From contig CAINNF010000012.1 of the NCBI GenBank assembly GCA_903851045.1, positions 1-37,188 on the forward strand: DNA of 37,188 nucleotides. The letters run 5' to 3'. The notes under the pieces were generated by a model that had not been told where the DNA came from, did no database searches, and was given only the letters and a program-made list of their open reading frames with translations. Within the stretch, counting starts at the first letter, position 1. Each line of letters begins with the position of its first letter. Source of the stretch: Candidatus Adlerbacteria bacterium. Its GTDB lineage: Bacteria; Patescibacteriota; Minisyncoccia; Phycocordibacterales; SBAW01. Position numbers and translations under genes: made by a program. Below, in pieces: positions 1 to 37,188 of the stretch.

Positions 1-219
1 GGTTGAAGTGATGCATAACCCGGTGTCGTCGTAGCATCCTTGGCTCGTGACACGCCACGGGTAGGTAGCGTCTTGCCAGAGGCCTTGGTGGTAGAGGCTC
101 CCTAGGTGGTAGGTGTCGAAGGTGTCGGTGAAGGGGGCGGCGGGGGCGGCGTGTACTTGAGCACTCGTACTAATAAAAAATAATAGAAGAACACTCACTA
201 TAAAAATATATTTCTTCAT
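1..219 (-). CDS. Secreted protein N-terminal fragment (open at left edge)
   Basis: ATG at 219 on minus, 73 codons without stop to the window edge; MKKYIFIVSVLLLFFISTSAQVHAAPAAPF... looks like a signal peptide. Not in the supplied ORF track because it is truncated. Confidence 0.7.
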   Translation of the reverse strand, partial: MKKYIFIVSVLLLFFISTSAQVHAAPAAPFTDTFDTYHLGSLYHQGLWQDATYPWRVTSQGCYDDTGLCITST

Positions 220-279
220 ACTCTCAGCGTAGCATGAGAACTCCGTTAGCGCGTGGGTCGCACGGTGCAAAAGAGGACA

Positions 280-813
280 TTACAGACACACGCTCCACAA
301 CCCCAATCGTTCAACCTGCGCTTGGAGTTGGGCTGCCTTGAACTCGGCTTGATATCTATACGCTTTTTTGTAGGTATACTCGCGTCCAAAGCCTTGGCGA
401 ATCATCAATTCGTCGAAGTCGGCACCGTCGGAGAGAAAAACATAGCCAAGCGTTCTGCCATATTTGTCGAACTGACCTTGGGTCGGGTCTGTCTCAAGAC
501 GCACGACCTGTCCATCCAACTTCGCGTGCGCTTCCTTCGAAGCCTCGGGACCATAACATTGGACCGGCTTCTTTGGATCGACCACCTCGGGAGTATCAAG
601 CCCAATAAGCCGAACAGTGACAGACTTCCCGCCCATATCGAGCACAACTGTATCGCCATCGACCACGCGCTCGACTCGATACCATGAAGGTGCGGGCGTC
701 TCGGCAACAGCAAGTGCGGCTGGAGACGACGGAGCGACATACCGTGCGCACAGGACCCCGATCACCAAAAGCAGGGCGGGTAACAGATGTCTAGTGATCG
801 TCCGGGTCGACAT
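280..813 (-). CDS. Thermonuclease-like (SNase/TNase fold) exported protein
   Basis: VERVVDGDTVVLDMGGKSVTVRLIGLDTPEV...YGRTLGYVFLSDGADFDELMIRQGFGREY is typical of staphylococcal nuclease-like proteins; N-terminal hydrophobic segment. Confidence 0.88.
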   Translation of the reverse strand: MSTRTITRHLLPALLLVIGVLCARYVAPSSPAALAVAETPAPSWYRVERVVDGDTVVLDMGGKSVTVRLIGLDTPEVVDPKKPVQCYGPEASKEAHAKLDGQVVRLETDPTQGQFDKYGRTLGYVFLSDGADFDELMIRQGFGREYTYKKAYRYQAEFKAAQLQAQVERLGLWSVCL

Positions 814-858
814 GCATCTACTATATAGCAAGGTTAGAAACCTTCCATTTTCTACGAT

Positions 859-1398
859 TTGCTATATACTTACGTCAATCAAGCTTTGGAGACTCGAGTA
901 AATCAGCACATTCGCGCCCAGGAGGTACGCGTCATAGGCCCGGACGGAGAGAACTTCGGGGTTTTGCCGCTTGGCGAGGCGCTCACTAAGGCCCGCGAAC
1001 TCGACCTGGACCTTATCGAAATATCCCCCCTAGCCGTCCCACCGGTTGCAAAAATCATGGAGTATGGTAAATTCCAATACGAGCAGGAGAAAAAGCGCCG
1101 GGAAATAAAGGCTAAATCACACATTACCGAGACGAAAAGCGTCCAGGTCAAGATAGGCACCGGTGAAAACGACATGAATTTGAAGGCAAAAAGGGCGGCC
1201 GAATGGCTTTCCGAGGGCCATCGCGTCAGAGTTGACCTGTTTTTGTGGGGGCGGTATAAGTATATGGAGTTCGAATTCCTCAAAGAACGTCTCGAGCGAT
1301 TCCTCAAGATGATCCCTGCGGAATTCAAGCTTGGAGAACCTATCGCCAAGAGTCCCAAAGGCCTCTCGACCATCGTAGAACGAGCAAGTAAAAAGTAA
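859..1398 (+). CDS. infC: Translation initiation factor IF-3 (true start probably downstream of 859)
   Basis: RVNQHIRAQEVRVIGPDGENFGVLPLGEALTKARELDLDLIEISPLAVPPVAKIMEYGKFQYEQEKK; followed by L35 and L20 in canonical order. Confidence 0.96.
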   Translation: MLYTYVNQALETRVNQHIRAQEVRVIGPDGENFGVLPLGEALTKARELDLDLIEISPLAVPPVAKIMEYGKFQYEQEKKRREIKAKSHITETKSVQVKIGTGENDMNLKAKRAAEWLSEGHRVRVDLFLWGRYKYMEFEFLKERLERFLKMIPAEFKLGEPIAKSPKGLSTIVERASKK

Positions 1399-1459
1399 CA
1401 TAAACGATACTTGGCCGCGTCCAAAGGACGGTTGCGCGGATCGATTTCGTTAAAATCAT

Positions 1460-1660
1460 ATGAAAACAAACAAATCATTCACCAAACGCCTCAAATTGAC
1501 CCGCACAGGGAAAATCGTCGCGCGCAAGCCAGGTAAGAACCATTTTAACGCTAAAGAAAGCCGCTCGACACAGATGGCGGGTAACCGTACCCAGATCATC
1601 TCCGTCTCGGCAAAGGAGTCGCAGCGTTTTATAAAGACCGCATCTAAATCAGCTAACTAA
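1460..1660 (+). CDS. rpmI: Ribosomal protein L35
   Basis: MKTNKSFTKRLKLTRTGKIVARKPGKNHFNAKES; position between infC and rplT. Confidence 0.93.
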   Translation: MKTNKSFTKRLKLTRTGKIVARKPGKNHFNAKESRSTQMAGNRTQIISVSAKESQRFIKTASKSAN

Positions 1661-1665
1661 CCACT

Positions 1666-2037
1666 ATGGCACGAGTTAAAGGAGGAGTCACATCACTCAA
1701 GCGTCGCAAGAACATCTTGGCCATGACCAAGGGTTATCGCTTTGGCCGTTCGACCAAGAAGCGCCAGGCGCGCGAGGCTATCTTCCATGCTGGTAAGTAC
1801 GCATTCGCCCACCGCCGCGACAAGAAGAACGACTTTCGCAAGCTGTGGAACGTCCGCATCAACGCCGGACTAGACACCGCAGGCACCATCTCGACCGCGA
1901 CCCAGAAGCCTCTCTCCTACTCGCGCCTCATCGGCAACCTCAAGAAGGCGAATATCGCGGTCAATCGCAAGATGCTCGCCCTCCTCGCCGAGAAGAAGCC
2001 TGAGACCTTCGCCCGCGTCATCGCCAAGGCGAACTAA
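1666..2037 (+). CDS. rplT: Ribosomal protein L20
   Basis: MARVKGGVTSLKRRKNILAMTKGYRFGRSTKKRQAREAIFHAGKYAFAHRRDKKNDFRKLW. Confidence 0.97.
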   Translation: MARVKGGVTSLKRRKNILAMTKGYRFGRSTKKRQAREAIFHAGKYAFAHRRDKKNDFRKLWNVRINAGLDTAGTISTATQKPLSYSRLIGNLKKANIAVNRKMLALLAEKKPETFARVIAKAN

Positions 2038-2053
2038 CACAAAATTTCGAACA

Positions 2054-2081
2054 AAAAAGCCGGACTCGCTCCGGTTTTTTG
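2054..2081 (+). terminator. Rho-independent terminator after rplT
   Basis: AAAAAAGCCGGACTCGCTCCGGTTTTTTG hairpin with T-tract. Confidence 0.85.
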
Positions 2082-2092
2082 ATGTACCAAAA

Positions 2093-2830
2093 TCAGTTAC
2101 CCAGTTCTTTGAACGATTGGAGAACGGCGTCTGTTTCGAGCGGGGTAGCACCTGAAATCAACACCTCATACTGTTCATCTTTTGGGGAAAATAGTTCCAC
2201 TAACGTCGAGGTGGCGCTCGGTACGAATTCGAAGCCACGAAACCCGTTTTGAGTCGTGAAGCTATATATTGGAGTGCTTATAAACTGCATCTTTGATTTA
2301 AGCGTGAGGAGTATGGATTTTGACAGACTATCCGCATTCGATGAAAAAAAATGTATATCTGCCGGGGTTAGATTAATCATTTCTGTATACAAATCATAGT
2401 TCGTAACCGAAGACGGGCCAAAAAACGTGCGGACCTCGGACGAACCGTCTACCAAAGTGTCCCGGAACGTCGGTGTATCTTGCATCACCATAATACCCTT
2501 GAAATGGCCAGTTACGCCCGTCCGAAACCGCACGGTCAAAACGGATGCGTTACTATGCACCTGCATCTCGTCTGTCCATGGAGTACTAAAAGTGACACCA
2601 TCCACTCGATATAGTTTCCCGAAGGCAGACACTGAGCGCACTAACTCTTTATGTACTGGCACAGTGTTGAGATGTACATCTCGCAGCTCATGAAGCGTGT
2701 ATATGAGTAGCACCTTTGGCACCCACAACCTATATGTAACGATCAACCCAAGACCAAGCACAATGCACAACAATAACACCCTTCGTGCTACTCGAACCCA
2801 TCGTGAATGTTTTTGATCTGCTCGTCCCAT
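2093..2830 (-). CDS. Hypothetical protein with single N-terminal TM helix
   Basis: Long ORF, RRVLLLCIVLGLGLIVTYRLWV membrane anchor; -10-like TATATT 9 nt upstream of ATG. Confidence 0.75.
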   Translation of the reverse strand: MGRADQKHSRWVRVARRVLLLCIVLGLGLIVTYRLWVPKVLLIYTLHELRDVHLNTVPVHKELVRSVSAFGKLYRVDGVTFSTPWTDEMQVHSNASVLTVRFRTGVTGHFKGIMVMQDTPTFRDTLVDGSSEVRTFFGPSSVTNYDLYTEMINLTPADIHFFSSNADSLSKSILLTLKSKMQFISTPIYSFTTQNGFRGFEFVPSATSTLVELFSPKDEQYEVLISGATPLETDAVLQSFKELGN

Positions 2831-2848
2831 GCTGTACGTAATATAGGA

Positions 2849-3454
2849 TTAGCCAAGCACGGGGTCAAAGTGGAACGAGGCGCGGTTGATCTGGTCTTGA
2901 TGGACCATGCGAATAATCTGTTCGACCAAGGCTTTCGGGTTCGAGTCAAAAACGATGCGATCATTGGGGCGGTGGCCGTTCTTCAGGATGTCGCGGATCA
3001 CTTCGTCCGTCTGCCAGTCGCCTTCATAGATGCCGACCGGCTTCTTGTCTTCGAACGCTATCGTGAACTCGTGGATGGTCCCGATACGTCCACACCCAAA
3101 GAGCATCGCGTCGGACGAACGAGTGAATATGAGGTCACGACCCGGGAAACCAAAGCCGGTGTAGATGATGAGGTCGTGATACTCCAGCGGGAGATTGTAC
3201 GCTTCGACGTGTTCTTTCTCATTCGCCGCTGGTGAGAGTCCGACCACCGTCCCCTTCTCCTGCTTCGCTCCCATCGCGACCCACAACGGGAAGCCCGTCG
3301 TCGCCCCCGTTATAAGCATCGCACCCTGCCGCGCGACTTCGCGACCAAGCTCCAGCGCCTTGTCGTACGCATCCACACCACAGTGACCTGTTTCAGCGGC
3401 ACCCGAGATACCGATCTTCACTTGGAGATGTTCGTGCTGCAAGACCATTGTCAC
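2849..3454 (-). CDS. Rossmann-fold nucleotide-binding protein (LOG/SLOG-like)
   Basis: KIGISGAAETGH...GREVARQGAMLITGATTGFPLWVAMGAKQEKGTVVGLSPA...LIIYTGFGFPGRDLIFTRSSDAMLFGCGRIGTIHEFTIAFEDKKPVG. Confidence 0.8.
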   Translation of the reverse strand: MTMVLQHEHLQVKIGISGAAETGHCGVDAYDKALELGREVARQGAMLITGATTGFPLWVAMGAKQEKGTVVGLSPAANEKEHVEAYNLPLEYHDLIIYTGFGFPGRDLIFTRSSDAMLFGCGRIGTIHEFTIAFEDKKPVGIYEGDWQTDEVIRDILKNGHRPNDRIVFDSNPKALVEQIIRMVHQDQINRASFHFDPVLG

Positions 3455-3470
3455 TATTCTAGCATTAGAA

Positions 3471-4832
3471 TCACAATTCTATCGTCGCCACTGCCCCCAC
3501 CTCGGGAGAGATCGCTTTGGTGCCAAGATAATCGCGGATGCGTTGCACCAAGAACCCTGCGGAGGCTGGCTCGCCCATGACGACGAACACCTCCTCGAGC
3601 GTGTCGTCCATCTTGTTGACGAACTCTAAGAGCTGTTCGCCGTCCATGTGGGCAGAGTAGCCATACATCGTGGCCACCTTCGCGCGCACCTGCACCGTCT
3701 CGGCATGGATAGTGACCTTTTTCATACCCTCTGCGAGCTTGCGACCGAGCGACCCGGCGGCTTGGTAGCCGACGATAAGAAGCGTCGACTGCTCGTCGGA
3801 CAAAATAACTTGCTCGTGTCCGATCACGCGCCCGCCGTTACTCATACCCGATCCGGCAAGAATGATGCGTGGTTCGCCCTTTTTGTAGATGTTCTTCGAT
3901 TCCTCGACATCACGCACGAAGTGAAGCTCGGGGAAATCGAAGACATGTTCGCCACCCTCGATACGCTTTTCGATGTCTTCGTTAAAGTATGTCGGATACC
4001 GCATGTACGCCTCGGTGATCTTGTCCGCAAGCGGCGAGTCGAGGTACACTGGCACCGACGGAACCTTCTTCTCGAGCATGAGAGTACGGATCTCGAAGAG
4101 GAGGTCTTGGGTACGTTCGGTCGAGAACGCAGGGATAAGCAGTGTCCCCTTTCGAGCGATCGTATCCTCGATGATATCTTCGAGCCGCTCGCGACGATTC
4201 GTATCATCCTCGCGTTTTTTGTCGCCATATACACTTTCCATCACTAAGTACTGCACACCCTGCGGTTCTTCTGCCAGAGGCAGGAGCGGCGAATTGCCAC
4301 CACCCAGATCTCCGGTAAAAACTATGGAGCGTCCATCACGCGAAAATTTAGCCATCGCGGAGCCTAATATGTGGCCGGAATTATAGAATTGGAAGGTAAT
4401 CCCATCACCCAGGTCATGCTCCTCATGGTACGGGATCCCTTCCCACTGACTCAGCGCCTTCTCTATGTCCTTCTCGTCATACAGTGGCTCCTTGCCGTGT
4501 TTCTGTGCTTCGTGGCGATTGAGTTCTAGGGCATCATAGAGCATCGGCTCTGCAAGCGCTTTAGTTGCTTCGGTCGAAATAATTTTGCCTGTGTAGCCAT
4601 CTCGCACGAGCTTGGGGATACGACCAATATGGTCGATATGAGCGTGAGTGTTGATAAGCACCGACACTTCCTTTGGGTCGAACTTGAACGGCTCCCAATT
4701 GCTCTCATCGAGCGCATGTTCGCCCTGGAAGAGACCGCAATCGACAAGGATCTTGCGCCCACCCGTGTCGAGCATGAAGTTCGAACCCGTGACCGACCCC
4801 GCACCACCATAAAAGTACATTTTTGATTGCAT
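3471..4832 (-). CDS. MBL-fold / beta-CASP RNA-metabolising hydrolase
   Basis: INTHAHIDHIGRIPKLVRDGYTGKI (HxHxDH), GSAMAKFSRDGRSIVFTGDLG, C-terminal GYSAHMDGEQLLEFV typical of the beta-CASP RNase family. Confidence 0.92.
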   Translation of the reverse strand: MQSKMYFYGGAGSVTGSNFMLDTGGRKILVDCGLFQGEHALDESNWEPFKFDPKEVSVLINTHAHIDHIGRIPKLVRDGYTGKIISTEATKALAEPMLYDALELNRHEAQKHGKEPLYDEKDIEKALSQWEGIPYHEEHDLGDGITFQFYNSGHILGSAMAKFSRDGRSIVFTGDLGGGNSPLLPLAEEPQGVQYLVMESVYGDKKREDDTNRRERLEDIIEDTIARKGTLLIPAFSTERTQDLLFEIRTLMLEKKVPSVPVYLDSPLADKITEAYMRYPTYFNEDIEKRIEGGEHVFDFPELHFVRDVEESKNIYKKGEPRIILAGSGMSNGGRVIGHEQVILSDEQSTLLIVGYQAAGSLGRKLAEGMKKVTIHAETVQVRAKVATMYGYSAHMDGEQLLEFVNKMDDTLEEVFVVMGEPASAGFLVQRIRDYLGTKAISPEVGAVATIEL

Positions 4833-4857
4833 ACCCTAGTATACTATCTTGACGGCT

Positions 4858-4880
4858 CCTTGTGGTGAGCGCAGTCGAAC
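4858..4880. repeat. REP-like repeat copy 1 (CTTGTGGTGAGCGCAGTCGAAC)
   Basis: Near-identical to copies at 15182, 15616 and 23451. Confidence 0.75.
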
Positions 4881-4885
4881 CAGGG

Positions 4886-5041
4886 ACGACTAAAAAATCC
4901 CCTATTCAGGGGATTTTTTAGTCGGACTGCGAAAGCAAGCGTCTTGCGTAATTTCAAGTGGGTGTTCTGTGGACCACACCACGGTGCTGCCCAACGCCGA
5001 ACTCCCTGCAAAACACTTAAGGACATTTGCCCTCGTAGTCC
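4886..5041 (-). ncRNA. Candidate rod-like small RNA with 6S RNA-like architecture, ending in an intrinsic terminator
   Basis: Minus-strand -10 TACAAT at 5048-5053 puts the start near 5041. The 5' GGACUacGAGGGC pairs with 3' GCUUUCgcAGUCC, and AAGUGUUUUGC pairs with GCAAGACGCUU (with G-U wobbles), leaving asymmetric bulges. Followed by a perfect terminator hairpin ACTAAAAAATCCCC-TGAATA-GGGGATTTTTTAGT. Confidence 0.5.
4889..4925 (-). terminator. Long perfect-stem intrinsic terminator (bidirectional)
   Basis: CGACTAAAAAATCCCC TATTCA GGGGATTTTTTAGTCG. Confidence 0.9.
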
Positions 5042-5077
5042 TTTCCCATTGTACCAAACAGGGGGAAAAAGCAATAT

Positions 5078-6367
5078 CTATTGAACAAAGAAGCTACCAA
5101 TCGGCGATACCGAGCTTTTTGCCAACACGAGAGGCTTACCATCATATGCAAGACCCCATTCGTTGTTTGTCCAAGCGGGAGGATCAACTATCCCACCATT
5201 CATTATCTGAATATTCGGTTTCTTCCATTGTGTATGTACCTCATCTACCGAAACAACCCGTGTTGGTTGTGCGTTTGCTACGATTGGCAGTGTCCAGTAT
5301 TGTTCTATCATCTGCTGTTTCGTGTCCGTTTTACAAGCCGATACTGAATGTGTACCAAAGAGTATGTGCGTCTCGTCAGGAGAATATTCGATATGGTCCA
5401 CGATCTCATTGGCAGGAACGTACGACACTACTGTCGTGCTGGCTATGGGGTCGACCATACTGATTCCAGTCGCTGCGTCCGAAGCACCCATCTCGCCTTG
5501 TTGGCACGGATCAGCAGCAATAGCTCTAGCCATAACAAAATACTTGCCTGATGAGCTTGGATGATCGAGAACAGGAGAACTCCCCAACTGATGAAGCTGG
5601 TTATCGACAGGACTGAAATACGTGTAAATGGTTGGACCAGAACCTTTGGGTACACGGTAACTGAGAATAATATTCCCATCCGATCTCCACGCAACCGCCT
5701 CGGCAAATTCTTGTGTCGTAGAAGATGTATACAAAGCGGTACGCTCTCCCGACCTCACATCTACACTATACAGAGCACTACCATTCTCGGGCGGAGTATA
5801 TTCGCTCCCGTCCGACACAGCGACATGAGTGCTATCGGGAGAAAAAGCGACACCATTCCCAACGACGCTCTTGGGAAGAAAGATCGTCTTGAGACTACCA
5901 GTGACAAGATCCAGGACATCGAGTTTACTTTCAAGACCGATAGCAAGATAGTGGTGGTCAGGACTAAGCTGCATCGTGGATGGGTAGGCAAACTCACCTA
6001 CTGCACCAACGGTTGCTAGCACTTCGGACTTATGGTTACCGACCTTTCGCCAGATTGCATAAGTCGTCCATTCGCGCTCTGATGTTGTGGTACCAGAATC
6101 CGCAACAGCGAAAAGAGTGACGAGATTCGAAGGGGTGCTCGTGGCGACATCGATAATACTGATCGTTGGTGTTGGTTGACTCGTCTGCGACTGTTTCTGC
6201 TCGACCATTACCGACATGATCGGAATCTGCGTTTGGAAGTACTTCATGTACGCATATACACCAACAAGCAGCAGGAGCGTGGGGACACCAATAATCAACA
6301 CATACGAACGCTGCTGGGGCACTGGCACTTGTTGTTCTTGTGGCGGCATACACGAAAAGGATAACAT
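5078..6367 (-). CDS. Membrane-anchored beta-propeller (WD40/PD40-like) protein
   Basis: N-terminal TM (SYVLIIGVPTLLLLVGVYAYMKYF) and repeated propeller-like blocks (LSPDHHYLAIGLE, FSPDSTHVAVSDGSE, YSPDETHILFGTHS). Confidence 0.75.
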   Translation of the reverse strand: MLSFSCMPPQEQQVPVPQQRSYVLIIGVPTLLLLVGVYAYMKYFQTQIPIMSVMVEQKQSQTSQPTPTISIIDVATSTPSNLVTLFAVADSGTTTSEREWTTYAIWRKVGNHKSEVLATVGAVGEFAYPSTMQLSPDHHYLAIGLESKLDVLDLVTGSLKTIFLPKSVVGNGVAFSPDSTHVAVSDGSEYTPPENGSALYSVDVRSGERTALYTSSTTQEFAEAVAWRSDGNIILSYRVPKGSGPTIYTYFSPVDNQLHQLGSSPVLDHPSSSGKYFVMARAIAADPCQQGEMGASDAATGISMVDPIASTTVVSYVPANEIVDHIEYSPDETHILFGTHSVSACKTDTKQQMIEQYWTLPIVANAQPTRVVSVDEVHTQWKKPNIQIMNGGIVDPPAWTNNEWGLAYDGKPLVLAKSSVSPIGSFFVQ

Positions 6368-6447
6368 ACAATCCTCTCTTGCTTTCGGCCTGAGAACCTC
6401 AAAATCCTTACAAATCTTACTTATGAGCTACGATGTTTTCGAGGATA

Positions 6448-7041
6448 TTACTCGTCGATCCCAAAACGCTTGTACTGATAGATGGTCTTTGTGCCGAACC
6501 AGTGTTCGATCTCGTGCATAGCTTCTTCGGGAGTCTCGGAGGCGTGGATGAGGTTCTGGACCGGACGACGCTCGACGTTCGCCATGAGCGGCGAGTCGAC
6601 GGAGAAGTCCCCTCGGATAGTACCCATGTCCGCCATGTACGGCATCGTTGGGCCGACGATCTTGCGCACCATGTCGACCGAGTGTACTCCCTGTACCACC
6701 ATACGCACCATTGGTGCCGATATCATGAACTCAACGAGCCAGCCACGCACCTGCTTGCCTACCTCCAGCAGGTCGGAGCTACCGAAATCCTTCTCAAGAT
6801 CAACGACCGTACGACCGTACTTCTCGTACGTACCGAGGGTCTTCTCGCCGAGACGTCGGATCCACTTTTCGTCCTTCGGGTAATGATTGTCTATCTGGTC
6901 GCGCGTCGCCTGGAACATCTCCAACGCCACGATCTTGAGGTCACGCTGCTCGAACCGCTTGATGATCTCCCCCACGAGCCCCTTGCGTACGCCGTCTGGT
7001 TTGACCATAACGAACGTTTTTTCTTCTTTTGGATGTATCAT
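6448..7041 (-). CDS. ndk: Nucleoside diphosphate kinase (with C-terminal extension)
   Basis: EKTFVMVKPDGVRKGLVGEIIKRFEQRDLKIVALEM...HYPKDEKW...VRMVVQGVHSVDMVRKIVGPT...GTIRGDFSVDSP...NLIHASETPEEAMHEIEHWF. Confidence 0.95.
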   Translation of the reverse strand: MIHPKEEKTFVMVKPDGVRKGLVGEIIKRFEQRDLKIVALEMFQATRDQIDNHYPKDEKWIRRLGEKTLGTYEKYGRTVVDLEKDFGSSDLLEVGKQVRGWLVEFMISAPMVRMVVQGVHSVDMVRKIVGPTMPYMADMGTIRGDFSVDSPLMANVERRPVQNLIHASETPEEAMHEIEHWFGTKTIYQYKRFGIDE

Positions 7042-7117
7042 GTGAGCACTGTACAACAAAACTGACGTTTATACAAAAAGAGTCCCTCCCGCTTGGGGGA
7101 GGGACGAAATAAACGAA

Positions 7118-7372
7118 TCACAGAGACGCCTCGGCACCCTCGGCACACCAGAGCGCATGCTCCTCATCGCCAGTCTTGGGTGGCCTCAACTGGTGAGCCT
7201 CCGCCTTCAACATACAGGCGCACGAGCAGTACTTCAGCTCACGACGCCGTTTGAAGCAGAAAATCGTGTGTGGGTGGTCCGGCAGACCACGTTCGCACCC
7301 CTCACGAGCACACATACCTGCGGCAGCCGCCTGGCCAACAGTCGCATAGTAGTAGCCAGCAGAAACAGCCAT
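7118..7372 (-). CDS. Small Cys-rich hypothetical protein
   Basis: Start preceded by GGTAGGAGAGGG Shine-Dalgarno; CAREGC...CFKRRRELKYCSCAC...C suggests metal binding. Confidence 0.6.
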   Translation of the reverse strand: MAVSAGYYYATVGQAAAAGMCAREGCERGLPDHPHTIFCFKRRRELKYCSCACMLKAEAHQLRPPKTGDEEHALWCAEGAEASL

Positions 7373-7663
7373 TTCGCCCTCTCCTACCTACACTGTGGTT
7401 TGAGGACGTTTCTCCCTAAGTTGATTTTGACACAATTTGTAACAATAATCAAGTCACCCACAGTATGCCACCGTCGAACGACTTCTCACTCGTACACCTC
7501 CTCGGTCACTTTCCCCCAGCTTCGCCATTCTCTGACGATGCGGCGACAAAATTCCCTGTAACGATGTCGTATGGCTCGATGTCGACTATGAGACACGACC
7601 TCCTCCGTTGGTGAGTTGTTCTAGAAAAAAGAACGCGGTAGCCAACTACTATTCATACATAAA

Positions 7664-7700
7664 AACATCCAAGCGTCAAAAGCAACACATGCTTGGATGC
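7664..7700 (-). terminator. Terminator downstream of map
   Basis: CATCCAAGC ... GCTTGGATG stem with TTTTT on minus strand. Confidence 0.7.
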
Positions 7701-8465
7701 CTAAAATGGTGTCAGGATCTCCACCCCACTCTTGGTCACGACGAGCGTTTGTTCGAAATGTGCGGCGCGCGAGCCGTCGCGGGTGATGTAGGTCCACTGA
7801 TCTTCGGCGACGCTCACGGTCTTCTTGCCTTCGGTGAAGATAGGTTCGAGCGCGAGCACCATGCCGTCGGGGATCCTTTCACCTTCGCCGGGGCGTCCAA
7901 AGTTGGCTATAAAAGGTTTTTCATGTACATGCTTCCCCACCGCGTGACCTCCCAGTTCTTCGACGACCGACAACCCTTTGCGCTTCGCGACCTTCTCTAT
8001 CGCCGCTCCTATGTCGCCAACGTATCCACCGACTTTCGTCGCTGCTATGCCTGCCGAGAGCGCCTCACGCGTCGCATCCATCAGCTTCTGCCCCTTCGCG
8101 TCTCCCGCACCAACGAACACTGTCACGGCTGAGTCGACGAAATAGCCGTTGTACGAGAGTCCAAGGTCGAGCGACACCATGTCGCCATCCTGCAAGACAT
8201 GTTCTTCCGACGGGATGCCGTGCACCACCTCGTCATTGACCGAGATACACAACGCTGCCGGGTAGGGATACGCTGCACCTGACGGCTTATAGTTAAGAAA
8301 GCTTGGAATGGCTCCCTCGGCACGGATCATGTCCTCCGCCAAGAGGTCGAGAGCCGCGGTCGTGACACCCGCGTGCACCGCTTTCGCGCACACCTTCAAG
8401 ACGTCGCTGAGGATCTTCCCCGCATGGCGCAACTGCTCGAGGTCGTTGTTGTCTTTGAGTATCAC
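7701..8465 (-). CDS. map: Methionine aminopeptidase
   Basis: LRHAGKILSDVLKVCAKAV...ALCISVNDEVVHGIPSEEHVLQDGDMVSLDLGLSYNGYFVDSAVTV...GGHAVGKHVHEKPFIANFG...LALEPIFTEG. Confidence 0.97.
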   Translation of the reverse strand: MILKDNNDLEQLRHAGKILSDVLKVCAKAVHAGVTTAALDLLAEDMIRAEGAIPSFLNYKPSGAAYPYPAALCISVNDEVVHGIPSEEHVLQDGDMVSLDLGLSYNGYFVDSAVTVFVGAGDAKGQKLMDATREALSAGIAATKVGGYVGDIGAAIEKVAKRKGLSVVEELGGHAVGKHVHEKPFIANFGRPGEGERIPDGMVLALEPIFTEGKKTVSVAEDQWTYITRDGSRAAHFEQTLVVTKSGVEILTPF

Positions 8466-9061
8466 GAAAGTTTGAGTGCCGACATGATGTCCGCATGTAC
8501 CGCTTCAATGGATTGCTCGCCGTTGATCGTGATGAACGTGTATGCGGGATTCGATTTGAACCATTCGTTCACCTTCTCGGCCTCGTCGTGCGACCAACGC
8601 AGGCGCTCCTCGATACCTTCGGCCGTATCGTCCTCACGGCCACGCCCTGCGAGCCGCCGCTTCGCTTCGGCGTCCGAAAGGGTGATATGGAGCACGGTGA
8701 TATTCTCGCGCTCGTAGAATTTCATCGCAGAGTCAAGGTCCGGCAACTGGTCGGTCGTACGCGGGAAGCCATCGAGGATGATATGCTCTTCGCCATGCAT
8801 ACCGCCGATGAGTCTTGAGGCGAAGAGCTGGGTCGAGATGAAGGTTGGGATAAGTTTGCCGGCAGAAATGAGCGGGCGGATCTTCTCCTGGGTGTAGCCC
8901 TCGCCGACCGCAAAAGAGCGCAGGTTAGTGCCTGCGGTGAAGTACAGCACCGAACCTGGGTCCTTGTCGTTGAGATAATCCTTTAATATTTTGACCTGGG
9001 TACCCTTGCCGCTCCCCTGCGGCCCTAGAAACATGACGGTAAGTTGATTCACAATTCGCAT
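8462..9061 (-). CDS. adk: Adenylate kinase-family nucleoside monophosphate kinase
   Basis: MFLGPQGSGKGTQVKIL P-loop; HIILDGFPRTTDQ; LAGRGREDDT; overlaps map by 4 nt. Confidence 0.9.
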   Translation of the reverse strand: MRIVNQLTVMFLGPQGSGKGTQVKILKDYLNDKDPGSVLYFTAGTNLRSFAVGEGYTQEKIRPLISAGKLIPTFISTQLFASRLIGGMHGEEHIILDGFPRTTDQLPDLDSAMKFYERENITVLHITLSDAEAKRRLAGRGREDDTAEGIEERLRWSHDEAEKVNEWFKSNPAYTFITINGEQSIEAVHADIMSALKLS

Positions 9062-9152
9062 TGTAATAGAAAGTCACGAAAAAGGCTATTACTTCGCGTC
9101 AAGCGCAAAAACGGCTCCACATAAACGCAAAAAGGTGATACAGTCACTTTAC

Positions 9153-9713
9153 ATGAAAAAACACATCATTACCCTGTCTGGCTACCCTGGAAGCGGCAAG
9201 TCTTCGACCGGGAACGGGCTCGCGCAGAAGCTCGGATACACACGCTTCTCCTCGGGTGATTTTATGCGAAATATCGGCCTTGAGCGAGGCATCTCGCTAG
9301 AGGAGATCAACATATTGGCCAAGAAAGACCCGTCGATCGATACGCAAGTAGATGAGGAAATTCGCCGGATAGGTCAGCAGGACAACTTGGTCATAGACTC
9401 ACGCCTCGCCTACCATTGGATACCAGACGCGTTCAAGGTATTTCTTACCCTCGACCTACACATTGCCGCAGAGCGTATATTCCACCACATACAAAAAGAA
9501 AGCCGTGTCGGCCAAGACGCCACATCGGTCGAGGAAGTATACCAAGAAACCCTACGGCGCGTCGCAAACGAACAATCTCGCTACACAACCATGTACGGCT
9601 TAACCTACGACGACCCCAAAAACTACGACCTCGTCGTCGACACCGGCACACACAATCTCGAAGAGGTCATTCAGATCATCTTGGATGCGTATATCAAGTG
9701 GTGTGACGCATAG
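9153..9713 (+). CDS. (d)CMP kinase-like P-loop kinase
   Basis: HIITLSGYPGSGKSSTGNGLAQKLGYTRFSSGDFMRNIGLERGISLEE...IDSRLAYHWIPDAFKVFLTLDLHIAAERIF. Confidence 0.85.
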   Translation: MKKHIITLSGYPGSGKSSTGNGLAQKLGYTRFSSGDFMRNIGLERGISLEEINILAKKDPSIDTQVDEEIRRIGQQDNLVIDSRLAYHWIPDAFKVFLTLDLHIAAERIFHHIQKESRVGQDATSVEEVYQETLRRVANEQSRYTTMYGLTYDDPKNYDLVVDTGTHNLEEVIQIILDAYIKWCDA

Positions 9714-9742
9714 TACACACCCCTTCTCATTTTCACATAAAA

Positions 9743-9766
9743 AGAACAGCTCGTGAGAGCTGCGAT
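9743..9766 (-). terminator. Terminator of the 9817-10263(-) ORF
   Basis: Minus strand CAGCTC TCAC GAGCTG TTCTTTTTATG. Confidence 0.6.
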
Positions 9767-9816
9767 TGATGAGGGCGCTGTTGCCAGCACCCTCATGACA
9801 CCTTGTGGAAACGAAA

Positions 9817-10263
9817 CTAGTCGACGGTGTACTCTGAGAGGCTAACGTCGAACGGATTCGACGCACCAGTCCTCCCACTCCGTTGCAAGACAACCACATG
9901 AACGCACACCTCCATGTTATCATCCTCTCCCCCGGTGAGTTGCCTGAGGAACTCTTCTGCCGCGGCGGCGACAGCCATGTGGAGATCAGGGGCATGCACA
10001 TCCAGTACCCTCGACGTGTCGATAGGGAAAGGAGCTTGTTCGCTTGGATCGACAAACCCATCCAGCACCACAGAGAACGCGTTCGCGGTGCCGCTATAAT
10101 CACCATCGTCCAACCGCAACAGCACCTGCACGGTACCGGTCAGCAACCCGGCCTTCTCACGCAGCGCAGACAGTGCGGCGGTTATCGCTTTTTCGAAGTC
10201 CTCTTCATGGTCTTGACACAGCAGGCTGGCGTTAACAGTGTGCGGTGTTGGGTTCTCGCCCAT
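9817..10263 (-). CDS. Orphan hypothetical protein (148 aa)
   Basis: SD-like TTGGAGATG upstream of ATG, terminator downstream; no family recognised. Confidence 0.55.
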   Translation of the reverse strand: MGENPTPHTVNASLLCQDHEEDFEKAITAALSALREKAGLLTGTVQVLLRLDDGDYSGTANAFSVVLDGFVDPSEQAPFPIDTSRVLDVHAPDLHMAVAAAAEEFLRQLTGGEDDNMEVCVHVVVLQRSGRTGASNPFDVSLSEYTVD

Positions 10264-10387
10264 GGGACATCTCCAAGGTACCTGACCACCAGACCGACTG
10301 CCGGTATGATTGGGCAGGAGATTGGAGAGTGCCCATAAAGAACGCTGCCACCGTCAAAATAGCACTGAAACAACGGTGAAGCAAACT

Positions 10388-10424
10388 CTAGTACTACCCG
10401 AATTGAAACTTGAACGTCGATGCA
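10388..10424 (-). pseudogene. Decayed copy of the secY 3' end (remnant A)
   Basis: CTAGTACTACCCGAATTGAAACTTGAACGTCGATGCA versus true secY end TTAGTATTCCCGAATGGAGATTTGGGCGTCGATGCG; minus translation IDVQVSIR versus IDAQISIREY*. Confidence 0.6.
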
Positions 10425-10543
10425 GTGCGCTGTGAGACAGATCATTCTTCCATTCGCATACATGCTGTGTCTACTCACAGCACATAGAGACGTTCCCTTG
10501 TTTTAGAGATAAACTATATCCATACTCACCCAATGAATACCTT

Positions 10544-10867
10544 ATGTCACTCATAATCGCAAAAACACTACTCAATTTACTACTCAATTTGTTGGAGTTA
10601 TCGTCTCTTGCTGGTTCTATCTTTCTTTTGGTCAGTGAGCGTGAGAAGGTTGCTCCGGACCAGAGTTCTGTCGAACCGTGGAGCGTCGGCCAAAAAGTGC
10701 TCATCTTTTTTCTTACCGTGTTCTCACCGGTCATTTCGGGAGCCATCCTTTACTATGGACTGAGAAAACGCTGTCCGACCAAGGCAAGAGCAGCGAATTG
10801 GTTCTCGTTCCTTGGGTTAGTCATATATCTCGCAATCGCATACTCACTCGGACGCTTCCTTCATTAG
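10544..10867 (+). CDS. Small membrane protein, hypothetical
   Basis: 107 aa with several hydrophobic segments (FLTVFSPVISGAILYYGL, FSFLGLVIYLAIAYSLG). Confidence 0.6.
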   Translation: MSLIIAKTLLNLLLNLLELSSLAGSIFLLVSEREKVAPDQSSVEPWSVGQKVLIFFLTVFSPVISGAILYYGLRKRCPTKARAANWFSFLGLVIYLAIAYSLGRFLH

Positions 10868-10904
10868 CCAGGTTGATACGCTCTCCTTTCGAAGAGACCT
10901 CGGC

Positions 10905-11312
10905 TCATCTTGTTTGTGTATTTGGTGTGAGATTAGGCATGAACGTCTTGATGGAAGGCATGGGAACCAATTTGGACGAAGGGAAACTGGGGGATCCGCG
11001 CAATCCTCCGCAACGAGGTTGACCGAGCAAAAGGACGAAACCTGTCAGCAAGATACCGATAGCGAGACACAGGGCGAATCGGGGTGTGGTGTTTTGGTTT
11101 GGATCCTTCCAGAGCAGGTATTCACACCCAATGAGGTACAGAGCGGTCGCCAGATACAATACCCACAGCAACGGGACGTTGGAAGAAAAGAGAGATGTGC
11201 AACCATGCCCACCCACACCCCCGACAGCGCTCGAGCTCTGCAAAGAAGAGAACGTTATGCACGACAACACCAATACCCCTATCGAGACAAAGATTTTTTT
11301 TAACGACTGCAT
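10905..11312 (-). CDS. Small membrane protein, hypothetical
   Basis: 135 aa with N-terminal hydrophobic segment and two further TM-like stretches. Confidence 0.55.
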   Translation of the reverse strand: MQSLKKIFVSIGVLVLSCITFSSLQSSSAVGGVGGHGCTSLFSSNVPLLWVLYLATALYLIGCEYLLWKDPNQNTTPRFALCLAIGILLTGFVLLLGQPRCGGLRGSPSFPSSKLVPMPSIKTFMPNLTPNTQTR

Positions 11313-11362
11313 GACCGCACTATAGCATGAGCGAGCGTGGACCCGTTACCTGTGCACACATT

Positions 11363-11398
11363 TTAGTACTCCCGAATAAAGATCTGGGCGTCGATGCG
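11363..11398 (-). pseudogene. Copy of the secY 3' end (remnant B)
   Basis: 36 nt, 32 identical to the true secY 3' end at 11892-11927; minus translation RIDAQIFIREY* versus RIDAQISIREY*. Confidence 0.85.
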
Positions 11399-11399
11399 A

Positions 11400-11624
11400 C
11401 TAATTATCCAAATCTTCAGCGGTAAGTCCTGCGTCCTTAATAATCCCGAGCAATGTGCCTGGTTTGAGCTGTTTATGTAGCGGAACAGTAACCTTGCGCG
11501 CGTTTGGTAGAAAAGTTGGAGGATACAGACGCACATGACTGCCACGTGTCCGGACTTGAACATATCCTTTCCGCTCAAGAATTTTAACCATCTCGACACC
11601 AGAGAGTGTCGATAGCTTCGGCAT
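11400..11624 (-). CDS. hicA: HicA-family mRNA interferase toxin
   Basis: MPKLSTLSGVEMVKILERKGYVQVRTRGSHVRLYPPT...VPLHKQLKPGTLLGIIKDAGLTAEDL. Confidence 0.92.
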   Translation of the reverse strand: MPKLSTLSGVEMVKILERKGYVQVRTRGSHVRLYPPTFLPNARKVTVPLHKQLKPGTLLGIIKDAGLTAEDLDN

Positions 11625-11628
11625 AAAT

Positions 11629-11841
11629 CTAGACCGTAATAAGGTGAAGACTCACGTCTTCGTTCTCTAAAGGCGACACGTCCTTATCTTCAAGGCACAG
11701 GAGCGTCGCCTCCTTAATATTCGCAAGAGCCTCCTCAACGGTCTCGCCTTGGCTGTAGCAGCCTTCAAACGCTAAATTGGTGACGGAATAACCGCCTCCC
11801 TTCTCTTTCTGGAGAATTATTGGATACGTAGCCTTTTGCAT
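11629..11841 (-). CDS. hicB: HicB-family antitoxin
   Basis: MQKATYPIILQKEKGGGYSVTNLAFEGCYSQGETVEEALANIKEATLLCLED; directly upstream of hicA. Confidence 0.9.
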   Translation of the reverse strand: MQKATYPIILQKEKGGGYSVTNLAFEGCYSQGETVEEALANIKEATLLCLEDKDVSPLENEDVSLHLITV

Positions 11842-11891
11842 GGCCGTACTATACCACAACGCACAAAAGTATCTAGTGAAGCAGCGCGGTA

Positions 11892-13166
11892 TTAGTATTC
11901 CCGAATGGAGATTTGGGCGTCGATGCGGCGCGCGAGATCGAGGATGACGGAGACGACGATAAGGAGAGCGGTGCCGCCCAGCGCGAGGGACTGGATGCCG
12001 GTGATTGACTGCATCGCTATCGGGAGGACGGCTATGACGCCGAGGAAGAGCGCGCCGACGAAGGTGATGCGAGTGATGACCTTCGAGAGGTAGTCGGTCG
12101 TGGAGTTACCAGGGCGGACCCCGGGGATGAACGCGCCGTTCTTTTGGAGATTCTCAGAGATCTGGTGCGGGTCGAAGGTGACGGCCGTATAGAAGTAGGT
12201 AAAGAAGAAGACGAGGATGAAGTAGAGCACGCCATAGAAACCGAGGTTCTGCATGAACCCGAGCACGGCCTGGGCACCACGCGCGAGCCACACATGACTC
12301 GACGCCGAAAAGAAGGTCGCGCCCATCTGCGGAATGAGCAGGAGCGACAGTGCGAAGATGATAGGGATGACGCCCGCCTGGTTGAGTCGAAGTGGTAGGT
12401 AGGTGGTCGAGGTGCCGCCGAACGTCTTCATGCCGCGCACTTGCTTGGCATAGGTGACCGGCACCGGGCGCTCTGCCTCGGTCACGACGACCACTGCCGC
12501 AACGATGGCGACCGCAGCCGCCAAGAAGGCGATGTATACCGGGATCTCAGCCGCATTGAACGAAAATATAGCCTGCGATATGTCGCGCGGCAGTCGAGCG
12601 ACGATGCCCGCAAAGATGAGGACCGAGATGCCGTTACCGAGTCCGAACTCCGAGATGATCTCGCCCAGCCACATCAGGAAGAGCGAGCCAGCGGTGATAA
12701 CGAGCAGGTTAGCCACAAAGTGGAACGGGCTGAGTCCCGGCAGGATCCCCTGTCGCTGCAGGATCAGCAAGAAGCTGATGCCCTGTACGATGGCGATGGG
12801 CAGGGTCAGCATGCGCGTATATTGGCTAAAACGAGCACGCCCAGCCTCGCCCTCCTCTTGGTAGAGCTGCTTGAGGCTCGGAGCCATCATGGTAAGAAGC
12901 TGGAGTATGATCGACGCGGTGATGTAGGGGCCGACACCGAGCATGACGACCGAGAGGTTCGAAAGGCCGCCACCCGAGAAAAGGTTGAGGAGTCCGAAGA
13001 ACTGGTTATTCGCGAAAAAAAGCTGTAACTGCTGAGCGTCGATACCAGGGATCGGGATAGCAGCGAGCACACGAAAGACGGCGAGCGCGCCGAGGACGAA
13101 CAACAGTCGATTTCGCAGCAACTTGTCTGCGAAGAGGAGCGTGAGCTTTTGGGTAAACGAGTTCAT
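11892..13166 (-). CDS. secY: Preprotein translocase subunit SecY
   Basis: RLLFVLGALAVFRVLAAIPIPGID...GGGLSNLSVVMLGVGPYITASIILQLLTM...GLGNGISVLIFAGI...; follows rplO. Confidence 0.97.
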   Translation of the reverse strand: MNSFTQKLTLLFADKLLRNRLLFVLGALAVFRVLAAIPIPGIDAQQLQLFFANNQFFGLLNLFSGGGLSNLSVVMLGVGPYITASIILQLLTMMAPSLKQLYQEEGEAGRARFSQYTRMLTLPIAIVQGISFLLILQRQGILPGLSPFHFVANLLVITAGSLFLMWLGEIISEFGLGNGISVLIFAGIVARLPRDISQAIFSFNAAEIPVYIAFLAAAVAIVAAVVVVTEAERPVPVTYAKQVRGMKTFGGTSTTYLPLRLNQAGVIPIIFALSLLLIPQMGATFFSASSHVWLARGAQAVLGFMQNLGFYGVLYFILVFFFTYFYTAVTFDPHQISENLQKNGAFIPGVRPGNSTTDYLSKVITRITFVGALFLGVIAVLPIAMQSITGIQSLALGGTALLIVVSVILDLARRIDAQISIREY

Positions 13167-13195
13167 ACTACCGATATGCGGGCGATGCGCCCATA

Positions 13196-13636
13196 TTATG
13201 CTACCGAACCTCCGGCTTTCTCTATCTTTTCTTTCGCGCTTTTCGAGACCACGCACGCTGCGACCGTAAGCTTCTTGGTGAGTTCACCATCGGCAAGGAT
13301 CTTCACGACCGGGTTAGCGCCTTTACGAGTGCGGATGAGGCCACGCTCGAGAAGGGTCTTTGGATTGACCACGTCCCCTGCTGCGAACAATCGTTCGAGC
13401 GAGCCAATATTCACCACGAGCGGCTTCGCCTGGATACTGATGAGACCCTGGATACCACGTCCGCGCAGTTTCGGGAGCTTTTTCAGCTTCTCGCGGATGT
13501 CTGGGCGGATACTGTGACCCGCGCGGGCCTTCTGACCCTTGGTACCGCGCCCGGAGGTCTTACCACGAACACCGCCGCGTCCAACACGCTTTTCGGTCTT
13601 ATTGGGAGTCTTTCGTTGTAGTTCGTGAAGTTGCAT
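13196..13636 (-). CDS. rplO: Ribosomal protein L15
   Basis: MQLHELQRKTPNKTEKRVGRGGVRGKTSGRGTKGQKARAGHSIRP. Confidence 0.97.
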   Translation of the reverse strand: MQLHELQRKTPNKTEKRVGRGGVRGKTSGRGTKGQKARAGHSIRPDIREKLKKLPKLRGRGIQGLISIQAKPLVVNIGSLERLFAAGDVVNPKTLLERGLIRTRKGANPVVKILADGELTKKLTVAACVVSKSAKEKIEKAGGSVA

Positions 13637-13645
13637 GGTAGTGAT

Positions 13646-14275
13646 TTAGGCTTTGAGTTCTTTCAGCGCTTCGATCGCGGCGCGTGCATTGTTGAGTCCG
13701 TTCTTAGAACCTGAGTGCACCTTCGCGACAACGTTGGTGATGCCGGCGAGTTCGAGCACGGGGCGAACGGAAGAACCTGCGACAAGACCTCGACGAGGTG
13801 CTGGCATCATCGAGACGCGAGCTGCGCAGTATTTCGCCGATACCTCATGTCGGATCGAAGCATCTTTGGTGAGGTTCACGGTGATCATGCGCTTTTTGGC
13901 ATCACGGACCGCCTTGTCGATAGCGAGCGTTGTGTCCCCCGCCTTGCCGAGGCCCACACCCACCTTACCCTTCTTGTTGCCAATGATGATAGCGACGGAG
14001 AACGAGAAGCGGCGACCGCCGGCGACCACGCGCGACACGCGACGGATAGTGATCATCTTCTGGTCGAACTCACTTTTGACGCGCGGAGGACGAGGACCTC
14101 GGCGATCTCCGCCGCGACCACCCTGCCCACCACGTCCGCCTTGTCCGCCACGCGAGTTCCCACCACGTGCATACGGTGTACGACGCGAGTCTGCTGCAGG
14201 GGTTGCTCCAGGAGCGACCGCCGTGGGAGCTGCGGTACCTGGGTCTATAACGATGTTTGTATCAATATCTGCCAT
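13646..14275 (-). CDS. rpsE: Ribosomal protein S5 with Gly/Arg-rich N-terminal extension
   Basis: KMITIRRVSRVVAGGRRFSFSVAIIIGNKKGKVGVGLGKAGDTTLAIDKAVRDAKKRM core preceded by RGGNSRGGQGGRGGQGGRGGDRRGPRPPR. Confidence 0.96.
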   Translation of the reverse strand: MADIDTNIVIDPGTAAPTAVAPGATPAADSRRTPYARGGNSRGGQGGRGGQGGRGGDRRGPRPPRVKSEFDQKMITIRRVSRVVAGGRRFSFSVAIIIGNKKGKVGVGLGKAGDTTLAIDKAVRDAKKRMITVNLTKDASIRHEVSAKYCAARVSMMPAPRRGLVAGSSVRPVLELAGITNVVAKVHSGSKNGLNNARAAIEALKELKA

Positions 14276-14280
14276 ATAGT

Positions 14281-14634
14281 TTAAAATTTGAGCCCTCCTT
14301 CACGAGCCGCTGCCGCCAACTGTGCGACTCGGCCGGTATATCGGAAGCCCCCTCTATCGAATACCACCTCTTCTATCCCTGCGGCCTTTGCCTTCTTCGC
14401 CAGGTCTGTCCCAAGCGACTGAGCACCGCTCATCTTCGTGGTCCCCTTTGCAAGCGCCTGGGTACTCCCCGAGACGATCGTTTTCCCTGCCGCATCGTCG
14501 ATTATCTGGGCATGCAGGTATCGGTTCGACTTATAGACCGTGAGGCGTGGGCGTGCGGCAGTACCCGCTATACGAGAGCGGATGCGGTTGTGGCGGCGGG
14601 TGCGGCTTTGCTGTTTGAGTGCGACTTTATTCAT
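14281..14634 (-). CDS. rplR: Ribosomal protein L18
   Basis: RTRRHNRIRSRIAGTAARPRLTVYKSNRYLHAQIIDDAAGKTIVSGST...FDRGGFRYTGRVAQLAAAAREGGLKF. Confidence 0.96.
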   Translation of the reverse strand: MNKVALKQQSRTRRHNRIRSRIAGTAARPRLTVYKSNRYLHAQIIDDAAGKTIVSGSTQALAKGTTKMSGAQSLGTDLAKKAKAAGIEEVVFDRGGFRYTGRVAQLAAAAREGGLKF

Positions 14635-14639
14635 ACGGA

Positions 14640-15174
14640 TTATGAGGCTTTCTTACCTTGCTTGCGACGGATGACCTCGCCGTCGTATCGGATACCCTTA
14701 CCTTTGTACGGCTCAGGCTTCTTGAGCGCGCGGATGTTCGCGGCGAACTGACCAACAACCTCCTTGTCGAAACCACTGATCGTGAGAGCGTTCTTCTCGG
14801 CAACGACCGTGAGGCCGTCCGGGATCTGCATCTTCACCGGATGAGAGAAGCCGAGCGCAAGATTGAGCGTCTTGCCTGCAACATCCCACTTGAAACCAAC
14901 ACCCTCGACCAGAAGCTTCTTACTGAAGCCAGTCGTGACGCCCGCCATCATATTGCGCACATGGGATGCGTAGGTGCCGACCAGTGCCTGAGCCTCCTTC
15001 GCCGAAGAGAGCTTCGAGACCTGCACACCGTCAGCCCCCACCTCAACGGAGATGTAGCGGTGGAGCGGTTTCGTCAAAGTCCCCTTCGGACCCTTTACAG
15101 AGATACAGCCGTCCGAAACTTTGATTTCGGTCTGCTTAGGGATCTGGATTGGTCGTTTAGCTAGTCGTGACATA
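14640..15174 (-). CDS. rplF: Ribosomal protein L6
   Basis: MSRLAKRPIQIPKQTEIKVSDGCISVKGPKGTLTKPLH...KKPEPYKGKGIRYDGEVIRRKQGKKAS. Confidence 0.96.
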
Positions 15175-15181
15175 TAGGTTA

Positions 15182-15204
15182 CTTGTGGTGAGGCACTCGA
15201 ACTA
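15182..15204. repeat. REP-like repeat copy 2, between rpsH stop and rplF start
   Basis: CTTGTGGTGAGGCACTCGAACTA; last 3 nt are the rpsH stop codon (minus). Confidence 0.75.
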
Positions 15205-15588
15205 CCAAATTTCGAACAGAACCTCCCCGCCGACACGCGCCTCTTGGGCCTGCTTGCCAGTGAGAATACCGTTGGGGGTCGAAAGGAGGACGAGGCCGAA
15301 TCCGCGCTTGATAGGTCGCACCTCACGGACACCGGTGTACACGCGGCGGGATGGCTTAGAGACGCGCTTCACGCCCGAGATGACCGATTTGCCATTCTTG
15401 TAGGCGAGCGTGACCACGAGCGGAGACGCCTTCTTTGGCTTCTCGACAGAGGCAAGATACCCCTCGCGAGCAAGCACTTCGGCGACCGCCACCTTCATCT
15501 TCGAAGATGGAAGCGACACGGAAGTCTTCCCCGCCCTAGAGGCGTTCTGGAGTTGTATGATGAAATCTGATATCGGGTCTGCGATCAT
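15202..15588 (-). CDS. rpsH: Ribosomal protein S8
   Basis: MIADPISDFIIQLQNASRAGKTSVSLPSSKMKVAVAEVLAREGYLASV...RPIKRGFGLVLLSTPNGILTGKQAQEARVGGEVLFEIW. Confidence 0.96.
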   Translation of the reverse strand: MIADPISDFIIQLQNASRAGKTSVSLPSSKMKVAVAEVLAREGYLASVEKPKKASPLVVTLAYKNGKSVISGVKRVSKPSRRVYTGVREVRPIKRGFGLVLLSTPNGILTGKQAQEARVGGEVLFEIW

Positions 15589-15615
15589 TGATTTTTCTTT
15601 AGTTTAGGTGGCTTA

Positions 15616-15639
15616 CTTGTGGCGAGCGTAGTCGAGCTA
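15616..15639. repeat. REP-like repeat copy 3, between rpsN stop and rpsH start
   Basis: CTTGTGGCGAGCGTAGTCGAGCTA; last 3 nt are the rpsN stop codon (minus). Confidence 0.75.
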
Positions 15640-15822
15640 CCAAGAGGACTTACGAACGCCCGGGACAAGCCCTTCGTTCGCTGCTTCGCGGAAGCAGGCT
15701 CGGCACATACCGAAGTCTCGCATGAACGAGCGTGCTCGGCCGCAGCGGAAGCAACGTCGAACCACCCGTGAAGCGAACTTCGGGGTGCGGTTACTGCGCG
15801 CGATAGTCGATTTCTTTGCCAT
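15637..15822 (-). CDS. rpsN: Ribosomal protein S14 (zinc-ribbon type)
   Basis: [61 protein letters not shown]; CxxC...CxxC. Confidence 0.95.
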
Positions 15823-15829
15823 GCTTTAC

Positions 15830-15852
15830 AAAAACGAGCCCTCCAAGGGCTC
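15830..15852 (-). terminator. Hairpin plus U-tract immediately upstream of rpsN
   Basis: Minus GAGCCCTTGGAGGGCTCGTTTTTG, ending ~8 nt before the rpsN ATG. Confidence 0.75.
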
Positions 15853-15857
15853 AAGAG

Positions 15858-15886
15858 AATATACTCGAACCCATGAAATAAGTCAA
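15858..15886 (-). promoter_or_regulatory. Sigma70-like promoter of the rpsN-rpsH-...-secY unit
   Basis: Minus TTGACT-17 nt-TATATT; the -35 overlaps the TGA stop of the upstream ORF. Confidence 0.75.
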
Positions 15887-16452
15887 CCTGCCACGGCGCG
15901 GAACTCCTCCACTCTCCTTCCTTGGAGTACCCGGGCGACGACCAGGAGCACATAGACAAGCGGCCACTGCCAGCGTGGAAAATCGCCAGGCGTGAACACC
16001 GTCGCATCGAACAAGACGAGCGCATGCTCCGGGGTCACGTAGATATTGCTCAAGCACCGACGCCACACGCCCATCTGCCCGAGCAGGTCGAGGAATGGCG
16101 CGCCCGACGCGACGTATTGGTCATAGCAGCGCAGCAACGCCACCCACTGCGCCTGAATGCGCTCGTCGGCTAGATCCGCCTTTTTCAAAAATCGCCCACT
16201 GATCTTTGGCTGCAGTTTCGCCACCCGCCGCCCATCGGGCGAGACGACGATACGCGTCTCGAGCAAAAAATCTCCAAAATACTTCTTACATAACTCATAC
16301 TCGGCGACCGACTTCTCCCGAGCCTTCTCCTGACCTATCATGCGATCAAACTTGGAGAACTTGATGACCTGGTCCGTGCCGTAGTCATACACAAAATGGT
16401 CGCCCACCCACGCCAGCATCGCCCCTATCCTTTCTGGCTGGTAGGTGTCCAT
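15883..16452 (-). CDS. Hypothetical protein, possibly kinase-like (HPr/APH-type not resolved)
   Basis: MDTYQPERIGAMLAWVGDHFVYDYGTDQVIKFSKFDRMIGQEKAREK...; substantial ORF ending in VLVVARVLQGRRVEEFRAVAG. Confidence 0.6.
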   Translation of the reverse strand: MDTYQPERIGAMLAWVGDHFVYDYGTDQVIKFSKFDRMIGQEKAREKSVAEYELCKKYFGDFLLETRIVVSPDGRRVAKLQPKISGRFLKKADLADERIQAQWVALLRCYDQYVASGAPFLDLLGQMGVWRRCLSNIYVTPEHALVLFDATVFTPGDFPRWQWPLVYVLLVVARVLQGRRVEEFRAVAG

Positions 16453-16462
16453 GAATTGTCTT

Positions 16463-17050
16463 CTAAAACCTCCCCGTGGTACGCTCGATCTGTTCGTCGA
16501 ACGTAAGTTTGGTGTAGTTCCTATCATCCAGCCCTTTGAGTCTATAGATCTGGTTGGTGGAAAATATCTTCGCGTCCTCGCGTTTGAAGCCAAGTCTTTC
16601 CGCAGTTGTATACACTTTCTCCCAACTCTCCCCTTCTATCTCAAGGTAGGGCGGCAGGAGCGGCCACGTGTCGAGGTCGCACTCGACGCCGTCGAGCACA
16701 TAGCGCGTGCGCTTGTTCTCCTGATACATCTTCTCGATAAGTCCCGTCTTGAGCAAAATCTCGCGCGTCGTGTCGAAGTCGCCCACGGTCGTCTCGCGCT
16801 CGTACATACCGTCGTCGTTGGCGCCCGTATCGAACTCCTTCGCGAGCCGCTGCTTGAAGGTGAAGGTTATCTTGTCGCCCTCGTCGCGCAGCCGCACCCA
16901 TGCGCCCCGCTTGTCGAGTCGAAAGTCCGGGTAGTCGAAGACGATGCGACGGTAGTGATAGTCCGCCACCTTCGTCGCCCCGAGCGACAGGAGCTTCTCC
17001 TCGAGCGCCGCGTGGTCGATATCCAAAAATTTTATCTCTATCTCTTCCAT
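16463..17050 (-). CDS. CYTH-domain triphosphatase / class IV adenylate cyclase-like protein
   Basis: MEEIEIKFLDIDHAALEEKLLSLGATK (ExExK), VRLRDEGDKITFTFKQR, YLEIEGES. Confidence 0.9.
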   Translation of the reverse strand: MEEIEIKFLDIDHAALEEKLLSLGATKVADYHYRRIVFDYPDFRLDKRGAWVRLRDEGDKITFTFKQRLAKEFDTGANDDGMYERETTVGDFDTTREILLKTGLIEKMYQENKRTRYVLDGVECDLDTWPLLPPYLEIEGESWEKVYTTAERLGFKREDAKIFSTNQIYRLKGLDDRNYTKLTFDEQIERTTGRF

Positions 17051-17202
17051 GCTGTCCAGATACGATACGTACAACATACCACGCCACCATGCAGACCAAC
17101 ACCTTCGTAACACTCTCATCACGCATCGCAATGATTGACCTTGTCGCAAGCGCGTCGACCGATCGGGGGTGGATATGGTTGCACACCCACAGCCAGACGA
17201 AC

Positions 17203-17208
17203 TATACT
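17203..17208 (+). promoter_or_regulatory. -10 element of a leaderless ABC ATPase transcript
   Basis: TATACT with 6 nt to the ATG at 17215. Confidence 0.55.
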
Positions 17209-17214
17209 ATCCGC

Positions 17215-17925
17215 ATGATTGAGATCCAGAACCTTTCCAAGAACATCGGTAAGCGCCGTATCGTGAACGATCTATCACTATCGATTAAAAAGGGCACCGT
17301 GTTCGGCTTCCTGGGGCCAAACGGTGCTGGCAAGACGACCACTATAAAGATGCTCGTTGGACTGAACCGCCCGACGAGTGGAAGCATTCAAATCGATGGC
17401 AAAGCACCGACGGACAGCATCACTCGCGAAACAATCGGGTTTATGCCCGAGGCCCCCTATTTTTACGACCATCTTACTGGTCTCGAATTCCTACGATTTT
17501 GCGGCCAGTTGTTTCATACTCCCAAAACCGAAGATGACTACACGTCACTCCTCCACATGGTCGGTCTTTCCGAGGCGAAGGATCGGCGCGTTACCACCTA
17601 CTCAAAGGGTATGAAGCAGCGCCTTGGCTTCGCCCAAGCACTGGTCAATGACCCGGAGTATGTCTTTCTCGACGAACCGCTCGACGGACTCGACCCGATA
17701 GGTCGTCGCGAACTCAAGAAGATCATCGTTGGACTCAAGAAGGAGGGGCGGACCATCTTCTTCAATTCGCACATCCTCTTCGACACCGAGGAGCTGTGCG
17801 ACGAGATAGGGATACTCCACCGGGGTTCGCTTCTCTATGCGGGACCAGTCACCACATTCACCAAAGGACACTCTCTCGAAGAGGCTTTTGTGACCACTAT
17901 CGAAAACCTCGACTCAACCATATGA
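17215..17925 (+). CDS. ABC transporter ATP-binding protein
   Basis: Walker A GFLGPNGAGKTTTIKML; YSKGMKQRLGFAQALVNDPEYVFLDEPLDGLDP. Confidence 0.96.
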   Translation: MIEIQNLSKNIGKRRIVNDLSLSIKKGTVFGFLGPNGAGKTTTIKMLVGLNRPTSGSIQIDGKAPTDSITRETIGFMPEAPYFYDHLTGLEFLRFCGQLFHTPKTEDDYTSLLHMVGLSEAKDRRVTTYSKGMKQRLGFAQALVNDPEYVFLDEPLDGLDPIGRRELKKIIVGLKKEGRTIFFNSHILFDTEELCDEIGILHRGSLLYAGPVTTFTKGHSLEEAFVTTIENLDSTI

Positions 17926-18698
17926 AACACACCCACCTCACCCGCATATTCGTTGTCGCGAAGAACACGTTCAAAGAGAGCGTGCGAGACAAGGTCTTCT
18001 ATGCCCTATTCGCGTTCGCCTTCGTGGCCATAACCTTTACCATCTTTCTTGGTTCCATATCGCTCGACGAAGATCTCCATATCGTGCGCAGTCTTGGGCT
18101 CGCGGGCATCTATCTCTTTGGTGTCCTCATCACCGTCTTCCTGGGCACATCGCTCATGTACAAAGAGATCGAGCGTCGCACCCTCTACTTCATACTTTCC
18201 AAACCAATCTCACACGGACAGGTTATCGCCGGAAAGTTCCTCGGACTATTCAGTAGCGTCGCGCTCTCTATCGCCGGGATGACAATCATATACCTTGGGG
18301 TCGTATGGTATTCCGGTGGCGGATTCGACACCCTAGGACTACTCGCGATCTTCTTCGAGATCATCGAGGTCGGACTCCTGATAGCCTTGTCGATCTTTTT
18401 TTCGACCTTCTCCAAACCACTTCCCTCGATTGTCTACGCGCTCCTGGTCATCTACATCGGCCACTCGCTCGGCATGCTCGTCGATTTCACCAAAAGGGGT
18501 AGCGCACTGGCGCACGATGTCGTCCAAGGACTCTACTACGTGCTCCCAAACCTCGAAAAGTTCGACATCCGTGATTTGGTGCTGTACGGCAACGCTCCAT
18601 CGCTGACCGCGGTATTTCTCGTCATCTTGTACGCCACCATCTACACGATCATCTTGCTTGCAGGCGGTGCGCTACTCCTCCAGAAACGAGAATTCTGA
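17922..18698 (+). CDS. ABC-2 type transporter permease
   Basis: Overlaps the ATPase by ATGA; multi-TM, FVVAKNTFKESVRDKVFYALFAFAFVAITFTIF. Confidence 0.88.
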   Translation: MKHTHLTRIFVVAKNTFKESVRDKVFYALFAFAFVAITFTIFLGSISLDEDLHIVRSLGLAGIYLFGVLITVFLGTSLMYKEIERRTLYFILSKPISHGQVIAGKFLGLFSSVALSIAGMTIIYLGVVWYSGGGFDTLGLLAIFFEIIEVGLLIALSIFFSTFSKPLPSIVYALLVIYIGHSLGMLVDFTKRGSALAHDVVQGLYYVLPNLEKFDIRDLVLYGNAPSLTAVFLVILYATIYTIILLAGGALLLQKREF

Positions 18699-18701
18699 TC
18701 T

Positions 18702-19523
18702 ATGCAGCTAGCACAAAACTCGACACTACGAACAATCTTTTTCCTCGGGCTGTTCGTGTGTCTCATCGCAACGCAATACACGTACGAAAGCTACGCCGCT
18801 CACCGAGGAGTGCTGCCTCTCTCGAACCTTCCTGCACCGGTCTTGAAAGTAACCGACCTGGGGCTCAATAGCGCTGTAGCATCGCTCCTATGGCTCAATG
18901 TGGTACAAAATGTGGTCCTGTATTTTGGCGCATCCTCTGCCACCATATCCAGCGACATCAATGCCGTCACGCAGCTAGACCCTAAATTCAGCTATCCCTA
19001 TGCGTTCGCTGTGCTCATGATCCCCGGATTCGACCGCTCGCAGACCCAAGCGGCGATCGATATTGCCACACGAGGTGTCGATGAGCACCTTACCGACTGG
19101 CGCATCCCCTACTATCTCGGTTTTACGTATTTCTTCTACCTTAAAGACAACGCCAATGCTATCAAATACATGCACATAACCGCAGAGACGCCAGGAGTAC
19201 CTGCAGGTATCAAGGTGACCGCGCTCAACTATGGACTGTCGAAGACCATGCACGAGCAAACACGACAATTTTGGCAGTCGATCCACGACAGTGCGACCGA
19301 CGATGTCGTGCGTCAAAATGCCCAAGACAATCTTGACCACATGGACATCGTGGAGGGACTTCAGGCCGCGCTCGAGCTCTACAAGCGCATACACGGTGCC
19401 TATCCAAAAGCCATAGGCGACCTCGTGACCAGCGGTATTCTCACCAGCATCCCCGAAGACCCATTCGGTATCACCTTCGCCACCGACGGCGAAGGCCACC
19501 TCACCTTCTCGCTGGGACAGTAA
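18702..19523 (+). CDS. Membrane-anchored hypothetical protein, cotranscribed with ABC-2 genes
   Basis: N-terminal TM; helical-repeat-like central part and a C-terminal bidentate segment (IHGAYPKAIGDLVTSGILTSIPEDPFG). Confidence 0.7.
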   Translation: MQLAQNSTLRTIFFLGLFVCLIATQYTYESYAAHRGVLPLSNLPAPVLKVTDLGLNSAVASLLWLNVVQNVVLYFGASSATISSDINAVTQLDPKFSYPYAFAVLMIPGFDRSQTQAAIDIATRGVDEHLTDWRIPYYLGFTYFFYLKDNANAIKYMHITAETPGVPAGIKVTALNYGLSKTMHEQTRQFWQSIHDSATDDVVRQNAQDNLDHMDIVEGLQAALELYKRIHGAYPKAIGDLVTSGILTSIPEDPFGITFATDGEGHLTFSLGQ

Positions 19524-19592
19524 CACATAAAAAAGCGGCCCAATGGAGAGCCGCCCTTGTACCACACAGGACACATGTTGTTAAGGTATCGA

Positions 19593-20078
19593 CTAGGCTT
19601 CAGCCGCCCAATCCAGTGCACGCACCCCAGTCACCGCGAAGCTTGGAACAAGTTGAAAGGATCCAAGCTCAACCAGTCTATCTCGCCACGTGAAGACTTT
19701 GCAACACCGATACCACACGTTAGAGCCCTGCGGTGCTCTTTCATGGTCCGAGAGTTCCATACAGAGGAAAGGAATCTCCTCCTGAAGCAGCCAGTCCAAT
19801 GTCTGGATATTGATCCCCAACTCCAGGACGACGAGTGTATGCCGGTCGAACACCACCTGTCGTCTCCCGGGCCCCTCATAGAGAGACCCCCGACGGAAAT
19901 ATTCACTCGGCATCAAGTCCACAATCTGTGGGACATCTTGCCTATACGGCACCAGTGTCGGCTGAGGAAGTTTGTTTAGACTAGGGACAGTCGCGAGCAC
20001 CGCTCGATGGATACCCTCCACATAACAACCGTCCGTGCCACGGAGGGTGTAGCATACGCGCTTGATGAGATGAGACAT
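19593..20078 (-). CDS. Orphan hypothetical protein
   Basis: 161-aa ORF with purine-rich GTAGGGGGA upstream of ATG; no family recognised. Confidence 0.45.
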   Translation of the reverse strand: MSHLIKRVCYTLRGTDGCYVEGIHRAVLATVPSLNKLPQPTLVPYRQDVPQIVDLMPSEYFRRGSLYEGPGRRQVVFDRHTLVVLELGINIQTLDWLLQEEIPFLCMELSDHERAPQGSNVWYRCCKVFTWRDRLVELGSFQLVPSFAVTGVRALDWAAEA

Positions 20079-20161
20079 CGGGAGTTCCCCCTACATGTTT
20101 CTACGGGACATTCTATTCTGCACACTTTGTACCACACACTATCTAAAAAATCCATATATAC

Positions 20162-20193
20162 AAAAAACCTCCAACTGGTGCCGGAGGTTTTTT
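20162..20193 (-). terminator. Terminator closing the rpsS-rplE unit
   Basis: AAAAAACCTCC AACTGGTGCC GGAGGTTTTTT. Confidence 0.88.
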
Positions 20194-20206
20194 GTTTGTG
20201 TAAAAA

Positions 20207-20746
20207 TTATTTCTTAAAAGGCAGACCGAGGTGGGTGAGGTAAGCGTGCGCCTCCTTTTTGGACTTGGCGGTGGTGACTATCGTGATAGCCATGCCGAAG
20301 ACATCCTTGAGCTCTTCGTCGGCGGTCTCCGGGAATACGGAGTGCTCTTTGATGCCAAGCGTGTAGTTACCCATCGCATCGATGGCGGCAGCGGAGATGC
20401 CCTTGAAGTCCTTGGTGCGCGGGAGCGCGATGTGGATGAGGCGATTGAGGAAGTCCTGTGCTCGCTTACCACGCAGCGTCACCTGGTAGCCGATGTGGTC
20501 GCCGATGCGTGTCTTAAAGGTCGCGATAGACTTCTTGGCGCCGCGGTTGACTGGCTTCTGGCCGGTAATCTTGGCAAGTCGGTTAGCGACGAGCGCGATC
20601 TTTTGTTTGTCCTTACCCATTTTGCCGATACCAACCGAGATAACCACCTTTTCGACATGTGGTGTCTGCATAACATTCGTCCACCCGAGGTTACCCTTGA
20701 GCGTTGCGAACGTCGTCTTCTGTTGGTCTTGTAGTAGAGTTGACAT
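20207..20746 (-). CDS. rplE: Ribosomal protein L5
   Basis: NVMQTPHVEKVVISVGIGKMGKD...KITGQKPVNRGAKKSIATFKTRIGDHIGYQVTLRG...MAITIVTTAKSKKEAHAYLTHLGLPFKK. Confidence 0.96.
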   Translation of the reverse strand: MSTLLQDQQKTTFATLKGNLGWTNVMQTPHVEKVVISVGIGKMGKDKQKIALVANRLAKITGQKPVNRGAKKSIATFKTRIGDHIGYQVTLRGKRAQDFLNRLIHIALPRTKDFKGISAAAIDAMGNYTLGIKEHSVFPETADEELKDVFGMAITIVTTAKSKKEAHAYLTHLGLPFKK

Positions 20747-20752
20747 AAAATC

Positions 20753-21037
20753 TTATTTCTTTGCTGTTTTCTTAGCTGGCTTCTTCTTTGCCGCCTCCTT
20801 CTCCTTCTTCGTCTCAACGTTTGCAACCTTCGACGCCGCAATCGGGTGCTGCTTATCGATGATCTGACCCTTCTGCCCGTTCTGACGCGGCTTCTGGTGC
20901 TTCTTGTGCATACCGACACCCTCAACGATCACAAGACCTGTCTTTGGGAAGACCTCTATGACCTTGCCCGTCTTACCTTTTTCGTTGCCCGCGAGGACGA
21001 CGACGGTATCACCTTTTTTTACGTGGAGAGTGTTCAT
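20753..21037 (-). CDS. rplX: Ribosomal protein L24
   Basis: [46 protein letters not shown]; Lys/Ala-rich tail. Confidence 0.95.
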
Positions 21038-21042
21038 GGTAG

Positions 21043-21423
21043 TTATACGACTTCAGGAGCACGCGAAATGATAGTTTGGTAGCCCAGCTCCTGGAGTTCG
21101 CGCGGTATAGGGCCGAAGATGCGGCCAGCTTTTGGCTCCTTGGCATTCTTCCCTGTACCCTCGACGATGACGACGGCGTTCTCATCGAAGCGAACGTATG
21201 AGCCGTCTTTGCGCTTAAACGGCTTGCGCTGGCGCACAACGACCGCTTTGAGTACATCCTTCTTCTTGACCGCTTTACGAGGCTCTGCGGACTGTACAGA
21301 GAGAATGACGATCTCTCCTATCTCTGCATAGCGCTTCTTAGAACTCCCAGGAATCTTGAAAATGCGTCCTATCTTGGCGCCGGAGTTATCTGCTATGACG
21401 ACGAGTGAGCGGTCTTGTATCAT
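21043..21423 (-). CDS. rplN: Ribosomal protein L14
   Basis: [26 protein letters not shown]...[26 protein letters not shown]. Confidence 0.97.
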
Positions 21424-21426
21424 AAA

Positions 21427-21672
21427 TTATGCAAAGATGATCTCGAACGATTTGGTCTTCGAAAGCGGCCGACACGAACGGATGGTCACCTGCTCCCCCT
21501 CCTTTGCCTTATTGCCAGGATTGTGCGCATGGTACTTTTTGGTGATCTTCATGTACTTCTTGTACTTCGGATGTTTGACATAGCGAAGCACGGCAACGAC
21601 GGCAGTATCCTGCATCTTGTCTGAGGTGACGACACCCCGGAGCGTCTTCTTATGTACTGTTTTGGTTTCCAT
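21427..21672 (-). CDS. rpsQ: Ribosomal protein S17
   Basis: LRGVVTSDKMQDTAVVAVLRYVKHPKYKKYMKITKKYHAHNPGNKAKEGEQVTIRSCRPLSKTKSFEII. Confidence 0.95.
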   Translation of the reverse strand: METKTVHKKTLRGVVTSDKMQDTAVVAVLRYVKHPKYKKYMKITKKYHAHNPGNKAKEGEQVTIRSCRPLSKTKSFEIIFA

Positions 21673-21707
21673 GTGATTTAGTCGAAATCATGCCGCGTCA
21701 ACGTCCT

Positions 21708-21929
21708 TTAGGACGCGGCGCCAGCAATTTGTGCTGCTAACGCCTGCGCTCTAATCTCTGTCTTAGCCCGAGCGACCTCCTTGCGGAGCTCACGAGAGAG
21801 CTTTACGTTACGATTTTTACTACCTGCGGCCGAAAAACGCAAGCCCCGCAGTTCTTCGCGCTTTTTCTCGACGAGGGTGTTGAGTTCCCCTGCGTCGCGA
21901 CCTATGAGTGTTTTTTTCTTAGTAGCCAT
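21708..21929 (-). CDS. rpmC: Ribosomal protein L29
   Basis: ELNTLVEKKREELRGLRFSAAGSKNRNVKLSRELRKEVARAKTEIRA. Confidence 0.93.
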   Translation of the reverse strand: MATKKKTLIGRDAGELNTLVEKKREELRGLRFSAAGSKNRNVKLSRELRKEVARAKTEIRAQALAAQIAGAAS

Positions 21930-21934
21930 ATGAT

Positions 21935-22357
21935 TTAATGTTCGCGCGATACTACTTTCGCCTTCAGAGGAAGCTTCTTTGCCGCTGCGACAAGTGCCTT
22001 AACGGCGGTCGCCTCGATGACACCATCCACTTCGAAGAGGATGCGACCCGGCCAGACCTCGACCTCATACCCCTCCGGGTCGCCCTTACCCTTACCGAGC
22101 TTCACTTCCGGCGGTTTCTTGGTGTATGGCTTGTCAGGGAAGATGCGGATCCAACTCTTGCCGGTCTTACCAAGGTTACGAGCGATAACCTTGCGGGCGC
22201 TCTCGATCTGGTTGGAGCGAACGCGGGCATGCGTTACCGCCTTTAGACCGTGACTGCCGAACGCCATCACCGCGCCGCGTGAAGCAAGCATCGCGCGCTT
22301 CGGATTGCGACGAAAGGTCTGTGATTTTCGAAATTTAACTTTTTTAGGAAATAACAT
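21935..22357 (-). CDS. rplP: Ribosomal protein L16
   Basis: MLFPKKVKFRKSQTFRRNPKRAMLASRGAVMAFGSHGLKAVTHARVRSNQIESARKVIAR. Confidence 0.96.
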   Translation of the reverse strand: MLFPKKVKFRKSQTFRRNPKRAMLASRGAVMAFGSHGLKAVTHARVRSNQIESARKVIARNLGKTGKSWIRIFPDKPYTKKPPEVKLGKGKGDPEGYEVEVWPGRILFEVDGVIEATAVKALVAAAKKLPLKAKVVSREH

Positions 22358-22366
22358 AAGCCTATT

Positions 22367-23074
22367 TTATTTGTCGCGAGCGACGTCGAGCGATTTGGCC
22401 TTGTCCTTACCCTTCTCCTTGCCTTTCTCGGCAAAGACCTCACCGCGGTATATCCACACCTTGATGCCGATGACACCGAGCGGGAGGTTAGCGCGCTCAC
22501 GAGCATAGTCGATGTCGGAGCGAAAGGTCTGGAGCGGAATACGACCCTTCTTCAACTCTTCGTTGCGCGACATCGAACCGCCACCGAGCATGCCGCCCAA
22601 AGCGATACGAACACCTTTCACGTCACGATTCGCCATAACCTTCTCGATCGTCTGCTTGAGCACGCGGCGGAATGGGAGACGCTTCTCAAGACCCTCTGCG
22701 ACCATGTATGCGACGATAGCGGCATTACTCTCGGGCGACCGGATCTCTTCGATATCGAGCTTGATCTCCGGGACCGCGAGACCCTTCTTGGTCAAGAACG
22801 ACGCGATCTTGTTGCGCAGCTTTACGGACCCCTCTCCTGAGCGACCGATGATGACACCGGGGCGGGACGTCTTGAGTATCACACGGAGGTTCTTGTTGCG
22901 TTCGATTTCGATAGCGCCGATGTACATACCACGCAGTTCCTTTTGAAGGTATTCACGCAGGAGAATGTCCGCCTTGAGATTCTCTTGGTAGGCAGGCCCG
23001 ACCGAGAACCAGCGATGACGCCAGTCACGTAGTATCCCGAGTCTATGAGCGAATGGGTGGACGATTTTAGACAT
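22367..23074 (-). CDS. rpsC: Ribosomal protein S3
   Basis: MSKIVHPFAHRLGILRDWRHRWFS...RPGVIIGRSGEGSVKLRNKI...GVIGIKVWIYRGEVF. Confidence 0.96.
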   Translation of the reverse strand: MSKIVHPFAHRLGILRDWRHRWFSVGPAYQENLKADILLREYLQKELRGMYIGAIEIERNKNLRVILKTSRPGVIIGRSGEGSVKLRNKIASFLTKKGLAVPEIKLDIEEIRSPESNAAIVAYMVAEGLEKRLPFRRVLKQTIEKVMANRDVKGVRIALGGMLGGGSMSRNEELKKGRIPLQTFRSDIDYARERANLPLGVIGIKVWIYRGEVFAEKGKEKGKDKAKSLDVARDK

Positions 23075-23075
23075 A

Positions 23076-23444
23076 TTAGTTTTTTGCGACGCTCTGACGA
23101 GGAGCCTTAACCGCTTTCGGCTTTGCGGCATTAAGAGAGACCGTCACATGACTGGTCTTCTTTTTGATCATGGAACCACGACCACGAGCGCGCGGCATCA
23201 TACGGCGGAAGGTGAGCCCGCCGTTGACCTCTATCTTCTCGACGAAGAGCTCAATGGCCGACACGCCTGCGTTCGCGACCGCGGAGCGTAACAACTTGTC
23301 CATAGGCTCAGAGGCGCGTTTAGGGAGCATCGAAAGTAGCGCGAGCGCGTGCTCGACGTTCTTCCCACGAACAAGGTCAGCAACGAGTCGCACCTTGCGC
23401 GGAGACTGTCGGTAGTTCTTAAGTTGTGCAATTGATGTTGCCAT
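23076..23444 (-). CDS. rplV: Ribosomal protein L22
   Basis: LKNYRQSPRKVRLVADLVRGKNVEHALALLSMLPKRASEPMDKLLRSAVANA...RMMPRARGRGSMIKKKTSHVTV. Confidence 0.96.
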   Translation of the reverse strand: MATSIAQLKNYRQSPRKVRLVADLVRGKNVEHALALLSMLPKRASEPMDKLLRSAVANAGVSAIELFVEKIEVNGGLTFRRMMPRARGRGSMIKKKTSHVTVSLNAAKPKAVKAPRQSVAKN

Positions 23445-23450
23445 AGATTA

Positions 23451-23474
23451 CTTGTGGTGAGCGTAGTCGAACTA
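23451..23474. repeat. REP-like repeat copy 4, between rpsS stop and rplV start
   Basis: CTTGTGGTGAGCGTAGTCGAACTA; last 3 nt are the rpsS stop codon (minus). Confidence 0.75.
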
Positions 23475-23819
23475 TTTCTTCTTCGCAGTATCCGCAGCAG
23501 CCTTCGATGCTTGCGCCGATGCTATCTCGGCCTGCTTAGCCTTCTGCTCCATCTCCTTCTGCATCTTACCACCGTGGCGGATGAACTTCTTGGTTGGGGA
23601 GAATTCGCCGAGTCGGTGACCAACCATGTCCTCGGAGACGAGGACGTCGATGTGGGTTTTGCCGTTGTGGACGCCGAACTTAAACCCGACCATCTCGGGG
23701 GCTATCTGGGAGCGACGCGACCACGTCTTAATAGTCTCAGCGGTCTGAGGCTTCTTGCCCTCAATCTTCTTGAGGAGCTTTTCGTCGACGTAGGGTCCTT
23801 TTTTGAGTGATCGTGCCAT
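23472..23819 (-). CDS. rpsS: Ribosomal protein S19 with Ala/Lys-rich C-terminal extension
   Basis: [21 protein letters not shown]...[54 protein letters not shown]. Confidence 0.96.
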
Positions 23820-23969
23820 TTTTATATATATTCTACTGCCTTTGGCAATTGAAAACGCGCCAAAGCGCGATTGGTGAGATAGTACAGGAAAACCAATAGT
23901 TGCGCAAGTTCTATAGAAAAGGTATCGTCTTTGCAGACCGTACTCCCGAAATCATGAAAGGAAAAAGCC

Positions 23970-24380
23970 ATGGCAATGAAGATCCGTTTGCCGGATTCTG
24001 CCCCCGTATTCAAACTACCAGACGGGAAACGTGTGACGCCAACCCACGAGAGCGATGGCTGGCTGAGAGGATCAGAGGTTGTGTGGAACACCCACAGCAA
24101 GTGCTGGGAACACGATTGTGTGGGCACGCTGCCTCTAAAAGCATATGAACTCCTGATGATGGCGGTGCAGAGCAATTTCACATGGGGAAAAGATCTACTT
24201 CCCAATCAAACCCTCTCAGGTGCGGCAGCGGCAGTGTTGAGGGACCTAGCACATGTCAGAGAAGCCCTTCGAGAACATCAAACAGAGGGGGAAAATAGCA
24301 GTGGTAAAATGCACAGGAGAAGGACCGGTGAAACCAACAATCGACCACGCGTTCATAGCACAGCTAAAGGCGAAGATTGA
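23970..24380 (+). CDS. Orphan hypothetical protein (cassette array ORF)
   Basis: MAMKIRLPDSAPVFKLPDGKRVTPTHESDGWLRG..., GAAAGGA SD-like element upstream. Confidence 0.5.
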   Translation: MAMKIRLPDSAPVFKLPDGKRVTPTHESDGWLRGSEVVWNTHSKCWEHDCVGTLPLKAYELLMMAVQSNFTWGKDLLPNQTLSGAAAAVLRDLAHVREALREHQTEGENSSGKMHRRRTGETNNRPRVHSTAKGED

Positions 24381-24477
24381 AAGAGATCTCGCGGCGCTCG
24401 TCTTGATTGGCAGAAGTTTAACCGAGGAGCGAAAAAAGCTTAGAGAGCCTCGACCTACTGGGGGCGAAGAGCGCTAA
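24253..24477 (+). CDS. Small orphan ORF (cassette array)
   Basis: MSEKPFENIKQRGKIAVVKCTGEGPVKPTIDHAFIAQLKAKIERDLAALV; overlaps the preceding ORF; followed by a terminator. Confidence 0.4.
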   Translation: MSEKPFENIKQRGKIAVVKCTGEGPVKPTIDHAFIAQLKAKIERDLAALVLIGRSLTEERKKLREPRPTGGEER

Positions 24478-24500
24478 CAACAAGAGCAGTGTGTCGACAT

Positions 24501-24537
24501 GAAATCCCCCACTCGCGAGAGCTGGGGTACTTTTTAT
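24501..24537 (+). terminator. Cassette terminator T1
   Basis: GAAATCCCCCACTCGCGAGAGCTGGGGTACTTTTTAT; shares CTCGCGAG core and flanks with T2. Confidence 0.75.
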
Positions 24538-24605
24538 CTACCGACCTACTTGCGCAGGTTCTGCGAACCATATAGAGTTTTGGCAGGCAGTTGGAGGACG
24601 CGACT

Positions 24606-24839
24606 ATGTGTTTTGGTGCTCAACGCTCACCGCCGGATTCGATTATGCCACTAAAGGCGAGGCAACCACTGGACGATGCAAGGCACGAGGTGCTCGGAGA
24701 TCCGCGTAGATGTTTCCAAAACCGTGCACTAACCCTACTTGAAGTGCTGCAACACCAAGATACCGGCAAACGAAGGCTTACGTGGTGCTGCGAGGGCACC
24801 CTGCTGGTGTTCGAACAGCCGCCGAAACAGCACTACTAG
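24606..24839 (+). CDS. Small orphan ORF (cassette array)
   Basis: GGAGGACGCGACTATG gives an SD at standard spacing; MCFGAQRSPPDSIMPLKARQPL.... Confidence 0.45.
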   Translation: MCFGAQRSPPDSIMPLKARQPLDDARHEVLGDPRRCFQNRALTLLEVLQHQDTGKRRLTWCCEGTLLVFEQPPKQHY

Positions 24840-24858
24840 CCCCAGTCGTGTGCGTTTG

Positions 24859-24899
24859 AAAATCCCCCGACTCTCGCGAGCCAGGGGACCTTTTTTATA
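24859..24899 (+). terminator. Cassette terminator T2
   Basis: AAAATCCCCCGACTCTCGCGAGCCAGGGGACCTTTTTTATAT. Confidence 0.78.
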
Positions 24900-24952
24900 T
24901 GCCCCTAAACCACACGATCTCTTGAACCTCTCGTCAGTTCTATGAATACCTT

Positions 24953-25639
24953 GTGTATCGTGCGGAATATGAAAAAATACTAGACATGAGAAACCCGCTT
25001 GAAGGTATGGGGAACAGGATCAAGGCTACTGCAACAGAGACACTCATGAGTGCGGCAGATAAAAAGTTATTGCGCGACGCTGGCATCACTTCCCCTGAAG
25101 AAATTGCATGGATTGGCGAGGTTAAACTTGCATCTAGTCTATCAAGAGGAAAACGAAGGCAGTACGACAGAGAAGACGGTGGTTTATATGTAGCTGGTCG
25201 CGCAGCATTAGACGCATATGAGCTTATACGTCTCCATCTTATGATGCAGAGGGACATGAAGAATCTTGGCCCATACATATTTGGACAAGACACTGAACAT
25301 CAACTAGAGCGTTACTACGAAATAATTACGAAAGCTTTTGCCGACTTAGAAGGAAATCCTCCACGTGCAGGGGAACCAAACGGTATACGCGAATTAGCAA
25401 AGGAAGCAAAACATGCTGAGGATTCACACCAAAAGGCAATAATTATCACCAAATTCATAAACTTGGTGCATGCTGGAGGGTCCCCATGGGGTCTTGAATA
25501 TTTTGGAGGATTCCCGGGAGGATCCGCAAGCGGTGGCACGTTTGCGGATCTGGTTAATGACGCCGGATATTTCCTGCAGCAATTAAACAATTTAGGACAT
25601 CAGCCGGATATGGTTCAAGACAAGAGTCCCACACCGTAA
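24953..25639 (+). CDS. Orphan hypothetical protein (228 aa, cassette array)
   Basis: Long ORF, GTG start or internal ATG at 24986; soluble, Gly-rich C-terminus (GGSPWGLEYFGGFPGGSASGGTF). Confidence 0.65.
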   Translation: MYRAEYEKILDMRNPLEGMGNRIKATATETLMSAADKKLLRDAGITSPEEIAWIGEVKLASSLSRGKRRQYDREDGGLYVAGRAALDAYELIRLHLMMQRDMKNLGPYIFGQDTEHQLERYYEIITKAFADLEGNPPRAGEPNGIRELAKEAKHAEDSHQKAIIITKFINLVHAGGSPWGLEYFGGFPGGSASGGTFADLVNDAGYFLQQLNNLGHQPDMVQDKSPTP

Positions 25640-25684
25640 GCCCAAAACACTCTCCAGAAATCGAGAGTGTTTTGGGCTTTATTT
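25640..25684 (+). terminator. Long-stem terminator of the cassette ORF 24953-25639
   Basis: GCCCAAAACACTCTC CAGAAATC GAGAGTGTTTTGGGC TTTATTT. Confidence 0.85.
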
Positions 25685-25711
25685 CTTCGCGCCGCGCTTG
25701 CCAACCTTGCG
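25677..25711 (-). pseudogene. Copy of the rplB 3' end
   Basis: CTTTATTTCTTCGCGCCGCGCTTGCCAACCTTGCG versus true rplB end CTTTATTTCTTCGCTCCGCGTTTGCCGACCTTGCG at 26339-26373; 32 of 35 identical; minus translation RKVGKRGAKK* identical. Confidence 0.9.
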
Positions 25712-25766
25712 TAAATCTTCCCAAAGCTATAAGGTGCTGGCAGCAAATAGTACACAGGAGGCTACC

Positions 25767-26297
25767 GTGCCGTTCGAACTCACACCTCCACTGTTCATCA
25801 TCCCAGAGTTCGTCAATAAGGAGCATCGCTCGTTTGCCGAGCAAAGCGGTCTCGTTATAGGGCAACTCGCCCACATGGCCACGACCAGAAATGGTGAGGA
25901 ACTGCCATGTTATCTTGTCCGGACTCCCGAAGGTTGGGCATATATGCAGGACCCAACTCTCAGCGACGCACAGGACGGACCATATCTGGCCGACAGGCTT
26001 GGTCGACGACGTGTTCACTGTCGACACGAATACAGCAGAGACCCACGCGCTCGTGTCCTTACCCGTTTTGCGATACAGCAAGGATACTCGAAATTCGGAT
26101 CCTTTTTGTACGTACGAAAGACCGTGGGTGGGGAGCAAAATATCTTCCGTCAAAACGGCGGAGTTTGTGCAGTATTCCAGACAAGACAAAGAAACTTCGG
26201 CGAACCTGAAGCACCACAACGACAGGAGTGCATCGACTGGCTCACCGGACACTATCCTGATTGGGAAAACCCTCTTTCCTACTGGAACGAGGAGTAA
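25767..26297 (+). CDS. Orphan hypothetical protein (177 aa) bracketed by rplB 3'-end repeats
   Basis: GTG start with SD AGGAGG (ACAGGAGGCTACCGTG); VPFELTPPLFIIPEFVNKEHRSFAEQSGLVIGQLAHMATTRNGEELPCYLVRTPEGWAYMQDPTL... Confidence 0.7.
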   Translation: MPFELTPPLFIIPEFVNKEHRSFAEQSGLVIGQLAHMATTRNGEELPCYLVRTPEGWAYMQDPTLSDAQDGPYLADRLGRRRVHCRHEYSRDPRARVLTRFAIQQGYSKFGSFLYVRKTVGGEQNIFRQNGGVCAVFQTRQRNFGEPEAPQRQECIDWLTGHYPDWENPLSYWNEE

Positions 26298-26300
26298 ATC

Positions 26301-26340
26301 AAAAAAGCGCCCCGACATTCGGAGCGCTTCTTTTTTATCT
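26301..26340. terminator. Bidirectional terminator between the cassette ORF and rplB
   Basis: AAAAAAGCGCCCCGACATTCGGAGCGCTTCTTTTTTAT, T-tracts on both strands. Confidence 0.85.
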
Positions 26341-27189
26341 TTATTTCTTCGCTCCGCGTTTGCCGACCTTGCGGCGGGAGACAATGAGGTGGTTGGAGTA
26401 CTTCTTTGGCTTGCGCGTCTTCTGGCCTTTGCCGGATGGCTTGCCCCAGAGGGTCTTCGCTCGGCGGAGTCCTCGGCCTTGGCGTCCTTCGCCGCCGCCG
26501 TGTGGATGGTCGACCGGGTTCATAGCGGTACCGCGCACCGTTGGTCGAATACCCTTCCAGCGGGAGCGTCCTGCCTTACCGATCGAGACGAGATGGTGTT
26601 CGTCATTGGACACCTCGCCCAAGGTCGCCCAGCAGGTGTCGAGCACCTTGCGAACTTCGCTCGAAGGCATCTTGAGGTCTGCGTAACCCTGGTCGCGTGC
26701 GATGAGTTCGATATGGGTACCCGCGGAGCGTCCGAGCTTGCCGCCCTGGCCAGGCTTAAGTTCGACATTGTAGATGAACGAGCCGATCGGCATCGCCTTC
26801 AGAGGCATACGATTACCAGGAGTTGGGACAACATCCGCACCTGAGAGGATGGTCGCGCCGACTCCTATCGAGCCTTGGAGGAGGCCGTAGCGGCGCTCAC
26901 CGTCCTTGTAGAGGAGGAGTCCGATAAAGCCCGAGCGGTTTGGATCATACTCCACTGTCTCGACGACCGCGGGGACATGCTTCTTGTACGAAAAATCGAC
27001 ATCACGCTGGAGACGCTTGTGTCCGCCGCCCTTGTGGCGCACGGTGATACGGCCAGCACTATTGCGTCCTACATGGCGCTTACCGCCAGTCGTGAGCGCC
27101 TTATGTGGCTCGTTGGTCGTAAGCTTCTCGGCGAAGCTGACGGTCGTCATATGTCGACGTGACTTTGTGTATGGCTTGTACTTTTTCAT
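26341..27189 (-). CDS. rplB: Ribosomal protein L2
   Basis: MKKYKPYTKSRRHMTTVSFAEKLTTNEPHKALTTGGKRHVGRNSAGRITVRHKGGGHKR...GTAMNPVDHPHGGGEGR. Confidence 0.97.
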   Translation of the reverse strand: MKKYKPYTKSRRHMTTVSFAEKLTTNEPHKALTTGGKRHVGRNSAGRITVRHKGGGHKRLQRDVDFSYKKHVPAVVETVEYDPNRSGFIGLLLYKDGERRYGLLQGSIGVGATILSGADVVPTPGNRMPLKAMPIGSFIYNVELKPGQGGKLGRSAGTHIELIARDQGYADLKMPSSEVRKVLDTCWATLGEVSNDEHHLVSIGKAGRSRWKGIRPTVRGTAMNPVDHPHGGGEGRQGRGLRRAKTLWGKPSGKGQKTRKPKKYSNHLIVSRRKVGKRGAKK

Positions 27190-27206
27190 GCGATTTTGTC
27201 GAAGGA

Positions 27207-27494
27207 TTACATTATTTCTATGGTCTCCCCTTTCTTGAGGTACACATACGCCTTTTTACCCTCACGCGTCTTACCATGGCGGTTGGTGCCGCGAGTGAGT
27301 ACGCGTTTGGTCGGGACAGTGACGACGGTGACCTTGCGAGGAGTGACCTTGTAGAGCGTCTTAATAGCCTTGGCGATCTCTTGCTTATTGGCATTCACTC
27401 CCACATTGAAAAGATAGGCTCCGTGCTCAGAGAGGTAGGCTCCCTTTTCGGTGATACGTGGTGAGAGAATGATTGTGCCGATATACTTTTCCAT
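27207..27494 (-). CDS. rplW: Ribosomal protein L23
   Basis: ILSPRITEKGAYLSEHGAYLFNVGVNANKQEIAKAIKTLYKVTPRKVTVVTVPTKRV. Confidence 0.95.
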   Translation of the reverse strand: MEKYIGTIILSPRITEKGAYLSEHGAYLFNVGVNANKQEIAKAIKTLYKVTPRKVTVVTVPTKRVLTRGTNRHGKTREGKKAYVYLKKGETIEIM

Positions 27495-27497
27495 AGA

Positions 27498-28187
27498 TTA
27501 TTTCTTTGCGGGGACGACTTCTGCCGGAGCCTTAACGACACTCTTCTTGGACAGCGTCTCGATAGCAGCCTTTGGATCGGCGATGACGAGATACTTGACC
27601 GAAAGGATGGACAGAGGGTTGAGGTTACGGACATCGTCGATGACGACATTGCCGAAGTTGCTGAAGCTCTTAAGTGTCCCTAGGTCAGCGCCGGGGAGAG
27701 CGATGAAAGCCGCGTTCTTTTTCTTTGAAAAACCGCTAAATTCGCGTGCGAAAGCCGAAAGCACCAACTTCGCATCCTTCGCCTTTGGTGTCTCCATACG
27801 CAGCGAGTCGAGGAATATGACCTCGCCGTCCTTCAATTTGCGTGAAAGGGTCACGAGCAGGGCCTTCTGGCGCATCTTCTGGCTTACCTTGCGAGCAAAG
27901 ATCTTCTCGTTGCGAGGACCATGGGTGACACCGCCACCCTTCCAGATAGGTGAACGACTCGAGCCGACACGAGCACGACCGGTGCCTTTTTGCTTCCACG
28001 GCTTCTTACCGCCGCCACGAACCTCACCACGATCTTTGGTATGCGCGTTAGAGGTGCGGGCGTTGTCCTGCATCGAAGTCACGACCTGGTGGACCAGGTC
28101 AGCGTTCCATGGCAAGCCAAAAAGATTCTCCGGGATGGTTACCTTGCCGGTCTTCTCGCCTTTTGTGTTGTAAAGTGTTGCTTCCAT
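27498..28187 (-). CDS. rplD: Ribosomal protein L4
   Basis: TSNAHTKDRGEVRGGGKKPWKQKGTGRARVGSSRSPIWKGGGVTHGPRNEKIFARKVSQKMRQKAL. Confidence 0.96.
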   Translation of the reverse strand: MEATLYNTKGEKTGKVTIPENLFGLPWNADLVHQVVTSMQDNARTSNAHTKDRGEVRGGGKKPWKQKGTGRARVGSSRSPIWKGGGVTHGPRNEKIFARKVSQKMRQKALLVTLSRKLKDGEVIFLDSLRMETPKAKDAKLVLSAFAREFSGFSKKKNAAFIALPGADLGTLKSFSNFGNVVIDDVRNLNPLSILSVKYLVIADPKAAIETLSKKSVVKAPAEVVPAKK

Positions 28188-28192
28188 GATGG

Positions 28193-28840
28193 TTATTTGG
28201 TGGATGTGCCACGGACCTCGACCAGCGTACCTGGGCGACCTGGGATAGCACCGGTGATGACGAGCTCGCCAGTCTTTGGGTGTACCTGGAGGACAGTGAG
28301 ATTTCGAACAGTAACACGGTCACTGCCCATGCGTCCAGCCATGCGCATACCCTTTGCCACACGACCGCCTGCGCGACCACCTGAGCCACCGATCGAACCC
28401 GGCGCACGCTCGGAGTGCTTTTGACCGTGCGAACGTGGACCACCGTGGAACCCATGGCGCTTGATAACGCCCTGGAAGCCTTTACCCTTGGAAACCGCTG
28501 AAACAGTAACGGTGTCGCCAACGACGAAGCTGGAAACGTCTACCGTAGCACCTGCTTCAACCTTAGGGAGTGAGCCATCGCGTTCGCGGTACTCGCGGAA
28601 GAATCGGAGGCCCTTGTCCTGACCAGCGACACCCTTAATGTGGCCTATTTGAGCCTTATTTGTATGCTTTTCGGTCGTCTCGACCGCACCAAGCTGGACC
28701 GCATTGTAGCCATCCTTCTCGGTCGTCTTCACCTGCGTAACAAAAGCTGGCTGTGCGTATACGACGGTCGCAGCGAAAGAACGACCCTCTTCTGTAAAGA
28801 TGGTGGTCATCTTGCCCTTTGTGCCAAGTATAAATTTCAT
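28193..28840 (-). CDS. rplC: Ribosomal protein L3
   Basis: MKFILGTKGKMTTIFTEEGRSFAATVV...VSKGKGFQGVIKRHGFHGGPRSHGQKHSERAPGSIGG. Confidence 0.96.
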   Translation of the reverse strand: MKFILGTKGKMTTIFTEEGRSFAATVVYAQPAFVTQVKTTEKDGYNAVQLGAVETTEKHTNKAQIGHIKGVAGQDKGLRFFREYRERDGSLPKVEAGATVDVSSFVVGDTVTVSAVSKGKGFQGVIKRHGFHGGPRSHGQKHSERAPGSIGGSGGRAGGRVAKGMRMAGRMGSDRVTVRNLTVLQVHPKTGELVITGAIPGRPGTLVEVRGTSTK

Positions 28841-28959
28841 TGTTGTCTATTGGTCTCCGAGGAGACGTGGATCAACTCTACTGTGTCCTCCGTAGCTTCA
28901 GCGGAGGGGGATGTCTGAAGAGTCTTCGAGACTATACACTACCCTTTTTATTTGTGCAA
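28841..28959 (-). promoter_or_regulatory. Promoter plus ~90-nt structured leader of rplC
   Basis: TTGCAC-17 nt-TATAGT on minus (28931-28959); leader contains CCTCCG-CTGAAGCTA-CGGAGG and GTCTCC-TC-GGAGAC hairpins before ATG at 28840. Confidence 0.7.
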
Positions 28960-29016
28960 CAGTCTGCTGCCACGATACTAACGTATCACCATTAGCTACA
29001 TTTTTGTTCATAATGC

Positions 29017-29052
29017 AAAAGACTGCCCCGGATCTTCTCCGGGGCAGTTGCA
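29017..29052 (-). terminator. Terminator-like hairpin downstream of the 29075(-) ORF
   Basis: CTGCCCCGGATCTTCTCCGGGGCAG followed by TTTTGC on minus. Confidence 0.65.
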
Positions 29053-29074
29053 GACTAACAACCAGACTGTTCCT

Positions 29075-29476
29075 TTAACGACGTCGCTGGTGTGGAACGT
29101 ACACCACCTTCCAGCCCGCACACACACCAAGCGTACCCGCCTCTATGTCTCGATAAGGACGTAGAGTTTTCTGCACCTCCAAGATAAACAGGATTGCTGC
29201 TATGTCACGGCACATACCAACCCAAAGCAATCGATCATCAAGTTTTTTAGTCAGAGGTGGTGATGCGAATTGGTACATAGCCTGCAACACACCACTTCTA
29301 CCATGATAGTAAGTGTACCCCGCATGGAGGGCCTTCAGACGCTCCGTAGCCACTCCAAGTACCGCTCCGTTATGGGGAACAGGTTCGATTGGCGGCACGA
29401 AGATGTGGTTAGATAGAGACTCGACTTGCAACTCGACTTCCCTTAGGGCAAAAGCCAAGAACAGCATGCCATACAT
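29075..29476 (-). CDS. Orphan hypothetical protein between rpsJ and rplC
   Basis: 133 aa, perfect SD CTAGGAGGTCCCCATG; MYGMLFLAFALREVELQVESLSNHIFVPPIEPVPHNGAVLG... Confidence 0.65.
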   Translation of the reverse strand: MYGMLFLAFALREVELQVESLSNHIFVPPIEPVPHNGAVLGVATERLKALHAGYTYYHGRSGVLQAMYQFASPPLTKKLDDRLLWVGMCRDIAAILFILEVQKTLRPYRDIEAGTLGVCAGWKVVYVPHQRRR

Positions 29477-29552
29477 GGGGACCTCCTAGATTATCCGCAC
29501 ACACAATACCACATAACGATTATATTACAATACCATCCCGAGGGTACACATA

Positions 29553-29793
29553 CAAACAAAACCCCACCTGATGTGGTGGGGCGGACAAATGAGAACTTGT
29601 TGAAGAAAGGAACTTCCCTGGCCGGTCTGGGGCGCTCGACACCTGCATTGGAGAGATGCGAGGGAACTGCTCCCAGACCGGCCATTCGACTTAGTTGATA
29701 CCATTCCCGATTTGGACTATCTCCATACCAAAGGGGGTCTGGCTACTAGGTGGTCACACGGCGCCCAGCGCACACATGACCATTCAACTAGAT
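29553..29793 (-). ncRNA. Candidate ~240-nt structured ncRNA (or attenuating leader)
   Basis: Strong minus promoter TTGCAT-17 nt-TATAAT (29800-29828); stem TAGTTGA/TCAACTA enclosing hairpins; perfect long-range stem TGGCCGGTCTGGG/CCCAGACCGGCCA; ends in CCCCACC-ACATCA-GGTGGGG-TTTTGTTTG terminator. Confidence 0.55.
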
Positions 29794-29856
29794 AAGTACA
29801 TTATATAACACATATAAAATTTATGCAAGTCCCACACCAAACATGGGCTCCGGACA

Positions 29857-29906
29857 CGAAAAAGCCCCTTGCCAATCAACGTAGACCAACAAGGGGACTC
29901 TTTCGT
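29857..29906 (-). terminator. Minus-strand terminator
   Basis: CCCCTTG...CAAGGGG followed by CTTTTTCG on minus. Confidence 0.65.
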
Positions 29907-30127
29907 AGTAATTCTTTTATTAGCTGCCAACCTTCTCCAAAGGTTAAAAACCAACAATAGAACCCGAATGTATCAGGACTAATTACTGAATGTTCATGAT
30001 CTCGCACAAAAGAACGAGAACCAACTCACATCCTATCAAAGAAACTGAACGTATCAAACCGTATTGTGCACAATCCAGTGACACCACTTTCAAAAGTCGC
30101 TCTCACACCACAACTTTTTCAATGCAG

Positions 30128-30156
30128 CAAAAGGTCCGCATCACTGCGGACCTCCC
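30128..30156 (-). terminator. Terminator of the tuf-rpsJ unit
   Basis: Minus AGGTCCGCAGTGATGCGGACCTTTTGC. Confidence 0.75.
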
Positions 30157-30183
30157 ACTATCTCCTTTGATGTTTTTTCGAGG

Positions 30184-30552
30184 TTATACCATCTTCACAT
30201 CGATAGTGACCCCGGACGGAAGCGAGAGATTCGTGAGAGCCTCTATGACTTTTGCCGATGGGTCGATGATGTCGATGATACGCTTGTGTACGCGCATCTC
30301 GAACTGCTCGCGAGCATCCTTGTAGATGAAGGTCGAACGGTTGACGGTGTACTTTTTGATCTCGGTCGGGAGCGGAATAGGGCCTGCGATCTTCGCATCG
30401 TAGCGAAGAGCGGTATCCATGATCTGTCGGATAGACGCATCGAGGACCTTATGCTCGTAGGCACGAACCTTGATACGCAGTCGCTGTACCTGCTCGACCG
30501 ACGCTTTTTTTGGAGCACGTTTTACTGGAGTCTTCTTTTCTTCGGTAGCCAT
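30184..30552 (-). CDS. rpsJ: Ribosomal protein S10
   Basis: QRLRIKVRAYEHKVLDASIRQIMDTALRYDAKIAGPIPLPTEIKKYTVNRSTFIYKDAREQFEMRVHKRIIDI. Confidence 0.96.
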   Translation of the reverse strand: MATEEKKTPVKRAPKKASVEQVQRLRIKVRAYEHKVLDASIRQIMDTALRYDAKIAGPIPLPTEIKKYTVNRSTFIYKDAREQFEMRVHKRIIDIIDPSAKVIEALTNLSLPSGVTIDVKMV

Positions 30553-30631
30553 AATGTGTGTGGGTCTAGTTCTCACCTCGACGATGCTCGGTGTAACCTA
30601 TACCCGGTTGCTTACTCGATTAATTACTTAC

Positions 30632-31831
30632 TTATGCGACGATCTTCGTGACGACACCGGCACCGACGGTCTTGCCGCCTTCGCGAACAGCGAAGCGCTG
30701 CTTCTCCTCAAGAGCGACCGGAGCGACGAGTTTGACCTTGAAGGTCACTGTGTCTCCAGGCATGACCATCTCGGTCCCCTGTGCGAGCGTTACTTCGCCG
30801 GTCACGTCCGTCGTGCGGATGTAGAACTGTGGCTTGTAGCCAGAGAAGAACGGCGTGTGGCGACCACCTTCGTCCTTGTTAAGGACGTAGACCTCTGCCT
30901 CGAACTCAGTGTGCGGGGTGACCGAGCCGGTCTTGGCGAGCACCTGGCCACGATGGATGTCTTCCTTCTTGGTACCGCGCAGGAGAATACCTGCGTTGTC
31001 GCCTGCCATACCCGCCTCGAGCTGCTTGTTGAACATCTCGATACCAGTGATGGTGGTCTTGGTGGTTGGCTGGAGGCCGACGATCTCGACTTCTTCACCG
31101 ACCTTGACCTGACCACGCTCGATACGACCGGTAACGACCGTACCTCGACCTTCGATCGAGAAGATGTCTTCGATCGGCATGAGGAACGGCTTGTCCATCT
31201 CGCGAACCGGGAGCGGGAAGTAGTTGTCCATGGTCTTTACGAGCTCAAGGACCTTTTGTGACCACTCGTTACTGGTGTCGTTACTTTCGAGCGCCTTGAG
31301 GCCTGAGCCGCGGATGACCGGCGTAGCGGCACCGTCGAAGCCTTGCTTGGTAAGGAGTTCGCGGACTTCCTCTTCGACGAGGTCGATGAGGTCTGGGTCG
31401 TCAACCATGTCGCACTTGTTGAGGAAGACGATAAGCTTGCGAACACCGACCTGCCATGCGAGGAGCACGTGCTCGCGCGTCTGGGGCATAACGCCGTCGG
31501 TCGCTGCGACCACGAGTACTGCGCCATCCATTTGGGCGGCACCGGTGATCATGTTCTTGATGTAGTCTGCGTGGCCCGGAGCATCGATGTGCGCGTAGTG
31601 GCGCTCAGGAGTCCAGTACTCAGAGTGGTGGAGCGCGATGGTAATACCGCGCGCCTTTTCCTCGGGTGCGTTATCGATACCATCCACACCTTCGACACGT
31701 GCGCCATACCCTTCGCCTTTTGCGAGGTCGAGCGTGTGGAGAATCGACGCCGTGAGGGTCGTCTTGCCATGGTCGACGTGACCAATGGTCCCGACGTTCA
31801 CGTGCGGCTTCTGTCTATCAAATGTTGCCAT
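30632..31831 (-). CDS. tuf: Elongation factor Tu
   Basis: [23 protein letters not shown]...[42 protein letters not shown]. Confidence 0.99.
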
Positions 31832-31894
31832 ACCTTAATTCTTCTTACGTTAGTAACTAATGATAATGCGAACTCACCGTCCCGAGCCCTACCA

Positions 31895-31973
31895 CTTTGC
31901 TTTATAGATAAGCAAAGAAAAGCCACGCACTGATGCGTTCTTGGCATAGTAGCAAAATCCAACCAAGAGTCAA
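31895..31973 (-). promoter_or_regulatory. tuf promoter (TTGACT-16 nt-TACTAT) and leader hairpin
   Basis: Promoter elements at 31946-31973 (minus); leader hairpin CTTTGCTTATCTATAAAGCAAAG at 31895-31917. Confidence 0.65.
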
Positions 31974-32057
31974 ACGATTCGCCCCCGTTGCTCTTTTGCC
32001 GAGCTGTGTTAGGTTGGTCCGAGACCTATCGTAGAGTCTCACAGAGGGGTACGGTGC

Positions 32058-32486
32058 ATGGCACGAACCGAGCGACCGTTCGATGTGACACCAGAACAGG
32101 TGGCGACCTTAGGGCTTGTTTCCGCCTTACTAGCAGAGTTGGGCTACTGGCGCTTGCCTACTCCTGACTGGTATCGACGCACGGAACATGACTTCATCAT
32201 GGTCCACAAGGGCGACATACGCACGGCAACACACTATATGCGCGCCATGATCTCCGTGCGGCCCATGAAGAACGGGAGCGTCTCTGTACGCCCCTACTTG
32301 CGTGGTATATCTGCCATGAACGCGAAACAGTCCCTCGCACGATGCAAAAAGCGCGCCCAATCTCCGATCCGTTGGAGTGACCAGATGATCCCGAAAGGAA
32401 GGCGCTGCCGAAGCAAAGACCGCCCAGATGGCTTTCGATCATATTTTGGTCCTACGGAATGGGAACAATTCGAGACGCAGTTATAG
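32058..32486 (+). CDS. Orphan hypothetical protein
   Basis: 142-aa ORF with own downstream terminator (GACCCAGCACCCACTGGGTCTTTCTT). Confidence 0.55.
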   Translation: MARTERPFDVTPEQVATLGLVSALLAELGYWRLPTPDWYRRTEHDFIMVHKGDIRTATHYMRAMISVRPMKNGSVSVRPYLRGISAMNAKQSLARCKKRAQSPIRWSDQMIPKGRRCRSKDRPDGFRSYFGPTEWEQFETQL

Positions 32487-32544
32487 GCACATACACGAAG
32501 ACCCAGCACCCACTGGGTCTTTCTTCTTGTTGGATTGGTGCCTT

Positions 32545-33690
32545 TTACTGCTGGTTGATGGTAAAAAGGCCGCTTTGGCCAGTACCATAGACCGCGGAGT
32601 TGGTGTTAAAGCCGTCCGCACGCGCGGTCGCCTTGATGTAATACTGACCCGTCGGGATGGATGCACCACAGAGGCCATTAGGGTACTGCATAGTGCACAT
32701 GTAGTTTTGTGGGAATGCGGGAATATGCCAGGTGTAAGTACTGGCACTACTTTGCGCGATGGCGATAGTCCCCACATCTACCCCAGCCTGAGTATAGAGG
32801 TCGAGAGTAACGCTTGCCGAACTTGGCACTGACGAATCCGTCGCCCAGATGATGGGCAGATCTTGGCCACGGGCGAACATCGAACCTGCCACCGGAGACC
32901 GGACCGACAGACCATTACTTGCCGCTGCTAGGACCGTAAAAGTCGCTTGGCCGCTTTGACCGTTCGCATTAGAGACCGAGAGGGTGTAGGTGCCCGGGGT
33001 TACCAGTTGAAGTACCGCTGCACACATCTGCTGGCCCGAGGTCACTAAGTTGCAAGGCCCCACCGACTGCGGGATGGTGTAAGCGATAGCGGTGCCGTTG
33101 TTGTAGGACGAGAGGTGTTGGGTGCCACCTATCCCAAAGCGGACAGTGTTGTCATTCGTAAAACCGGTGCCATAGATAATCACTTGGGTGCCGACCGAGC
33201 CTTGGGTCGGTGTTACCGAGGAAATGGATACGGTACTTGTTGGAGTTGGTATGGGGGTTGTGCCACTACATAATTGCACGATAAGCGCTCGGGTCAGTGG
33301 GCCAACTCCCCCGGTCACCAAGAGACGGTGCTGCGACTGGAGCGACGCGACACGTGCCCTTGTGAGCGAGCCAAAGTAGCCCGTCGGTGTGAGGCCAAGA
33401 TACCGCTGAAGCTGCGACACCTGCCCATTGGTGTATGTGTCAGTAAGACCCTGGTACAAATTGTACGACAGCGAAGGGCACCATCCTGTCGATGTGGTGA
33501 TCACCGACCCACCGAGCGAAGCGGCGACCGAGTTGATGGTCGACTGGTCGGCATTGAAAGCCTGAAGCAACGAAATAACCGCCTGAACCTGGGCCGAAGT
33601 AAGTGATGAGGCCTGAGCTGAGGCTGCCCCACTTAAAAGCACGATACTGGCGAAAAATCCAACAAACACCTTCAAAAAATGAGATTTCAT
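32545..33690 (-). CDS. Secreted protein with peptidoglycan-binding-like and IPT/TIG-like domains
   Basis: Signal peptide; NGQVSQLQRYLGLTPTGYFGSLTRARVASLQSQHRL; ISSVTPTQGSVGTQVIIYGTGFTNDNTVRFG. Confidence 0.82.
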   Translation of the reverse strand: MKSHFLKVFVGFFASIVLLSGAASAQASSLTSAQVQAVISLLQAFNADQSTINSVAASLGGSVITTSTGWCPSLSYNLYQGLTDTYTNGQVSQLQRYLGLTPTGYFGSLTRARVASLQSQHRLLVTGGVGPLTRALIVQLCSGTTPIPTPTSTVSISSVTPTQGSVGTQVIIYGTGFTNDNTVRFGIGGTQHLSSYNNGTAIAYTIPQSVGPCNLVTSGQQMCAAVLQLVTPGTYTLSVSNANGQSGQATFTVLAAASNGLSVRSPVAGSMFARGQDLPIIWATDSSVPSSASVTLDLYTQAGVDVGTIAIAQSSASTYTWHIPAFPQNYMCTMQYPNGLCGASIPTGQYYIKATARADGFNTNSAVYGTGQSGLFTINQQ

Positions 33691-33974
33691 ATGCAATACG
33701 ACGCATTACTACTAATGAACTTACTTAACTGTAGCACCACTGCTATAGAAAGATAGTGAATATTGCAAGGGCATGATGCAAGAACGCCATGTAACAGACA
33801 TACACCGTACCAATGGAGTTGTTTTAAAATAGTAACCGCCATCGAACACTCCGGTCCATTCTGGCAAAAGACAAGTGTTGCTTCTCTTCACTTTTGTAGT
33901 GAAATTTGACAAATTGTATATACCTGCTTTTATGTGCACAGGCCCTGTATATCAAACATAAGGAGAGGTGTCGC

Positions 33975-34649
33975 ATGCACCATGCACACATACTCTGCGT
34001 TCGCCACGACAAAACACACTACACAGGAGAACTGCCGGACCTTACCCCCGAAGGAATCGCGCACATGCGCGAGGTTGCCGAAGGGGTGGTGCGTCCATGG
34101 GCAACCGCGCTCCAAGTCACGGCACACGATATCGACATACTGAGTTCGTCTGCACCACGTGCACTCGGGTCGGCGATGACGGTCCTGGAGCGTCTTGGAT
34201 GGTCGGGACCACCCACGGTCGAAGACGGTGTTGGACCGATGCTCTGGCGGGATGCTGCGCGCTGCCAAGCAGCTTTGGGTGGGCTCAAGGGCCGAGGATA
34301 TATCGACTACGAGACCGAACCCATGTTTGCCGACCCGACGCTGTTCGAGACCCCGAGTGAGATCCGTCTGCGCCTGTACGGATTCCTGGCGCGCTTGTGC
34401 CAGCAGTATGCAAGAGCGGGCGTAGCTCGTCCTCGAGTCATCTTCACGCACTATGAAGTGCTTTGCCACCTGACGCACGACCTGTTCGATATCATCGCGT
34501 CAGAGCACACGGCTCTGCGCTATGGCGAACACGTCGAACTTACCCTTTCGTACCTCACCGATAGCGAAGTGTTGCTCTGGGGGCGATTCAGGGGCCAAGA
34601 GATTCGGGCTTGGTTCGACTTCTACCGCCTCGATATTCGCCCCGCGTAA
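33975..34649 (+). CDS. Histidine phosphatase-like protein
   Basis: MHHAHILCVRHDKTHYTGELPDLTPEGIAHM...ILSSSAPRALGSAMTVLERLG...VIFTHYEVL; strong SD AAGGAGAGG. Confidence 0.65.
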   Translation: MHHAHILCVRHDKTHYTGELPDLTPEGIAHMREVAEGVVRPWATALQVTAHDIDILSSSAPRALGSAMTVLERLGWSGPPTVEDGVGPMLWRDAARCQAALGGLKGRGYIDYETEPMFADPTLFETPSEIRLRLYGFLARLCQQYARAGVARPRVIFTHYEVLCHLTHDLFDIIASEHTALRYGEHVELTLSYLTDSEVLLWGRFRGQEIRAWFDFYRLDIRPA

Positions 34650-34660
34650 GTTCGTGCCTC

Positions 34661-34692
34661 TGAAATCCGCATCCGTGCGGATTTCTTTTTAT
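34661..34692 (+). terminator. Terminator after histidine phosphatase-like gene
   Basis: GAAATCCGCATCCGTGCGGATTTCTTTTT. Confidence 0.88.
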
Positions 34693-34715
34693 ATCCGAGT
34701 TGCTATACTGACCCG

Positions 34716-35690
34716 GTGAATATCGTCACCGCCCTAGAGAATCTTGCCGTTGAGGGCATCGACAGCGAACATGACCGGGTCATCGAGACGGTGCTCTCGA
34801 AACTTTTTGTCCGTGGACCAAAGGTCTACAAAGCATACAAGCATCGCACCGCAGACTTCGCCGACCTTACCGACCGACAGGTGCGGCGTACGTACATCGC
34901 CGAAGATTTTTTTTGGAACCATACGATGGCCCCCGATGTGTATCTCGAACTCAGACACGTCGCGCCCAAGGAAGGCTCGTTCGTGCATGTCGAACAAGAC
35001 GAGGCCGAGGACTGGTACATCGTCATGAAAAAGATAGATACGTCGCATGATCTTATGTGCATCTTGCGGCATACGATCCCCAACAAGGAGGAGCTGCGAG
35101 ATTTCGTACATACACTACAAGAAAGGCTTGCGTCTTTGACCACGTATCGCCAGAGCGAGCTAGAGCATTTTTTCTCACGCAACTCAGACCATGTTCGTTC
35201 GGAGGTGTTGGGTGTCTGTGAGTGGGCGTATACCGCAACACCAGCGTTGTCCACCGATGACGTGTCGCGCGCCGAGTCGCTGCTGACACACACACTCAAG
35301 ACCCATGCGTACTGGAACAAGCCGATCGAGACCATGTCTATCATCATAGACATGAATCCCGAAAATATCCTGTTCCTTACCGACGGAGTGTCGTTCATCG
35401 ACGTCATGCCGCCCAAGGCGCAATGGCGTGTACATGACCGATATTTCGCGCTGTGCAGGACCAGCGCTGACATATCCGCACTCTCTACCAAAGAGGGAGC
35501 GGATGTGCTGCATGAGGAATATGCTCGACACAACACACTTCCCGACCACCCGGTACGGGTCGTGTACGAACTCGCTTCGGGTCTGATTCAAGTCCCCTAC
35601 CGCCACATGCTCGGCCAACCCGATCTCGCACATACTTATGCTAACTTCGTCCGAGGACACTGCGACACATTGGAAGAGATCTGCTCGTAA
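34716..35690 (+). CDS. Aminoglycoside phosphotransferase/kinase-fold-like protein
   Basis: IIDMNPENILFLTDGVSFIDVMPPKAQWRVHDRYFALCR resembles the catalytic/metal-binding region of APH-like kinases; GTG start 6 nt after TATACT. Confidence 0.5.
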   Translation: MNIVTALENLAVEGIDSEHDRVIETVLSKLFVRGPKVYKAYKHRTADFADLTDRQVRRTYIAEDFFWNHTMAPDVYLELRHVAPKEGSFVHVEQDEAEDWYIVMKKIDTSHDLMCILRHTIPNKEELRDFVHTLQERLASLTTYRQSELEHFFSRNSDHVRSEVLGVCEWAYTATPALSTDDVSRAESLLTHTLKTHAYWNKPIETMSIIIDMNPENILFLTDGVSFIDVMPPKAQWRVHDRYFALCRTSADISALSTKEGADVLHEEYARHNTLPDHPVRVVYELASGLIQVPYRHMLGQPDLAHTYANFVRGHCDTLEEICS

Positions 35691-35705
35691 CGAACACCGA
35701 TCTCG

Positions 35706-36461
35706 TCACTTCGCCACATTCCACAAGATCTCGAACAACGCGCGTTGGCTAGCGACGGTCGCCTCGTTGTGCACCCGCACAATCATCACTTCAGGTACAT
35801 ATATGGTGAACGTAATAGAACAGGGGCGGATGCTCGTACTGATCACGTCGCCGATACCGGGGATAACACGTGACTCGTTCTCGATGATGCTCACAGTGCG
35901 ATTATGCTCCACATCCTCGCCAACACCAATGTAGCGCAGTTTGATGTTCTTCTCGCGCCGCAGTGTCTCCCACTCGGGGATACGATCATTAAATATATGC
36001 ACCCAGCGCATCCCCGCCCCACCAATAATGTCCAAAAAGTCGCCATCATTCGCCTCGCGCATCTGTTCCATTTCGCTCTCTATGACGGCTTGGCTGCCGC
36101 GAACCACCTCGACAATGCCCGCGGGCGAGCGGTCATAGAGCTTCATCAGGCGCGATACAGCATCCAAGGCATCAAGCCGTTGCTTCTCGGCGTCCTGCAT
36201 CAGGCGGTCGGGGCTCGCTGCCTGATACTTTACCCCCCTGCCACCACCAACCGCCACACACAAGCCCCGTTCGGTAAGCTCTCGCAAAGCATCGTAGACA
36301 TACTGCCGATGGAGCTTGGAGCGGATAATAATAGCCTTAGGTACCAAAGGCAGCCCCGCCTCAAGCAAAGTCACGTAAACGGTAGCCGCCTTAGCCGAAA
36401 GCCCCGCCCTTAGCGCCCCTTCTATATAGCTATTTTGTGCCGCGGCACTTATATTAGTCAT
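35706..36461 (-). CDS. TrmB-like winged-helix transcriptional regulator
   Basis: GLSAKAATVYVTLLEAGLPLVPKAIIIRSKLHRQYVYDALRELTERGLCVAVGGGRGVKYQAASPDRL. Confidence 0.8.
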   Translation of the reverse strand: MTNISAAAQNSYIEGALRAGLSAKAATVYVTLLEAGLPLVPKAIIIRSKLHRQYVYDALRELTERGLCVAVGGGRGVKYQAASPDRLMQDAEKQRLDALDAVSRLMKLYDRSPAGIVEVVRGSQAVIESEMEQMREANDGDFLDIIGGAGMRWVHIFNDRIPEWETLRREKNIKLRYIGVGEDVEHNRTVSIIENESRVIPGIGDVISTSIRPCSITFTIYVPEVMIVRVHNEATVASQRALFEILWNVAK

Positions 36462-36617
36462 AATTATGTGACTATATTATGGCTACTTTGTATATCTGTC
36501 AACACATTTTGTCGTACTATGTTGGAAAATATAGTTAGACTATCGATTGACCAATCCAACATTTATTGCGATTGTTATGTCGGGAATTCTTGATATGGCC
36601 CAAGGAGGGGCAAAAAC

Positions 36618-37188
36618 GTGCAACAAAAAAGTCCAGACGGGTACTTCCCAGGGCGGAAGGATCTGCGGATTTCGCTCACAACAAAGTGCGACTATCGGTG
36701 CGCCCACTGCCATGCGGAGGGCAACAACAAACCCTGGGACCAGGGCGTATGTGCAACTCCAACGATTGCAGAAATCGAACAGCTCATCGAAGAAACTGCA
36801 AGACGCGGAGCGAAGAGTGTGCGGTTCACTGGCGGCGAACCCGCGGTATACGTACACATTCTCGACCTACTGTCGCGCACGCAAGAATGGGCGCTCGCCT
36901 ACCCCACCATCACTTGCTGGGGAATCAACACCAACGGCGCAGCGCTCGTCAAGAACAAAAAGTTGAGAGGGGTACTGCTCGAGTCGGCGCTACAAGACCT
37001 CGTCATCGGCCTAGACTCGGTACGCCCAGATCAGAAATCGAAACTGGACACACCAATCGGCGTTTCTGGCCAAGCGTTATTGCGTGACCTGAATCCACTC
37101 ACTCAAGAATGGCTCACAACACCTTGGAGGCGTCTAAAGTTCAACGTCGTTTATGTTGGACAATGGGACGAAACGCGAGTACGCGAAG
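36618..37188 (+). CDS. Radical SAM protein (open at right edge)
   Basis: GTG start preceded by AAGGAGGGG; reading frame gives LRISLTTKCDYRCAHCHAEGNNKPWDQG (CxxxCxxC) and SVRFTGGEPAVY; no stop to window end. Absent from the supplied ORF track. Confidence 0.9.
   Translation, partial: MQQKSPDGYFPGRKDLRISLTTKCDYRCAHCHAEGNNKPWDQGVCATPTIAEIEQLIEETARRGAKSVRFTGGEPAVYVHILDLLSRTQEWALAYPTITCWGINTNGAALVKNKKLRGVLLESALQDLVIGLDSVRPDQKSKLDTPIGVSGQALLRDLNPLTQEWLTTPWRRLKFNVVYVGQWDETRVRE

Follow-up and report, generated by a model that had tools for sequence, protein, structure and literature searches.

This locus raises the question of whether a strongly folded stretch inside a ribosomal operon is a gene for an RNA of its own or a control element of the small open reading frame (ORF) behind it. 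The window, a 37,188-nt contig stretch from a Candidatus Adlerbacteria bacterium, carries the RNA locus on the minus strand at 29828-29555, flanked by rpsJ (30552-30184) and rplC (28840-28193), which lie on the same strand and are both named by Pfam. A sequence-only reading had proposed a structured noncoding RNA of ~240 nt here, acting either as a standalone RNA or as a terminator-controlled riboregulator. Judged by sequence, the gap divides into four independent transcription units, all on the minus strand: an upstream RNA (~30033-29857), the ~240-nt structured RNA (29793-29555), a 133-aa orphan ORF (29476-29075) and the leader of rplC (28841-28935). The second unit probably represents a genuine accessory small RNA, and an independent gene for an accessory, structured sRNA that probably acts in trans is the explanation we favor, with moderate confidence.

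The boundaries of the unit can be read on both sides. A predicted TTGCAT-17-TATAAT promoter occupies 29800-29828, with the -35 box at 29828-29823, the -10 box at 29805-29800 and a 17-nt spacer between them, and the unit closes with an intrinsic terminator, GCCCCACC-acatca-GGTGGGGT followed by a T-rich tail (29554-29582, stem 29582-29561); both had been pointed out in the sequence-only reading and are present as described. The RNA was accordingly delimited as 29553-29793, its 5' end being estimated from the -10 box and its 3' end from the terminator. With just three of the six consensus letters in TTGCAT, the promoter escaped a simple generic promoter scan. The predicted promoter is of the lineage's own type, like the rplC promoter of most relatives: TTGCA-16to19-TATA[GTA]T or a close variant precedes rplC in 32 of 41 rpsJ-rplC gap stretches of relatives, a count that includes two stretches each from several genomes. 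No open frame accounts for the stretch, and a 64-aa ORF inside it has no Pfam match.

The ~240-nt RNA folds far more stably than expected from its composition, with a minimum free energy of -100.7 kcal/mol compared with -76.2 +/- 5.2 for shuffled sequences (z -4.73; 0 of 200 shuffles reach the value). Removal of the terminator leaves the score at z -4.9, and control stretches from three neighboring coding sequences score 0.19, -1.32 and -0.64. When folding was scanned across the window, the stretch at 28.9-30.2 kb accounted for many of the segments with the strongest folding. Four sites in the 37-kb window, among them a 13-bp stem of this RNA, carry a perfect inverted repeat of 12 bp or more within 60 nt, and 16 inverted-repeat seed hits were observed compared with a mean of 0.2 in shuffled windows.

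Fold and repeats define three parts ahead of the terminator. Domain I (29692-29790, inverted repeat I5) consists of the enclosing stem that had been noticed earlier, TAGTTGA (29790-29784) with TCAACTA (29698-29692), around two predicted hairpins at 29782-29751 and 29743-29700. It is followed by hairpin H3 (29619-29684, inverted repeat I1), built of a 13-bp lower stem, a bulged A, a middle stem, a 4-nt 3' bulge and an apical stem. The long perfect stem claimed beforehand is real, formed by TGGCCGGTCTGGG (29684-29672) and CCCAGACCGGCCA (29631-29619), whereas the supposed 39-nt insert between its arms measures 40 nt and is itself paired. A weakly folded linker containing the pyrimidine-rich stretch TTCCTTTCTTC (29583-29618) leads from H3 to the terminator. 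On the same strand, the 7-mer CCAGACC of domain I (29736-29742) could pair with GGTCTGG in the 5' arm of H3 (29673-29679) and, on paper, could compete with the H3 3' arm.

Homologues were sought by DNA similarity, hairpin pattern and covariance model, with a single relative as the result. A DNA search of 41 family genomes returned only the RNA itself, yet a covariance model built from this single sequence (R1) identified one relative, in Candidatus Adlerbacteria bacterium C4_bin-407 (G025), with an E-value of 2.6e-5 among rpsJ-rplC loci and of 2.1e-4 when whole family genomes were searched; over 197 genomes of the order, R1 found only itself and nothing further. The hairpin pattern GGTCTGGG-N20-50-CCCAGACC is likewise confined to the window and G025 among the 41 family genomes. 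The homologue lies in the same rpsJ-rplC gap in the same orientation, is preceded by TTGCAT-17-TATAGT, is followed by a terminator and folds with z -6.3 relative to its own shuffles. Its H3 lower stem is near-identical, with 12 of 13 pairs kept and one of them as G-U; the sequence of this stem is itself conserved, more than a need to keep the pairs would demand. Both hairpins share the bulged A, a GUUC middle stem and the 4-nt 3' bulge, and three compensatory changes (U-A to C-G, C-G to U-A and A-U to G-C) separate the apical stems of the two sequences in a manual alignment that takes one inserted base on the 5' side. The 5' half as a whole, domain I included, has diverged beyond convincing alignment. 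As these two are the only known members, alignment depth does not support a covariation test. Pattern scans beyond the family gave nine matches on genome contigs, of which only the Adlerbacteria one was judged homologous, and eight on viral contigs, which have only the patterned arms in common and look like chance; a distant blastn search against phage records gave no match. The closest relatives, G032 and G033 (82% rplC identity), are without the RNA, and the gene is therefore accessory and dispensable. Collectively, its own promoter and terminator, its folding and a syntenic homologue with kept hairpin topology and compensatory changes support a stand-alone RNA.

Such a distribution also suits the main rival to the sRNA reading, a functionless passenger: a selfish, transcribed cassette or remnant lodged in an insertion-prone gap and doing nothing for the cell. 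The RNA is patchily present, in 2 of 41 genomes, and the content of the gap is variable. Where relatives carry both genes on one stretch, the gap measures from 125 to 1747 nt and holds changing sets of small units, each with a promoter and terminator of its own, including folded RNAs, small ORFs and a PaaX_M gene. In other genomes a palindrome-bordered PaaX/Cas2-like element occupies this very gap. Against a passenger without function, both species retain an intact promoter and terminator, the topology of H3 is preserved with compensatory changes, and no recognized mobile-element gene lies inside the unit. We consider this explanation unlikely, albeit deserving of serious weight.

The gap of this genus collects small independent transcription units. 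The PaaX_M (Cas2-like) domain gene was seen in gap stretches L009, L015, L017, L024 and L066, the domain call coming from a Pfam run on the L009 copy, and has palindromes such as TATGAATAATTCTGCTATAGCATAGTTATTCATA at either end; gene and palindromes together resemble a small mobile element that has entered the ribosomal operon. Large, stable and unrelated-looking RNA units of ~270-330 nt were observed in L016, L009 and L067 (the gaps of G022, G011 and G029). Among the other folded RNAs of the gap, the one in L016 scores z -6.6, and the second and third units of L020 score -6.3 and -5.1. A third stand-alone RNA, marked by the motif CCTAGTA and stable stems, is found on the minus strand in G025 and G027 (L020 2294-2409 and L025 2298-2414), with 85% DNA identity and three compensatory pairs between the two copies. 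A covariance model of this RNA (R2) matches neither the window nor the genome it comes from, so that, at this sensitivity, no single family unites these RNAs.

The upstream RNA of the window (29857-30033, minus strand) constitutes a second RNA family and is the better-supported new family of this locus. It is conserved, and shows covariation, in 13 or more genomes of the genus; in an alignment of 13 genomes, 16 of its 28 predicted pairs have both partners changed in one or more sequences, many of them in the terminator hairpin. Its layout comprises a first hairpin, a U-tract pairing with CAAAGAAA and a terminator; it is absent from Rfam, and its covariance model (R3) gives strong matches inside the genus only. 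At the other end of the gap, the rplC leader (28841-28935, minus strand) reads GACTC...GTTGATCCACGTC..GGAGACCAATAGACAAC, is conserved across the genus and is a candidate autoregulatory ribosomal-protein leader. One might go further and see in the gap a dedicated, fast-changing locus, in which one genus-conserved and several lineage-specific structured RNAs under rplC-like promoters perhaps tune translation or host-cell interaction, a proposal that we regard as speculative and rather doubtful.

The riboregulator half of the initial proposal fared worse than the standalone half. In its explicit form, the RNA would be a cis-acting attenuator or riboswitch that governs ORF 29075-29476 through read-through of the terminator at 29582-29561. 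The geometry is suggestive, as the ORF starts ~80 nt past this terminator with a good Shine-Dalgarno sequence, and competition between CCAGACC and the H3 3' arm would offer a switch. The alternative pairing is not kept in G025, however, and the ORF is preceded, past the RNA terminator, by a separate TATAAT box, albeit with a poor -35, and ends with its own terminator. Earlier described as an orphan, the ORF has indeed remained one: its protein has no match in Pfam, PHROGs, NCBIfam or PADLOC, and it has no homologue in the 41 family genomes or among plasmids. A single weak match, in G005, runs antisense to a frame read as nusA, and matches on viral contigs cover merely 14 residues; structure prediction without an alignment gave no usable model (pLDDT 36). 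In G025 the unit after the homologue is not the ORF but another stand-alone RNA, the one shared with G027, so that the gene downstream of the RNA differs between the two members, a thin comparison at that number. With no homologue of the ORF and a different RNA in its place, cis-regulation of the ORF is unsupported, and we consider an attenuator improbable. Very improbable is a type III toxin-antitoxin system with the RNA as antitoxin and the ORF as toxin. The order of parts resembles that of toxIN (promoter, structured RNA, terminator, small ORF), but the RNA contains no tandem repeats (score at least 30), the ORF has no Pfam, NCBIfam or PADLOC match, no ToxN/CptN/TenpN-type toxin is found downstream in these databases or in PHROGs, and G025 has the RNA without the ORF.

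For an independent sRNA gene, the parts suggest the following mode of action. The lineage-type, sigma-70-like promoter would start the ~240-nt RNA and the intrinsic terminator would end the transcript, which most likely acts in trans. H3 would lend stability and offer a surface for protein or RNA recognition, and the pyrimidine-rich linker (29618-29583) may be the segment that contacts targets, for example purine-rich ribosome-binding sites; the one hint to this role is that the long-stem RNAs of L016, L020 and L025 also carry similar pyrimidine-rich linkers 3' of the long stem.

Comparison with known families leaves the RNA without a name. At gathering score, the covariance models of Rfam 15 have no match anywhere in the window; the best sub-threshold match in the region, anti-hemB, is meaningless at 15.1 bits of the 49.5 needed (E 0.92). 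The sequence-only reading did not recognize it as tmRNA, RNase P RNA or SRP RNA, and neither Rfam nor ARAGORN gives a match in the window. ARAGORN finds no tRNA and no tmRNA there, which sets a tmRNA aside, and a candidate RNase P RNA of this genome sits elsewhere, at G000:C18:83527-83982 (E 1.2e-26, 85 bits, cut-off 100). A housekeeping RNA would in any case not be expected in merely 2 of 41 genomes. Elsewhere in the window, the stretch 4880-5060 (minus strand), located after ORF 5078-6367 and before a gene with a beta-CASP/metallo-beta-lactamase fold, has a promoter-like TACAAT, is strongly folded and closes with a long hairpin plus T-run; it has no Rfam match over threshold.

Taken alone, the ~240-nt RNA is one more orphan sRNA, a new and probably minor RNA of a known kind. 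A limited search of the open-access literature returned no study on small RNAs of this ultrasmall-bacteria lineage, and a gap of the core ribosomal operon that repeatedly gains independent structured RNAs would be a concrete starting place for one, with the adjacent, genus-conserved upstream RNA as a testable family.

Among known systems, terminator-type riboswitches and leader attenuators likewise place a structured RNA with a terminator at its end in front of an ORF, but the ORF here has its own promoter box, the homologue is followed by a different downstream gene, and no conserved alternative pairing is seen in the RNA. The type III toxin-antitoxin systems toxIN, cptIN and tenpIN are alike in the order of promoter, structured RNA, terminator and small ORF and differ by their tandem repeats, their toxin families and a linkage that is not seen in G025. 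Although tmRNA, RNase P RNA, SRP RNA and 6S RNA are likewise stand-alone, structured and of comparable size, the ~240-nt RNA matches none of them in Rfam or ARAGORN and is confined to 2 of 41 genomes. It fits no Rfam family in sequence, but with bacterial stand-alone, trans-acting sRNAs it has in common an intergenic position, a sigma-70-type promoter and an intrinsic terminator of its own, as expected of a stand-alone sRNA, together with stable hairpins and a weakly folded, pyrimidine-rich linker.
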